NCBI GenBank assembly: GCA_947466965.1
Contig: CANIFU010000005.1
Span: 1-64,000 of the forward strand
Direction of reading: 5' to 3'
Length of the DNA: 64,000 bases
DNA from: Bacteroidota bacterium
GTDB lineage: Bacteria > Bacteroidota > Bacteroidia > 2-12-FULL-35-15
Shown: positions 1 through 64,000 of the stretch, piece after piece
Position numbering within the stretch: the first letter of the stretch is position 1
How the letters are laid out: each line of letters begins with the position of its first letter
The notes under the pieces: model-generated
Told to the model about the DNA's origin: nothing
Databases searched by the model: none
The model's input: only the letters and a program-made list of their open reading frames with translations
Translations under genes and position numbers: made by a program

Positions 1-132
1 ATACTATTGCAAATTAGTAATTTATCCATGTCGGAACAAAAAAAATACCTCGATAATTTTATTAAAGATTGGAAAGGGAACATGGAGCAAACCGATGATA
101 TTCTTTTGATTGGGGTGAAAATACCTGGATAA
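1..132 (+). CDS. C-terminal fragment of a SpoIIE/PP2C-type phosphatase (5' end outside window)
   Basis: Frame 1 translates to ILLQISNLSMSEQKKYLDNFIKDWKGNMEQTDDILLIGVKIPG*, matching the C-terminus of the 34989..38231 protein (WKGSNEQVDDILIIGIKI). Confidence 0.75.
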   Translation: MLLQISNLSMSEQKKYLDNFIKDWKGNMEQTDDILLIGVKIPG

Positions 133-190
133 TAAAAGCAAATTAAAAATAGGTCTTTCCAATACATCCTATGGTTATAAATGCATTCGT

Positions 191-2566
191 TCACTTTTTT
201 ACACTCACTATTTCAAATCGCTGAACAATAGATTCACCTGCTTCATCCACAAGGGTGAGCGAATGCATTCCTTCATTCGGTGACATGCCCATTTGGTGTA
301 TGTTTTGTGTGCTACCAATAAATTCACTATCCAAATGCCAGTAGATGATAGCATTTGCATTCCGATGTGCTACTTGAAAAATTGTTTTACCCATTGTGCC
401 ATCAATTTCCACTGGAACATATATCTTACTAAATTGCTTTGGGTAGATTATTTCCATGCCACCGAATCCCTCTGTTTCACAATCGCTACGCAATGGTGGT
501 AATTCAATGTAAGTTGAATTTTTTGATTTGTAATACCATTCAATTGCAGGAGGGAGTACAAACCAGGGAATGTGTTTCATTTTACTAACATCTTCACAAT
601 TACTATTTACACGGTATTTACCACTTTCATCCAAATGGATCATTCGGTGATAGTTGCAAGGCTCCGTTCGTAATCCTTTTTTTTGAATCCAGTTGCTGTC
701 TGTCGGTTCACAAATATCATTGGCCCTGCATCCGCTTTGTAGGCATATTTTTACTTTTTCCATTTCATCGTAAGGCGGCGAAAACCATTTTCCTGGTTTT
801 AATAAACTGAAAATGTCAAATAGGATAGGAGCCGCTGTTTGAATTCCAACTAATCCTGGGCGCCCTTCTCCATCTGCATTTCCAACCCAAACACCTATAA
901 CGTATTTGGGAGTTAAACCAATTGCCCAGCCATCTCTGAATCCAAAACTTGTTCCTGTTTTCCATGCAACTTTTGTAGCAGAAGTATATTGTTTCCATCC
1001 TGCATCTTCATCCGGTCGTGATACTTCAACCATTGCTTCGAATGTAAAATAAATGGATGCAGCATCCAGCATTGTTGCATTTTCTAGTTCGATCTTTTTT
1101 TTATCTTGAAGGGTATAATAAGGAGGATGATAATCATTCTTATCGTATTTACCATTGTATGAAGAATAATGATTCAACGTTCGCGCCATGCTCGCATACA
1201 TGCCAGTGATGTCCCAAAGTTTTCCTTCTGCACCTCCAAGTATTACAGATAATCCATAATGGTCGGGCGAATAGGTGAGTGTGGTCATGCCTAATTTCTT
1301 TAGTTTGTAATTGAACTTTTCAATTCCATAACGTTGAAGCATCCTAACAGCAGGGATATTTAAACTCCTTGCCAAGGCTTTTTTTGCAGGAACGGCACCG
1401 TCAAATGTTTGATTGTAATTTTGTGGCACATAACCTGCAATTTGAGTTGGTATATCTGGAATTAATGTTGTAGATAATAGTTCTCCATCATTCAGCATCG
1501 ATGCAAATAAAAATGGTTTTAAAATACTTCCAGTGCTTCTGGGAGCATTAATAACATCTACATCACTTTCGTATTCATGCTTTTTTTTATTGTTGGTATT
1601 GCCAACATATGCTAGAACAGTTCCCGTTTCAACATCTAAAACAATTGCACAGGCATTGTGAATTTCATTGCCTTTTAAAATTCTATGATGATTTTCAATT
1701 ATCGTATTTACACGTTCTTGTAGGTGTCCATCGAGTGTTGAAATAATTCGTTTCCCCGAAAGATTTTCTTTTACAGCTCTTTGTAAAAGGTGAGGCGCAA
1801 TTTGTGGAATGGCGTGCGGTTTTCCTGTTAATGGTTCTTGCTTTCCTAATTCACATGTTTCTTTGTCAATTATTTTTGCAATAAAAAGTTGGTCCAATAA
1901 ACGATTTCTTTTAATTAATAAACGATTTTGATTTTTCCCAGGATAAATTAAACTTGGTGCATTGGGTAATACAGCCAAGGTAGCTGATTCGGCCCATGAA
2001 AGTTTTGAGGGATCCCTACCAAAATATCTCCAGGAAGCGGCATCAATTCCTACAACATTACTTCCGAATGGTGCATTGGAAGAATAAAGTGAGAGTATTT
2101 CTTTTTTTGAATAACTGAACTCTAATCGGGTTGCTAAAATTAATTCAATAAGTTTTTCAAAATATGTTCGCTTCTGTCCTTTTCTTGAAAGTCGGATTAC
2201 CTGCATGGTGATGGTGCTGCCCCCACTAACCTTTCTTTTCTCAGATATGTTTTGTTTAATTGCTCTTGCAATTGCACTCGGACTAACTCCCCAGTGGGAA
2301 TAAAACCCACGATCTTCAAATTGTACAATACAGTCGATAAATTTTTGTGGTACTTTTTCTGTTAATGGAAAACGCCATTGCCCATCTTCAGCAATTTTAG
2401 CAGATAATAGCATCTCGTTTTTATCTTCTAATACCGTACTTGTTTTTGTTTTAAATAAAGGAGTAGGTAAACTAAAAAAATACCAAAGGAGAAAGATGAA
2501 AAGAATAATTGATATGATTCCTTTTTTACTTTTTAGAAATTGTATGATCGAAGGAATATTTTTCAA
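191..2566 (-). CDS. pbpC: Penicillin-binding protein 1C (transglycosylase/transpeptidase)
   Basis: GT51 motif EDRGFYSHWGVSPSAIARA and GGSTITMQ; transpeptidase SILK and KTGTSFGFRDGWAIG; PBP1C-like C-terminal region. Confidence 0.92.
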   Translation of the reverse strand: MKNIPSIIQFLKSKKGIISIILFIFLLWYFFSLPTPLFKTKTSTVLEDKNEMLLSAKIAEDGQWRFPLTEKVPQKFIDCIVQFEDRGFYSHWGVSPSAIARAIKQNISEKRKVSGGSTITMQVIRLSRKGQKRTYFEKLIELILATRLEFSYSKKEILSLYSSNAPFGSNVVGIDAASWRYFGRDPSKLSWAESATLAVLPNAPSLIYPGKNQNRLLIKRNRLLDQLFIAKIIDKETCELGKQEPLTGKPHAIPQIAPHLLQRAVKENLSGKRIISTLDGHLQERVNTIIENHHRILKGNEIHNACAIVLDVETGTVLAYVGNTNNKKKHEYESDVDVINAPRSTGSILKPFLFASMLNDGELLSTTLIPDIPTQIAGYVPQNYNQTFDGAVPAKKALARSLNIPAVRMLQRYGIEKFNYKLKKLGMTTLTYSPDHYGLSVILGGAEGKLWDITGMYASMARTLNHYSSYNGKYDKNDYHPPYYTLQDKKKIELENATMLDAASIYFTFEAMVEVSRPDEDAGWKQYTSATKVAWKTGTSFGFRDGWAIGLTPKYVIGVWVGNADGEGRPGLVGIQTAAPILFDIFSLLKPGKWFSPPYDEMEKVKICLQSGCRANDICEPTDSNWIQKKGLRTEPCNYHRMIHLDESGKYRVNSNCEDVSKMKHIPWFVLPPAIEWYYKSKNSTYIELPPLRSDCETEGFGGMEIIYPKQFSKIYVPVEIDGTMGKTIFQVAHRNANAIIYWHLDSEFIGSTQNIHQMGMSPNEGMHSLTLVDEAGESIVQRFEIVSVKK

Positions 2567-2588
2567 TTAAATTCAGGTGTCAGAATTA

Positions 2589-3461
2589 TTATTTATCTAA
2601 TTCACTTCGCATTTGTTTGGAAGTCTTTTTGCTTCCATCATGGCTCCATCCAGGAGGGCCAAATACATACATAAGCTTAGCTTTAAAGGAGGAAGGCTTT
2701 TTGAGGTCATTGGCTATGTTTATCCATTCATGGAAAACCATTTTTAATGGATGGTATGTTTTTATATTTTCTGTTAAGCCAAAAACAACTTTTTCATTTT
2801 CTTCTTCAAAGGTCCCGAACAGCTTATCCCAAATGATTAATAACATTCCCATATTTTTATCAAGATATTTTACATTGCTGGCATGATGAACACGGTGGTG
2901 AGATGGGGTGGAAAAAAAATATTCTAGAAAACCTAGCTTATCAACTGTTTGTGTGTGAATAAGGATGCCGTATAGCTGCGTTGCAGAATAAATAAACATG
3001 ATGTCAATTCCTTTAAATCCTAAAAGTGATAAAGGAATAAAATAAATGAAACGATATAAAGGCTGAAAAACTGACGATCGAAAACCTACAGTTAAATTGT
3101 ATTCTTCGGATGAATGATGCGTCACATGAACGGCCCAAAACATTCTACAGAAATGATCCATTCGGTGAAGCCAGTAAAACATAAAATCTTGAGCAAGGAG
3201 AAGCATCCCCCAATAAACCCATTGGTTTTGAATTTCTATAAATTTAAATTGGAAAAAATAATTGAGAACGAATAAACAAATTCCTCTTACTAAAATATCT
3301 AAACTCATATTTAATATGGTTAAATAGATATTTGAAAATGTTCCTTTTAAAGAATAATAATTTTTATGATGGTAAAAGCTAAATAAAATTTCTGCACCAA
3401 TAACAATGGCATAAATTGGAGTCGTTATAATAATTAATAATGCTTCTCTGAATTCGTTCAT
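2589..3461 (-). CDS. Sterol desaturase / fatty acid hydroxylase family membrane protein
   Basis: His boxes HRMDH, HVTHH and HHRVHH with several hydrophobic segments. Confidence 0.9.
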   Translation of the reverse strand: MNEFREALLIIITTPIYAIVIGAEILFSFYHHKNYYSLKGTFSNIYLTILNMSLDILVRGICLFVLNYFFQFKFIEIQNQWVYWGMLLLAQDFMFYWLHRMDHFCRMFWAVHVTHHSSEEYNLTVGFRSSVFQPLYRFIYFIPLSLLGFKGIDIMFIYSATQLYGILIHTQTVDKLGFLEYFFSTPSHHRVHHASNVKYLDKNMGMLLIIWDKLFGTFEEENEKVVFGLTENIKTYHPLKMVFHEWINIANDLKKPSSFKAKLMYVFGPPGWSHDGSKKTSKQMRSELDK

Positions 3462-3481
3462 AGCACAAAAGTAAATAAAAA

Positions 3482-3504
3482 AGCCACTCGTTTTTCGAAT
3501 GGCT
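3482..3504 (-). terminator. Rho-independent terminator downstream of the 3527..4351 gene
   Basis: AGCCACTCG-TTTTT-CGAATGGCT imperfect hairpin flanked by an A-run (T-run on the minus strand). Confidence 0.6.
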
Positions 3505-3526
3505 TTTTCATAAATTTTTTAAAGTA

Positions 3527-4351
3527 TTAACGGAGGTATACTCTTTTTGTATAAACAATGTTTTTATTCGTAATAGTTACAAAATAGATTCCCGTCTTTT
3601 CTTTCGAAAGATCAATTGAAGTTTCTTTGTCTTTCAGCAATCCGTTGTAAATTTCTTGTCCCAATGCATTGCCTATCTTTACAACAGCATTTATCGGTTG
3701 TTCTTTTAAAAATGAAACAATAATATTTTTTTCTGCGCTATAAATTAACGTGGAAGCCATGAGTGTGTTTTCATCTATGCCGACTCCGATTTCCCCGGCA
3801 ATAATAGAGTCATTAGGAGTAGCATTGTATGCATAATCTTTTATTGTAAATTGATTGGCAGTAGCCGATACATCAAGTCTGGCCCAACCATAATGCAATT
3901 GTGTTCCGATGTAAAATTGAAGTCCAATAAATTTGTTGGAAACTCCAATCCAATTGCCATAAGAATAACTGCTTCCGAAATAACTTGCCATTGACTGACT
4001 TGCTCCCGTATTAAATTGCAATGTTGATTTAATCGTATCACCATTGTTTAGTGCGAATGGATAGGTATATGATCCAATGACGCTACCTGCTACTGCGTTT
4101 GTACCAGCAGCTGTTATGCCAACCCCTTGTGAGGTTGATGAGCCTGTTCCGATTGTCAGATTGAATGTGAAATCCACAACGCCACCATTATCAAGATCAA
4201 GATTAAAGGATGTACCTGAGATTGTAGTAGTGGAATCGGGGTTAATGTCGGTATAGATAACCTGAGCATCAGCTTGTGAACTCATTAAAGCAATAGAACC
4301 AGCTAGCGCAGAGTAAGACTTGATTTTTTTATTAAGAGTAGAAGTAGGCAT
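3527..4351 (-). CDS. Secreted protein with T9SS type A sorting domain
   Basis: C-terminus VKIGNALGQEIYNGLLKDKETSIDLSKEKTGIYFVTITNKNIVYTKRVYLR is a typical Por-secretion C-terminal domain. Confidence 0.8.
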   Translation of the reverse strand: MPTSTLNKKIKSYSALAGSIALMSSQADAQVIYTDINPDSTTTISGTSFNLDLDNGGVVDFTFNLTIGTGSSTSQGVGITAAGTNAVAGSVIGSYTYPFALNNGDTIKSTLQFNTGASQSMASYFGSSYSYGNWIGVSNKFIGLQFYIGTQLHYGWARLDVSATANQFTIKDYAYNATPNDSIIAGEIGVGIDENTLMASTLIYSAEKNIIVSFLKEQPINAVVKIGNALGQEIYNGLLKDKETSIDLSKEKTGIYFVTITNKNIVYTKRVYLR

Positions 4352-4440
4352 TCATTACTGTTTTTAAGTAGATTATTCTATTTATTTAAAAAACTTGGCT
4401 TTTCAAAGCAATATTAAACAAAAATCGGTAATTTAAAAAA

Positions 4441-6999
4441 TTAATTTGATTGTTTTCGATTTCTATATAGCGTTGAATCGATTACCGCAGCCATTGCCTG
4501 TGTTCTTAAATCCGACTCAAGAAACAGGGATATGTTTTCTGCCATTTCTGAAGGATTGTTGATGGTTTCTGCATAAGAAACATACATCACCTCAAATTGC
4601 GGATTCGTATTTATCCATGATTGTGTTTTTTCTAGCTGTTTTTTAAATGTTTCAGCAAGTGCTGCAGGGTAGATTTTTTTTTCCACATCCGCTTTTTTTC
4701 CTAACATAATTTGTTGTGATTGGATCACTTCTTCCATCTCGCGCTCCATGAAAATAATTTTGTATTGATAGTTTGCAGGTAGATATTGTAAAAGTTGGAC
4801 GATCACTTTAAGCACTTTGTTCTGACCTTCGTGTATCCAAGAGTTATCCCTAGCTAAACTTTTTACTTTTTGATATTCCCAATACCCTTTGGGATTATTT
4901 TCATCCTCCAATCTCAAATTATCTGTTAAGATATCTAATCCTCCAGCCGATAGCATTTGCATCATCATAGAAGTTCCTGATCTTGGAAGACCAGATACAA
5001 TTGTAATTTTACCTTTTATATTGTTCATGATAAAGTCACTATGTTTTTTTGCAGCTTCTGTATTTAAAATGTTGTTGGTAAAAATTTTTACCAGATATGC
5101 ATGCGCTTTACTATTTCCGGGTTGATGGGTAACAACTACGTTAAAAGCTTCTGCAGCTCTTTCGAACATTTCTAAACGATAGAATGCTTCACCCAAAAAA
5201 TAATGTGCCATTGGATTGTTGAAAATCAATGAAACCGAACTTAGTAAATGATCCAGGGCAGTTTCTAGTTGATTTTTTCGTAATAAAGCGATACCAAGTC
5301 CCATATGCGCTCCGGCATTATCCGGATCTATTTGTAATGCATGTTCAAATGCATTTTTTGCTTCATCCCATTCTTTTAATTTGATGAATGCCTCTCCCAC
5401 TTTTATATGGATATCGGGCATGTGAGCAATTGTTTCCAATGCTTTTTTGAAAAGTGTTAAGGCTTTTCTTGGTTTGTTTTGTGACACGAGCAAAACGCCT
5501 TCTAAATAATCTAACTGAGGTAATTCTTTTTTATCAAGTTTTTTTAACTGTTCAATCACAGAATTACAAACATCAAATTTTCTCAATTTTTGTAAACATT
5601 CGGCATATTTAAGAGCGTATCTCGCAATGTTAGGTTTCTTGTCAAATAACGATTCTAATATAGGTTCGGCTAATTCTGCTTGCTCTTTAAATAAATATAT
5701 GCGGGCTAAATTGAATTGGGTTTCATTTACAACCTTCTCCACATTTTTTGTTTTATCTTCTGAGGGTGCTTCAATATAACCCAAGTCAATAAGTTGTTTC
5801 ATTGCTTCTGCAACTGCCATTGGATCTTGTTGTAATTCTTTTGGATGGTTTCCTGCATTGCCTTCAATATTTTCCCAACTCTCAATGTATTGTGGAGTAA
5901 TTTGTTTATCGAAAACTTGAGTCAATACTTTTCCATCCATATCCTTCCCAACAGGCAATCCGAATATGGTTAAAATAGTAGGTGTAATATCTAATAAGGT
6001 TGCTCCGTAAATGCGATCATCTTTATGAATGTTCGGACCAGATATGCAAAACATTCCAAATTGACGATGTTCTAATGCTGGTGCCATTGGCTCTGTTGGT
6101 AGTCTTTTGGGGCGGAGATGATCGGAATGAAAACCATGGTCGGATAGAATAATTATTGTTGCATCTTCTCCGGCAAGTTTGATGTATCGATCAAGCATCA
6201 TATCATGAAAACGATATATACCATTCACTACATCTTTGTATATGTCAAATTGCTCATCGGTAATACCAGAAAGTTGCGGTGGATGATATTTCATAAACCC
6301 ATGACTTATATGATCGATTGTGTCAAAATAAACTGCTGTAAGATCCCATGGCTCGTTTTCCATCAGCCAAGTTGCAGCAGCATGTGTAGAGGAGCATTCA
6401 GCAATGTTTTTTGCGATGACGGAAAGTTTTTGATCTTTTTCCTGATTAATTAAATGTGCTTTAGGAACAAAAGGAAGAATATGCTCCGCATTAAGTTCTG
6501 TTGGGTGAACTCTATATTCAGCAATTATATCAGCAAGTCGTTCCGGATAAATTGTACCTTCTACTAATTTCCAATCTTCAATTTTTTCACTGGTTATTTT
6601 TTGAAAAAAATTGGATACCATTACTCCGTTTATTGGTTCAGCGGGGTTACTTGGCCACCATCCTACTATGTTTGATTTTAAGTTGTTTTGTGATAATATA
6701 TTCCAAAGTGCTTTACATTTTCTACTTGTAGATGTTACTGGTCTTAGTTCAATTTGCTCTGGTATCGGCTCAACAAAATTTAAGATGCCGTGCTTGTCGC
6801 CTGTTTTGCCAGTGGCAATTGATGTCCATAAAATGGGCGACAATACAGGATCTAATGTGGCAATGTCACCCATTACTCCTTTATTGATAAGAGACTCAAG
6901 GGATGGCATCAAACCTGCATCTAATAATGGATTAATAATTTTCCAATCTGCAGCATCCCAACCAAGAACAAGCACTTTTTTTGCTAATCGTTTATCCAT
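4441..6999 (-). CDS. Alkaline phosphatase-superfamily phosphodiesterase + TPR + sulfotransferase-like fusion protein
   Basis: N-terminus VLVLGWDAADWKIINPLLDAG...LSDHGFHSDH (type I phosphodiesterase/nucleotide pyrophosphatase-like); central TPRs; C-terminal P-loop ITIVSGLPRSGTSMMMQML (sulfotransferase-like). Confidence 0.85.
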   Translation of the reverse strand: MDKRLAKKVLVLGWDAADWKIINPLLDAGLMPSLESLINKGVMGDIATLDPVLSPILWTSIATGKTGDKHGILNFVEPIPEQIELRPVTSTSRKCKALWNILSQNNLKSNIVGWWPSNPAEPINGVMVSNFFQKITSEKIEDWKLVEGTIYPERLADIIAEYRVHPTELNAEHILPFVPKAHLINQEKDQKLSVIAKNIAECSSTHAAATWLMENEPWDLTAVYFDTIDHISHGFMKYHPPQLSGITDEQFDIYKDVVNGIYRFHDMMLDRYIKLAGEDATIIILSDHGFHSDHLRPKRLPTEPMAPALEHRQFGMFCISGPNIHKDDRIYGATLLDITPTILTIFGLPVGKDMDGKVLTQVFDKQITPQYIESWENIEGNAGNHPKELQQDPMAVAEAMKQLIDLGYIEAPSEDKTKNVEKVVNETQFNLARIYLFKEQAELAEPILESLFDKKPNIARYALKYAECLQKLRKFDVCNSVIEQLKKLDKKELPQLDYLEGVLLVSQNKPRKALTLFKKALETIAHMPDIHIKVGEAFIKLKEWDEAKNAFEHALQIDPDNAGAHMGLGIALLRKNQLETALDHLLSSVSLIFNNPMAHYFLGEAFYRLEMFERAAEAFNVVVTHQPGNSKAHAYLVKIFTNNILNTEAAKKHSDFIMNNIKGKITIVSGLPRSGTSMMMQMLSAGGLDILTDNLRLEDENNPKGYWEYQKVKSLARDNSWIHEGQNKVLKVIVQLLQYLPANYQYKIIFMEREMEEVIQSQQIMLGKKADVEKKIYPAALAETFKKQLEKTQSWINTNPQFEVMYVSYAETINNPSEMAENISLFLESDLRTQAMAAVIDSTLYRNRKQSN

Positions 7000-7174
7000 T
7001 TATTTTTTCTGATTGTGCGTTCAATCTTTCTTTTTCTTCTTTACGTTTTTCTCTCCAAGCCTTTATTCCAACCGCGCCTAATGCGAGAAGTCCTAAAGAG
7101 CCTACTGTAGTTATCTCTATAGTGTTTTGCGGATTTATTTTCGCAATTTCTTTTGAAGTAATGGTGCTTTTCAT
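6992..7174 (-). CDS. Small single-TM protein (about 60 aa), hypothetical
   Basis: MKSTITSKEIAKINPQNTIEITTVGSLGLLALGAVGIKAWREKRKEEKERLNAQSEKING; one hydrophobic stretch then a basic tail; 8-nt overlap with the start of the 4441..6999 CDS. Start chosen downstream of the track start. Confidence 0.55.
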   Translation of the reverse strand: MKSTITSKEIAKINPQNTIEITTVGSLGLLALGAVGIKAWREKRKEEKERLNAQSEKING

Positions 7175-7382
7175 CTTTTGTTTTTTGATGTAAAAATATA
7201 ATTTTTCAGGAAGAATTAAAGATAGAACCCTTGATAAAAGGTTGGTTTGGGAGATGTTTATTAACAAAAAGCCCATTTTTCAACAATTTCACTAATTTTT
7301 TGTCCTAAAACTTGCCTTGTGTATGTTTTCTGTTTTATATTCGTTACAATCAAATAATGTTTAACCCATAAACCAAAACAAA

Positions 7383-7658
7383 ATGAACAAAGCAGAATTA
7401 GTTGATGCAATTGCTGCAGAAACAAAACTAACAAAAGCTGATGCTGGAAGAGCATTAGAAGCATTCGTTAACGCTACAACAAAAGCACTTAAAAAAGGTG
7501 ACAGAGTTGCATTAGTAGGTTTCGGATCTTTCTCAGTTTCTAAAAGAGCTGCAAGAAATGGTCGTAACCCACAAACAGGAAAAGCGATTAAAATAGCTGC
7601 TAAAAAAGTAGCTAAATTTAAAGCTGGTGCTGACTTAGCAAAAACAGTTAACAGATAA
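7383..7658 (+). CDS. HU family DNA-binding protein
   Basis: [82 protein letters not shown]. Confidence 0.96.
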
Positions 7659-7683
7659 TTTTTGTTTCTGAAAAAATAAAAAA

Positions 7684-7710
7684 GTCCCGCATTCATGCGG
7701 GACTTTTTTA
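7684..7710. terminator. Bidirectional rho-independent terminator between HU gene and converging TMTC-like gene
   Basis: GTCCCGCAT/ATGCGGGAC inverted repeat flanked by A-run and T-run; its right flank reaches the stop region of the 7708..9669 gene. Confidence 0.85.
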
Positions 7711-9669
7711 TTTTGTAAAGCTTTTCGCTTTGTTAATATATTCTTGCCCATTTACGCGATCTCCCATGTTCATGTAGGTCAAACCAATAAACTGATTTGC
7801 TGATTTATTATTAGGATCAATTTCAGTTACCTTTTTAAAACTTTCAATTGCAAGCAAAAACATTTTGTTTGCATTTACTAAATCTTTTCGAGCTTTATAT
7901 GCTTCACCCATTGCTCCATATGCACTTCCGAGGTTGCAGCCCGCATCTGTATCATATTTATCAATTTCAATCGCTTTCTGAAAAGCTTTAGCCGCTTCTG
8001 CATAGTTTCCGATAGAAAACAAACAAGTTCCTGCATTATTGTGGTACATGCCTTTTCCTGGATTCATTTCTAATGCTCTGTTGTAACTTTTGAATGAAGC
8101 TTCGTAATTTTTTTGTTCATAATATATTCTGCCAGCAACATTGTGTGCATCCGGAAATAATTCATAAAGAGTAAGTGCTTTTTTGATGCTTTTCTGAGCA
8201 TTAATGAGTCGGAGTTCTCTTTGTTTTGGGTCTTTTACTGCATTCAACGAATCTTTATTTGCTAAGTTATTCGCATAATAAAAGAGCATGTGCGCACTAT
8301 TGGGTACAGTTTTTAAATCGTGCCCAAATAATGTTGTATCTGATTTCCAGTCTTTATTTCTTGAATATGTTTTTAGGGAATATAAAATAAGAATCAGTGC
8401 TGTTAACATCAATAATGGTTTATGAATCCTCAAAACAGTTTCGGGTTTTAAGTTCAAATCAGTGGGGTTTATTTTGACTAATTTTGACAGAAGATAGACT
8501 GCAGCCAAACAAAAAGCAATGGAAGGGAAGAATAAAAGTCGTTCCGCTAAATGGGTTCCGATCAGCATGAAAATATTTGAAGCCAATGCCATTGCTACGA
8601 AATAAAAAAGAATACAGAATGAAAGAAAATGTTTTTCTTTCATTTTTTTTATTGCATAAAAAAGCAAGAAACTATGAAAAATTAAAGCGACTATAAATCC
8701 AATATTTGCCATTGACGTTACAATTGGAATAGTGTTAAATGAGTAGTCAGATGATAGGGGATGAGGAAAAAGCAGTAATAAAAAATATTTCCCCATAATC
8801 ATAATTGCAGTTGCTTTTTGTTGTATAACATCACTTGTATATAAAAGTGAATTGTCGATTACTGGAATGTTTTTTATACCGATGCTCCCTATAATTTTTA
8901 TGTGAAGCATCATGTAAATTATAGCAATAGTGGCCAGTAAGCTGGTAATTTTAAAATTTTTTTTCAGAGACGTTTCCGTGAAAAAGTATATAAACAATGG
9001 AGCCAACGCTACGTAAACAATCGCTGATTCTTTTGATAGTAATGCTAAAAAGAAACAGAGCAATGAGCCGATCAGTAGTCCTTTTTTATTAGAATTTAAA
9101 TAGTTTGAGATACTCAACAGAGAGAGTAATAAAAATAGCATACTGGAAAGTTCGTCTCTGCTTTTAATGTTTGCCACTACTTCAGTGTGTATTGGATGTG
9201 CAGCAAATAATAAAGCTACAATAAACAGAAGATAGATATTCATTTTTGTGAAACGTATCAGCACAATGAAAAGTAATACACAAACAAAGGAATACATCAG
9301 TACATTTATCAGGTGATGAACGTTTGGATTGTTAGGTGATAATTGCCATTCAATAGCAAACATTGCTTTTGTTAAGGGTCGATATAAATTATTTTCGTTA
9401 TTGCCATATCCCTCTCTATAGCTGGAAAAAAATATTTCTTTTAAAGAAGATGTTCCACCTTTGGTGATTTTATTTTCTTTAATAACGGAATAATCGTCTA
9501 ATACAAATTGATGCTGAAGTGTATTTGAATAGAGCAGGAAAGATACTAGCGCAATGACAAGCGAAAGTTTAAGAACCAATTTTTTATCAATTGCGAATGT
9601 TTTTGATTCCGATTTTATTTTCGCTTCGTGAGGTTTATGTTTTGGGTTGTTTTTTTTTTGTGTTGACAT
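7708..9669 (-). CDS. Polytopic membrane protein with C-terminal TPRs (TMTC/PMT-like mannosyltransferase family)
   Basis: N-terminal FVLDDYSVIKEN motif, many TM segments, then TPRs. Confidence 0.75.
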   Translation of the reverse strand: MSTQKKNNPKHKPHEAKIKSESKTFAIDKKLVLKLSLVIALVSFLLYSNTLQHQFVLDDYSVIKENKITKGGTSSLKEIFFSSYREGYGNNENNLYRPLTKAMFAIEWQLSPNNPNVHHLINVLMYSFVCVLLFIVLIRFTKMNIYLLFIVALLFAAHPIHTEVVANIKSRDELSSMLFLLLSLLSISNYLNSNKKGLLIGSLLCFFLALLSKESAIVYVALAPLFIYFFTETSLKKNFKITSLLATIAIIYMMLHIKIIGSIGIKNIPVIDNSLLYTSDVIQQKATAIMIMGKYFLLLLFPHPLSSDYSFNTIPIVTSMANIGFIVALIFHSFLLFYAIKKMKEKHFLSFCILFYFVAMALASNIFMLIGTHLAERLLFFPSIAFCLAAVYLLSKLVKINPTDLNLKPETVLRIHKPLLMLTALILILYSLKTYSRNKDWKSDTTLFGHDLKTVPNSAHMLFYYANNLANKDSLNAVKDPKQRELRLINAQKSIKKALTLYELFPDAHNVAGRIYYEQKNYEASFKSYNRALEMNPGKGMYHNNAGTCLFSIGNYAEAAKAFQKAIEIDKYDTDAGCNLGSAYGAMGEAYKARKDLVNANKMFLLAIESFKKVTEIDPNNKSANQFIGLTYMNMGDRVNGQEYINKAKSFTK

Positions 9670-9678
9670 AAGGCTTTT

Positions 9679-11448
9679 TTATTCTGTACCGTATATTTTA
9701 TCTATTAAATCTTTATTTGTATCCATTATTATTTTTCTTTTCAAAGACAGTTTTGGGGTCATTTCATTCTTTTCGATAGTCCATTCGCGTGAAAGTAATT
9801 GGGACCGTTTGATTTTTTCATATTGTGCCAAGTCATTATTTACTTTTTCTACTTCTTCATTGATTCGGTCTTTAATCATAGGATTTTTGATAATCTCTTC
9901 ATTGTTTGTATAGTCAATATTTTTTATTTTGCAATACTCCTTAATGAAGGCGAAAGCAGGTATAATAAGTGCTGAGGCATATTTTTGATTTTCACCGATT
10001 ACCATCACTTGTTCAATAAAAGGTGATTCTTTTAATTTATTTTCAATCATAACTGGTGCAATGTATTTTCCTCCCGAGGTTTTAAATATTTCTTTTTTGC
10101 GGTCTGTGATTTTTAAAAATCTATTATCAATAAACTCACCGATGTCACCTGTGTGAAACCATCCTTCTTGATCAATTGCTTCAGCTGTGGCATCCGGACG
10201 ATTATAATAACCTAGCATCACATTCGGTCCTTTAACCAATATTTCACCATCCTCTGCAATTTTAACAGTAACTTTATCTATAACAGTGCCAACAGTCCCG
10301 AATCGAATACCATTAGGTAGAAAGTTGTTTACTGAAATTACAGGAGACGTTTCCGTTAGACCATAACCTTCTAAAACAATTATTTTTGCTGCATTAAAAA
10401 CTCTTGATAATCTCGGTTGAAGTGCCGCCCCTCCAGAAACAACAGCAACAATATTGCCACCTAGGGCCTCCCGCCATTTGGAGAAGATCAGTTTGTTAGC
10501 AATTTTTAATTGTAATTCATAAAACCATCCATTCGCCCCATTTAATTCGTAGCGTAATCCCAAGTCAAGCGCCCAGAAAAATAATTTCTTTTTAATACCT
10601 ATTTGGTCGGAACCTTTAGCAACAATTTTATCATATACCTTTTCTAATAATCGAGGTACAGTAGAAAATACTTCGGGTTTAACCTCCTTCAAATTTTCTC
10701 CGATAGATTCAATACTTTCGGCATAATAAATAGAAATGCCTAAATAAAAATAAAGTGTAGTGAGCATACGTTCATAAACATGATTAAGCGGCAAAAAGCT
10801 TAATGCTTTCCAATTACTTTGAAACGGACATAAGGTTTGGGATGCTAGTGAATTGCTGATAAGGTTGTCGTGTGAAAGCATAACCCCTTTTGGGTTTCCT
10901 GTTGTTCCTGATGTGTAAAGAATTGTTAATAGATCAGTTGGTTTGATCGATTTTTTGATATTTTCAATCTCCGCTGCTTTGGGATTTAATTTCCCCATTT
11001 CTACTAATTCAGTCCAATTTTTGGCGCCATCAATTTTATCAAAAGTGAAAATTTCTTTTACGCTTGTAGTTCCTTCAATAGCTTTTTTAACTTTTGCATA
11101 GATATCTTTTGATGAAACAAAAATGTATTTAATTTTAGCATCGCAAATAATGAATTTCAGATCACCTTCACTTATTGTAGGGTATATAGGAACACTAACG
11201 GCACCAGATTGTTGAATTGCGAAGTCAGCAAAATTCCATTCTGGTCGGTTGTTTGCGATGATAGCAATTTTATCTTCTCGTTCAATCCCTAAATTAAGGA
11301 GGCCATAACTCAGATTGTTCACACTGTCTGTGAAATCTTTTGTTGAATAGGTTACCCATTGCCCGTTTTCTTTTGCTGCCAAAGCATTCGCTTTGTTATG
11401 TTTCTCTTGAAGTTGAGGAAGAATGTCGAATACCCGAGTTATTGTCAT
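9679..11448 (-). CDS. Long-chain fatty acid--CoA ligase (AMP-dependent synthetase)
   Basis: AMP-binding motif TILYTSGTTGNPKGVMLSHDN, EGYGLTETSPV, GWFHTGDIGEF, KITDRKKEIFKTSGGKYIAP. Confidence 0.95.
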   Translation of the reverse strand: MTITRVFDILPQLQEKHNKANALAAKENGQWVTYSTKDFTDSVNNLSYGLLNLGIEREDKIAIIANNRPEWNFADFAIQQSGAVSVPIYPTISEGDLKFIICDAKIKYIFVSSKDIYAKVKKAIEGTTSVKEIFTFDKIDGAKNWTELVEMGKLNPKAAEIENIKKSIKPTDLLTILYTSGTTGNPKGVMLSHDNLISNSLASQTLCPFQSNWKALSFLPLNHVYERMLTTLYFYLGISIYYAESIESIGENLKEVKPEVFSTVPRLLEKVYDKIVAKGSDQIGIKKKLFFWALDLGLRYELNGANGWFYELQLKIANKLIFSKWREALGGNIVAVVSGGAALQPRLSRVFNAAKIIVLEGYGLTETSPVISVNNFLPNGIRFGTVGTVIDKVTVKIAEDGEILVKGPNVMLGYYNRPDATAEAIDQEGWFHTGDIGEFIDNRFLKITDRKKEIFKTSGGKYIAPVMIENKLKESPFIEQVMVIGENQKYASALIIPAFAFIKEYCKIKNIDYTNNEEIIKNPMIKDRINEEVEKVNNDLAQYEKIKRSQLLSREWTIEKNEMTPKLSLKRKIIMDTNKDLIDKIYGTE

Positions 11449-11550
11449 GGAATAGTTTTTTCTATTTATTTTGTTCCTTCTGAATTTAGTACTTTTACCT
11501 TACCAAAAATAAAATATTTTACCGAAAATCACCAATAAAATTGACTCCAA

Positions 11551-12552
11551 ATGAAAACTAAACTCACACAAACTTTATCGATCGATTTTCCAATGATCAT
11601 GGCTCCAATGTTTTTAGTGAGTAATAGAGAAATGATTTTTGAAGGAATGAAAAGTGGAATAGCCGCTGCATTTCCTACTTTAAATTATAGAAATGGCAAT
11701 GAGTTAGAGTTGATGCTGGATAGATTGAATACTGATAAAGCTGAACTTTCTGTGAATGGAACGTATGGTGTGAATCTGATTGTACAAAAAACAAATCCTT
11801 TGTATGAAAAGCATTTAAAAATTTGTGTAGATAAAAAGGTTCCATTTTATATTACCTCTTTGGGTAATCCCCAACAAGTTATTGAACAGGCGCATTCTTA
11901 TGGAGCGAAAGTTTTTTGTGATGTCACTAATTTAGAACATGCAAAGAAATGTGCAGAAGTTGGATGTGATGGTTTTATAGCTGTTGGACAAGGCGCTGGT
12001 GGTCATGCCGGGCCCAATCCCTTACAAATTTTAGTTCCTGCTTTAATAAATAATTTTCCTGACATTCCTGTAATTGCTGCAGGCGGTATTGCTGACGGCG
12101 CCGGTATTTTATCGATGTTGTCGTTAGGTGCTGCAGGTGTTTCAATTGGAACCCGATTTATTGCAAGTACCCAAGCAGGGGTAAGTGATGCATATAAAAA
12201 TGCAATTGTTAATTCCGAAATGTCTGACATTGTTCTTACTGAAAAAATTTCGGGTACTCCTTGTACTATAATAAATACTCCCTTTGCTAAAAAGATCGGC
12301 TATAAACAAAATTGGATAGAGCGTTTGTTGTCGAATAATTCCACAACAAAAAAATATTTCAAAATGTGGGTCCAACTAAGTGGGATGAAAAAGTTGGAGC
12401 AATCTGTTAAGCCAGGTAATTATCAGACATTGTGGTGTGCCGGACAAAGTGTTGAACTGATTAATGATATTCTTCCTTGTAAGGAGATTATAGCAAGAAT
12501 GAAATTAGAAACAACGCTTGCGTTCGAGAAATTACAACGATCATTTAAATAA
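11551..12552 (+). CDS. Nitronate monooxygenase-like / NAD(P)H-dependent flavin oxidoreductase
   Basis: PMIMAPMFLVSN, GCDGFIAVGQGAGGHAGPN, PVIAAGGIADGAGI, LGAAGVSIGTRFIAS. Confidence 0.9.
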   Translation: MKTKLTQTLSIDFPMIMAPMFLVSNREMIFEGMKSGIAAAFPTLNYRNGNELELMLDRLNTDKAELSVNGTYGVNLIVQKTNPLYEKHLKICVDKKVPFYITSLGNPQQVIEQAHSYGAKVFCDVTNLEHAKKCAEVGCDGFIAVGQGAGGHAGPNPLQILVPALINNFPDIPVIAAGGIADGAGILSMLSLGAAGVSIGTRFIASTQAGVSDAYKNAIVNSEMSDIVLTEKISGTPCTIINTPFAKKIGYKQNWIERLLSNNSTTKKYFKMWVQLSGMKKLEQSVKPGNYQTLWCAGQSVELINDILPCKEIIARMKLETTLAFEKLQRSFK

Positions 12553-12741
12553 GATTTTTTTAGTATGAATCTTTATACCAATTGAAAAGCTACGATATTT
12601 CTTTATCCTTTAATTTATTTTTTTGAATGTTAAAGTTTTGATTTTAAGATGTTGCTTCAAGCGAATATTGCGAATCATTCAACGTTTTGTCAGTCAGATA
12701 CCTATCTTTCAAATTGTGTTTTATCTCTAAAAGAATATATA

Positions 12742-12772
12742 TTATCGATATTTATTTTTAATATAACGATAA
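12742..12772. promoter_or_regulatory. Imperfect palindrome just upstream of the 12776 promoter (possible operator)
   Basis: TTATCGATATT ... AATATAACGATAA; arms match apart from a 2-nt insertion; right arm ends 3 nt before the -33 TTTG. Confidence 0.4.
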
Positions 12773-12775
12773 ACA

Positions 12776-12806
12776 TTTGTTTTTAATCAAAAAAAGAGTA
12801 ATTTTG
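12776..12806 (+). promoter_or_regulatory. Bacteroidota consensus promoter
   Basis: TTTG (12776-12779), 19 nt, TAATTTTG (12799-12806): exact match to TTTG-N19-TAnnTTTG. Confidence 0.75.
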
Positions 12807-12811
12807 CAGTC

Positions 12812-13097
12812 TGAAAGAGCTTTTTAGTTTGAATTTAATGAAACGCTTTTTTGTTTTCTTTATTAGTAAGTGTTTTAGAAGATTTGTTGTAAGAATGTAA
12901 GCAAGGCTAAACCACCACTTCTTCTGCCAATTCGAGTTAGTGTTGATTGTTATAGATTTTATTCTTGTTGCAGAAAATATTTAACAACAAATCATGAATA
13001 GAATGACATTGCCCAAGGCAATTTTTAATAATTAGATTTAGTTTAGAGATTTGTCTAATTAAGTATGACCCATTGCAGAAATGCAATGGGTTTTTTT
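12812..13097 (+). ncRNA. Candidate structured non-coding RNA, about 285 nt
   Basis: Consensus promoter upstream and strong terminator at the 3' end; no credible ORF; helices 12813-12820/12845-12852, 12881-12890/12984-12993 (10 bp perfect), 12922-12927/12970-12975, 13008-13013/13017-13022, 13029-13036/13054-13061. Confidence 0.65.
13068..13097 (+). terminator. Strong rho-independent terminator
   Basis: ACCCATTGCA-GAAA-TGCAATGGGT, 10-bp perfect stem with GAAA tetraloop, continuing into a T-run. Confidence 0.9.
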
Positions 13098-13191
13098 CAT
13101 TTAGTAATAGACTGAAATAGTTCAATTTTTATCTATTTTTGAATGCATTTTACAAGAATTTATTTAAAAATCATTCGTCATATTTTATTGT

Positions 13192-13665
13192 ATGCAATCT
13201 AAAGCAACTACTGTTAATCAATATATCGCTGAATTACCCGAAGCAAGGGTTGAAGCCTTTAAGAAATTAAGAAAAGAAATTTTACAAAATCTTCCGAAAG
13301 ATTTTCATGAATGTATAAATTATGGGATGGTTGGTTATGTTATTCCGCATTCAGTTTATCCTGATGGTTATCATTGCGATCAAACTCTTCCCTTACCATT
13401 TGCTGGCATTGCAAGTCAAAAAAACTTCATTGCCTTTTATCATATGGGAATTTATGCTGATCCCAAATTATTGAAATGGTTTTTATCAGAATACGCTAAA
13501 CATACCGATGTAAAATTAGACATGGGGAAAAGTTGTATCCGCTTTAAAAAGCCAGAACATATTCCTTTTAAATTGTTTGGTGAACTAATGCGCAAGGTTA
13601 GTGCAAAAGATTGGATATGGCTTTATGAATCGGCTTTTAAGCCAGTCGTAAAGAAAAAACAATAA
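13192..13665 (+). CDS. DUF1801 domain-containing protein
   Basis: MQSKATTVNQYIAELPEARVEAFKKLRKEILQNLPKDFHECINYGMVGYVIPHS...; recognisable DUF1801/YdhG-like fold pattern. Confidence 0.75.
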   Translation: MQSKATTVNQYIAELPEARVEAFKKLRKEILQNLPKDFHECINYGMVGYVIPHSVYPDGYHCDQTLPLPFAGIASQKNFIAFYHMGIYADPKLLKWFLSEYAKHTDVKLDMGKSCIRFKKPEHIPFKLFGELMRKVSAKDWIWLYESAFKPVVKKKQ

Positions 13666-13674
13666 ATGCATTGA

Positions 13675-14448
13675 TTATAACCTGCAACCGACTATAAAAA
13701 TAAAATGTCCATCTCTGATATTTAAATCGTTTGATTGTTCATTACCATCATAATGAAATCTAGAAATACCATATTTATATTTTAATTCAAAATAGACAGC
13801 CCGAGTTGAATTTTTGACATTGTATTGGAGACCTAAGCCAGCATGAAAATATGCGTTCAATCCTTTCATCAGTCGCTGGTTTTCAAAATCGATATTGTCT
13901 TTTGCGTCATACACTGTTCTTCCTGTTGAGTCGCTAGAAATGATGCTATAGGAGCTGAAGATGTATCGTGCGCCAACACCCCCAATAAAATAGGGGGAAT
14001 AAGAATGTTCTTTTTCTGAATTTAAAGTGATTTTTATAGAAATAGGAAGTTGTACTTCTTGGAATCTGATTTCATGAAGATAGGAGTAGGATCTGTCGAA
14101 CAGATAGGTGTAGCCGGGCTTTTTATAGTATCCGTTGAAAAGTAGTCCAGTGCTTTGGTACTCTAAACCAATCAAAAAATTAGATTTCCCTCCCATTGCA
14201 ATTTCTGATTGATACGATGCTGAAAAACCTAATTTTCCTTTTGTATTTATTGTGTGTTCAGGATGGTTCTGGTAAAATGATTTTATTACACCAATACTTA
14301 GACGATGTTTTACCTTGCCTTTTCGAAAGGGAACTCCATCATTAGAAAATGAAAATGCAGGTAAAAGTATGAAGATCAAAAGAAGCCTAAACACCTTGTC
14401 TTTCAATTCTTTTTTATAAATACTTCTTATCTGATGCAATGCCTTCAT
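13675..14448 (-). CDS. Outer membrane beta-barrel family protein
   Basis: Alternating beta-strand pattern, YFIGGVGARYIF, C-terminal ...GHFIFIVGCRL. Confidence 0.6.
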   Translation of the reverse strand: MKALHQIRSIYKKELKDKVFRLLLIFILLPAFSFSNDGVPFRKGKVKHRLSIGVIKSFYQNHPEHTINTKGKLGFSASYQSEIAMGGKSNFLIGLEYQSTGLLFNGYYKKPGYTYLFDRSYSYLHEIRFQEVQLPISIKITLNSEKEHSYSPYFIGGVGARYIFSSYSIISSDSTGRTVYDAKDNIDFENQRLMKGLNAYFHAGLGLQYNVKNSTRAVYFELKYKYGISRFHYDGNEQSNDLNIRDGHFIFIVGCRL

Positions 14449-14475
14449 TTTTTATGTTGGAATTCGAAACTGAAA

Positions 14476-16203
14476 TTAGTTATTTGAATAAACTCTTTCA
14501 CCATTTACAAAAGTGTAAACTACTTTCGTATTGGGCACTTTATTTATTTTACATTTCATAATATCGTTTTCTAAAATAACAAAATCTGCAAATTTTCCGA
14601 TTTCAATACTGCCTTTTTCTTTCTCTTCAAAATTAGCATAAGCTCCCCAGATTGTCATACCGCGTAAAGTGTTTTCTCTGGACAAGGCGTTTTTCAATTG
14701 AAATCCAATAGCCGGGTATCCATTTATATCTTTTCTGGCAACAGCTGCATAAAAAGTAAAAAGCGGATTGATGTTTTCTACAGGAAAGTCGGTACCTAAT
14801 GCAATCATTCCTGCTGCTTTTAAAAGATCATTATAGGCATAAGCATACTGTAATCTCTCTTTTCCAAGTCTTTCTTCAGCCCAATACATATCCGATGTAG
14901 CATGTGTTGGCTGAACAGATGGGATGATAGCAGAATAAAATTTTAAATCAGCTGCATTAATAACTTGAGCATGTTCAATACGCCATCTGAAACTGAGAGG
15001 TGCCGGGCCGGCAATGCTCTTTGATATAAGATTTTTTAAATAGATTTCGGAAATTAATCTGGAAGCAGAATCACCGATACAATGCGTATTCATTTGAAAA
15101 CCTTTACTATACAATAATGCTGCAGCACTGTCGAAGTGCCCGGGTGTGTTCAATAAAAATCCTTGCTGTTCCGTTTTGTCGGAATACGGATGAAGTAAAC
15201 AAGCCCCACGGGATCCTAATGAGCCATCAGCATAAAATTTAAATGAACGAACATTTAACCTTTCCGTTTTGAATGGACCAGCTTTAAGGTAGTGATCTAA
15301 ATTTTCTTTATTGTCAGATAACATTGCGTAAACACGCATTTTGAGTTCTCCCTTATTTTGTAGTTCATTGATATTGTCAATAATTATTTTTTCTAATCCT
15401 GCATCATCAACTGTTGTAATACCCAGAGCAAAACAATTTGTTTGTGCAGCAAGTAATGCGTTTTTGATTGATTCTTTAGATGGTTTAGGGATTTCTTTTT
15501 TTATAAGATCAACGGCATTGTCTATCAGTATGCCACTCGGAATGAATAAAGGATAGTTTATTGGTTTAGATTCACCACCAGCTTCAAATTTTAGCCAATT
15601 GTATTTTTCTCCTTCTTCTTTTGTGATTAATGCAAAATCAATTTGACCTCCGGAAATTTTCGTATGAATGCTAATTTTTGCTTTTTTTAATGCGCAACCA
15701 TTTGCAATTGCAGCATGACCATCAATCCGTTCAAGGAAAACGGGTGTATTCGGAAATAATTTTTCTAATTCATATCTTGTAGGATATTCTTTTACTGTCC
15801 AATCGTTTTGATCCCAGCCACGGCCAATGATCCATTCTGATTTTTTTTTTTTTGAATATTCGATAACGCGTTGAATTACTTCTTCAAATGATTTTGTTCC
15901 TACCAGATTAACCGTTTGTAAACCTTCACCATAGCCAAAAAAATGGCAATGTGAATCAATGAAACCTGGGTAAACGGCTTTTTCTTTCGCATCAATTATT
16001 TCCTTTGCTTCGTATTTATTCTGTATTTCATCGTTTGTTCCAATAGCAATAAATTTACCTTCATTTATTGCAAAGCATTGTGCAGTTGAGAAAGAGGAGT
16101 CTACTGTGTATACAATTGCATTGAATACGATTAGATCAACTTGCTGTTTAGAAGAGCATGAATAAAGCAAGGCAAAAAAGAAATAGAAAATTATTTTTTT
16201 CAT
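14476..16203 (-). CDS. Amidohydrolase family protein (YtcJ-like), lipoprotein
   Basis: Lipobox-like LLYSCSS; GFIDSHCHFFGYG; ALGTDFPVENINP. Confidence 0.9.
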   Translation of the reverse strand: MKKIIFYFFFALLYSCSSKQQVDLIVFNAIVYTVDSSFSTAQCFAINEGKFIAIGTNDEIQNKYEAKEIIDAKEKAVYPGFIDSHCHFFGYGEGLQTVNLVGTKSFEEVIQRVIEYSKKKKSEWIIGRGWDQNDWTVKEYPTRYELEKLFPNTPVFLERIDGHAAIANGCALKKAKISIHTKISGGQIDFALITKEEGEKYNWLKFEAGGESKPINYPLFIPSGILIDNAVDLIKKEIPKPSKESIKNALLAAQTNCFALGITTVDDAGLEKIIIDNINELQNKGELKMRVYAMLSDNKENLDHYLKAGPFKTERLNVRSFKFYADGSLGSRGACLLHPYSDKTEQQGFLLNTPGHFDSAAALLYSKGFQMNTHCIGDSASRLISEIYLKNLISKSIAGPAPLSFRWRIEHAQVINAADLKFYSAIIPSVQPTHATSDMYWAEERLGKERLQYAYAYNDLLKAAGMIALGTDFPVENINPLFTFYAAVARKDINGYPAIGFQLKNALSRENTLRGMTIWGAYANFEEKEKGSIEIGKFADFVILENDIMKCKINKVPNTKVVYTFVNGERVYSNN

Positions 16204-16961
16204 TTACGAATAGCAGTTGTAGAATTTGCTTGGACGGAAGGCATAATTATGATGTCATTGATGTTAACATGTGCAGGTCGAGATGCTACCCATAAAACAG
16301 TTTCTGCAATGTCTTCAGGTAATAAAGGTTGTAATCCTTTGTATACATTTTTGGCACGTTCTTCATCACCATTAAAACGTACAACAGAAAATTCGGTTTC
16401 AACCATTCCCGGATTTATGGCTGTTACTTTTATGTTGTGAGGAAGTAGATCAATGCGCATTCCTTTGTTCAAAGCATCAACCGCATGTTTAGTGGCACAA
16501 TATACATTTCCGTTTGCATACACTTCTTTTCCTGCAATTGATCCAATATTAATGATGTGTCCGTGTCCATTTGCAATCATTAATGGTGCGATGTTCCGTG
16601 TAATGTATAACAATCCTTTCATATTTGTATCGATCATTCGTTCCCAATCATCCATAACACCCTCCTGAATAGTTCCCAAACCTGCAGCTAACCCTGCGTT
16701 ATTTAAAAGCACATGGATGTTTTTCCAGTTATCCGGGATAAATTTGATTGCCGCTTCAACTTCTTTTAAAATTCGGACATCAAAGTTTAATGGAAGGACA
16801 TCAATTTTATAAGTAGAAGTGAGGTGATTGGAAAGTTCCTCAAGTCGATCTTTTCTTCTTCCTGTAATAATTACATTGTATCCGTTTTTAGCGAACAATT
16901 CAGCTGATGCTTTGCCAATTCCAGATGTTGCTCCAGTAATAAATGCTATTTTATTTTTCAT
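16200..16961 (-). CDS. SDR family NAD(P)-dependent oxidoreductase
   Basis: TGATSGIGKASA, NNAG, YCATKHAVDAL; 4-nt overlap with the 14476..16203 start suggests an operon. Confidence 0.95.
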   Translation of the reverse strand: MKNKIAFITGATSGIGKASAELFAKNGYNVIITGRRKDRLEELSNHLTSTYKIDVLPLNFDVRILKEVEAAIKFIPDNWKNIHVLLNNAGLAAGLGTIQEGVMDDWERMIDTNMKGLLYITRNIAPLMIANGHGHIINIGSIAGKEVYANGNVYCATKHAVDALNKGMRIDLLPHNIKVTAINPGMVETEFSVVRFNGDEERAKNVYKGLQPLLPEDIAETVLWVASRPAHVNINDIIIMPSVQANSTTAIRK

Positions 16962-17042
16962 TAGATCACTATTTTATTTGTTTGTTCGTATGCGCTTCCT
17001 ATTCGGCTTTGATATAAATCTTTCTGTTCAATGGTTGTATTA

Positions 17043-17074
17043 CAAATATACGATTTAGATGAATGTTCATTCAA
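17043..17074 (-). promoter_or_regulatory. Possible Bacteroidota promoter for the SDR gene
   Basis: Plus strand CAAATATA (17043-17050) then 21 nt then CAA (17072-17074), i.e. TTG-N21-TATATTTG on minus. Confidence 0.4.
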
Positions 17075-17080
17075 CAAAAA

Positions 17081-17110
17081 AGCAGTGACAAAATGCCACT
17101 GCTTTTTTAA
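17081..17110. terminator. Rho-independent terminator downstream of the amino acid permease gene
   Basis: AAAAAAGCAGTG...CACTGCTTTTTT inverted repeat with A/T flanks. Confidence 0.7.
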
Positions 17111-17125
17111 TATATTAAATAAATT

Positions 17126-19051
17126 CTAACGGATTGGCTTGTTTAATTTACTATTTTTTCTGCTGTATCCAAAATAGATCAGTAATCCAACCAGTAACCA
17201 TATTCCAAATCCAATCCAGTTCGAAAGTCCTAATTCGGCCATCATATATAAACAGCTACTTAATCCTAATAAGGGGATTAAAGATAGATTTTCTTTATAA
17301 GACCAAACAACTAAACCAAGTGAAATAACAATAAAAATCCACATTGGTATTTTGTGTTTAAATAAACTGAATCCAGATTCAAATTTAATTTCATCACTAA
17401 TTGGTAAACTTTGAATCAAATAAGCATAGTGCGTATTATCTAAACTGCTCATGTATGTTTCGATATCACTGTTATTGGCTATAAACGAAGAGCTGTCTGT
17501 TTTCAATAAATGTTCTTTGGTATTGTCGATTTGCTCTTTGTTTAATGAAGTTACAATTGTGGTTGCATCGTTCATTTGTTTTTTGTTCAATAGAAACGCC
17601 ATCGTTGCTTCTTTGTTGAATGTAAAAGAAAGCACTGCTGCCGAAATTACTAATACAGGCATAATAAATTTACCATTTATATAAGGTGTTTTGAATTTAC
17701 CTCTAGGAATGTCTTTTTTATTTTGCAAAACCAAAACTCCAGCGCATACTAATACAAAGGCGAATAAGGTTCCTATACTACACAGATCTGTTACCATAGT
17801 AAGATTCATGAAAAGTGCCGGAACAGCAACAACAAAACCTACAACAATTGTTGCAAAGGAAGGTGTTTTGTATTTAGGATGAATTTTGGAAAATCTTTTA
17901 GGCAGCAAACCGTCACGACTCATGCTCATCCAAATGCGAGGTTGCCCCATCTGAAATACCAATAAAACACTTGCCATTGCAACAACAGCACTTACTGCAA
18001 TAATTCCGGACATCCATTTTAAATTTAATTTTTCGAACACAAATGCTAGCGGGTCACCCACATTAAGTTCTGAATAATTCACCATTCCGGTAAGTACCAA
18101 TGCAATAATAATGTAAAGAACAGTACAAATAATGATTGCCCACATCATACCTCTTGGTAAATCTCGTTGAGGGTTTTTACATTCCTCAGCAGTTGTAGAG
18201 ATGGCATCAAAACCGATGTATGCGAAAAATACGGCAGATACCCCTTTAAGAATTCCGCCTAATCCATTTGGAGCAAATGGATTCCAGTTATTTGTGTCTA
18301 CATAAAATACTCCAACAGCAATGACTAATAAAATGATGCAAAGTTTTATTATAACCATTAAATTGCTTGCATTCCGCGATTCCTTCATTCCGCGATATAC
18401 CAACCAAGTAATAAAAATGATGATCATTAATGCGGGTAAATCAGCAATAAAATGAAATGGTCCAATGGTTGGCGCTGTTGTCCATGCAATGTGAGCAGCT
18501 TGTGTCGCGCTACTTAGATTTTCAAATGTTTTTCCACTTTGCATCAGTGCAAGCGCATCTTCGTAGCCTTTTGAAGCCGTCAGGTAATCCATTTGAACCC
18601 ATTGTGGCAGGTGTATTCCACCGCTGTTTAATAAGCCTGTAAAATAATCACTCCAAGAGATTGCAACTGTAATATTTCCAATCCCATATTCCATGATTAA
18701 TGCCCAACCAATTATCCAAGCAATTAATTCTCCAAAGGCAACGTATGAATAGGTATAGGCACTGCCCGATACAGGAACCATTGATGCAAATTCGGCATAA
18801 GCGAAGGCAGCAAAGCCACATGCTATTGCAGTAAATAAAAATAAAAAGATGACAGCTGGACCGCCATCTGAACTTGCTTTTCCTATCGTACTGAATATTC
18901 CTGCTCCAATAATTGCGGCAATACCAAAAGCTGCCAAATCTCTTACGCCTAGGTGTTTGCCTAATGAGTGTCCGCCTTCTTCTTCATCTTTTGCCACTTG
19001 TTTTAATATATCATGTACCGATTTTTTTCGGAATAAACTTTTAAAATTCAT
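17126..19051 (-). CDS. Amino acid permease (APC family)
   Basis: GIAAIIGAGIFSTIGKAS, FFAYIGFDAISTTAEECKNPQRDLPRG; start set at MNFKSLFRKK instead of the 19078 track start. Confidence 0.93.
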   Translation of the reverse strand: MNFKSLFRKKSVHDILKQVAKDEEEGGHSLGKHLGVRDLAAFGIAAIIGAGIFSTIGKASSDGGPAVIFLFLFTAIACGFAAFAYAEFASMVPVSGSAYTYSYVAFGELIAWIIGWALIMEYGIGNITVAISWSDYFTGLLNSGGIHLPQWVQMDYLTASKGYEDALALMQSGKTFENLSSATQAAHIAWTTAPTIGPFHFIADLPALMIIIFITWLVYRGMKESRNASNLMVIIKLCIILLVIAVGVFYVDTNNWNPFAPNGLGGILKGVSAVFFAYIGFDAISTTAEECKNPQRDLPRGMMWAIIICTVLYIIIALVLTGMVNYSELNVGDPLAFVFEKLNLKWMSGIIAVSAVVAMASVLLVFQMGQPRIWMSMSRDGLLPKRFSKIHPKYKTPSFATIVVGFVVAVPALFMNLTMVTDLCSIGTLFAFVLVCAGVLVLQNKKDIPRGKFKTPYINGKFIMPVLVISAAVLSFTFNKEATMAFLLNKKQMNDATTIVTSLNKEQIDNTKEHLLKTDSSSFIANNSDIETYMSSLDNTHYAYLIQSLPISDEIKFESGFSLFKHKIPMWIFIVISLGLVVWSYKENLSLIPLLGLSSCLYMMAELGLSNWIGFGIWLLVGLLIYFGYSRKNSKLNKPIR

Positions 19052-19093
19052 AACGGCTTTTTTAGTGTGAATGAACAAATTTAAACTAAATTA

Positions 19094-20425
19094 TTAATTC
19101 AGTATTTTTTTTAAAAAAGTCATTTTTTTTAATAATTTTTCTTTGTCATAAATGAAAATGAGGGCTATTATAAAAAATGGCAATGCGACCATTCTGTAAC
19201 GTGCAATTGCTCCCAGAATCGGGGTTGTTTCTCCAACAATCAGATTTTGAAGGCATACAAATGAAAGACAAAATAAAACATATTTCCATTGAATGTTTTT
19301 TAATGGTTGTATAAAAAAGAGTATCAATACTAGCAATATAAGCAGTAGCATGGACTCTGTTGCTGCAAGAAACATCATTGGTGATCGAACTTCCCATAAA
19401 TATGGTCGAAGTGTAGTGTTTAAAATTGCTTGTGGACTATTTTTGAGGAATGAATAGAAGGTGGGCTCAAGCTTATTTATTGTGATCACACTGTTTGCCG
19501 GTGGAATCGAATTATTATTAGCATCGCGTAATTCTCCTTTTGATAATTTTATAAATTCGGTCTGTTTTTGTGAAAGCGATACTAGCGGGTTGGGGATCGC
19601 TGAAAATGAATCTATTTTTAATCCTATTGTTCCTATAATTACAATAATCACAAAATAGTTCAGAAAGCTATTTTTCGAACGTGTTATGTTAGACCAAATT
19701 AACAAAGCAATGCTTGGTAATACAGCAACCCATATATAAAACTTTGATAATGCTAGTAAAAATGCTGCTCCTAAAAATAAAATAAGCGCTTGCATCCGGA
19801 ATAATTTGTTAGAATAATAGATGAACAATCCAAGCGCAAATAGGATCAAACCTTCTTTTAAAACCCCAGATCCCCAAAATAGAACTGATGGTAGAAGAAA
19901 TACAGCAAAAAGTAATTCCTGCTTTTTATCTTGCAATTCGATAACAAATGTTTTATAAATAGCTGTTAGTCCAATCAAAGAAAGAAAACAAATAACTACC
20001 GTATGAACATTGTAATAGCCGAAAGAAAATAATCTTACTAAGGCATTGAAGCGAATGATGGTGTGGCTGTCGTTATAAATACTAGTACCCGATTTTTGAG
20101 CCCAAAAATTCATTTGTGAATAATAGTGATCAAAAGCGTGCGTATTGTTTTTGATTCCGAATAGCATTTTAAAATAGTCTGCCGGATTAGTTTTTAAACA
20201 ATCAAAAATGAATTTGCTATCATCAAAATATTTGTATATGTCAGCTGTTACTCTTTCCGTATAATAAAACGTATAAATTGCCCATAGGGCAAATCCGAAA
20301 AATAGTTTCAAAATAAATAGTATGATAAAACTGCGTTTGGAAATTCCATCCGCGTTGAAAAAGCGCATCTTATGGATTAAAAAGATGAAAATTGCTGCGT
20401 ATGTTATGGTTAGTACTATTTCCAA
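19094..20425 (-). CDS. Polytopic membrane protein, hypothetical
   Basis: 443 aa, many TM segments; no firm family recognised. Confidence 0.55.
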   Translation of the reverse strand: MEIVLTITYAAIFIFLIHKMRFFNADGISKRSFIILFILKLFFGFALWAIYTFYYTERVTADIYKYFDDSKFIFDCLKTNPADYFKMLFGIKNNTHAFDHYYSQMNFWAQKSGTSIYNDSHTIIRFNALVRLFSFGYYNVHTVVICFLSLIGLTAIYKTFVIELQDKKQELLFAVFLLPSVLFWGSGVLKEGLILFALGLFIYYSNKLFRMQALILFLGAAFLLALSKFYIWVAVLPSIALLIWSNITRSKNSFLNYFVIIVIIGTIGLKIDSFSAIPNPLVSLSQKQTEFIKLSKGELRDANNNSIPPANSVITINKLEPTFYSFLKNSPQAILNTTLRPYLWEVRSPMMFLAATESMLLLILLVLILFFIQPLKNIQWKYVLFCLSFVCLQNLIVGETTPILGAIARYRMVALPFFIIALIFIYDKEKLLKKMTFLKKILN

Positions 20426-20687
20426 CTTTTTTTCCTATTGAACCTTTTGATTATACTGTTTTTAAAATAAAAACGAGTAATTCGTAAAAATCAGAATGAT
20501 AAACAAAGTCTACTTTTATCAGTCATTTTTTTTCCAAATATACTAATTCAAAAACTGTTGAAAACTCCAAATAAATTATTCTGAGCTATAGGGTGGTTTT
20601 ATGTAAATTTGAACTCCTCAAAAAGGATGTTTACTGCTCGAATATTAAACGGATTAGCTTAATACTAAATAATAATTAATAAAATAT

Positions 20688-22916
20688 ATGTCAACTACAA
20701 CACAAGATCAATTAACTACCGTTGAAACAGCAAAAAAATTAGGTTTATTACAGGATGAATATGAAAAAATCATTACGATCCTTGGACGCGTTCCCAATTT
20801 CACCGAACTAAGTATCTTTTCGGTCATGTGGAGTGAGCACTGTTCGTATAAAAATTCAATCGTTTGGCTGAAGAAACTTCCTAAAAAAGGACCTTATATC
20901 CTTGCTGAAGCGGGTGAAGAAAATGCGGGATTGGTTGATATTGGTGATGGTTTAGGTTGCGCTTTCAAAATTGAATCTCATAACCATCCAAGTGCTCTGG
21001 AGCCTTATCAAGGCGCTGCTACTGGCGTTGGTGGGATCAATCGTGATATTTTTACAATGGGTGCCCGCCCGATCGCACAACTTAATTCACTTCGATTTGG
21101 TGATATTAAATTGGAAAAAACAAAATGGCTTGTAAAGGGTGTTGTAAAAGGAATTGGAGATTATGGTAATGCTTTTGGTATTCCTTGTGTTGGTGGTGAA
21201 GTGTTTTTTGACGACTGCTACAATGTGAATCCATTGGTGAATGCGATGAGTGCGGGTATCGTAAAAGCTGGTGAAACGGTTTCTGCAACTTCTTATGGTG
21301 TTGGTAATCCTGTTTTTATTGTTGGATCAGCAACCGGAAAAGATGGTATTCACGGAGCAACATTCGCATCAGCGGATATTACAGAAGATTCAGCTAAAGA
21401 TCTGCCAGCTGTTCAGGTAGGTGATCCTTTTCAGGAAAAATTACTTTTGGAAGCAACATTAGAAGTAATAAAAACAGGTGCCGTTATTGGTATGCAGGAT
21501 ATGGGTGCCGCTGGTATCACTTGTTCAACCTCTGAAATGTCTGCAAAAGGCGAACATGGAATGGATATTTGGTTGGACAGAGTCCCTACTCGTCAGGCAA
21601 ATATGCAACCATTCGAAATTCTTCTTTCCGAATCTCAGGAACGAATGTTGATCGTTGTTAAAAAAGGTAGAGAAAAAGATGTTGAAAAAGTATTTGCTAA
21701 ATGGGATTTAAATTGTGCGTTGATCGGACAAGTTACAGACACAAAACGTATTAAGTTTTATGTTGGTGATGAATTGGTTGCTGATGTTCCTGCTTTCGAT
21801 CTTGTTTTAGGTGGCGGTGCCCCTGTATATCACAGAGATTACAAAGAGCCTGCTTATTTTAAAGAAGCTCAAAAGTTTAACATCGATTCAGTTGAGGTTC
21901 CGAAAGATCTGAAAGCGGTAGCAGATTTTTTGATAGCTCATCCCAATATCGCTTCTAAACAATGGGTGTATAATCAATACGATTCAATGGTTGGTACTGC
22001 AAACATGAGTACAAACGCGCCTTCTGACGCTGCAATCGTGAATATTAAAGGTACAAAAAAGGCAATTGCTCTGAAAGTAGATTGTAATGCACGTTATGTC
22101 AATGCCGATCCCGAAGTTGGATGTGCAATTGCTGTTTCCGAAGCGGCACGTAATATCGTTTGCAGTGGTGCTGAGCCTTCAGCAATTACCAATTGTCTTA
22201 ATTTTGGAAATCCTTATAATCCTGAAGTATACTGGCAATTTGTGAATGTTATTAAAGGAATGGGAAGCGCGTGTATTAAGTTTGAAACTCCTGTTACCGG
22301 AGGAAATGTAAGTTTTTACAATCAATCTTCTTATGAAGGGCCTGTTTTTCCTACACCTACAATCGGAATGTTAGGTGTGATGAAAGATAAGGCGAACCGT
22401 ATGACCTTGAATTTTAAAAATGAAGGTGATTCTATTTACCTAATCGGAAGTTCTAAAAATTGTATCAATTCTTCTGAATATTTATATTCTTTTCACAATG
22501 TGAAAAATACCCCTGCTCCGTTCTTTAATTTAGATGAAGAATACGAAGTTCAAAAGGCTGTAAAGACAATCATTAAAGAACGCGTTGTTCAATCTGCTCA
22601 CGATTGTGCCGATGGTGGATTATTTATTACCTTACTAGAAAGTGCTATGACAAATGGTTTGGGCTTCGATATTAGTTTTGATTCCGAAATCCGTAAAGAT
22701 GCATTTTTATTTGGGGAAGCTCAGAGCCGGGTTATTGTTTCGGTTAAAAAATCGGATGAAGATAAATTTATCGACCTGATGATGGCTTCCCGTGCTGAAT
22801 TTGAATATCTTGGTGATGTGAAAGGAAACGAAATGATTGTTGATGACGAATCATTTGGTACTGTTGCCGCTGCTAAAAAGATCTTCGACAGCGCATTGGG
22901 TGAATTGTTAAAATAA
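20688..22916 (+). CDS. purL: Phosphoribosylformylglycinamidine synthase subunit PurL
   Basis: [36 protein letters not shown], 742 aa (small PurL type). Confidence 0.96.
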
Positions 22917-22925
22917 TTTTTTTAA

Positions 22926-22977
22926 TCTATGATAAACATAACGTTCAATAAAAGTTGAAAATTATGTTTATCATAGA
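22926..22977. terminator. Long AT-rich hairpin between converging purL and T9SS protein genes (probable bidirectional terminator)
   Basis: TCTATGATAAACATAA / TTATGTTTATCATAGA perfect 16-bp inverted repeat, plus inner TTCAA/TTGAA stem. Confidence 0.6.
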
Positions 22978-22995
22978 ATTTATTGATACACCAAT

Positions 22996-25683
22996 TTATT
23001 CCTTTATTACTTTTCTTGATATACTTTTATCTTTATTCTCTATTTGTATATAATACATCCCGTTTTTAAAATCAGAAAGATCAATGATTTTTTCTACATC
23101 CTTTTGATTGACTGTTGTAGAAAATATCCTTTGTCCCAATGCATTCATGATAATAATATTGCCATCAGATGAAAGTCCTTTTAACGTTATTGTTGACGTT
23201 GTTGGATTAGGAAAAATCTGAATGTCTTCATTGTTTGGTTTTAATACAATACCGGTAGTTGTAATAGTTACACATGCAGTAGTGTCACTGCATCCATTTT
23301 GACTAATAATTACAGCATAATTTCCATTCGATGTTGAAGTATATACTTGTGAAATCGCTCCAACAAGTATACTGTTTCCATTATTACAATCAATCCATTG
23401 GTAGTCTGCTGGACTTGTATTTGCAGTGATTGAATTTCCAGATGTAGTAGTTGTTAAATCTATTACAGGATTTACAGTTAGGTTTGTTGTTACAGTGCTG
23501 TCGCATCCATTTATTGCTGATAACACATTCGTATAAATTCCTGAAGTTGAATAGCTATTTGTTCCAATTGCAAATGTTTGTCCGGCACAAATAGAAATAT
23601 TTTGTGAGTTATTTATTGCAGCAGCTTGAGTGATTGTAACTGTTTGTGATGCTATGCAACCATTTACATCCGTGATAGAGCAGGTCCATGTACCTGCAGT
23701 TAATCCGGTAACATTTGCTGTTCCATCTCCTGTTGGATTTCCCGGAGTCCAGTTGTAGCTATATGCAGTTGTTCCACCACTTACTAAAATACTTGCAGCC
23801 CCATTTGTTCCTGCAAAACAACTTACGTTTGTTTGTGATGATATAGTTGAAACAAGTGCATTCGGTTGAGTGATTGTAACTGTTTGTGATGCCGTGCAAC
23901 CATTTGCATCCGTGATAGAGCAGGTCCATGTACCTGCAGTTAATCCGGTAACATTTGCTGTTCCATCTCCTGTTGGATTTCCCGGCGTCCAGTTATAACT
24001 ATATGCAGTTGTTCCACCACTTACTAAAATACTTGCAGCCCCATTTGTTCCTGCAAAACAACTTACGTTTGTTTGTGAGGATAGAGTGGCAGCAAGTACA
24101 GTAGGTTGCGTGATTGTAATTGATTGTGATGCCGTGCAACCGTTTGCATCTGTAATTGTGCAATTATAACTTCCAGCGCTTAAATTTGTAACACTTGCAG
24201 TTCCATCTCCTATAGGATTTCCAGGCGTCCAGTTGTAAGTTAAGGTACCAACACCACCTGCAGTTGAAATGGAAGCAGTTCCATTTGTACTTCCATTGCA
24301 AGTAATATTTGTTTGTGCAAAGGAAGCAATTGTTAAAGAACAAGCACTTGAAGAACATGAAGTAGTGACAACAGGCTTTACTCTTCTTGTTGCCGTAACG
24401 GGGCTTACGGCACTTAGACCAAGACCTTCTGTGGCACCTGTACTGTTTGCTACAGTAGCTGAAGTTGTTAGAGTAGTAGCAGTAAATTCATTACATCCTG
24501 ATGCACCGGTTGCATCTGTTTTTACAAGATAGGCCTCTCTTATACCTGCGCCAAAACTCATTGTATAGCCCGTAAGTATATAGCCACCATCCGCAGTTTG
24601 TCGAACATTTCCCGCTTGATCAATTGCTGTTCCGCCATATGCTTTCGACCATTGGTGTACACCATTCACATCTGTTTTAATTAAATAATAATCACCTCCA
24701 CCGGCACCATAACTCGATGTTTTACCGGAAATGATATATCCACCATCGGAAGTAATATGTATACATAATCCATAATCGTCAGCAGACCCCCCATACGTTT
24801 TGCTCCAGGTAATACTCCCTGTTGCAGATAGTTTTAAAAGCAAAACATCATAAAGTCCTGAGCCATAGGAATCGGAATATCCTAATAGAACATACCCGCC
24901 ATCTGAAGTTTGTTTTACTGAATAGCCTAGTTCAAAGCCACCACCACCAAAGGTTTTCGACCATGTAACATTTCCAGTTGAATTTGTTTTGATAAGATAC
25001 ATTTGGTAGCCAGAACCATAGCTTTGCGTAAATCCGGATACTATAAATCCTCCATCTGCTGTTTCTTCAACAGACCTGGCTTCGTCGTCAGCCGCGCCGC
25101 CATAGGTTTTTGACCATTGTAAAACACCTGTCGAATTTGTTTTTAATAGTAAAACATCCCTAAGTCCAGCACCTGTGCTATTTGTTAGTCCAGCAATAAT
25201 ATATCCACCGTCAGAGGTTTGTCGAACAGAATAACCGAAATCGGATTTAGCAGCTGAGCCAAAAGCGGTCGACCAAACCAGTACACCATTCGCATCCGTT
25301 TTTACGAGGTACACATCGCCAGCATAATCTACAGTTGCCGTTTGGCCAACCATAATAAACCCGCCGTCACTTGTTTGTTTGATAGATTGTGCTTCATCGT
25401 AACCTGTATTGCCATATGTTTTTGTCCATAAGGTATCTCCATTGGCATTCAATCGAATCAAATAATTGTCGTATCCGCCAACTCCGAAACTGATTGTTCT
25501 TCCACACATAATATATCCTCCATCACTTAATTGTTCGGTTGCATAGCCGTATTCATCGCTAGCGCCGCCATATGTTTTTTGAAACGTAGTTGCTGCATTT
25601 ACAACCAAATTGTTTTGTAAAATAAATAGGAGTAACACGAATATTCCTAGTTTTGATTTTTTTTCTATAATTATATTTTTCAT
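22996..25683 (-). CDS. T9SS surface protein: N-terminal TSDGGYI-type repeats, 3 SprB repeats, type A sorting domain
   Basis: Repeated TYGG..DEGGYI.. motifs; three 80-aa SprB-like repeats (QTNVSC..GTNGAASI..GG..YNWTPGNPTGDG); C-terminus ILKGLS..GMYYIQIENKDKSISRKVIKE. Confidence 0.88.
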   Translation of the reverse strand: MKNIIIEKKSKLGIFVLLLFILQNNLVVNAATTFQKTYGGASDEYGYATEQLSDGGYIMCGRTISFGVGGYDNYLIRLNANGDTLWTKTYGNTGYDEAQSIKQTSDGGFIMVGQTATVDYAGDVYLVKTDANGVLVWSTAFGSAAKSDFGYSVRQTSDGGYIIAGLTNSTGAGLRDVLLLKTNSTGVLQWSKTYGGAADDEARSVEETADGGFIVSGFTQSYGSGYQMYLIKTNSTGNVTWSKTFGGGGFELGYSVKQTSDGGYVLLGYSDSYGSGLYDVLLLKLSATGSITWSKTYGGSADDYGLCIHITSDGGYIISGKTSSYGAGGGDYYLIKTDVNGVHQWSKAYGGTAIDQAGNVRQTADGGYILTGYTMSFGAGIREAYLVKTDATGASGCNEFTATTLTTSATVANSTGATEGLGLSAVSPVTATRRVKPVVTTSCSSSACSLTIASFAQTNITCNGSTNGTASISTAGGVGTLTYNWTPGNPIGDGTASVTNLSAGSYNCTITDANGCTASQSITITQPTVLAATLSSQTNVSCFAGTNGAASILVSGGTTAYSYNWTPGNPTGDGTANVTGLTAGTWTCSITDANGCTASQTVTITQPNALVSTISSQTNVSCFAGTNGAASILVSGGTTAYSYNWTPGNPTGDGTANVTGLTAGTWTCSITDVNGCIASQTVTITQAAAINNSQNISICAGQTFAIGTNSYSTSGIYTNVLSAINGCDSTVTTNLTVNPVIDLTTTTSGNSITANTSPADYQWIDCNNGNSILVGAISQVYTSTSNGNYAVIISQNGCSDTTACVTITTTGIVLKPNNEDIQIFPNPTTSTITLKGLSSDGNIIIMNALGQRIFSTTVNQKDVEKIIDLSDFKNGMYYIQIENKDKSISRKVIKE
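23620..24350 (-). repeat. Tandem 240-nt SprB-type repeats (3 copies)
   Basis: Landmark TGTTTGTGATGC / TGATTGTGATGC..GCAACC recurs at 23641, 23881 and 24121, exactly 240 nt apart. Confidence 0.9.
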
Positions 25684-25755
25684 TTTTTTTTCGATAAAAT
25701 AACTATTTATTTTTACAACTTTAACTAGAAATCAATTCGTTTATATAATCAGAAA

Positions 25756-28700
25756 TTAATTCTTTACCAATTTTTTTAGAACGATACCCTTTGCTGTTTG
25801 TACCTGAATTGTATATATTCCGTTCGCAAAATCAGAAAGATCGATTTCTATTTTTGTATTTTTTATTTCAGCATCATAAACAACCTGACCAATAGCATTC
25901 ATGATTTTTAAATATTCTCCACTCAAATTTCCAAGTTCGATTATTACTTTTTCGTTGGCCGGATTTGGATAAATTAATAATTCATTGTTCTGAATTGATC
26001 CATTTATTCCTGTATTTGTAATGCTCACGCATGCACTCGTATCACTGCAACCATTTTGTGAAACAATAACTGCATAACTACCATTCATTGTTGAAACAAA
26101 AGATTGATTTGTTGCACCAGCAATTATCAGATTACTATTATTGCAATCTATCCATTGATAACTTGCTGGATTTGCTATTGCAGTGATTGTTGTTCCTGAA
26201 AGAGTTGTAGCAATGTTTATGGAAGGTTTCACCGTTAAATTAGTTGTTACGGTACTATCGCACCCATTCGCTGCAGTTAATACATCGGTGTAAACTCCTG
26301 AGATGGAATAGGTATTTAATCCAACCGTAATGGATTCACCTGCACAGCGAACAATTGTTTGAGATCCTGAAATAGCAGGATTCACAGTTAAATTCGTTGT
26401 TACAGTGCTATCGCAACCATTCGTTGCTGTTAAAATATCGGTGTAAACTCCTGAAGTTGAATACGTATTTACTCCAACTGTAATTGATTCACCTGCGCAA
26501 CGAACAATGATTTGTGACGTTGATATTGCTGTATTCACTGTTAAATTAGTAATTACAGTACTATCGCAACCATTCACTGCAGTTAATACATCGGTGTAAA
26601 CTCCTGAGATGGAATATGTATTTACCCCTACATTAATAGAAGCACCCGCACAAATAATGTTAGATTGATTTATAATTATTGCTGCAGGTTCTGTAATTGA
26701 AACGGTATGGTTGGTAACACATCCATTCGCATCTGTTATCGAGCAATTCCAATTTCCTGCTGTTAAATTACTGATAGAATTGCTTGCATCACCAGTAGGA
26801 TTACCTGGCGTCCAATCGTAAGTATATCCTGCAATTCCTCCAATTACCGAAATAGAAGCATTACCATTATTCCCACCATTACACAAATTATTTGTTTGCG
26901 AAACAGTGTTTACAATGATTGCCGTGGGTTCTGAAATGTTGAATTGGAGTGAGGAGCTACAACCATTTTCATCCGTGGCTGTAACAGTATAAATTCCAGC
27001 ACTTAATCCTGTTGCGGAAGATGTTGAACCTCCAAAGGGAGTCCAGCTGTAGCTGAGCAATCCTGTGCCACCTATTGCACTTGCACTCGCATCACCATTG
27101 CTCCCTCCATTACACGATACATTATTTTGTGAAGAAGAAGAAACTATTATTTGAGAAGGTTCAGTAATAATAAAAGTTTGTGTTGCGCTACATCCATTCT
27201 CATCAGAAACAGAACAGGTATAAGTATTGGCCGTAAGCCCTGTAATTGCTGGGGCAGAACCGCCAGAAGGAGACCAATTAAATAATAAAACACCTGTTCC
27301 TCCCGAAGCAGAAACCGCTGCAGCTCCGTTATTGCCTCCATTACAAGAGATATTGGTTTGGGAAACGGGAGCAACTAAAATTGCTGTTGGTTCTAAAATA
27401 GTAAACAGTTGAATTGCTGAACAGCCATTTGCATCCGAAATATTACAAGAATAAGTTCCTGCGGATAATCCCGTTGCGAATGCTGAAGTGCCTCCAAAGG
27501 GAAGCCAGTTGAAGGAAATACTACCAGTACCACCTGAAGCGAATACCGAAGCTGAACCATTACTTCCTCCGTTACAAGAAACATTTGTTTGAGAAGAAAC
27601 TCCAACAGAAATAGGAGTAGGTTCTGTGATTGTAATAATTCGGAATGCCGAACATCCATTTTCATCTGTCACCGTGCAGGTAAAAGATCCTGCACTTAGT
27701 TCAGAAACACTTGCTGTTCCATCTCCTGTAGGATTTCCTGGTGTCCAATTGTAAGTAAATGCACCTGTTCCTCCAACAGCAGATATCGTTGCAGCACCAT
27801 TATTTCCTGCATTGCAGGAAACGTTTGTTTGAGAAACAATCGTTACAGAAATTGCTGTCGGCTCTGTTATAGAAAAGGTAAGTGATGATGAACAAAGATT
27901 TGCATCCGTAACTGAGCAGGTGTATGTTCCTGCAATTAAACCTGCAGCTGAAATCCCCGTTCCTCCGAATGGCGTCCAGTTGTATGTGTAAGCACCTGTT
28001 CCGCCAGAAGCTGCTATCGTTGCCGCGCCATTGTTCCCGGCATTGCAGGAAACATTTGTTTGAGATGCAGACAGAACTGAAATTGCAGTTGGTTCTGTGA
28101 TCGTAAATGTTCTACTCGCCAAACAAGCATTTGCATCGGTAACGGTGCAGGTATAAGTTCCTGCAGTTAATCCCGATGCCGTTGATGCTGTTCCTCCATA
28201 TGGCGTCCAATTGAAAGATAAAGTACCCGTTCCTCCAGCAGCAGATGCAGTAGCTGATCCATTGCTTCCTCCGTTACACGAAACATTTGTTTGGGAAACA
28301 GCAGCAACGGAGATAGCAGCAGGTTCTGTGATATTAATAATGCTTAAAGCCGAACATGCATTTGCATCCGTTACCGTGCAGGTCCACGATCCAGCACTTA
28401 GTCCCGAAACACTTGCTGTTCCATCTCCCGTTGGATTTCCTGGAGTCCAATTATAAGTGAGTGCGCCTGTTCCTCCAGAAGCTGATATCGTTGCAGCGCC
28501 ATTATTTCCTGCATTACAAGAAACATTTGTTTGGGAAAAAGCAACAACAGCAATAGGAGTAGGTTGAGTGATTGTAATAATGCGTGAAGCAGAACATGCA
28601 TTTGCATCCGTAACCGTGCAGGTCCATGAACCGGCAGTTAATCCAGTAACACTTGCTGTTCCATCGCCTGTAGGATTTCCTGGCGTCCAATTATAGGTGA

Positions 28701-31656
28701 ATGACCCTGTTCCGCCTGAGGCAGCTATGGTTGCAGCGCCATTATTTCCTGCATTGCAGGAAACGTTTGTTTGAGAAACTGCATTTACAACAATCGCTGT
28801 TGGTTGTGTGATCGTAAATGTTCTAATCGCCGAACATGCATTTGCATCGGTAACCGTACAGGTATATGTTCCTGCAATTAAAGCTGAAGCCGTTATTCCC
28901 GTTCCTCCGAATGGCGTCCAATTGTATGTATATGCACCTGTTCCTCCAGAAGCGGATATCGTTGCAGCTCCATTATTTCCGGCATTGCAGGAAACGTTTG
29001 TTTGTGAAACGGCATTCACAACAATAGCTGTTGGTTGTGTGATTATAAATGTTCTGGATGCTGAACACAGATTTGCATCGGTAACGGTACAGGTATAAGT
29101 TCCTGCAGTTAGTCCGGTTGCCGTTGAAGCAGTTCCTCCATATGGCGTCCAGTTGAAAGATAATGTACCCGTACCTCCGGAAGCAGAAGCACTTGCTGAT
29201 CCATTACTACTTCCGTTACAAGAAACATTTGTTTGGGAAACAGCAGCAACTGAAATTGCAGTTGGTTGTGTTAGATTTATTGTTCTTGCTCCTGTACACC
29301 CACTTCCGTCTGTTGCAGTGCAGGTCCAAGATCCTGCAGTTAGACCTGAAACACTAGTTGTTCCATCACCCGTTGGGTTTCCTGGTGTCCAGTTGTATGA
29401 TAAACTTCCTGTTCCTCCAGATGCAGATACGGAAGCGGATCCATTATTTCCACCATTGCAAGATGGGGGAGAGATAGATGAAGTAAGAACGCTAATTGCA
29501 GGTGGCTGAGTAATTGTGATTGCTTGTGAAGCCGTACAACCATTTTCATCGCTTACATTGCAGGTCCAAGTATTGGCGAATATCCCTGAAATGCTATTGG
29601 TGCCATCTCCCGTTGGGTTTCCTGGCATCCAGTCGTATGCCAAAATTCCTACACCCCCAGAAGCTGTAACACTGGCAGCTCCATTCGTACCTCCATTGCA
29701 TGTTGTATTTGTTTGTGAAGCTATGCTTACAGCAATTGCTGGTGGTTGCGTGATTGAAAATGTGCGAGTAGCAGTGCATGCATTTCCATCCGTTACTGTA
29801 CAGGTCCACGTTCCTGCAGTTAAACCAGAAACACTAGCTGTTCCATCTCCTGTTGGATTTCCAGGTGTCCAATTATAAGTTAATGTTCCCGTTCCTCCGC
29901 TTGCATTTACACTCGCTGCACCATTGTTTCCGCCATTACAAATTACGTTTGATTGCAAGGACGCACCAACTGTTATTGCAGGCGGCTGTGTCAGAATATA
30001 AGTTCTGGTTGAAGTACAGCCGACATTGTCGGTAACGGTACAGGTATAACTTCCTGCACATAATGAATTTGCCGTTGCTGCTGAACCACCTGAAGGTGCC
30101 CATGAGTAGGTGTAAGGAGATGTTCCGCCACTAGGAATCATTGTAGCGGATCCAGTACATATTCCATTACACGTCAGGTTCGTTTGGGAACCAGTATTTG
30201 TAATGTTACAAGGTGCTAAAAATTTCATTACAAAAATATCCTTACCACCACCTGAAGTTAAGTTAAAGGTACTTGCACTTGGATCAAAATCAACAGTTCC
30301 GCTGTATTCTCCGGAAATATAACTACTTCCTGAACTAGTTACTGCAATAGAGTTACCTTCGTCATTTCCTGTTCCACCTATTGTTTTTGCTCTAAGAAAA
30401 TTCCCGGAAGCATCAAGTGTGCATACGAAAATGTCTGTTAGACCTGCAGAGCTGAAATTAGTTGTAGTGGCGCCAGGATCGAAATCTACTGTTCCTGAAT
30501 AAGAACCAGTTATTTGAATGTTTCCGGATGCGTCAACAATGGAAGCGACTGCTTTATCAGTTGAAGTACTTCCAATTCGTTTTGCCCAACTAAAATTTCC
30601 GTTGGCATCAAGTTTACAAACAAAAATATCTTCAGTACCTGCGGATGTCAGATTGGAAATTCCTACGCCAGGGTCAAAATCAACTGTACCGTTAAAATAA
30701 CCGCAGGTATAACTATTTCCGCTAGCATCAACGGCAATAGATAATGCAACATCTATTCCGGTAGATCCGATTGATTTTGCCCAGATAAAATTTCCTGAAG
30801 CGTCCAGCTTCGTAATAAAAATATCTTCATTACCTGCCGATATTAGATTTAAAGTACTTGTACTCGGGTCAAAATCTGTTGTTCCTTTAAAAGAGCCAAC
30901 AGTGAATACATTACCTGAACCATCAACATAAATTGAGCGTGCTTCATCCATAACTGTTCCACCCATTTTTTTTGCCCACACAAAACTTCCTGAAGCATCC
31001 AATTTTAAAATATAGATATCCGAACTACCAGCAGGTGTTAAATTGGCTATTCCAGCTCCTGGGTCAAAATCTATTGTTCCTAAAAAGTAACCTGTGATAT
31101 ATACATTACTTAAATTATCTATATATAAACCATATGCATCATCGTCAACGGATGGTGCACCAAACTGTTTTACCCAAACAAAATTCCCGTTAGTATCAAG
31201 TTTAAGCACAAAAATATCAGCATTTGCAGCTGCACCAACTTGCGATAAAGTATAAACAGCCGAACCCGGGTCAAAATCAGCTGTGTATCTGAAATAACCA
31301 GATACAACTACATTTGAGCTTGCATCAAGAGCAATTCTCCAGCCAACATCAGTTCCAGTTCCCCCAATTTTTTTAGCCCATAAAAAATTCCCGGAAGCAT
31401 CCAGCTTCGAGATAAAAATATCTTCCAAACCAGTAGAAGTCAAATTAAAGGTACTTGCGCCCGGATCAAAATCAACTGTTCCGAAGAATTGTCCTGTAGT
31501 GTATACATTGCCTGCAGCGTCAATGGCAACCGATTGTGAACCTTCATCCGTTGTCCCCGTTCCAACCATCGTTTTTGCCCAAGCAAAATTTTGTGCAGTT
31601 GCAGAAAAAGTCACAACAGTAAGTAAAGCAAAAAATAATTTCAGTTTCAGTTTCAT
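25756..31656 (-). CDS. Large (1966 aa) T9SS surface adhesin: SBBP repeats, about 15 SprB repeats, 3 x 51-aa repeats, type A sorting domain
   Basis: N-terminal GNVYTTGQFFGTVDFDPGASTFNLTS..DIFISKLDASGNFLWAK repeats; SQTNVSCNAGNNGAATISASGGTG..YNWTP repeats; C-terminus LLIYPNPANEKVIIELGNLSGEYLKIMNAIGQ...KKLVKN. Confidence 0.9.
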   Translation of the reverse strand: MKLKLKLFFALLTVVTFSATAQNFAWAKTMVGTGTTDEGSQSVAIDAAGNVYTTGQFFGTVDFDPGASTFNLTSTGLEDIFISKLDASGNFLWAKKIGGTGTDVGWRIALDASSNVVVSGYFRYTADFDPGSAVYTLSQVGAAANADIFVLKLDTNGNFVWVKQFGAPSVDDDAYGLYIDNLSNVYITGYFLGTIDFDPGAGIANLTPAGSSDIYILKLDASGSFVWAKKMGGTVMDEARSIYVDGSGNVFTVGSFKGTTDFDPSTSTLNLISAGNEDIFITKLDASGNFIWAKSIGSTGIDVALSIAVDASGNSYTCGYFNGTVDFDPGVGISNLTSAGTEDIFVCKLDANGNFSWAKRIGSTSTDKAVASIVDASGNIQITGSYSGTVDFDPGATTTNFSSAGLTDIFVCTLDASGNFLRAKTIGGTGNDEGNSIAVTSSGSSYISGEYSGTVDFDPSASTFNLTSGGGKDIFVMKFLAPCNITNTGSQTNLTCNGICTGSATMIPSGGTSPYTYSWAPSGGSAATANSLCAGSYTCTVTDNVGCTSTRTYILTQPPAITVGASLQSNVICNGGNNGAASVNASGGTGTLTYNWTPGNPTGDGTASVSGLTAGTWTCTVTDGNACTATRTFSITQPPAIAVSIASQTNTTCNGGTNGAASVTASGGVGILAYDWMPGNPTGDGTNSISGIFANTWTCNVSDENGCTASQAITITQPPAISVLTSSISPPSCNGGNNGSASVSASGGTGSLSYNWTPGNPTGDGTTSVSGLTAGSWTCTATDGSGCTGARTINLTQPTAISVAAVSQTNVSCNGSSNGSASASASGGTGTLSFNWTPYGGTASTATGLTAGTYTCTVTDANLCSASRTFIITQPTAIVVNAVSQTNVSCNAGNNGAATISASGGTGAYTYNWTPFGGTGITASALIAGTYTCTVTDANACSAIRTFTITQPTAIVVNAVSQTNVSCNAGNNGAATIAASGGTGSFTYNWTPGNPTGDGTASVTGLTAGSWTCTVTDANACSASRIITITQPTPIAVVAFSQTNVSCNAGNNGAATISASGGTGALTYNWTPGNPTGDGTASVSGLSAGSWTCTVTDANACSALSIINITEPAAISVAAVSQTNVSCNGGSNGSATASAAGGTGTLSFNWTPYGGTASTASGLTAGTYTCTVTDANACLASRTFTITEPTAISVLSASQTNVSCNAGNNGAATIAASGGTGAYTYNWTPFGGTGISAAGLIAGTYTCSVTDANLCSSSLTFSITEPTAISVTIVSQTNVSCNAGNNGAATISAVGGTGAFTYNWTPGNPTGDGTASVSELSAGSFTCTVTDENGCSAFRIITITEPTPISVGVSSQTNVSCNGGSNGSASVFASGGTGSISFNWLPFGGTSAFATGLSAGTYSCNISDANGCSAIQLFTILEPTAILVAPVSQTNISCNGGNNGAAAVSASGGTGVLLFNWSPSGGSAPAITGLTANTYTCSVSDENGCSATQTFIITEPSQIIVSSSSQNNVSCNGGSNGDASASAIGGTGLLSYSWTPFGGSTSSATGLSAGIYTVTATDENGCSSSLQFNISEPTAIIVNTVSQTNNLCNGGNNGNASISVIGGIAGYTYDWTPGNPTGDASNSISNLTAGNWNCSITDANGCVTNHTVSITEPAAIIINQSNIICAGASINVGVNTYSISGVYTDVLTAVNGCDSTVITNLTVNTAISTSQIIVRCAGESITVGVNTYSTSGVYTDILTATNGCDSTVTTNLTVNPAISGSQTIVRCAGESITVGLNTYSISGVYTDVLTAANGCDSTVTTNLTVKPSINIATTLSGTTITAIANPASYQWIDCNNSNLIIAGATNQSFVSTMNGSYAVIVSQNGCSDTSACVSITNTGINGSIQNNELLIYPNPANEKVIIELGNLSGEYLKIMNAIGQVVYDAEIKNTKIEIDLSDFANGIYTIQVQTAKGIVLKKLVKN
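26230..26690 (-). repeat. Tandem 153-nt (51-aa) repeats, 3 copies
   Basis: TCGGTGTAAACTCCTGA landmark at 26285, 26438 and 26591, exact 153-nt spacing; encodes IVRCAGESITVGVNTYSTSGVYTD.LTA.NGCDSTVTTNLTVNP. Confidence 0.9.
26690..30210 (-). repeat. SprB-type repeat array, about 15 units in two length classes (80 aa and 77 aa)
   Basis: Units alternate between YNWTPGNPTGDGTASV (80 aa) and NWTP(Y/F)GGT (77 aa) subtypes. Confidence 0.88.
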
Positions 31657-31694
31657 TTTGTTTAAATGTTTACCTTTTTTAATTTGTAAGCTTT

Positions 31695-34600
31695 TTAGTT
31701 TTTTACCAATTTTTTTACAATCATACCATTTTCTGTTTCAATTTGAATTGAATAAATTCCATTTGAAAAAGAAGAAATATCAACTGCCGTTTTCTTATCT
31801 TTTATCTTCGTGTTAAAAATAAGTTCTCCCAATGCATTCATGATTTTTAACTCTTGACCAATAAGGTTTTCAACTTCAATCATCACCTTGTCGTTTGCCG
31901 GATTAGGAAAAATGGCAACTGCTGAAGCGCCCTCATTCTCAGAAATACCTATAACAGATATAGATTGGTGACGAATATTGGAGTGTGAGGTATTGATTAC
32001 AGAGCGTGTGGGCGTACAAGAAATATTCCAATCAACCTGCACCATATAATCTGCAAGTGGAAACGATGCAAAATTAATATCGGTATAGGAAGTAAATGTC
32101 CCAGGTATGGTTAAACTAATCGGTAAAAAATTACCAGTTCCGAAGTCGTCCCGATACACCTGATAAAAATTAACAGGATTTGCTGTGGCTTCTATGGAAT
32201 AAAGACTCCATTGTAAATTACCACTACCTAACACTTGAAGATGTATTGTATAGTGATATAAACTCCGTGGCAATTCATTTCCACAAGTATCTAAAACAGC
32301 AATTTTATATGCCCATTGACTTACGGAAGCATCTGCTACGTTGTCGTGATATTCACTTAAATCTGCGAAAGCAACTGAGGCAATATGCGACCATACACTC
32401 GTTGCTACTTCTCTGTATATTCTGAAACTATCAACGCCCGTCAATCCTGTTTTATCCCAATAAACAATGTTGTGATTGTTGGCGGTATCTACCGTTACCA
32501 TACAAATTCCTTGATCCATAAATGGAGCACAGAATAGTGTTTCTGTCAAACAAAATGTGTTTGTACCACAGCTGTTTGTTGCGGTCAAACAAATAGTGTT
32601 GTTGCCTGATAGACCAAATTGATGTGTTGGGTTGACAAAATTTGTTGCAGTTCCATCACCAAATGTCCATAAATATGAATTTCCTGAAGACGAAGGCGTT
32701 GTATTTGTAAAAATACCCGTAAGAGCTGTATAGCTGGAGTTGAAGGATGCAACAGGCGGTGTACATATATTTAGCGAATTACAAAGTGTATCTGATCCAC
32801 AACCGTTGCTAGCAATTAAGCAGGCCGTATATGCCGCTGTTGAGGGGTAGATGTGAGGCGGAGGAAAGGGGGAGATACTGGTTGCACCATCACCAAAATC
32901 CCATTGAAATGTTGCAGCATTTGTAGATGTAGAAACAAATTCTGCTGTTAAGCCAGTTTGAGAAGATATAAAATTTGCAACCGGTAATGCGCAGTTCACA
33001 ATCACCGTCTGTGCAATAGAATCTGTTCCGCAACCATTACTTACAATTAATGTAACGGTATATGTTCCCGGATTCGAAAAGACATGTGTCGGGTTGTTTA
33101 AACTAGATATATTACTATCTCCAAAGTTCCAAGTAACACTTGCGGCATTAGAAGAGGTGTTATTAAACGTCGCTGTTAAACCGCTTACGGATGAACTGTA
33201 GTTTGCGATGGGTGATACACAATTTACAGTAACAGTATCGCAGGTAGAATAGGTTCCGCAGGCATTGCTCACGTTTAGGCAAACAGTATAGGTTCCTGCT
33301 GCATAATAAACATAATTAGGATTTTCATTCGTTGAAAAATTACCATCTCCGAAATTCCAATTAAAATTTGCAGCATTTGAACTAGTGCTTATAAAATTTA
33401 ATGACAAGCCATTTATGTTTGAGCTGAAGCTTGCAAGGGGAGCACTGCAAACAATCGTAATGAGTTGGCAAACGGTTTCGGACGAGCAACCATTTGAAGC
33501 AATTAGGCAGACATTGAAATTGCCTCCGTAATTATAGGTGTGAGTTGGATTAGCTGCTGTGGATGAAGAGCCGTCTCCAAAGTCCCAATAGTAATTGCTT
33601 GCATCAATACCAGTGTTAGAAAAAGCGACCGTCATTCCGGAAATACTGGATGAAAACCCAGCGCTCGTAACAACTGGAAGAATAGTTAAATTCGTAATAA
33701 CTGAACTATCGCAGCCATTAGAAGCCGTTAATACATCTGTGTATATTCCTGAAGATAAATAGGTACTACTGCCAACTGTAATCGATTGTCCGGCACAAAG
33801 AGTAATTGATTGGGATCCACTAATAGCGGATGGTTCATTTATAGTAAATGTTTCGGAAGCAGCGCAAGCGTTTGCATCAGAAACGGTGCAGGTATAAGTT
33901 CCAGTACTTAAGTTGCTAACATTTGCTGATCCATCACCGGATGGACTTCCCGGACTCCAATCGAAAACAATAGACCCCGTTCCTCCCGAACTTGTTACAC
34001 TAGCTGATCCATTATTGCCAGCGTTACAAGAAACATCTGTTTGTGATGAAGCAGCAACAAGAAGCATTGAAGGTTCGGTGATAATAATTGTTTGTGACCC
34101 TAAACATCCATTTCCATCCGTTATTGCGCATGTGTATGATGCAGCGCTTAAATTAGTAATGCTTTCTGTGCCATCGCCGGTTGGATTTCCAGGCGTCCAG
34201 TTGTAAAAATATCCTGCAGTTCCTCCACTTACAGAAACGGATGTGGCGCCATTATTTCCGGCATTGCAAGAAACGTTTGTTTGTAAAGTTGTACTAATAA
34301 CTATTGGAGCGGTTTCATTAATAATAAACGGTTGTGGTGAGTTGCAGTTATTTTCGTCAGTTATATTACAAATCCATGTACCAGCATATAAACCAGTAAC
34401 ATTAGGTGTTCCATCACCTGGAAAGGAACCAGGAGTCCAGTCATACAACAATGTTCCAGTTCCCCCGGTAGCATAAATAGATGCTTCACCATTACTTCCT
34501 CCATAACAAGAAACATCTGTTTGTGAAGCAAAAGAAACTGTAATAGCAGGAGGTTCAGTGATAATAACGGTTTGTGAAAAGCTGCAACTGTTTGTATCAG

Positions 34601-34934
34601 TTACAGTACAAGTCCATGTGCCAGCTGTTAATCCTGATACACTTGGTGTACCATCTCCTATTGGGTTTCCAGGTGTCCAGTCATAGGTTAGTGCACCCGT
34701 TCCTCCGGATGCATTAATTTCAGCAGTGCCATTATTCCCTCCAAAACACGTTACATTCGATTGGGATGAAATGGAACCAGTAATAGTGCAGGCTAGTGGA
34801 GAAAGATTGAGATCATAAATAACCTCATTAGAAGAAGTATTTAAATTAAATATAGTGGCCTTCTCATTACAGTTTTTAGCATTTACTGCTAAAAAAGAAC
34901 ACAAGAAAAAAATAGTAAGTAATTTTAGTTTCAT
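31695..34934 (-). CDS. T9SS surface protein: 4 SprB repeats, 51-aa repeat, 5 PKD-like domains, type A sorting domain
   Basis: SprB repeats at N-terminus; WDFGDG/WNFGDG..NPTHTY..GTYTVCL PKD motifs; C-terminus VAIFPNPANDKVMIEVENLIGQELKIMNALGELIF...KKLVKN. Signal peptide MKLKLLTIFFLCSFLAVNA supports start at 34934. Confidence 0.88.
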   Translation of the reverse strand: MKLKLLTIFFLCSFLAVNAKNCNEKATIFNLNTSSNEVIYDLNLSPLACTITGSISSQSNVTCFGGNNGTAEINASGGTGALTYDWTPGNPIGDGTPSVSGLTAGTWTCTVTDTNSCSFSQTVIITEPPAITVSFASQTDVSCYGGSNGEASIYATGGTGTLLYDWTPGSFPGDGTPNVTGLYAGTWICNITDENNCNSPQPFIINETAPIVISTTLQTNVSCNAGNNGATSVSVSGGTAGYFYNWTPGNPTGDGTESITNLSAASYTCAITDGNGCLGSQTIIITEPSMLLVAASSQTDVSCNAGNNGSASVTSSGGTGSIVFDWSPGSPSGDGSANVSNLSTGTYTCTVSDANACAASETFTINEPSAISGSQSITLCAGQSITVGSSTYLSSGIYTDVLTASNGCDSSVITNLTILPVVTSAGFSSSISGMTVAFSNTGIDASNYYWDFGDGSSSTAANPTHTYNYGGNFNVCLIASNGCSSETVCQLITIVCSAPLASFSSNINGLSLNFISTSSNAANFNWNFGDGNFSTNENPNYVYYAAGTYTVCLNVSNACGTYSTCDTVTVNCVSPIANYSSSVSGLTATFNNTSSNAASVTWNFGDSNISSLNNPTHVFSNPGTYTVTLIVSNGCGTDSIAQTVIVNCALPVANFISSQTGLTAEFVSTSTNAATFQWDFGDGATSISPFPPPHIYPSTAAYTACLIASNGCGSDTLCNSLNICTPPVASFNSSYTALTGIFTNTTPSSSGNSYLWTFGDGTATNFVNPTHQFGLSGNNTICLTATNSCGTNTFCLTETLFCAPFMDQGICMVTVDTANNHNIVYWDKTGLTGVDSFRIYREVATSVWSHIASVAFADLSEYHDNVADASVSQWAYKIAVLDTCGNELPRSLYHYTIHLQVLGSGNLQWSLYSIEATANPVNFYQVYRDDFGTGNFLPISLTIPGTFTSYTDINFASFPLADYMVQVDWNISCTPTRSVINTSHSNIRHQSISVIGISENEGASAVAIFPNPANDKVMIEVENLIGQELKIMNALGELIFNTKIKDKKTAVDISSFSNGIYSIQIETENGMIVKKLVKN

Positions 34935-34988
34935 ATGATAAAAGATTTTAGAATTTTTATTTAATGTTTTCAAAATATATAGGTTTAA

Positions 34989-37900
34989 TTATATTTTAAT
35001 TCCTATGATCAATATGTCATCAACTTGTTCATTGCTTCCTTTCCATTCACTTATTACAGTTGCTAACTCCGAAGCTTGTTTATCCATTTCCAATTGCTGT
35101 ATGCTATCTAGTGTTTCTCTCAATCTTTTGGTAGAGAATTTTTTTTCTTTTGCTCCCCCAAATTGATCAACATATCCATCCGTGAACATATAAAGACTAT
35201 CTCCTTTATGAATAGAAAAAAAATGGTTAGCGAATTTGTAATCATGTTCATTTTGATGTCCACCTATCGATTGCTTATCAGCTTTAGCTTCAATAAAATG
35301 ATATCCGTAATCTTCTTTTCTGAATAAATAAAGAGGTCTTTTTGCTCCTGCATAATTCAATTTCATTTCCTCATTATCAATAATAACAAGCGAAATGTCC
35401 ATGCCGTCTTGCGATTTAACATCGTTCCGATCTTGTTTTAATACCTTTCTTACTCTAGAGTGCAATAAATTAAGAATCTCAGCAGCATCTGGATTGTTAT
35501 TTTCATTAAATATTTCGTTTAACAATGAACTACCAATCATACTCATAAAAGCTCCTGGTACACCATGCCCAGTGCAATCTGCTACAGCAAAGTATAGCTT
35601 TTTATTTTTTTTATGAAACCAGTAGAAGTCACCACTCACTACATTTTTAGGTTCATAATACACAAACGATTCAGGTAAATCCAATTGTATTTCATCGGAT
35701 AATGGAAGGATTGAGTGTTGAATTATTTTAGCGTAATTAATGCTATCATTGATTTCTTTTAATGCTACCGATAATTCAAAGGTTCTTTCAGCAACATTTT
35801 TTTCTAGCACCTTTTTTTCCTTTGCTAGTTTGTTTGTTCTAAATTTAATGAAAACATATATACTTGAAATTCCAAATAGAATACTTAATGAAATAAACCA
35901 CCATGTTTGCCACCATGGTGAATTTATTTTAAATTTAAATGATACAATTTCATCGCTCCAAACACCATTTGAATTGATCGCCTTTACCTTGAATTCATAT
36001 GATTTTCCTGGAATAATATTTGAAAAATTAGCTTCAGATAATGAACTCAGAGGTGACCATTCTGAATCTTGCCCAAGTAAAATAAATGTATACTTAACGT
36101 TGTCTGTCGTTAAGGCGCGGAAATTAAATGTTAAGTGTCTTTTATTATAAGGCAGTATAAGTGATGTTGGAATGTTCGTTCTTTTATCTACTGAATCAGA
36201 ATATTTTTTCCAATCAACATTCTTATAGTCGAGTAATATTTCTGTCAGAACAAGTTTTGGAGCTGACTTGTTTGGTATATCAAATTTTCTATCATAGCGG
36301 TAAACTCCATTTATCGTAGCAAACCAAACTAGTCCATCTTTATCTTGGGAACAGGATGTTACTTCCGTTCCTTTAAATCCTACTTCTTCAGAATAATACT
36401 GTATCGAAAGAGGTTTTAAATTTGAACCAAGTTTTAATTTGTTGATTCCATTGTTCGTTCCAACCCAAATTACCTTTTCGAAACTATCCCAATTCAATGT
36501 CGCTATAAAGTTTGAGCAAAGTCCATTAGATCGGTCAATTTTTGTAATGTTTTTTCCATTTACACAATTAATACCGCCCTCTCCTGTTCCTAAAAATATA
36601 TTGTCATTTTCGTCTTCTGTGATTGACCAAACAGCATTGTTTGATAAGCCTTTTCCCTTGTTTATCAGAAAGAAATTCTTACCATCGTATTTGATTGCAC
36701 CAACATCAATTGATCCGAACCAAATAGTTCCATTGCTGTCTTCGTGTATGGTTAATAAATTATCAGAAGGGAATCCGTTTTCAGCAGAGAAGTGTTTTAC
36801 TTCACCTGAATTGCTAATTAAAAAGGCACCATTGCCATAGGTTGAAATCCAGGTGTTCCCATTTTTATCGAATATTATTTTATCAACAACTTCCAATAAT
36901 TTATTAAGAAGTGAAGGGATATGTTTTTTTATAGCATATTTATTTTCATTTTTTTCTAATATATATATCCCGGATTTTTCAGTACCAATCCAAATTTCAT
37001 TTTTCTTGTTTTCAGCGATTGAAAATATTTTTTCATTTTTTAATTCTGTTATTTCCTGCTTCAAATTAAAAAACCCATTTGTAAAAATATTTAATCCTTT
37101 GCCTACTGTTCCTGCGAATAAGGCATCCTTGTTTTTGTATACACATGCTATTTTGTTAGCGGTTAGTCCGTCTTTTTCAGTAAAAGCTGCAAACGATTCA
37201 TTGTTTAATTTATCAGCACCACCATTTGTTGTACCAATCCAAATGTTGCCTTCGTAATCATTTTTAATCGCATACACTTGATTAGAAGAAAGGCCATTCT
37301 TTTCGCTGTAACAATAAAAATCTTTTTTATCGTATTTTATGATTCCGTCATTGTCTGTTGCAAACCAAATACTTCCTAGTTTATCTTGCGTCATGCTAAA
37401 AATTCGACTCTTTTTTGGTAATTGATCTGGAAAAGGAATTTTTTCAAATTTTCCATTCGTATATTTGATAATGCCCGTTGCTATTTCTCCAGCAAAGAAG
37501 ATTGACCCATCAGAATCTATCAATAGAGAATAAAATTCTTTTCCAGAAATGTACTTTTGATTCAGGAAGTTGATGATTTCATTTCCGTTGTATTTGCAAA
37601 TACCGCCATTCGTAGCAAACCAATAATTTCCTTTTTCATCTTGGGTAATCGCATAAACGGTATTCGTTAAAAGACCGGTAGCGATAGTAAAGTTTTCAAA
37701 CGTCTCTTTGTTAAGTTTAGAAACACCTCCATTATCTGTTGCCACCCATAGTTGATTGTTAATGTCTACAAAAACATTTCTAACAAAGTTGTCAGCCAAT
37801 CCATTTTTTGTCGAATAGTTTTTGAAAGTTACACCATCATATTTTGATACACCTTCAGTTGTTCCAATCCAAATATTTCCACTTTTATCACCTGCTAAAC

Positions 37901-38156
37901 TTGTAATATCATTCCCTATCAATCCATTTTCTTTCGTGAAAGTTTTAAACTTACTTCCATCAAATCGGCTAACTCCACCTTGAACGGCAAACCACATATA
38001 TCCTTGCCGATCTTGATATATTGCATTTACATTTGGTCCGGCCAGTCCTGATTTTGTATTGAAATTTTTAAAATTAAAACTCTGTGAATTGCTATGTGAT
38101 ACAGATAAAACAAGCAGAATCGTTAAATAATAATATTTTTTAATTTGTATGCTCAT
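34989..38156 (-). CDS. Sensor protein: two-component-regulator-type beta-propeller repeats + Y_Y_Y-like domain + TM + SpoIIE/PP2C phosphatase
   Basis: Repeated YMWFAVQGGVSRFDG / GNIWIGTTEGVSKYDG; TM WWQTWWFISLSILFGISSIYVFIKF; PP2C DCTGHGVPGAFMSMIG; start set at MSIQIKKYYYLTILLVLSVSHSNSQ (signal peptide) rather than 38231. Confidence 0.9.
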   Translation of the reverse strand: MSIQIKKYYYLTILLVLSVSHSNSQSFNFKNFNTKSGLAGPNVNAIYQDRQGYMWFAVQGGVSRFDGSKFKTFTKENGLIGNDITSLAGDKSGNIWIGTTEGVSKYDGVTFKNYSTKNGLADNFVRNVFVDINNQLWVATDNGGVSKLNKETFENFTIATGLLTNTVYAITQDEKGNYWFATNGGICKYNGNEIINFLNQKYISGKEFYSLLIDSDGSIFFAGEIATGIIKYTNGKFEKIPFPDQLPKKSRIFSMTQDKLGSIWFATDNDGIIKYDKKDFYCYSEKNGLSSNQVYAIKNDYEGNIWIGTTNGGADKLNNESFAAFTEKDGLTANKIACVYKNKDALFAGTVGKGLNIFTNGFFNLKQEITELKNEKIFSIAENKKNEIWIGTEKSGIYILEKNENKYAIKKHIPSLLNKLLEVVDKIIFDKNGNTWISTYGNGAFLISNSGEVKHFSAENGFPSDNLLTIHEDSNGTIWFGSIDVGAIKYDGKNFFLINKGKGLSNNAVWSITEDENDNIFLGTGEGGINCVNGKNITKIDRSNGLCSNFIATLNWDSFEKVIWVGTNNGINKLKLGSNLKPLSIQYYSEEVGFKGTEVTSCSQDKDGLVWFATINGVYRYDRKFDIPNKSAPKLVLTEILLDYKNVDWKKYSDSVDKRTNIPTSLILPYNKRHLTFNFRALTTDNVKYTFILLGQDSEWSPLSSLSEANFSNIIPGKSYEFKVKAINSNGVWSDEIVSFKFKINSPWWQTWWFISLSILFGISSIYVFIKFRTNKLAKEKKVLEKNVAERTFELSVALKEINDSINYAKIIQHSILPLSDEIQLDLPESFVYYEPKNVVSGDFYWFHKKNKKLYFAVADCTGHGVPGAFMSMIGSSLLNEIFNENNNPDAAEILNLLHSRVRKVLKQDRNDVKSQDGMDISLVIIDNEEMKLNYAGAKRPLYLFRKEDYGYHFIEAKADKQSIGGHQNEHDYKFANHFFSIHKGDSLYMFTDGYVDQFGGAKEKKFSTKRLRETLDSIQQLEMDKQASELATVISEWKGSNEQVDDILIIGIKI

Positions 38157-38557
38157 TTGTTCTAAATACAAATGCTTAAATCGTACTTGCAATGAAGTTA
38201 AAAGGTGAGATTTTGAGAGAGAGTTTATCATTGAATTTTAGCGTTTCTGCTGACTTTTTCAATCAGTAAAAGTGCCATGATGTAAAATGTTGATATACAA
38301 TGCTATATGTGTGCATAAAATGCTCAGATTCCATTTTTGGGAATAAGGGTGTCATCTTGGGATTTTTTAAATGAAATGAAATAGAAAAACAATTGCTTTT
38401 ATTTTACATGAGAATTAAAATATAACGCTTGTTTCTTTTGTTTTTAATTAGATCTTAAAAGTGTTTTTTAGTGCTAATTTTATTTTTTTTTAACTTTATA
38501 TTTGAAAAAAAATATAATTTGCTTCAAGTATGTTCAATTATACTAAATTTGTTTTTA

Positions 38558-39286
38558 ATGAAAAAAAATATAATTCCAGGAGCACTTTTTCTAATATTAT
38601 TTTTGTTTGTTAGTTTCGTTTCCTATTCTCAAAATACTGCCAATGAATTTTATAAAAGTGCATTGATTAACGATTCCCAAAAAGATTATACTGCTGCGCT
38701 TCACGATCTTGATAATGCCATATTCCAAAATCCAAACTATGATAGTGCTTATTGTTTGCAGGGTTTTATTCATTTTAAAATGGGAGAAAATAAATTGGCG
38801 ATCAAGTTTTTGGATAAAGCAATCAAGTTAAATCCGAATTATACTGATGCTATTAATGGAAGAGGAATTGTAAAAGCCCAAATGCAAGATTATATTTCAG
38901 CAATAAAGGAATTCAATAAAGCCATTGAATTAAGTCCACTCAAGCCTAAGCCTTATTTTAATAGGGCGCTAGCGAAAGCGCATTTAGATGACTACAGCTC
39001 CGCTATCAAAGACCTAGACAAAGCAATTTCAATAGACAATAACTACACAAATGCATTTTACAGCCGAGCATTTTGGAAAGATATTGCTGGCGATTATTCG
39101 GGATCGGTTGCGGACTATAAAAAAGTTATTGAGTTAGATCCTTCTTATCGTGAGGCGTACATAGGTTTAGCTACTACAATGTATCAGCATGGTGAAAAAG
39201 TATCTGCCTGTGAACTTTTGAAAACAGCTGCTGAGAAGGGAAGTATTATGGCAGATGAACTTGTTACTAACTTGTGCACCGAATGA
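38558..39286 (+). CDS. Secreted TPR protein
   Basis: Signal peptide MKKNIIPGALFLILFLFVSFVSYSQ then repeated TPR motifs (KAIKLNPNYTDAINGRG). Track start at 38471 is a GTG in AT-rich leader. Confidence 0.88.
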   Translation: MKKNIIPGALFLILFLFVSFVSYSQNTANEFYKSALINDSQKDYTAALHDLDNAIFQNPNYDSAYCLQGFIHFKMGENKLAIKFLDKAIKLNPNYTDAINGRGIVKAQMQDYISAIKEFNKAIELSPLKPKPYFNRALAKAHLDDYSSAIKDLDKAISIDNNYTNAFYSRAFWKDIAGDYSGSVADYKKVIELDPSYREAYIGLATTMYQHGEKVSACELLKTAAEKGSIMADELVTNLCTE

Positions 39287-39840
39287 AAAAAATTAACACA
39301 ATCTTTTTATTACTTCTATTCTGTGAAATTTCATTTTCACAAATTACTTTTAATGTGATAAAAAAAGATGTTAAATGTAATCATAAGGAATATGGTGATG
39401 TTGAAGTGGTAGTTACATCCACGAATACACCTTATAAATTTTTATGGAGTACTTCAGACACAACTTCCTCCATTCATGATATTAATGAAGGAGTATATTC
39501 GGTTGTTATTACGGATGGAAGTGGTAATGATACAACAGTTGTAATTGAAGTAAAGTTGATTGTTTGTGAAATGGCACCTGAAATAGTATTTACTCCCAAT
39601 GCTGACGGAATAAATGATTTCTGGTATATTCAAAATTCAGAATATTTTCCTCAAGCTTGTTTTCTTGTATACAATCGTCTCGGTCAAAAAGTATTTGAAA
39701 AAAAAGGACAATATGAACTTTGGGATGGAAAAGATCTGTTTGGTGTTTCATTGCCTGTTGCCAGTTACTATTATGTAATTTATCATGATCAGTCGGATGA
39801 AGGAACAATTATTAAAGGATGTGTATCAATTATAAAATGA
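39283..39840 (+). CDS. Small secreted protein: one SprB-like repeat + gliding motility-associated (CHU_C / T9SS type B) C-terminal domain
   Basis: DVKCNHKEYGDVEVVV..YKFLWSTSDTTSSIHDINEGVYSVVITDGSG; EIVFTPNADGINDFWYIQNSEYFPQACFLVYNRLGQKVFEKKGQYELWDGKDLFGVSLPVASYYYVI. ATGA overlap with upstream stop. Confidence 0.88.
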   Translation: MKKINTIFLLLLFCEISFSQITFNVIKKDVKCNHKEYGDVEVVVTSTNTPYKFLWSTSDTTSSIHDINEGVYSVVITDGSGNDTTVVIEVKLIVCEMAPEIVFTPNADGINDFWYIQNSEYFPQACFLVYNRLGQKVFEKKGQYELWDGKDLFGVSLPVASYYYVIYHDQSDEGTIIKGCVSIIK

Positions 39841-40796
39841 TAAAAATTAAAACAGTCATCATACTTTTGTTCTTTTCGGTTGCAGTATATGCTCAACAGA
39901 CGGTACAGTATTCTCAATTCATGATGAACGATTACGGATTAAATCCCGCTGTTGCCGGAAGCGGTAAAGGATTAAATGTAATGGTTGGTAGAAGGACTCA
40001 ATGGCGTGGTTTTGCTTTCGCTCCTGAATCTAATTTTGCAAGTGTGACAAAAGCATTTGGTAAAAAAGGATACAAATATTATTGGCATGGTGTAGGTGCA
40101 TATGTTGAGCAAGATAAATTCGGTGTTTTTACAAACCAAGCTGCATATGGTTCTTATGCAATTCATTTAAAATTGTCAGCTAAATATTATTTCAGTGTTG
40201 GGATTGCTGCCGGCATAAAAAGTGTTGCTTTAACAAATTCTATTTTCAATGCTAACGATCCTGCCTTGTCTCAAATTAGTCCGCAGGTTTTGTTGCCGGA
40301 TTTTATTCCTGGTATTTATTTCTACTCAAAAAAAATATCGTTTGGATTATCTGTACGCAATATCTATAAAAACTCATTAAAGCAGGGTAGTAATGAAATC
40401 GGAACAAATGGAAAATTGCTTCCTACCGCAATTTTCACAGCATGTAAAAAGTTTAAATCGGAAGGTTATGATTATGTTTTTGTTCCTGGTATAAATATCC
40501 AGTCTAATTTTATGGGTATTCCTTCTGCTCAATTTAATTTTATGACTTATTTTCGTCAACGAATCGGACTTGGCCTTACGTACAGGATGCATGACGCGAT
40601 TTCCGGAATGATACAGATTCGTGTATTCAAAAATGTTGTTGTAGGTTTTGCATACGATTATACGATTTCGCGTTTCAGATCAGCGAATGCCAATTCAACA
40701 GAATTCATGATGGGTTTGTCTCCCGTTATGAGCAGTGAAGGGTATGATAAGCCTAATGGAACAGCCGATTGTCCAAAATTTGATTTTGATTTTTAA
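39837..40796 (+). CDS. PorP/SprF family type IX secretion system membrane protein
   Basis: AQQTVQYSQFMMNDYGLNPAVAGSGKGLNVMVGRRTQWRGFAFAPES; ATGA overlap with upstream gene. Confidence 0.93.
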   Translation: MIKIKTVIILLFFSVAVYAQQTVQYSQFMMNDYGLNPAVAGSGKGLNVMVGRRTQWRGFAFAPESNFASVTKAFGKKGYKYYWHGVGAYVEQDKFGVFTNQAAYGSYAIHLKLSAKYYFSVGIAAGIKSVALTNSIFNANDPALSQISPQVLLPDFIPGIYFYSKKISFGLSVRNIYKNSLKQGSNEIGTNGKLLPTAIFTACKKFKSEGYDYVFVPGINIQSNFMGIPSAQFNFMTYFRQRIGLGLTYRMHDAISGMIQIRVFKNVVVGFAYDYTISRFRSANANSTEFMMGLSPVMSSEGYDKPNGTADCPKFDFDF

Positions 40797-40797
40797 G

Positions 40798-41532
40798 GTG
40801 AAAGGGTTTGTAAAAATACTTTGGCGTTTTTCCTGGAAAGCTGCAATGTGGTTTTTCATAGTAAGTTTTCTTTCTGTAATTTTTTTTCGTTGGGTTCCTA
40901 TTCCTATAACACCCCTTATGCTTATCAGATGTGTCGAGCAAAAGATGGATGAAAAAGAAATGAAGTTAAATAAAGAGTGGGTACCTCTTGAAGAAATTGC
41001 TCCTAATTTGCAGCTAGCTGTTGTTTGTTCCGAAGATCAGAATTTTCTTAAACACAATGGTTTCGATTTTGAGGCGATAGAAAAGGCAATTGAGTATAAT
41101 GAAACACATAAAAAAACACGTGGAGCGAGTACCATAAGTCAACAAACAGCAAAAAATGTTTTTCTATGGCAAGGCAGAAGTTTTATACGTAAAGGGTTTG
41201 AAGTATATTTTACATTTTTGATTGAAACATTTTGGAGTAAAGAGCGGATCATGGAAGTGTATTTGAACGTGATTGAAATGGGTGATGGGATTTACGGTGC
41301 TCAGGCTGCATCAAAAAAAAATTTCAAAAAAGATGCTCAATATTTAAGTAAACTAGAAGCAGCTACGATTGCAGCTGTTTTGCCAAATCCTATTCGGTTT
41401 AATGCCGGAAATCCAAGCGGATATGTTCAAAAGCGTAGAGCCTGGATTATGAATCAGATGGTTTTTTGGGGTGGCGTTTTGAAATACAACGAAGAACCCC
41501 TTAAAGTAAAGCCAAAGCGGAATAGAAAATAA
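40798..41532 (+). CDS. mtgA: Monofunctional biosynthetic peptidoglycan transglycosylase
   Basis: CSEDQNFLKHNGFDFEAIEKAIEYN, RGASTISQQTAKNVFLWQGRS. In-frame GTG at 40798 is a likelier start than 40735 (which overlaps the PorP gene). Confidence 0.9.
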   Translation: MKGFVKILWRFSWKAAMWFFIVSFLSVIFFRWVPIPITPLMLIRCVEQKMDEKEMKLNKEWVPLEEIAPNLQLAVVCSEDQNFLKHNGFDFEAIEKAIEYNETHKKTRGASTISQQTAKNVFLWQGRSFIRKGFEVYFTFLIETFWSKERIMEVYLNVIEMGDGIYGAQAASKKNFKKDAQYLSKLEAATIAAVLPNPIRFNAGNPSGYVQKRRAWIMNQMVFWGGVLKYNEEPLKVKPKRNRK

Positions 41533-41612
41533 TGATGCGACTAGTTATAATTTTTTTATAAATTACTCCTGTCAAACAAAACAATTCAAATTTTTAAATG
41601 AAATCAACAAAC

Positions 41613-42179
41613 TTAGTTTTCTTCAAAAATATCAACAATCTTCTCTAGCTTAGAATCATCATATTTTCCGGAGGTAGTATATACAACTTTCCCTGTTTTA
41701 TCCAATACAAAAAAATAGGGAATATCACGTTTTTTGAAATCTAACTCTTCTTTGTAGGTTTTTCCACCATCGTAAAAAAGCAAGTAGGGATAAAGTTCTT
41801 TATCGGTTTGGGATTTTATTTTTTCCTTCGAAGTGTTGCTTGCCAATTTATTAAATCCGGTAAACATCGGAATAAAATACAGGTTTACATCATAATCAAC
41901 ATGAATATCAAAAACATCTGCTTGTGATGCATCCACTTTTCCTATAAATTTATTGTAAATTGGATTGATCCATGTCTTAAGATTTGATTCAGCATCCGTG
42001 CTGAATGCTATACATAATAATGTGTATTTCCCTTTTGTATCGGTAGGAAGATTAACTGCTTTTCCATTGTAATCTTCACATTCCATTCTTGGGAAAATGG
42101 TTCCAATAACTCCTCTATTAGGAGTGAATGCCATTGTAAGTGCTGCAATTACAATTATAAATAAAAAATATTTTTTCAC
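41613..42179 (-). CDS. Secreted thioredoxin-like-fold protein lacking a CXXC motif
   Basis: Signal peptide; IGTIFPRMECEDYNGKAVNLPTDTKGKYTLLCIAFST...PYFFVLDKTGKVVYTTSGKYDDSKLEKI. Confidence 0.55.
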   Translation of the reverse strand: MKKYFLFIIVIAALTMAFTPNRGVIGTIFPRMECEDYNGKAVNLPTDTKGKYTLLCIAFSTDAESNLKTWINPIYNKFIGKVDASQADVFDIHVDYDVNLYFIPMFTGFNKLASNTSKEKIKSQTDKELYPYLLFYDGGKTYKEELDFKKRDIPYFFVLDKTGKVVYTTSGKYDDSKLEKIVDIFEEN

Positions 42180-42183
42180 AATA

Positions 42184-42456
42184 TTATGATTTTAATACTT
42201 CGGGTAATTTTTCTTTAGTTAATTCGCTTCCCGCAATTTTTAATAAAAATACTACTTTGCCATTAGCAAATTCGTGTTTCATTTCATTTTTTACAAGATC
42301 CATGAGTAGATCAAAATCGCCATAGAGCATAGTGCTTAAACCACCAACATCAACGCGAATGTTTTTATTTTGTTTTATCCGCTGAATGAAATCGATAACT
42401 TTTTGTTCGTAACCATTAGTTAAAGCATACATGCTTATTTCAATTGTAGCTATCAT
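42184..42456 (-). CDS. Thiamine-binding (YkoF/MTH1187-like) family protein
   Basis: MIATIEISMYALTNGYEQKVIDFIQRIKQNKNIRVDVGGLSTMLYGDFDLLMDLVKNEM. Confidence 0.6.
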   Translation of the reverse strand: MIATIEISMYALTNGYEQKVIDFIQRIKQNKNIRVDVGGLSTMLYGDFDLLMDLVKNEMKHEFANGKVVFLLKIAGSELTKEKLPEVLKS

Positions 42457-42528
42457 TTGCTTAATAAATTGTTGCAAAAATTTCAAAAAAATTCTTGTAC
42501 ATCAGGAAAGGAAATCAACTGTTGCCTT

Positions 42529-43134
42529 TTATTTATTTAATTCAGCAAATACTTTATCAGCTTTGAATTTTTTTGCACCCTTTCCTTTGCGAATAATTTT
42601 TACTTTAATAATCATATCCCCTTGAACGATTGCGTTCACAACATCTTGTCCGTTTATAACATGCCCAAAAACTGTGTGTTTGCCATCTAACCAAGGAGTA
42701 GCGATATGTGTAATAAAAAACTGCGATCCGTTTGTTCCCTGACCGGCATTTGCCATAGAGAAAATTCCTGGACCAGTATGTTTTAAATCGGGGTGGATTT
42801 CATCTTTGAATTTGTATCCCGGACCACCTGTGCCATTTCCTATTGGATCGCCCCCTTGAATCATAAAGTTCGGGATCACACGGTGAAATTTTAAACTGTC
42901 GTAATAGGGAACGCCTATTTTTTTTGCATTGTTTTTTATTTTACCTTCTGCCAAACCAACAAAGTTGGCCACCGTGAGTGGTGTCTTTTCGTATTCGAGT
43001 GCCAATAATATAACCCCTTTGTTTGTTGTTATTTCGGCATACAATCCAGGCGCTAACTTAGCTTTCTTATCTTTTTTTGCAAAACCTGCTGTTGTTACTA
43101 ATAATAATGTAACTGCTAATAGTATTTTTTTCAT
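42529..43134 (-). CDS. Peptidylprolyl isomerase (cyclophilin type)
   Basis: [70 protein letters not shown]. Confidence 0.96.
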
Positions 43135-43334
43135 AAGGATTTATATGTGTTATAAAATTATAAGATTGTTTGTAATTGTAAAATTAACATAACAAATCAT
43201 AAACCAAAAGAGTTGTTGATAAAACGTTACATCATTTTAACTAAAAAAACTAGTTCAGTTGCTATTTTTGAAGAAACTAAAAAAATCCTTGTTCCTCTTT
43301 TTTTATATATGATTGGATACAATGGTGAGCTATT

Positions 43335-45599
43335 ATGAAAGTTTGTATTGCCGAGAAACCTAGTGTTGCAAAAGAAATAGCAGAGATATTGGGTGCTAAA
43401 CAGCGTAAAGATGGTTATTACGAAGGGAATGGTTATCAGGTAACCTGGAGTTTCGGGCATTTATGTGAACTGAAAGAACCTCATGAGTACGATTCGGCTT
43501 ACCGTGAATGGAACCTGAATATGCTTCCTATACTTCCACAAAAATTCGGGATAAAAGTTAAGAATGATAAAGGTATCGAAAAGCAATTCAATACGATAGC
43601 AACGCTTTTTGAACATGCTTCGGAGGTTATAAATTGCGGTGATGCCGGACAAGAAGGGGAGCTGATTCAGCGTTGGATCTTTTCAAAAACAAATTGTAAA
43701 AAGCCATTGAAACGCTTATGGATTTCATCTTTAACGGAGGAAGCAATACGTGAAGGATTTAAGAAACTCAAAGATGGTAAAGATTATGAACGTCTCTATT
43801 ATGCTGGCTATTCGCGTGCTGCAGCCGATTGGCTTTTAGGTATGAATGCTACACGTTTGTTTACAATAAAATATGGAAATGGTAAACAGGTGCTTTCTAT
43901 TGGAAGGGTTCAAACGCCTACGTTGGCGATGATCGTAAATCGCCAGTTAGAAATTAATGCATTTAAATCGGCGGTTTTTTTTGAATTGAAAACGAAATAC
44001 CGTGACGTGATCTTTAATGCGCAGATAGAGCGATTTCAGGGGAATGAAAAGCAAAAGGCTGAAGGCATTCTAACTTCTATAAAAGAGGAGCAATTCAGAA
44101 TTACATCTGTTGAAACAAAAAAAGGAAAAGAATCTGCTCCACGTTTATTTGATTTAACTTCTTTGCAAGTTGAATGTAATAAACGTTTTGGTTATTCGGC
44201 AGAAGATACATTGAAGGTCATTCAAAATTTATATGAAAAAAAATTAGTTACATATCCTCGTGTAGATACAACCTATCTTCCCAATGATATGTATCCCAAG
44301 ATTCCCGATATTCTTAAAAATATGATTAATTACCAAGCCTTGGTAAAACCATTGTTGGAAAATGAAATTCGTAAATCAACAAAAGTTTTTGATGATAAGA
44401 AAGTAACTGACCACCATGCGATTATTCCAACTGATGTTAAAGCACAAGGTTTAATGGGTAATGAGGCATTGGTTTTTGATACCATTTCAAAACGTTTTTT
44501 GGCCGCATTTTATCCAGATTGCGAAGTCTCGAATACCACCGTTATTGGAGTAGTAAAAGAAATAGAATTTAAAGCAACAGGGAAACAGATTCTTGATCCA
44601 GGTTGGCGAGTGGTTTATAATAAAGAGGTAATCGATGAAGATGAGAAAGAGGAAATTCAATTTCTTCCAGCTTTCGTAATGGGCGAAAAAGGACCTCATG
44701 AAGTGTTTCTTGCGGAAGGTAAAACAAGTGCCCCGAAAGCATTTACAGAAGCAACATTGCTTCGTGCTATGGAAACGGCTGGGAAGCAGATCGACGACGA
44801 AGAGTTACGAGAATTAATGAAGGATAACGGAATTGGCCGACCTTCTACACGTGCGGCAATCATTGAAACGTTGTTCCGAAGAAATTATGTGAAACGTGAG
44901 CGAAAAAACTTAGTTCCTACTGTTACCGGAATGGAATTGATTCGTGTCATAAATAACGAGTTGTTAAAGTCGGCAGAGATGACAGGTAACTGGGAATTTA
45001 AACTTCGTCAGATTGAAAAAGGTGAATATCAAGCGGAAGCTTTTTTAGCTGAGATGAAACAGATGGTTAGCGATTTGGTTATTCAAGTGCGCAACGAAAG
45101 TTCACAGCGAATAACTATTGCCAGCCATACACCTGTTGTTGAAAGAGATGAAAAAGTGGATTGCCCCAAATGTAATTCCGGAAAAATGTTGAAAGGGAAA
45201 ACTGCTTTTGGATGTAGTAATTATAAAACTGGCTGCGATATGAAAATTCCATTTGAATTGATGGGGAAACGATTAACGGATGTTCAGATAAAATTGCTTT
45301 TGGAAAAGAAAAAGACAACAGTAATAAAAGGATTTGTAGTTTCGACTCCGCTCGACAAGTCAACAATACGGAAAGACGGCATTTTAAAATTAACAGATTC
45401 ATTCAATGTTGAGTTTGAGGAGACACAACTGAAAACAAAAGTTACAAAGAGCAAAAAAGCTGTAGAAGAAAACAAGTCCGGAATTTGTCCGGTTTGTAAA
45501 AAAGGTATTATTCTGAAAGGCAAAACAGCATTCGGTTGTAGTGAATATAAAAACGGATGTTCTTTTCGTATGCCATTTGATACTGTTGTTTCACCATGA
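43335..45599 (+). CDS. topB: DNA topoisomerase III
   Basis: MKVCIAEKPSVAKEIAEILG, YSRAAADWLLGMNATRLFT, VTYPRVDTTYLPNDM; C-terminal zinc-finger-like CPKCNSGKMLKGKTAFGCSNYKTGC. Confidence 0.95.
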   Translation: MKVCIAEKPSVAKEIAEILGAKQRKDGYYEGNGYQVTWSFGHLCELKEPHEYDSAYREWNLNMLPILPQKFGIKVKNDKGIEKQFNTIATLFEHASEVINCGDAGQEGELIQRWIFSKTNCKKPLKRLWISSLTEEAIREGFKKLKDGKDYERLYYAGYSRAAADWLLGMNATRLFTIKYGNGKQVLSIGRVQTPTLAMIVNRQLEINAFKSAVFFELKTKYRDVIFNAQIERFQGNEKQKAEGILTSIKEEQFRITSVETKKGKESAPRLFDLTSLQVECNKRFGYSAEDTLKVIQNLYEKKLVTYPRVDTTYLPNDMYPKIPDILKNMINYQALVKPLLENEIRKSTKVFDDKKVTDHHAIIPTDVKAQGLMGNEALVFDTISKRFLAAFYPDCEVSNTTVIGVVKEIEFKATGKQILDPGWRVVYNKEVIDEDEKEEIQFLPAFVMGEKGPHEVFLAEGKTSAPKAFTEATLLRAMETAGKQIDDEELRELMKDNGIGRPSTRAAIIETLFRRNYVKRERKNLVPTVTGMELIRVINNELLKSAEMTGNWEFKLRQIEKGEYQAEAFLAEMKQMVSDLVIQVRNESSQRITIASHTPVVERDEKVDCPKCNSGKMLKGKTAFGCSNYKTGCDMKIPFELMGKRLTDVQIKLLLEKKKTTVIKGFVVSTPLDKSTIRKDGILKLTDSFNVEFEETQLKTKVTKSKKAVEENKSGICPVCKKGIILKGKTAFGCSEYKNGCSFRMPFDTVVSP

Positions 45600-46834
45600 T
45601 TAAATCGCAACATATTTTAATTATCGGAACAGTTTGGCCGGAGCCCAACTCATCCGCTGCGGGTAGTCGTATTTTGCAGTTAATCGACATATTTCTGAAG
45701 CTTCAATGGAAGATAACTTTTGCTTCCGCAGCAAGCGATAGTGAATTTGCTTTTGATGTTCAGAAGCTTGGAATTGAAAAAGTAAGGATTGAATTAAATA
45801 ATAAAAGTTTTGATGATTTTATTTCTACACTCAATCCTACAATTGTCATTTTTGATCGTTTTATGATGGAAGAACAATTCGGTTGGCGGGTTGCTGAAAA
45901 CGCCCCCGATGCTTTGCGAATATTAGATACTATTGATTTACATTGCCTTCGAAAAGCCCGGCAGCTTGCATTTAAACAGAAAAGAAGTTTTGTAGAACAA
46001 GATCTTTTTTCAGATATTTCAAAACGGGAAATAGCCAGCATTTTACGTTGCGATTGTTCGCTTATCATTTCTGATTTTGAAATGAGATTGCTGAACAATT
46101 ATTTCAAAATTGATACATCTTTGATTCATTACATTCCCTTTATATTCGATCCTATTGATGATGTAAATATCAGTAACTGGCCATCTTTTGAAAATAGAAC
46201 AAACTTTATTACCATCGGAAATTTTATTCATGAACCCAATTGGAACGCTGTTCAATATTTAAAAGAAGAAATTTGGCCTATGATCCGAAAGCAACTGGCG
46301 GATGCAGAATTGCATGTTTACGGAGCTTACGCTTCTCAAAAAGTAACTGAATTGAATAATTTAAAAGATGGGTTTATCATTAAAGGTAGAGCTGAAGATG
46401 CAATGCAAGTTGTAAGAAATGCAAAAGTGTGTTTAGCGCCATTACGAATTGGCGCTGGCATTAAAGGAAAATTAGTTGAAGCTATGCATTGTGGAACCCC
46501 AAGTGTAACTTCAGATATTGGATCGGAAGGAATGCATGGCGATTTTGATTGGAATGGAATAATTGCGAATTCTTCAGAGGAAATTGCAAATGCTGCTGTG
46601 AAATTATATACGGATGTTTCTCTCTGGAAAAAGTCACAGAGAAATGGAATAAACCTTATTAATCAGTTTTATTCTAGAGAAAAATTTGAATTAGAATTCA
46701 TTGATACTATCCTGTCGATTCAACAAAACATTAAAAAACACCGGCATAAAAATTTTATCGGTGCGATGTTAATGCATCATACGATTTCAGGAACCAAATA
46801 CATGGCAAAATGGATAGAGGAGAAGAATAAGTAA
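45596..46834 (+). CDS. Glycosyltransferase (GT4-like)
   Basis: IIGTVWPEPNSSAAGSRILQLIDIF; CLAPLRIGAGIKGKLVEAMHCGTPSVTSDIGSEGM; ATGA overlap with topB. Confidence 0.85.
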   Translation: MIKSQHILIIGTVWPEPNSSAAGSRILQLIDIFLKLQWKITFASAASDSEFAFDVQKLGIEKVRIELNNKSFDDFISTLNPTIVIFDRFMMEEQFGWRVAENAPDALRILDTIDLHCLRKARQLAFKQKRSFVEQDLFSDISKREIASILRCDCSLIISDFEMRLLNNYFKIDTSLIHYIPFIFDPIDDVNISNWPSFENRTNFITIGNFIHEPNWNAVQYLKEEIWPMIRKQLADAELHVYGAYASQKVTELNNLKDGFIIKGRAEDAMQVVRNAKVCLAPLRIGAGIKGKLVEAMHCGTPSVTSDIGSEGMHGDFDWNGIIANSSEEIANAAVKLYTDVSLWKKSQRNGINLINQFYSREKFELEFIDTILSIQQNIKKHRHKNFIGAMLMHHTISGTKYMAKWIEEKNK

Positions 46835-46876
46835 GTTTTTATTCTTGTTGACTTAAATAAAAAAAGATAGTATTGT

Positions 46877-47503
46877 TTATCTGTTTGTGCTGTTTAACCC
46901 ACTACCGAAATCCTGGCCCGACATGAAACTGGAAGTGTTTCCAAAGTTGTTCATTCCATTGGTAGAAGTGCTATAAGGTGTTTCTCCTTGGGTGATGATT
47001 GTTTGAAAGCTTATTGTGCCGTGTTTACTTATCTTGTAGTCTAAACCAATTGCAACTCCTTTTAAGTTACCGTTTTTATTGCTAAAATTGTTTGCATCAT
47101 ACATTGCTGCTCCTGCAAAGGTTGTGCGTTTATTTAACTTGTATTGACCTTCTATAAATAGAATGTTCCCGGTCAGTGTTTTGTTTCGAGAATTTAAGAA
47201 TGCTTCATTTTGATTGACCGGCATAAACGTATTTCCGGAAATGGAATAATGCATCAATCCTATAGTTAATTTGAAATTTTCGTTCAGCTGATAAGCCATT
47301 TTCGGAGCTACAAATGTTGTATAAGCGGCGTTGTTTGTTGAATTTAAAAAGCTGACACCTGCTCCAGCAGAAATGGAGGCAGAGACCCTGTCTTTTGATA
47401 TAGACTTTGGTTTTGTCTGGGTATAATAGTCTACAGAAGTGTTTTGAGCTTCTATGAAAGAAGCAACAAATAGAAGCAATGTGAAGGTTATTAACTTTTC
47501 CAT
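46877..47503 (-). CDS. Secreted / outer membrane hypothetical protein
   Basis: Signal peptide and alternating beta pattern (FKLTIGLMHYSISG..); no firm family. Confidence 0.5.
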   Translation of the reverse strand: MEKLITFTLLLFVASFIEAQNTSVDYYTQTKPKSISKDRVSASISAGAGVSFLNSTNNAAYTTFVAPKMAYQLNENFKLTIGLMHYSISGNTFMPVNQNEAFLNSRNKTLTGNILFIEGQYKLNKRTTFAGAAMYDANNFSNKNGNLKGVAIGLDYKISKHGTISFQTIITQGETPYSTSTNGMNNFGNTSSFMSGQDFGSGLNSTNR

Positions 47504-47649
47504 GTTAGCTTATTAGTTACCCAAATATAATAAAAAATAGTTTTTTAAAAATATATTTGTAAATGTTTAACAATTTTTTATTAAAATAATAATAATATTC
47601 AACAACTGATAATTACGTTTTTAATAATTAAAATATAATTTGACGCACT

Positions 47650-47898
47650 ATGAAAATATTTGTAAAAAATCTCGAAAGAGAAATTAATGAAATGCAACTC
47701 GAGGGATTGTTTGCTCAGTTCGGTGAAGTGCTATCAACAAAAATTGTTTATGATACGATTACCTGGGAGTCTAAAGGTTTTGCTTTTTTAGAAATGGCAA
47801 AAAAAGCCGATGGCCAAAAAGCTATTGAAGCCTTAAATGGCAAAGAAGTAAAAGGTCGTGAGTTAATTGTTCAGGAAGCAGAAGAAAGACGCAGATAA
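47650..47898 (+). CDS. Single-RRM RNA-binding protein
   Basis: RNP2 KIFVKNL and RNP1 KGFAFLEM in an 82-aa protein. Confidence 0.93.
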   Translation: MKIFVKNLEREINEMQLEGLFAQFGEVLSTKIVYDTITWESKGFAFLEMAKKADGQKAIEALNGKEVKGRELIVQEAEERRR

Positions 47899-47908
47899 TT
47901 GTTTTGTT

Positions 47909-49096
47909 ATGAGCCAATTTAAGGTTGTTTTTTTTTTATTTTTTTATGTGCTCTTTATTTGTTGCGCTTCTGAAACTTCAGAAGATACAAGAAGGAAAGT
48001 ACTTACTTTTAGTAAGGATAGTGTTAATAAAATTTTAATAGAGATAAATGCTACTGAAAAGACAAAAAAACTGGATAGTCTCTTTAAAAAAAAGGCGACA
48101 CTTGATGGATTTAATGGTTGCGTTTTAGTAGCGCAACGCGGACAAATTATTTATAAAAATGCATTTGGCCTCTCCAATTTTAAAACGAAAGATTCACTTA
48201 CAATAAATTCATCCTTTCAACTGGCCTCAGCCTCAAAAACATTTACAGCAACAGCAATTTTAATACTTGCCGATCAGGGTAAATTACTCTTGACAGACAA
48301 TGTACAGAAGTTTTTTCCCGCTTTTCCTTACCAGGGAATTACAATTAAATTATTGCTAACCCACCGCTCAGGGCTTTTTAATTATATCTATTGCTGTGAG
48401 AAATATTGTGAAAAACCAAACAAGTATAAAAAGGGCTTGTTTGATAATGCTGCTATGATGGAAGTTATAACAACTCATACGTGTGATGTTTTTGCACAGC
48501 CAAATAAAAAATTTGAATATTCGAACACAAATTATGCAATACTTGCCTGTATTGTAGAAAAAGTTTCGGGTTTGTGTTTTGCAGATTATATGGAACAAAC
48601 TATTTTTAAGCCTTTGGGAATGAATGATACCTGGGTGCATAATCCGAAAGGAAGTATAATTCATAAAAACAAAACAATGGGGCATAAAGCATCCGGTTCA
48701 CTTGAAGATGAAACATATGCAGATGACGTAGTCGGTGATAAAGGAATATACTCAACAGTAGAGGATCTGCTTAAGTGGGATCAATCGTTTTATACAGATA
48801 ATTTACTGAAGAAAACCACCATTGAGAAAGCATTTACAGGATATAGTAATGAACATAAAGGGAAACGTAATTATGGATACGGATGGAGAATTACGGATGA
48901 CGGTAAATCGCCAAAAATTATTTATCACAATGGTTGGTGGCATGGCTATAATAGTTTGTTTTTTCGCAGACCCTCAGATCAGACAACAATAATAGTACTT
49001 GGGAATAAGTATAACCGAAGTACGTATCAGATTCAAGGCGTACTTTCTATTCTTAATTCGAATTCATCTGCTATGGATTTTGAAGGTTCCGAATAG
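47909..49096 (+). CDS. Serine hydrolase (beta-lactamase/class C family)
   Basis: SASKTF (SxxK), YSNTNY (YxN), GYGWRITDDGKSPKIIYHNGWWHGY; start set at MSQFKV rather than 47867. Confidence 0.9.
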   Translation: MSQFKVVFFLFFYVLFICCASETSEDTRRKVLTFSKDSVNKILIEINATEKTKKLDSLFKKKATLDGFNGCVLVAQRGQIIYKNAFGLSNFKTKDSLTINSSFQLASASKTFTATAILILADQGKLLLTDNVQKFFPAFPYQGITIKLLLTHRSGLFNYIYCCEKYCEKPNKYKKGLFDNAAMMEVITTHTCDVFAQPNKKFEYSNTNYAILACIVEKVSGLCFADYMEQTIFKPLGMNDTWVHNPKGSIIHKNKTMGHKASGSLEDETYADDVVGDKGIYSTVEDLLKWDQSFYTDNLLKKTTIEKAFTGYSNEHKGKRNYGYGWRITDDGKSPKIIYHNGWWHGYNSLFFRRPSDQTTIIVLGNKYNRSTYQIQGVLSILNSNSSAMDFEGSE

Positions 49097-49188
49097 CAAT
49101 TTTAAAATTTAATTTGATTAAAATCACTCATTGTAAGATCAATTAGATATATCTTTGCATATAATTTAATAAAAAACGTAAGATCAGT

Positions 49189-50040
49189 ATGAAAAAATTA
49201 ATTTACTTAATTGCCTTTTTGCCATTTGTAATTGCTTGTGGCGGTAGTGAAAATGAAGGTGCTTTGTCAGCAGAAGATAGCTTAACAGCAGTTTCAGGTG
49301 GACAAGCAGTGCGAATTGACAAACAAGATTCAAGTATTCAATCGTTTATCCGTGGATTTAACGAAATACAAGATAATCTGGATGAAATAAAACAAAAAGA
49401 AAAGATTGTTTCTGAAATTAGTAAAGATCCTGAAGCAAGAAAATCAAAGGAGCAGCAAATTGTTGATGATATTCAGTCTATTTATGATATCATGAATAAA
49501 AACAAACAGCGTTTGGCTTCGATGAAATCGAAATTAAAAGATTCGAATAAACGGAATGATGAATTGGAAAAATTTATTTCTCGTTTAACTCTTGAAATTG
49601 AACAAAAAGATGCTCAAATCAACGACCTAAAAGGTCAATTGGAGAAAATGAATGTTGAAATGACTAATTTGAATCTAAACTATGAGGAAGCAACTCAGGA
49701 ATCAGCAGTTAAAACAGAAAAGTTAAACACAGCCTTCTATGCTTTTGGTACATCAAAAGAACTAATCAAAAATAATGTATTAACAAAAGAAGGTGGTTTT
49801 ATCGGCATGGGTAAAACAGCAAAAATGAAAGATGATTTTAATAAAGCATATTTTACAAAAGTAGATGTTTCTGTTCTATCTGAAATTGTTTTAGGTGCTA
49901 AAAAAGCAAAGCTGGTTACAACTCATCCTGTAGGATCTTATAAGATTGAAGGAGCTGAAGGAAAAGCAGAGAAGCTCGTAATTACAAATGTGGAAGATTT
50001 CTGGAGTATATCCAAATACCTAGTTATTGTTGTTGAATAG
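49189..50040 (+). CDS. Coiled-coil lipoprotein, hypothetical
   Basis: Lipobox FVIACGG; long coiled coil (KLKDSNKRNDELEKFISRLTLEIEQKDAQINDLKGQLEKMN). Confidence 0.65.
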   Translation: MKKLIYLIAFLPFVIACGGSENEGALSAEDSLTAVSGGQAVRIDKQDSSIQSFIRGFNEIQDNLDEIKQKEKIVSEISKDPEARKSKEQQIVDDIQSIYDIMNKNKQRLASMKSKLKDSNKRNDELEKFISRLTLEIEQKDAQINDLKGQLEKMNVEMTNLNLNYEEATQESAVKTEKLNTAFYAFGTSKELIKNNVLTKEGGFIGMGKTAKMKDDFNKAYFTKVDVSVLSEIVLGAKKAKLVTTHPVGSYKIEGAEGKAEKLVITNVEDFWSISKYLVIVVE

Positions 50041-50061
50041 TTTAAAAATAATTCACTGAAA

Positions 50062-50094
50062 AGCACTGATTGTAAAATATCGGTGCTTTTTTTA
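50062..50094 (+). terminator. Rho-independent terminator
   Basis: AGCACTGA ... TCGGTGCT stem (one G-U) followed by a T-run. Confidence 0.75.
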
Positions 50095-50104
50095 TTTTAA
50101 AAAA

Positions 50105-50755
50105 ATGCATCAAAAAAATATTATCATTCCCAAAACCGCCCGTTATTTTATTCTTGGAGATATAACTGATACAATTGAACAGGTTTGGTTTGTTTGTCAC
50201 GGTTATGCTCAGTTGGCGAATTATTTTATTAAGAATTTTGAAGTGCTGAATGATGGTAAAACTCTTATTGTAGCTCCAGAAGGGCTCAATCGTTTTTATT
50301 GGAAAGGCTTTTCTGATAGAGTTGTTGCTAGTTGGATGACGAAAGAAGACCGTGAATGCGATATTCATGATTATGTTAATTTTTTAAATTGCGTTTATGA
50401 TGACGTGATCTCTTCTCTTAAAAATAAAAAAGTTCGTGTAAATGTACTCGGTTTTTCGCAAGGAACAGCAACAGTTTGCCGTTGGTTAGCCAATAACAAA
50501 GTTAAGGTAGATAATTTAATTTTGTGGGCAGGTGCTTTTCCGGAAGACATGAACTTTGAAGCTGATAAAGTTGTTTTTGATGCAATGAAAATAGTTGCAG
50601 TCATTGGAAATCAGGATGAGTTTTTAACTGAAGAGGCAATCGCAATGCAATTGTTGTTTTTGAATAAACATAAAATTTCGATTGACTTGATTCGATTTCA
50701 GGGGAAGCATGAAATTAATAAAGAGGCCTTGATCCAATTACAAAAATATTTTTAG
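50105..50755 (+). CDS. Alpha/beta hydrolase (phospholipase/carboxylesterase-like)
   Basis: GFSQGTATVCRWL nucleophile elbow; FQGKHEI near the C-terminus. Confidence 0.78.
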   Translation: MHQKNIIIPKTARYFILGDITDTIEQVWFVCHGYAQLANYFIKNFEVLNDGKTLIVAPEGLNRFYWKGFSDRVVASWMTKEDRECDIHDYVNFLNCVYDDVISSLKNKKVRVNVLGFSQGTATVCRWLANNKVKVDNLILWAGAFPEDMNFEADKVVFDAMKIVAVIGNQDEFLTEEAIAMQLLFLNKHKISIDLIRFQGKHEINKEALIQLQKYF

Positions 50756-50925
50756 TGATGTTGTTGCTTTTTCTTCCAATTTGAAATGACTTCTGTTAAC
50801 TAATGTATAGTTTGTTTCCCACCAATATTAACGTTTGACGCCCTTACTCCTTCTATTAATTCTGAAAAAAATATATGTACCAACATATAAATTAGATTAA
50901 CTTTACCGAAATTCCAAACTATCAA

Positions 50926-52662
50926 ATGAAGCTGCTATTTAATTATTTAAAAAATTATAAGGGATTAATACTTTTGGCACTCGCTCTAGCCACAGTTAAT
51001 CAGATTTTTTCATTACTCGATCCATGGGTATTTAAGCACATTGTGGATGATTATGCTTCAAATCCAAGCCGTCCTGATTTTGTGAAAGGTGTCGGATTTC
51101 TGATTTTACTTGCGATGGGATTTGCTATGATTTCAAGAATCGCTAAAAATTTTCAAGATTATTATGTAAATGTGATTACTCAGAAATTAGGTGCCCAAAT
51201 ATATTCTGATGGACTAAAACATTCATTAGAATTACCTTATCAGGTTTTTGAAGATCAGCGGAGTGGTGAAACATTAGGGAAATTGCAAAAAGTACGAACG
51301 GATGTGGAGAAATTGATCATGGCTTTTGTTAGCGTTCTTTTTACTTCTTTAGTTGGTGTTGCTTTTGTAATGGTATATGCCATAAAAATTCATTGGTTGA
51401 TTGCGGTTGTTTATTTTGCTTCGGTTCCTGTTTTAGGCTTCGTAACATCGATTTTGAGTAAACGTATCAAGAAGATTCAGAAGAAGATTGTTGGTGAAAC
51501 AACGGCCTTGGCAGGCTCTACTACTGAGTCTTTAAGGAATATTGAATTGATAAAAAGTTTAGGATTGGCGGATCAGGAAATTAACCGTTTGAATGGAACT
51601 ACCATAAAGATTCTTGGTCTTGAACTTAAAAAAGTAGGTTACATCAGAAGCATTAGTTTTATTCAAGGAACTTTTGTGAATTTATTAAGGAGCTGTATTT
51701 TGTTTCTTTTACTTTTTTTAATTTTCAGAAATCAATTAACACTCGGTGATTTATTTTCGTTACAAATCTATTCATTTTTTATTTTTGGACCTCTTCAGGA
51801 ACTTGGTAATATTATTAATATATACCGTGAAGCTGAAGTTTCATTAGATAATTTTCAAACAATTTTGGATATTCCCAAAGAGGTGAAACCAAAGATGCCT
51901 GTGACGGTTAGTGGAATAGAAAAATTAAAATTTTCGAATGTTAGTTTTAAGCATAATGCTGCTTCTAGTAATGCCTTAGACGGAATTTCTTTTCAGGCAG
52001 ATAAAGGTGAAACAATTGCATTTGTTGGTCCTTCTGGCTCCGGAAAAACAACGTTAGTGAAATTGCTTGTTGGACTTTATCAACCTCAACAAGGAGATAT
52101 CGAATACAATGGAAATAGTTTTAAGTTAATCGATCTGGATCAACTGAGGTCACATATTGGTTTTGTTACTCAGGATACGCAACTATTTTCTGGAACAATC
52201 AAGGAAAATTTATTGTTTGTTGCACCAAATGCTACTGACGAAGAATGTCTAGATGTTCTCTATAAAGCAGCATGCCAGAACTTGCTTGCCCGTGCTGATA
52301 AAGGAATTAATTCGATGATCGGTGAAGGAGGAGTTAAGGTTTCGGGTGGTGAAAAGCAGCGACTATCTATTGCCCGCGCACTTCTCAGAAAACCGTCCTT
52401 GCTTGTTTTTGATGAAGCAACATCTTCTTTGGATTCTATCACGGAAGAAGAAATTAGTTCGACAGTCAGATCCCTTTCTCAAAATAAAAATCAGGTAACA
52501 ATCATGATTGCTCATCGCTTGAGTACGATTATGCATGCAGATAAAATCTTTTGTTTAGAAAAAGGTAAAATTATTGAACAAGGAAAACATGAAGACTTAA
52601 TTTCTCAAAAAGGATTATATTACGCCATGTGGCGACAACAAATAGGAGAGAGACATTCCTGA
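50926..52662 (+). CDS. ABC transporter, ATP-binding/permease fusion
   Basis: GPSGSGKTTLVKLLVG, VSGGEKQRLSIARALLRKPSLLVFDEATSSLD, N-terminal TM domain. Confidence 0.95.
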   Translation: MKLLFNYLKNYKGLILLALALATVNQIFSLLDPWVFKHIVDDYASNPSRPDFVKGVGFLILLAMGFAMISRIAKNFQDYYVNVITQKLGAQIYSDGLKHSLELPYQVFEDQRSGETLGKLQKVRTDVEKLIMAFVSVLFTSLVGVAFVMVYAIKIHWLIAVVYFASVPVLGFVTSILSKRIKKIQKKIVGETTALAGSTTESLRNIELIKSLGLADQEINRLNGTTIKILGLELKKVGYIRSISFIQGTFVNLLRSCILFLLLFLIFRNQLTLGDLFSLQIYSFFIFGPLQELGNIINIYREAEVSLDNFQTILDIPKEVKPKMPVTVSGIEKLKFSNVSFKHNAASSNALDGISFQADKGETIAFVGPSGSGKTTLVKLLVGLYQPQQGDIEYNGNSFKLIDLDQLRSHIGFVTQDTQLFSGTIKENLLFVAPNATDEECLDVLYKAACQNLLARADKGINSMIGEGGVKVSGGEKQRLSIARALLRKPSLLVFDEATSSLDSITEEEISSTVRSLSQNKNQVTIMIAHRLSTIMHADKIFCLEKGKIIEQGKHEDLISQKGLYYAMWRQQIGERHS

Positions 52663-52876
52663 TTATGTTTAAAAAATTGGAGTAAAGGGGTGATTGATTT
52701 TTTTTCTTTAAAGGATGTAAATTGAATATATAAAAATCCGATAAAAACTGTTTTAAACCATATTTTTTTCTTTTCAAATTTACACAACATTTTGTCGAAT
52801 ACTATACAATTATATCTGATTGAATGTACAGATTGGAAGTGTTTTCTCCTTTTATAGAATCATGAACGGGATCAGT

Positions 52877-54112
52877 CTATTGCTGATCTTTTACTCTCAC
52901 AAAAATTGTTTTGTATTGCTTTTTGCATCCACTTAAATACTTCTCCGTAACATCAACTGATCCGCTAGCTGTTGGCCAGTTAATTGTAATGGAATTGGAA
53001 TCTTTATTGTTGATGAAAATACTTCCTTCAGGAACATCCCATTCAAAAGTTGAACCTGGGTTTGCAGGAACAGAAAAAGTTACACGTTCTTTTGAAAATA
53101 GTTCATGCGGGCCTGTAATTTCGGGTGTAGGAATCAGACCAAAATCGTATGCTGTCCATAAGGTGGAGTTGTAATTTTTATCTTTTGAAAAAATGCCTCC
53201 ACGTCCTCCTTGAAAAGAACATTTTCCTGGATCTACTAACAAAGCGTGACTTAAACCGTCAACCTTATAAAAGACAACAGCATCCTTTTTCGTATTACTG
53301 TTGTAAGTCAACCGTTGTATATCTTTTACACCTGCAAATCCATCAATAGTTTCGGTAGGCTGTGTGCTAATATGGTGCAGGTTGGTCCATTGTTTCATAA
53401 TCTCTATTCCGTTTCGTTTATTTACTATCCAGTCGCTATTTCCCTGATAAATAATTATTCGTGGGTAATCTCCCTGATATGTTGGGTTTTGTTTGCGGAC
53501 AATGTTACCCCATTTTTCTGCAGATTTTATTCTCCATCCCAATAATGCCATCACGCCAGTTACCATTCCATTGCCTGCTTTGTAAGCTCCTCCAGCAAAA
53601 ATAGCTCCAGCATTAAAAGTTTCTGGATAGTCGGCCATCATAATAACACTCATTGCAGCTCCGGCTGATAATCCTGTGATAAAAATCCTGGTTGAATCGA
53701 TGTTGTATTTCAATTTCATGTGATCCACCATTTTTTTGATGGACGCATTTTCACCTTTCCCTTTTCTGGTGTGTTTCCGTTTATACCATCTGAAGCATCC
53801 TTCTGGATTGTTGATTCTCCTTTGTTGAGGATATAATACATAAAATCCGTTTTCGTCAGCTAATTTGCTCCATCCCGACTGCTTTTGAACTTTTTGAGCA
53901 CATTGTAAACATCCATGCAATACGACAACCATAGGAGCCGGTTTGGATTTATCGGCATTGGGAGGTGCATGAACAAACATTTTTATATGTCCTCTGTTTT
54001 TCCCAAAATGACGAACGCGTTTTAATTCTTGAGCGAACGAAAAATGAAAAATAAAAATGGGGATCAGTAAGAGTATTCTTTTTTTTGATAAGTCAATATT
54101 CATTCGATTCAT
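52877..54112 (-). CDS. Extracellular PHB depolymerase-family esterase
   Basis: MVVVLHGCLQCAQKVQKQSGWSKLADENGFYVLYPQQ; ITGLSAGAAMSVIMMADYPETFNAGAIFAGGAYKAG. Confidence 0.88.
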   Translation of the reverse strand: MNRMNIDLSKKRILLLIPIFIFHFSFAQELKRVRHFGKNRGHIKMFVHAPPNADKSKPAPMVVVLHGCLQCAQKVQKQSGWSKLADENGFYVLYPQQRRINNPEGCFRWYKRKHTRKGKGENASIKKMVDHMKLKYNIDSTRIFITGLSAGAAMSVIMMADYPETFNAGAIFAGGAYKAGNGMVTGVMALLGWRIKSAEKWGNIVRKQNPTYQGDYPRIIIYQGNSDWIVNKRNGIEIMKQWTNLHHISTQPTETIDGFAGVKDIQRLTYNSNTKKDAVVFYKVDGLSHALLVDPGKCSFQGGRGGIFSKDKNYNSTLWTAYDFGLIPTPEITGPHELFSKERVTFSVPANPGSTFEWDVPEGSIFINNKDSNSITINWPTASGSVDVTEKYLSGCKKQYKTIFVRVKDQQ

Positions 54113-54144
54113 TTTAGGTAATGAAAAATTAAGACAGCATAGAC

Positions 54145-55356
54145 CTATTCAAAATCGCTATACAGCAAATACTTTTTTCTTACAAGTTTGAACTTTGCAA
54201 TACCGAGTTCCCAGCTTTTTCGAATCGCATCTTCGCTTATGCCTTCTTTAATCTGTTTTTGAAGTGTTGCGTTTCCTGCATGAAAATTGAAATTTTCATC
54301 GAAGAATTTTTCTTTTTCAGGAGTGTTTGAATAGGTTCCAATCAGCCAATAAATATAAATTTTTTTTGTATCCTTCATATACTCTGTTCCAAATTCGGAT
54401 AAATTATACCCGCTGCAAATCTCTCCTTTGTACTTTGGTTCCATTGCCCCTGTTTTTGATTGAGGCGTAAACGTGTAGTTTCCTTTTGTTAAAGCTGGAC
54501 TGCCAATTACCTGAAAGGGAAGATCGGTGCCTCGTCCTATAGAAATAACGGTTCCTTCAAATAAACCCAGACTTGGATATAAATAAACAGATGCCATGTT
54601 AGGTAAATTTGGTGAAGGCCGAACGGGGAGTTCAAAAAGATCTTTGTGGACATAACCTGATATTTTGATTACTTTCAAATTGCATTTTACTCCGGCTTTC
54701 AGCCAGGATTCTCCGTTGATCATTTGTGCGTACTCGCCAATGGTCATTCCATAAACAATTGGAACCGGATGTAGACCTAAAAAAGATTTGTATGCAACTT
54801 CTAAAACAGGTCCGTCAATATAGTATCCGTTAGGGTTTGGTCTGTCGAGTAAAATCAATTGCTTGCCGTTTTCTGCACATGCCTCCATCACATAATGCAA
54901 CGTGGAAAGGTAGGTGTAAAAACGAACGCCCACATCTTGAATATCAAAAATGACAATATCTACATCCGAAAGGTCCGCTGCCGAAGGCTTCTTATTTTTT
55001 CCGTATAATGAAATAATATTTAATCCTGTTTTTATATCTTTTTCTGATGCCACTTTTTCCCCAGCATCTACCAATCCGCGAAAGCCATGTTCCGGACAAA
55101 ATACTTTTTTTACTGAAACATTAAGTGAAATAAGGCTGTCTACCAGATGCGTTTTTTTTATTAGTGAAGATTGATTCGCAACAACAGCAATAGATTTACC
55201 TTTTAATAATGGCAGGTACTCAAATGTGTGATCAGCTCCCACCTTCAAATCATTAATTGTTTTGCACGTGTTTTCGATTTGAATGATTCCTTGTGCATCA
55301 ACGAGGAAGGAATGCAATAAAATTGAAAAAATTGAAAATTTTTTAAAAAGCTTCAT
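54145..55356 (-). CDS. DUF1343 family protein (exo-beta-N-acetylmuramidase NamZ-like)
   Basis: VANQSSL..FCPEHGFRGLVDAGEKV..DVDIVIFDIQDVGVRFYTYLSTLHYVMEA; signal peptide supports the 55356 start. Confidence 0.85.
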   Translation of the reverse strand: MKLFKKFSIFSILLHSFLVDAQGIIQIENTCKTINDLKVGADHTFEYLPLLKGKSIAVVANQSSLIKKTHLVDSLISLNVSVKKVFCPEHGFRGLVDAGEKVASEKDIKTGLNIISLYGKNKKPSAADLSDVDIVIFDIQDVGVRFYTYLSTLHYVMEACAENGKQLILLDRPNPNGYYIDGPVLEVAYKSFLGLHPVPIVYGMTIGEYAQMINGESWLKAGVKCNLKVIKISGYVHKDLFELPVRPSPNLPNMASVYLYPSLGLFEGTVISIGRGTDLPFQVIGSPALTKGNYTFTPQSKTGAMEPKYKGEICSGYNLSEFGTEYMKDTKKIYIYWLIGTYSNTPEKEKFFDENFNFHAGNATLQKQIKEGISEDAIRKSWELGIAKFKLVRKKYLLYSDFE

Positions 55357-55413
55357 CTTATCTGTAAAATAGTATTTTTGTATCCAGGTTAATCTAAACA
55401 AAGCTAATAAAAT

Positions 55414-56667
55414 TTGAACATCGAGCGATTTATTGCTAAACGAATACTTTCCGGTTCAGGAGCATCCAATCAACTTTCGGGCCCAATTGTGCGCATTTCG
55501 ATTTTAGGTATTGTACTCGGACTAGCTGTTATGATTTTGGCTGTTGCTATTGTTACCGGATTTCAAAACGAGATAAAAGCAAAACTCATCGGATTTAATT
55601 CACACATTCAAATCACTAATTACGACAATAACGTAAGTGCCGAACCAAAACCAATAAGCAGAATTCAACCTTTTTTGAATTTTCTAAAAAGTAATAAAGA
55701 CATTCGACACGTTGAAGTATTTGCTACAAAAAATGGGATCGTGAAAACAAAAACGGATAATGAAGGCGTACTCTTAAAAGGTGTTTCTGATGATTACGAT
55801 TGGTCTTTCTTGAATAAAAATTTTGTTGCAGGTAAAGCTTTTACGTTGAACGATTCCGTTTCAAAAAATATTGTAATCTCAAAATATTTGAGTGATAAAT
55901 TAAATTTCAAATTGAACGATAAAATGATCATTTACTTTATTGTTGATCGTTTTGATAGTATAGGTAATAAAGTTAGAACAGAAACGGCAGCGAAAGATTT
56001 TTATATTTCAGGGATTTATGAAACAGGATTAGAAGATGTTGATAAAACACTTGTTCTGACTGATATTAGAAGAATTCAGAAAATGAATGGCTGGACGGAA
56101 GATCAAGTTGCGGGTTTTGAAATATCAATTACCGATTATAAAAAAATTGATGATATCGGATCTGAAACAGATGCACTTATTGGTCAAGGCTTGGTTGCAC
56201 AAACTATCAAGCAAACCAATCCTGCGATTTTTACTTGGCTGGATATGATGGATGTGAATGCAATCATTATTTTAGTTTTAATGGTGATTGTTGCAGGAAT
56301 AAATATGATGTCGGCTTTGTTGATACTTATTTTAGAACGCACAAACATGATTGGAATTTTAAAAGCAATGGGTGCCGGAAATACAAGTATTCAGAAAATA
56401 TTTTTATACAATGCCGTTTACCTAATCGGAAAAGGAATGTTGTGGGGGAATATATTGGGCATTTCAATTGAACTTATTCAAAAGTATATAGGAATATTCA
56501 AGCTGGATCCTACAGCGTATTATATTTCTCAGATTCCGATAAACTTTAATTTGCTTCATATATTATTGCTAAATGCTGGAACGTTGGTGTGTTGTATACT
56601 AATGCTGATTATTCCAAGTTTTATCATTTCAAGGATTACTCCTGTCAAAGCAATACGATTCAGTTGA
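55414..56667 (+). CDS. ABC transporter permease (FtsX/LolC-like)
   Basis: MNIERFIAKRILSG..SILGIVLGLAVMILAVAIVTGFQNEI, C-terminal FtsX-like TM domain; TTG start. Confidence 0.88.
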   Translation: MNIERFIAKRILSGSGASNQLSGPIVRISILGIVLGLAVMILAVAIVTGFQNEIKAKLIGFNSHIQITNYDNNVSAEPKPISRIQPFLNFLKSNKDIRHVEVFATKNGIVKTKTDNEGVLLKGVSDDYDWSFLNKNFVAGKAFTLNDSVSKNIVISKYLSDKLNFKLNDKMIIYFIVDRFDSIGNKVRTETAAKDFYISGIYETGLEDVDKTLVLTDIRRIQKMNGWTEDQVAGFEISITDYKKIDDIGSETDALIGQGLVAQTIKQTNPAIFTWLDMMDVNAIIILVLMVIVAGINMMSALLILILERTNMIGILKAMGAGNTSIQKIFLYNAVYLIGKGMLWGNILGISIELIQKYIGIFKLDPTAYYISQIPINFNLLHILLLNAGTLVCCILMLIIPSFIISRITPVKAIRFS

Positions 56668-56801
56668 TGCTCCGGATGGCAGAATAACCAAGATATTCTG
56701 ACCCTGAAAATACAGTCAATTTGCAAAAGTTTAAATGACCAAATACATGTATTATTCTCTTTAAATTTGTATTTTCGCATTCGTTAAAATAAAACTACAA
56801 A

Positions 56802-58172
56802 ATGAAAAAAACGTGTGATAACATCCTCGGGACTATTGGAAATACGCCAATGGTTCGTATCAATAATCTTACTAAGGGCTTAAAAGCAACTGTTTATGCT
56901 AAAGTAGAAACCTTTAATCCGGGTAATTCTATTAAGGATCGTATGGCCTTGAAAATGATAGAAGATGCGGAAAAAGATGGACGCTTAAAACCAGGTGGGA
57001 CAATTATCGAGGGAACTAGCGGAAATACCGGAATGGGTCTAGCAATTGCTTCAATCATTAAGGGATACAAATGTATTTTTACTACTACCGATAAACAATC
57101 AAAAGAAAAAGTAGATGCTTTGCGTGCTTTCGGTGCCGATGTAATTGTTTGTCCTACGGATGTAGAGCCGGAAGATCCTCGCTCTTATTATTCTGTTTCT
57201 TCCCGTCTTGTGGCAGAAGTGCCTAATTCATGGAAACCCAATCAATACGATAATTTAAGTAATTCTCAGGCTCATTACGAACAAACTGGACCTGAAATAT
57301 GGGAGCAAACAGAGGGGAAAATAACCCATTTGGTTGTTGGTGTGGGAACGGGTGGTACCATTACAGGAACAGGTAAATATCTGAAAGAAAAAAATCCGAA
57401 CATAAAAGTATGGGGAATCGATACGTATGGTTCTGTTTTCAAAAAATACAAAGAGACAGGCATATTTGATAAAAATGAAATTTATCCCTACATCACCGAA
57501 GGAATTGGCGAAGATTTTTTACCTCAAAATGTAGATTTTAAAGTGATTGATCGCTTTGAAAAAGTGACAGATAAAGATGCCGCTATCATGACGCGCGAAA
57601 TCACTAAGCGCGAAGGCATTTTTGCCGGTAATTCTGCCGGATCTGCTATGGCGGGATTAATGCAATTGAAAGATGAATTAAAAGAAGGAGATGTTGTTGT
57701 TGTTATTTTTCATGATCATGGCACACGTTATTTGGGAAAAATGTTCAACGATGACTGGATGATGGAGAAAGGCTTTTTTGATAAAAAAGGATTGGTTGCA
57801 AAAGATCTAGTGAATAGTAATTCAAAAGGTATGTTGATTACGGTAGAAAGTACAGATACTGTCGGGAATGCGGTTGCACTGATGAATAAAATGGATATCT
57901 CTCAAATTCCTGTTACCCACGATAAGCGAATTGTTGGTTCTTTGAACGAGACTATGCTGTATCAGAAAATAATCGCAAATCCAGATATTAAAAATCAAAA
58001 CGTAGAGACAATCATGGCGGCTCCTTTCCCGTTTGTTGATATTTCAACTCCAATAGATTCCTTATCAGCGATGGTAAACGATAAAAATTTAGCAGTACTT
58101 GTAAAGGATTTTAAATTGGATAAAACATATATTATCACTTGTTATGATATAATGAGTGCGCTCACAAAGTAA
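56802..58172 (+). CDS. Cystathionine beta-synthase-type PLP enzyme with C-terminal CBS domain pair
   Basis: GNTPMVRINNLTKG, NPGNSIKDRMA, EGTSGNTGMGLA, GTGGTITGTGKYLKEK, C-terminal CBS region MLITVESTDTVGNAVALMNKMDISQIPV. Confidence 0.92.
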   Translation: MKKTCDNILGTIGNTPMVRINNLTKGLKATVYAKVETFNPGNSIKDRMALKMIEDAEKDGRLKPGGTIIEGTSGNTGMGLAIASIIKGYKCIFTTTDKQSKEKVDALRAFGADVIVCPTDVEPEDPRSYYSVSSRLVAEVPNSWKPNQYDNLSNSQAHYEQTGPEIWEQTEGKITHLVVGVGTGGTITGTGKYLKEKNPNIKVWGIDTYGSVFKKYKETGIFDKNEIYPYITEGIGEDFLPQNVDFKVIDRFEKVTDKDAAIMTREITKREGIFAGNSAGSAMAGLMQLKDELKEGDVVVVIFHDHGTRYLGKMFNDDWMMEKGFFDKKGLVAKDLVNSNSKGMLITVESTDTVGNAVALMNKMDISQIPVTHDKRIVGSLNETMLYQKIIANPDIKNQNVETIMAAPFPFVDISTPIDSLSAMVNDKNLAVLVKDFKLDKTYIITCYDIMSALTK

Positions 58173-58249
58173 TAAAGTATTTGCTTCATAATGTGAGAAA
58201 AGATTTTCCTCAATCACATTATCACGCAAATACTTCATCCTCTTTTCTA

Positions 58250-59062
58250 ATGTCCATTTATACCGACCAACTGAACCGTAAAATAGATCTTCCTTTAAAA
58301 CCTCAAAGGATCATTTCTCTTGTTCCTTCTCAAACAGAATTGTTATTTGATTTGGGATTGCGTGATGAAGTGATTGGTATCACAAAATTTTGTATCCATC
58401 CCAACGAATGGTTTCGTTCAAAGATGAGGGTTGGAGGTACAAAAAAATATGATTTTGAAAAAATAAAAGCATTGCAGCCCGATTTGATAATTGGAAATAA
58501 AGAAGAGAACGAACAGGAACAAATCCAAGAATTAATGAAACACTATCCTGTTTGGATGAGTGATATTTATTCATTGAAGGATGCAATCAATATGATTACG
58601 AGCCTGGGAGCTATAGTTGGAAAACAAAATGAAGCAGCGAATATTAAAGGTAAGATTGAATACCAATTCAATCACTTAACTCCCTTTCATTCAAAAGTGA
58701 ATAACCTTCCAATATCAGTCGCTTATTTTATCTGGAATAATCCATATATGGTTGCCGGTAATAATACATTTATTAATGATCTACTGAAATTGTGCGGACT
58801 AAATAATATTTTTGTTAATCTGGATTCCCGCTATCCTGTCGTTTCAGAAGAGGATATAATTACTTTGAACCCGGAAATAATATTTCTTTCATCGGAGCCA
58901 TTTCCCTTCAAAGAGAAGCATATTAAGGCATTGAAAGCAATTTGTCCAGCTGCTGAAATCCTAATTGTTGACGGAGAACTTTTTTCATGGTACGGTTCTC
59001 GATTATTGAAAACACCTGAGTATTTAAAGCAGCTGTCTGATAAGTTTTTATCTTTAATGTAG
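58250..59062 (+). CDS. Periplasmic-binding-protein-like (helical backbone metal receptor / BtuF-like) protein
   Basis: PQRIISLVPSQTELLFDLGLRDEVIGITKFCIHP..VGGTKKYDFEKIKALQPDLIIGNKEEN; start at MSIYTDQ preferred. Confidence 0.82.
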   Translation: MSIYTDQLNRKIDLPLKPQRIISLVPSQTELLFDLGLRDEVIGITKFCIHPNEWFRSKMRVGGTKKYDFEKIKALQPDLIIGNKEENEQEQIQELMKHYPVWMSDIYSLKDAINMITSLGAIVGKQNEAANIKGKIEYQFNHLTPFHSKVNNLPISVAYFIWNNPYMVAGNNTFINDLLKLCGLNNIFVNLDSRYPVVSEEDIITLNPEIIFLSSEPFPFKEKHIKALKAICPAAEILIVDGELFSWYGSRLLKTPEYLKQLSDKFLSLM

Positions 59063-59149
59063 TGCCTGAATGAATTTTTGATTGACGTATTTGTTCAATT
59101 TCCCAATTCCTTCAATATTATTATTAGCTTTGTATTGCAACTAAATACG

Positions 59150-61450
59150 ATGACTTTTTATAGGTATATATTTACTTTTATTTTTCTTTTAGCTTTGCTA
59201 TTCCTTTCTCCAGATTCTGCTAAAGCACAAAAAGTAGGAGTTGTATTAAGTGGCGGTGCTGCAAGTGGAATCGCACACATAGGTGTTTTAAAAGCATTGG
59301 AAGATAATCACATTCCGATTGATTATATTACAGGAACGTCAATGGGTGCCTTGGTTGGCTCTATGTATGCCATGGGATATTCGCCTGCAGAAATTGAAGC
59401 GATAGTAAAAACGGAACGTTTTAAAAATATGTCTGAAGGAATTGTTGATCAAAAATATGCATACTACTTTAAACGTTCGGATGATAACGCATCTTGGGTA
59501 ACCTTCAAGTTGTCTTTGGATTCAGCATTTTCGTCAACACTTCCTACAAATTTAATTTCTCCTATTGCCATGGATTTTGGTATAATGGAGTTGGCTGGCG
59601 GACCTGCTGCCGCAGCAAATTACAATTTTGATAGTTTATTTATTCCTTTTCGTTGTGTTGCTTCCGACATCGAAAAAAAAGAATCAGTAATATTTAAAGA
59701 GGGAGATCTTGCTGAGGCCGTTCGTGCTTCCATGTCTTATCCTTTTTATATCAAGCCGATAGCAGTTGATGGGAAATTGCTTTTTGATGGCGGCTTATAT
59801 AATAACTTTCCTTCCAATGTAATGTATGATGATTTTTTTCCTGATTTTATTATTGGGAGTAATGTGAGCGGCAACAACCCACCTCCAGATGAAGATAATG
59901 TATTGTCTCAAATAAAAACGATGCTACAAAGCAAATCCAATTACGATATTTTGTGTGAAGGTGGAGTCATCATTGAGCCCCAAACGGAAGTCGGTTTGTT
60001 TAATTTTAATAATTTGCAACCGATTATCGATAGTGGTTATGCCGCAGCTATGCGTCATATGGAATTTATTAAATTATATACCGATAGAAAAGTTTCTGTT
60101 GAAGAACGAAGTGTTCGTAGAATTAATTTTAAAAGTAAACAACCGAAAATGATTTTTGATAATATTTACATCGAAGGATTAACAAAAAATCAATCGGAAT
60201 ATGTAAGAAGAATTCTGCGACATAAAAATAAAGTTGTGAGTTTGGAAGATATTAAGGAAGGATATTTCCGTTTATCGGCCGATAACAGAATTAAATCGAT
60301 CTATCCAAAAGCAAAATATAATCCTCAAACAGGTTATTATGATTTGTATTTAAGGGTAAGGAAAGAAAAAAATTTGATCACTGATTTTGGTGGTGATTTT
60401 TCTAACCGGCCAATTAGTGAAGGTTTTATTGGTTTACAATACAATTATTTTGGACGATTTGCCATAGGAATAATGGCAAATGCCTATTTCGGAAAACTGT
60501 ATAGTTCGGTTCAATTAAAAACACGTTTCGATCTGCCATTCACCGTACCTTTATATATTGAACCGTCAGTAACTTGGAATAAATGGGATTATTATAAAAG
60601 CAGCAGTGCGTTTTTGCAAGATACCAAGCCGGCATATTTGATTAGGAACGAAGAACATGGTAGTTTAAACGTAGGTTTTCCAACAGGAAAAAAAGGACGT
60701 TTAGTAGGTGGCACTGGTGTTGCTAGGATTACCGATAGCTATTATCAAACACCTTATTTTGTTCAGCTCGATACAACAGATGCAACAAATTTTGATGTGT
60801 TTTCAACACAAGCGTATTATGAAATTAATTCACTTAACAGAAAACAGTATGCGAATCAGGGTGAATTTTTAAGAATTAGCGCACGATATGTGAATGGTTT
60901 AGAAATTAATACGCCAGGATCAACCTCAACGGATACAGTGAAAGAATTTTCAAATCATCATCAATGGGCCATGTTTAAAATTTCTGGAGAACGCTATTTT
61001 AACCGAAAAGGAACAATTAAAATCGGGTTATATGGAGAAGGGGTTTATTCTACGCAAACACTTTTTCATAATTATACTTCTAGTATCTTATCTTCTCCCG
61101 CTTTTCAGCCGACCCCTTATAGCAAAACCATCTTCAACGAAAATTATAGAACCCATAAATATATCGCTGGAGGTTTGAAATTTGTATTTAATCTCCGCAA
61201 AAATCTTGAATTTAGAACAGAAGGTTATGTCTTTCAACCTTATCAGGTATTGGTAAAAAAGGAAGATCTGTCTCCAGAATATGGTATCCCATTTTCGCTT
61301 CAGCATTATATCGGAGCAGCTACTTTTGTATGGCACACTCCTCTCGGACCAATTAGTCTTGGTGTAAATTATTTTGATCAGGTGAAAGATCCTTTTTCAA
61401 TTCTTTTTCATTTCGGTTACATAATTTTTAACAAAAAAGCACTTGAATAA
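59150..61450 (+). CDS. Patatin-like phospholipase with POTRA-like and outer-membrane beta-barrel C-terminus
   Basis: GVVLSGGAASGIAHIGVLKAL, GTSMGALVG, DGGLYNNFP; FDNIYIEGLTKNQSEYVRRIL (POTRA-like); barrel to C-terminus FGYIIFNKKALE. Start at MTFYRYIF (signal peptide) preferred. Confidence 0.88.
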   Translation: MTFYRYIFTFIFLLALLFLSPDSAKAQKVGVVLSGGAASGIAHIGVLKALEDNHIPIDYITGTSMGALVGSMYAMGYSPAEIEAIVKTERFKNMSEGIVDQKYAYYFKRSDDNASWVTFKLSLDSAFSSTLPTNLISPIAMDFGIMELAGGPAAAANYNFDSLFIPFRCVASDIEKKESVIFKEGDLAEAVRASMSYPFYIKPIAVDGKLLFDGGLYNNFPSNVMYDDFFPDFIIGSNVSGNNPPPDEDNVLSQIKTMLQSKSNYDILCEGGVIIEPQTEVGLFNFNNLQPIIDSGYAAAMRHMEFIKLYTDRKVSVEERSVRRINFKSKQPKMIFDNIYIEGLTKNQSEYVRRILRHKNKVVSLEDIKEGYFRLSADNRIKSIYPKAKYNPQTGYYDLYLRVRKEKNLITDFGGDFSNRPISEGFIGLQYNYFGRFAIGIMANAYFGKLYSSVQLKTRFDLPFTVPLYIEPSVTWNKWDYYKSSSAFLQDTKPAYLIRNEEHGSLNVGFPTGKKGRLVGGTGVARITDSYYQTPYFVQLDTTDATNFDVFSTQAYYEINSLNRKQYANQGEFLRISARYVNGLEINTPGSTSTDTVKEFSNHHQWAMFKISGERYFNRKGTIKIGLYGEGVYSTQTLFHNYTSSILSSPAFQPTPYSKTIFNENYRTHKYIAGGLKFVFNLRKNLEFRTEGYVFQPYQVLVKKEDLSPEYGIPFSLQHYIGAATFVWHTPLGPISLGVNYFDQVKDPFSILFHFGYIIFNKKALE

Positions 61451-61478
61451 TTAGTTAAATATTTGATAGTCAAGTATT

Positions 61479-61509
61479 TTTGATATTTACTATATTTTAC
61501 ATAAATTTG
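61479..61509 (+). promoter_or_regulatory. Bacteroidota consensus promoter for hppA
   Basis: TTTG (61479-61482), 19 nt, TAAATTTG (61502-61509). Confidence 0.75.
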
Positions 61510-61617
61510 CACCCCGAAATAAAGGATCTTGTATTTAAATTATTTACGAAAATTATTTATACTTTTCAGCATCTTTAAATCGAGGAAGAAACAAAAAAAT
61601 AAAACTTAATTAAAACT

Positions 61618-64000
61618 ATGAACGAATACGTAATTTATCTAGTGCCCGCATTAGGGATTTTAGGATTGCTTGTAATGGCAATCAAGTCGGCTTGGGTTAG
61701 TAAACAAGATGCCGGTGATGAAAAGATGAAGGAGCTTGCCGGATATATCGCCGATGGAGCAATGGCATTTTTGAAAGCAGAATGGAAAGTACTAAGTGTC
61801 TTTGTATTGTTTGCAGCTGCATTATTAGCCTATTCTGGAACTATACATGAAATAAATGGAAAAGAAATTCACGGAAGCTGGATTATAGCAATTGCATTTA
61901 TTATTGGTGCGGTGTTCTCTGCTACAGCAGGATATATCGGCATGAAGGTTGCCACAAAAGCGAACGTTCGAACTACACAAGCAGCACGTACTAGTTTAAA
62001 ACAAGCATTGAAAGTTTCTTTCACCGGTGGAACCGTTATGGGTTTGGGTGTTGCAGGATTGGCCGTATTAGGCTTGGGAGGTTTATTTATTGTATTCTTA
62101 AAAATGTTTCATGTAGTAGAAGTAAACAGCAACGAAATGAAAACAGCAATCGAAGTTTTAACAGGCTTCTCCTTAGGAGCTGAGTCAATTGCTTTGTTTG
62201 CTCGAGTTGGTGGTGGTATTTATACAAAAGCAGCTGATGTTGGTGCTGATTTAGTTGGTAAAGTAGAAGCAGGTATTCCTGAAGACGATGTTCGCAATCC
62301 TGCTACAATCGCTGATAATGTTGGAGATAACGTAGGTGATGTTGCAGGTATGGGTGCCGATTTATTTGGCTCTTATGTAGCGACGATTCTTGCTACAATG
62401 GTTTTAGGACAAGAGATAAACGTTACCGATAATTTTGGTGGTATGTCTCCAATATTATTACCCATGGTAATTTGTGGATTAGGGATTATTTTCTCAATCG
62501 TAGGTACTTGGTTTGTTACCATTAAAGATGATAAATCAAATGTTCAGACAGCCTTGAATCTTGGTAATTGGGCATCGATGTTAATTACCGTTGTTGCTTC
62601 CTATTTTATTGTAATGTATATGTTGCCAGAAGGAATAATTTCTTTGCGTGGTATTGAGTTTACAAAAATGGGAGTATTTGGAGCGATACTAGTTGGTACT
62701 TTTGTAGGTGCAATTATGAGTATTGTTACAGAGTATTACACTGCAATGGGCAAGCCTCCTGTAAATTCTATTATACAACAATCATCTACAGGACACGCTA
62801 CAAATATTATCGGTGGTTTATCTGTAGGTATGAAATCAACAGTTATTCCTATTTTAACTTTGGCTGCCGGGATAATGGGTTCTTTCTATTGTGCAGGCTT
62901 ATATGGTGTTGCAATTGCTGCTGCAGGTATGATGGCAACAACTGCAATGCAATTAGCAATTGATGCTTTCGGTCCAATAGCGGATAACGCAGGTGGAATT
63001 GCTGAAATGAGTCAATTGCCTCCTGAAGTTCGTGAACGTACTGATAATCTTGATGCTGTAGGTAATACTACTGCTGCAACTGGTAAAGGTTTTGCAATTG
63101 CTTCTGCTGCTTTAACTTCATTGGCTTTGTTTGCTGCCTTTGTTGGAATAGCGGGTATCGATGCCATTGATATTTACAAAGCTCCTGTTTTAGCAGGGTT
63201 GTTTGTTGGTGCTATGATTCCTTTTATTTTCTCAGCATTGTGTATTCAAGCGGTTGGTAAAGCTGCGATGGACATGGTGCAAGAAGTAAGACGTCAGTTT
63301 CGCGAAATTCCAGGCATTATGGAATACAAAGCGAAGCCTGAATATGAAAAATGTGTGGCTATTTCTACAAAAGCTTCTATCCGTGAAATGATGATGCCTG
63401 GTGCTATTGCATTAATTACTCCAGTTATTGTTGGGTTTGTTTTTGGTCCTGAAGTATTGGGTGGATTATTGGCAGGTGTTACAGTATCTGGTGTATTGAT
63501 GGGTATTTTTCAATCAAATGCCGGTGGTGCTTGGGACAATGCAAAAAAATCATTTGAAAAAGGTGTATTGATAAACGGTGAAATGTTCTACAAAAAATCT
63601 GAACCACATAAAGCTTCTGTTACTGGAGATACTGTTGGTGATCCATTTAAAGATACTTCTGGTCCGTCAATGAATATTCTTATTAAATTAATGTCTATCG
63701 TATCTTTGGTTATTGCTCCTTACATCGCAGTGAATACTGCTGAAGCTGGAATGGGTTGCGATAAAGACAAAATGCACAGTGAATGTTCAATGGGTGCAGA
63801 AATGCATGGTTCTTGTTCTCAAATGCAAGATGCATGTATGGAAAGTAAATGTGATATGAGCAAATGTGCTTCCATGACAAAAGAAGAATGTGCTAAAGTG
63901 TGTGATCAAAATGGTTGTTCAGTTGATGAGAAAGCATATTGTATGAGCATGTATGGTGCTGATGGTAAATTTGTTGGTCCTAAATGCGATATGAACAAAT
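61618..64000 (+). CDS. hppA: Membrane-bound (K+-dependent type) ion-translocating pyrophosphatase, 3' end outside window; Cys/Met-rich C-terminal extension
   Basis: Translated by hand: ATG at 61618, [18 protein letters not shown]...; [76 protein letters not shown]. No stop before 64000. Confidence 0.95.

Follow-up and report, generated by a model that had tools for sequence, protein, structure and literature searches.

The window, by which we mean the whole 64,000-nt stretch of DNA analysed here, is contig C5 of the 3.1-Mb draft genome G000 and comes from a genus of uncultured Bacteroidia; the relatives named below are metagenome-assembled genomes throughout. A gene of the nitronate-monooxygenase family (NMO, PF03060; 11551-12552) and a DUF1801 gene (13192-13665) flank an interval in which the sequence-only reading had placed a self-contained transcription unit for a structured RNA, and each of the sequences quoted in that reading is indeed present where it had been reported. 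The Bacteroidota-type promoter TTTG-N19-TAATTTTG lies on the plus strand at 12776-12806. The bare promoter pattern is not rarer in the window than expected by chance (2 found vs. 5.1 expected); at the orthologous locus of relatives the promoter is kept in place, whether the reading frame behind it is intact, decayed or deleted. Among the 15 genomes that share the 3' element described below, 12 have the TTTG form, G020 has a TTTT variant and G028 a near match, while in G001 the promoter position falls off the contig end. Transcription would be expected to start near 12811-12815 and to end at a Rho-independent terminator on the same strand (13067-13097), recognised by a pattern match, whose hairpin (13067-13092) and T-run are both present as had been proposed. 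In the alignment of the 15 loci the sequence of the terminator stem changes on both sides, with the pairing kept.

The sequence between these two signals has a coding history. A DNA search of 59 relatives returned matches in two blocks, one on the promoter side and one at the 3' end, with a diverged middle, because the middle corresponds to a lipoprotein ORF that is intact, decayed or deleted, depending on the genome. In nine relatives this promoter and this 3' end enclose an intact ORF of 129-132 aa. Its products carry a lipoprotein-type signal and the conserved C-terminus [VI]A[KQS]GN[FY] or a close variant, followed by the stop codon; they have no match in Pfam or NCBIfam, and a dN/dS of about 0.12-0.31 indicates purifying selection. 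Aligned with the intact G010, G016 and G006 ORFs, 12838-13028 of the window (plus strand) is recognisable as a remnant of this ORF, ancestrally of about 130 aa, which is frame-broken and about 200 bp shorter, with the last codons and the stop at 13008-13028. The statement that the interval holds no plausible ORF is thus correct for the window but not for the relatives, which have one there. Likewise, ATTGCC-CAA-GGCAAT is present, but it represents what is left of the last codons of the lipoprotein (...AVAKGNF-stop in relatives).

The ORF status of the 15 element-bearing genomes is as follows: intact in 9, cut by the contig end in one (G001, whose contig begins inside the ORF), and decayed or deleted in 5. 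In addition to the broken ORF of the window, only fragments are retained in G025 and G032, and the ORF is absent from G008 and G020, where the distance from the promoter to the 3' element is reduced to 13 nt and 41 nt, respectively. In the NMO tree, G000 groups with G025, whereas G032, G008 and G020 are separate, and G028, the sister of G008, has an intact ORF. This separation of the ORF-less lineages, together with the intact sister, indicates that the ORF was probably lost several times while the 3' element stayed.

The proposal of a single structured non-coding RNA of 280-290 nt, 6S-like or of a new family, had drawn on the promoter and terminator lying 290 nt apart, and it can also point to the folding of the whole 288 nt, which is better than that of shuffled sequences (z -2.55). 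However, this value is due to the 3' end: region 13026-13097, a 72-nt 3' element, gives a fold z of -5.73 when taken alone, whereas region 12812-13007 folds no better than shuffled sequence (z +0.74). An inverted repeat of 10 nt arises in 3.8% of shuffles of the interior. Since the interior is at the shuffle level, its helices provide no evidence of structure. The complementary segments listed for it do exist, but the long-range helix, the TTCTGC/GCAGAA pair and the 5' helix fall in decayed coding sequence, which some relatives have intact and others have lost, and we rejected the long-range and nested helices as structural elements, as they are no better than shuffles and are deleted in relatives. 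The 6S-like option fares no better, as the long-range helix lies within pseudogene sequence and the RF01685 (6S-Flavo) covariance model had no match in G000 and 22 other genomes of the genus, nor in scans of the window. The 6S RNA of these 23 genomes, if present, is not recognised by RF01685. Consequently, we give hardly any credence to one long structured RNA. What stands of the self-contained unit is an ORF-free, terminator-ended stretch of the window in which only the last ~70 nt are conserved.

Conservation in relatives is pronounced for these last nucleotides. The 72-nt 3' element is nearly invariant in 15 of the 36 genomes of the genus used in the element and motif searches. It includes a plus-strand stem-loop at 13029-13061, formed by TAATTAGAT (13029-13037) and GTCTAATTA (13053-13061), and the pairing of TAATTAGA with TCTAATTA that had been noted before is the stem of this stem-loop. 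The loop contains TTTAGTTTAGAGA (13037-13049, plus strand) with the core GTTTAGAGA at 13041-13049, which we refer to as the seed. In the alignment of the 15 loci, TAATTAGATTTAGTTTAGAGA(GA)n-TTTRTCTAATTA is almost invariant and is followed by a variable spacer and then by the terminator. A covariance model built from these loci retrieved exactly the same loci at 77-98 bits from the 36 genomes, with everything else at or below 41 bits. The AT-rich stem hardly varies across the 15 genomes and so lends no covariation support of its own; the seed is placed in the loop by the alignment consensus, and single-sequence folds give it an unpaired probability of about 0.5. A search for the exact 20-mer core in a collection with one genome per GTDB species gave 14 records on contigs matching genomes of the genus. 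Two further matches, L129 and L134 (Falkowbacteria and Prometheoarchaeum), have flanks lacking the stem and the terminator and were judged to be due to chance. Where the ORF is intact, in nine genomes, its stop codon lies directly against the element, which therefore has the position of a 3' UTR and shares the terminator of the mRNA. In G008 the element begins 13 nt after the promoter, and the primary transcript would be about 75-80 nt. The comparison with Rfam that had been suggested was carried out with release 15: nothing exceeded the gathering threshold in the window or the related loci, and the best weak match (SSRC10, 29 of 56 bits) owes most of its score to the terminator, which leaves a putative regulatory RNA that is absent from Rfam.

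The broken ORF of the window might be taken as a sign of an inert pseudogene in which decay has yet to reach the promoter and terminator. We regard this as very improbable, as the 3' element hardly differs from its counterparts in relatives with diverged flanks, and as it survives ORF losses in separate lineages.

Clues to the function of the element come from matches to its motif elsewhere in the genomes. Matches with one mismatch in relatives gave the first impression of noise, which was dropped once their opposite strand was read: there they correspond to leaders of secreted-protein genes. We searched for the complement of the loop, TCTCTAAACTAAA, and read the sites individually. The loop TTTAGTTTAGAGA is complementary to UCUCUAAAC(UAAA) located 1-35 nt upstream of the starts of genes for secreted or T9SS proteins, peptidases and GldL, with perfect complementarity of up to 13-18 nt. 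In several mRNAs the region near the translation start is thus complementary to a conserved seed, as expected for targets of trans-acting sRNAs. In G000, such genes encode an FG-GAP/Ig_7 protein with a T9SS type A sorting domain, a PKD/Ig_7 protein, and a protein whose C-terminal sorting-domain match narrowly misses the Pfam cut-off. In relatives they encode Sortilin-like repeat proteins, Dpp7- and Dpp5-like peptidases and an M43 metalloprotease, and include an aminotransferase-like gene and the T9SS motor gene gldL. The gldL motif lies about 30 nt before the start, at the apparent gldK-gldL junction (L074 of G023 and L076 of G006), and the G000 gldL leader carries TCTCTAATCTAAAT, with one mismatch.

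The distribution of the sites is biased in position and restricted in phylogeny. Outside the element, the 15 element-bearing genomes contain 21 copies of the 13-mer, 14 of which are in leaders (about 1-35 nt before ATG); the other 7 comprise 5 same-strand seeds directly before terminators, one complement in a pre-terminator 3' UTR and one early coding copy. Deep-coding copies account for none of these 21, compared to 5 of 6 outside the element-bearing clade. A leader-site pattern consisting of the core TCTCTAAAC with ATGAAAAA at most 31 nt downstream, TCTCTAAACN{1,31}ATGAAAAA, has 26 matches in the 15 element-bearing genomes (1.7 per genome on average), 5 in G009, G018 and G023, which nest among the element carriers in the family A tree, and 2 in G003, an assembly without the NMO locus; orthologous targets among these matches are not independent, and the co-occurrence of element and motif across genomes is confounded with phylogeny. 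The pattern is absent from the remaining 17 genomes of the genus, as is its reversed control from the whole genus, and in 380 genomes of the class outside the genus it occurs at 0.08 per genome, near the reversed control there. Pairing extends to the TAAA in 8 of the 26 sites of element-bearing genomes vs. 1 of 29 sites outside the genus. Leader statistics were drawn from 1.2 Mb of G000 and 0.8 Mb of G010. In the G000 part, 3 of 8 copies of TCTCTAAAC are within 45 nt upstream of a start codon, a count reached by 3 of 1680 permuted words (mean 0.17). Across all leaders there is no significant enrichment of 8-12-nt words taken from the loop complement, and in duplex energies computed over 925 leaders the loop does no better overall than shuffled loops, although the top leader is the expected target. 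In G020, the seed has a G-to-A change and the family A leader has AAATCTCTCT, which complements the other half of the G020 loop; this single case is no more than suggestive.

Three genomes bear on a different explanation, in which the 3' element acts in cis on the lipoprotein transcript, stabilising the mRNA or binding a protein through its stem-loop, and a different factor reads the leader sequence TCTCTAAAC as a 5' UTR or DNA motif in its own right, the complementarity of the two being coincidental or secondary. In G023, nested among the element carriers, the element has been lost, with NMO followed directly by DUF1801, and TCTCTAAAC is kept in two target leaders; G009 and G018 also have TCTCTAAAC in leaders and no detected element. 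The possibility that such motif-bearing genomes have a diverged element was considered and discarded, as the covariance model found none and G023 has NMO directly before DUF1801. The persistence of the motif in these leaders is what a cis-acting element would allow. Yet such an element should disappear along with its ORF, and it was kept after several ORF losses; its cis action also leaves the perfect match, over up to 13-18 nt, to the complement of an invariant loop, the clade restriction of both partners and the same-strand seed copies directly before terminators to be explained, and the gldL site is within the apparent gldK-gldL junction and not at a promoter. We therefore consider the cis-acting element unlikely, though the least so of the three alternatives to a trans-acting RNA.

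In G000 there is a second apparent sRNA with the same seed, ATTTAGTTTAGAGA (L088, about 1249-1262, minus strand; G000:C12:46249), where the seed directly precedes a long terminator hairpin; it has an ortholog in L092 (G025:C20:36482), and this candidate has no match in Rfam. In L056 (about 1490-1580, plus strand; G025:C8:38230), the same seed is in the loop of a different stem, GATAATTG/CAATTATC, which is followed by a GC-rich, terminator-like hairpin. The seed TTTAGTTTAGAGA is also found immediately before a terminator at position 1500 of both L065 (G032:C1) and L085 (G024:C138), the former copy being located in the 3' UTR of another gene. The five pre-terminator copies are apparently further sRNAs with the same seed. 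The complement of the seed occurs in a 3' UTR just before the terminator in two genomes, in L091 (G035:C32) and L078 (G003:C35), and may possibly serve as a sponge for the sRNA.

Of the three options that the sequence-only reading had left side by side, it is a trans-acting sRNA that our results favour. We consider it likely that the locus encodes a 3' UTR-derived, base-pairing sRNA that acts in trans, originates from a decayed mRNA and pairs with mRNAs of T9SS and surface proteins. This interpretation is based on features that can be read directly from the genomes, namely conservation, ORF decay, seed-target complementarity, positional bias and restriction to one clade. From these we infer the transcription, processing and length of the RNA, its pairing in cells and the sign of regulation. 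The ancestral promoter at 12776-12806 would have driven a short mRNA for a lipoprotein of about 130 aa, with the stem-loop and the terminator in its 3' UTR. When the ORF was lost in several lineages, including G000, with the promoter and 3' end kept, the 3' UTR RNA of about 75 nt would have become the retained product. The mRNAs that encode T9SS-secreted surface proteins, secreted peptidases or GldL would be bound in their leaders, where UCUCUAAAC(UAAA) is predicted to pair in trans with the seed GTTTAGAGA, extended to TTTAGTTTAGAGA(GA). Pairing about 1-35 nt upstream of AUG would block ribosome loading and lower the synthesis of all these targets together, and the RNA would probably repress the translation of a T9SS/surface-protein regulon in this way. 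Such a block appears most likely because the sites overlap or adjoin the translation start. Activation through leader protection is less likely, repression being favoured by about two to one in our judgement.

Related systems have been described. In Flavobacterium psychrophilum, the sRNA Rfp18 is predicted to pair via one stem-loop with several mRNAs, which encode secreted metalloproteases and an adhesin, and in its deletion mutants target mRNA decreases, which indicates activation (PMC9723704). Compared by description only, both are Bacteroidota sRNAs with one stem-loop directed at several secreted-protein mRNAs; however, Rfp18 activates its targets, and among GTDB species genomes outside the genus only the two apparent chance hits match the present 20-nt core exactly. 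As Rfp18 raises its target mRNA, the sign of regulation proposed here is less certain. GibS of Bacteroides thetaiotaomicron is a trans-acting repressor whose conserved seed pairs at translation initiation regions, where it was shown to hinder ribosome loading (PMC7366714). The location of the predicted pairing is the same for the RNA described here, for which repression, a property of GibS, is predicted only. In contrast to GibS, which is intergenic and has its seed in an unstructured 5' part, the present RNA has the seed in a loop beside the terminator and originates from an mRNA 3' end. In the latter respect it resembles 3' UTR-derived sRNAs of enterobacteria and Vibrio, such as CpxQ and OppZ (reviewed in PMC9438474), with which it shares a conserved mRNA 3' end, a common terminator and a seed expected to act in trans, but here the parent ORF was repeatedly lost and the promoter kept, leading to a stand-alone sRNA gene. 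While trans-acting and 3' UTR-derived sRNAs are already known as a kind (PMC9438474), neither 'pseudogene' nor 'evolved from' occurs in the portion of that review's text that was searched, and neither Rfam nor the literature searched yielded this family or its regulon, the recurrent loss of a parent ORF whose promoter and 3' end stay in place, or the pre-terminator seed copies.

More tentatively, and with a little less than even confidence, we suggest that several sRNAs with one seed (that of this locus, G000:C12:46249 and others in relatives) co-regulate T9SS cargo and gldL, that their main member has been caught turning from an mRNA to a pure sRNA gene by ORF loss in several species, and that the antisense site in a 3' UTR may be a sponge. 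The locus offers a concrete set of predicted targets and a natural series of genomes in which the ORF is intact, decayed or deleted; it is a case in which the origin of an sRNA gene from an mRNA, through the loss of its reading frame, can be put to the test.
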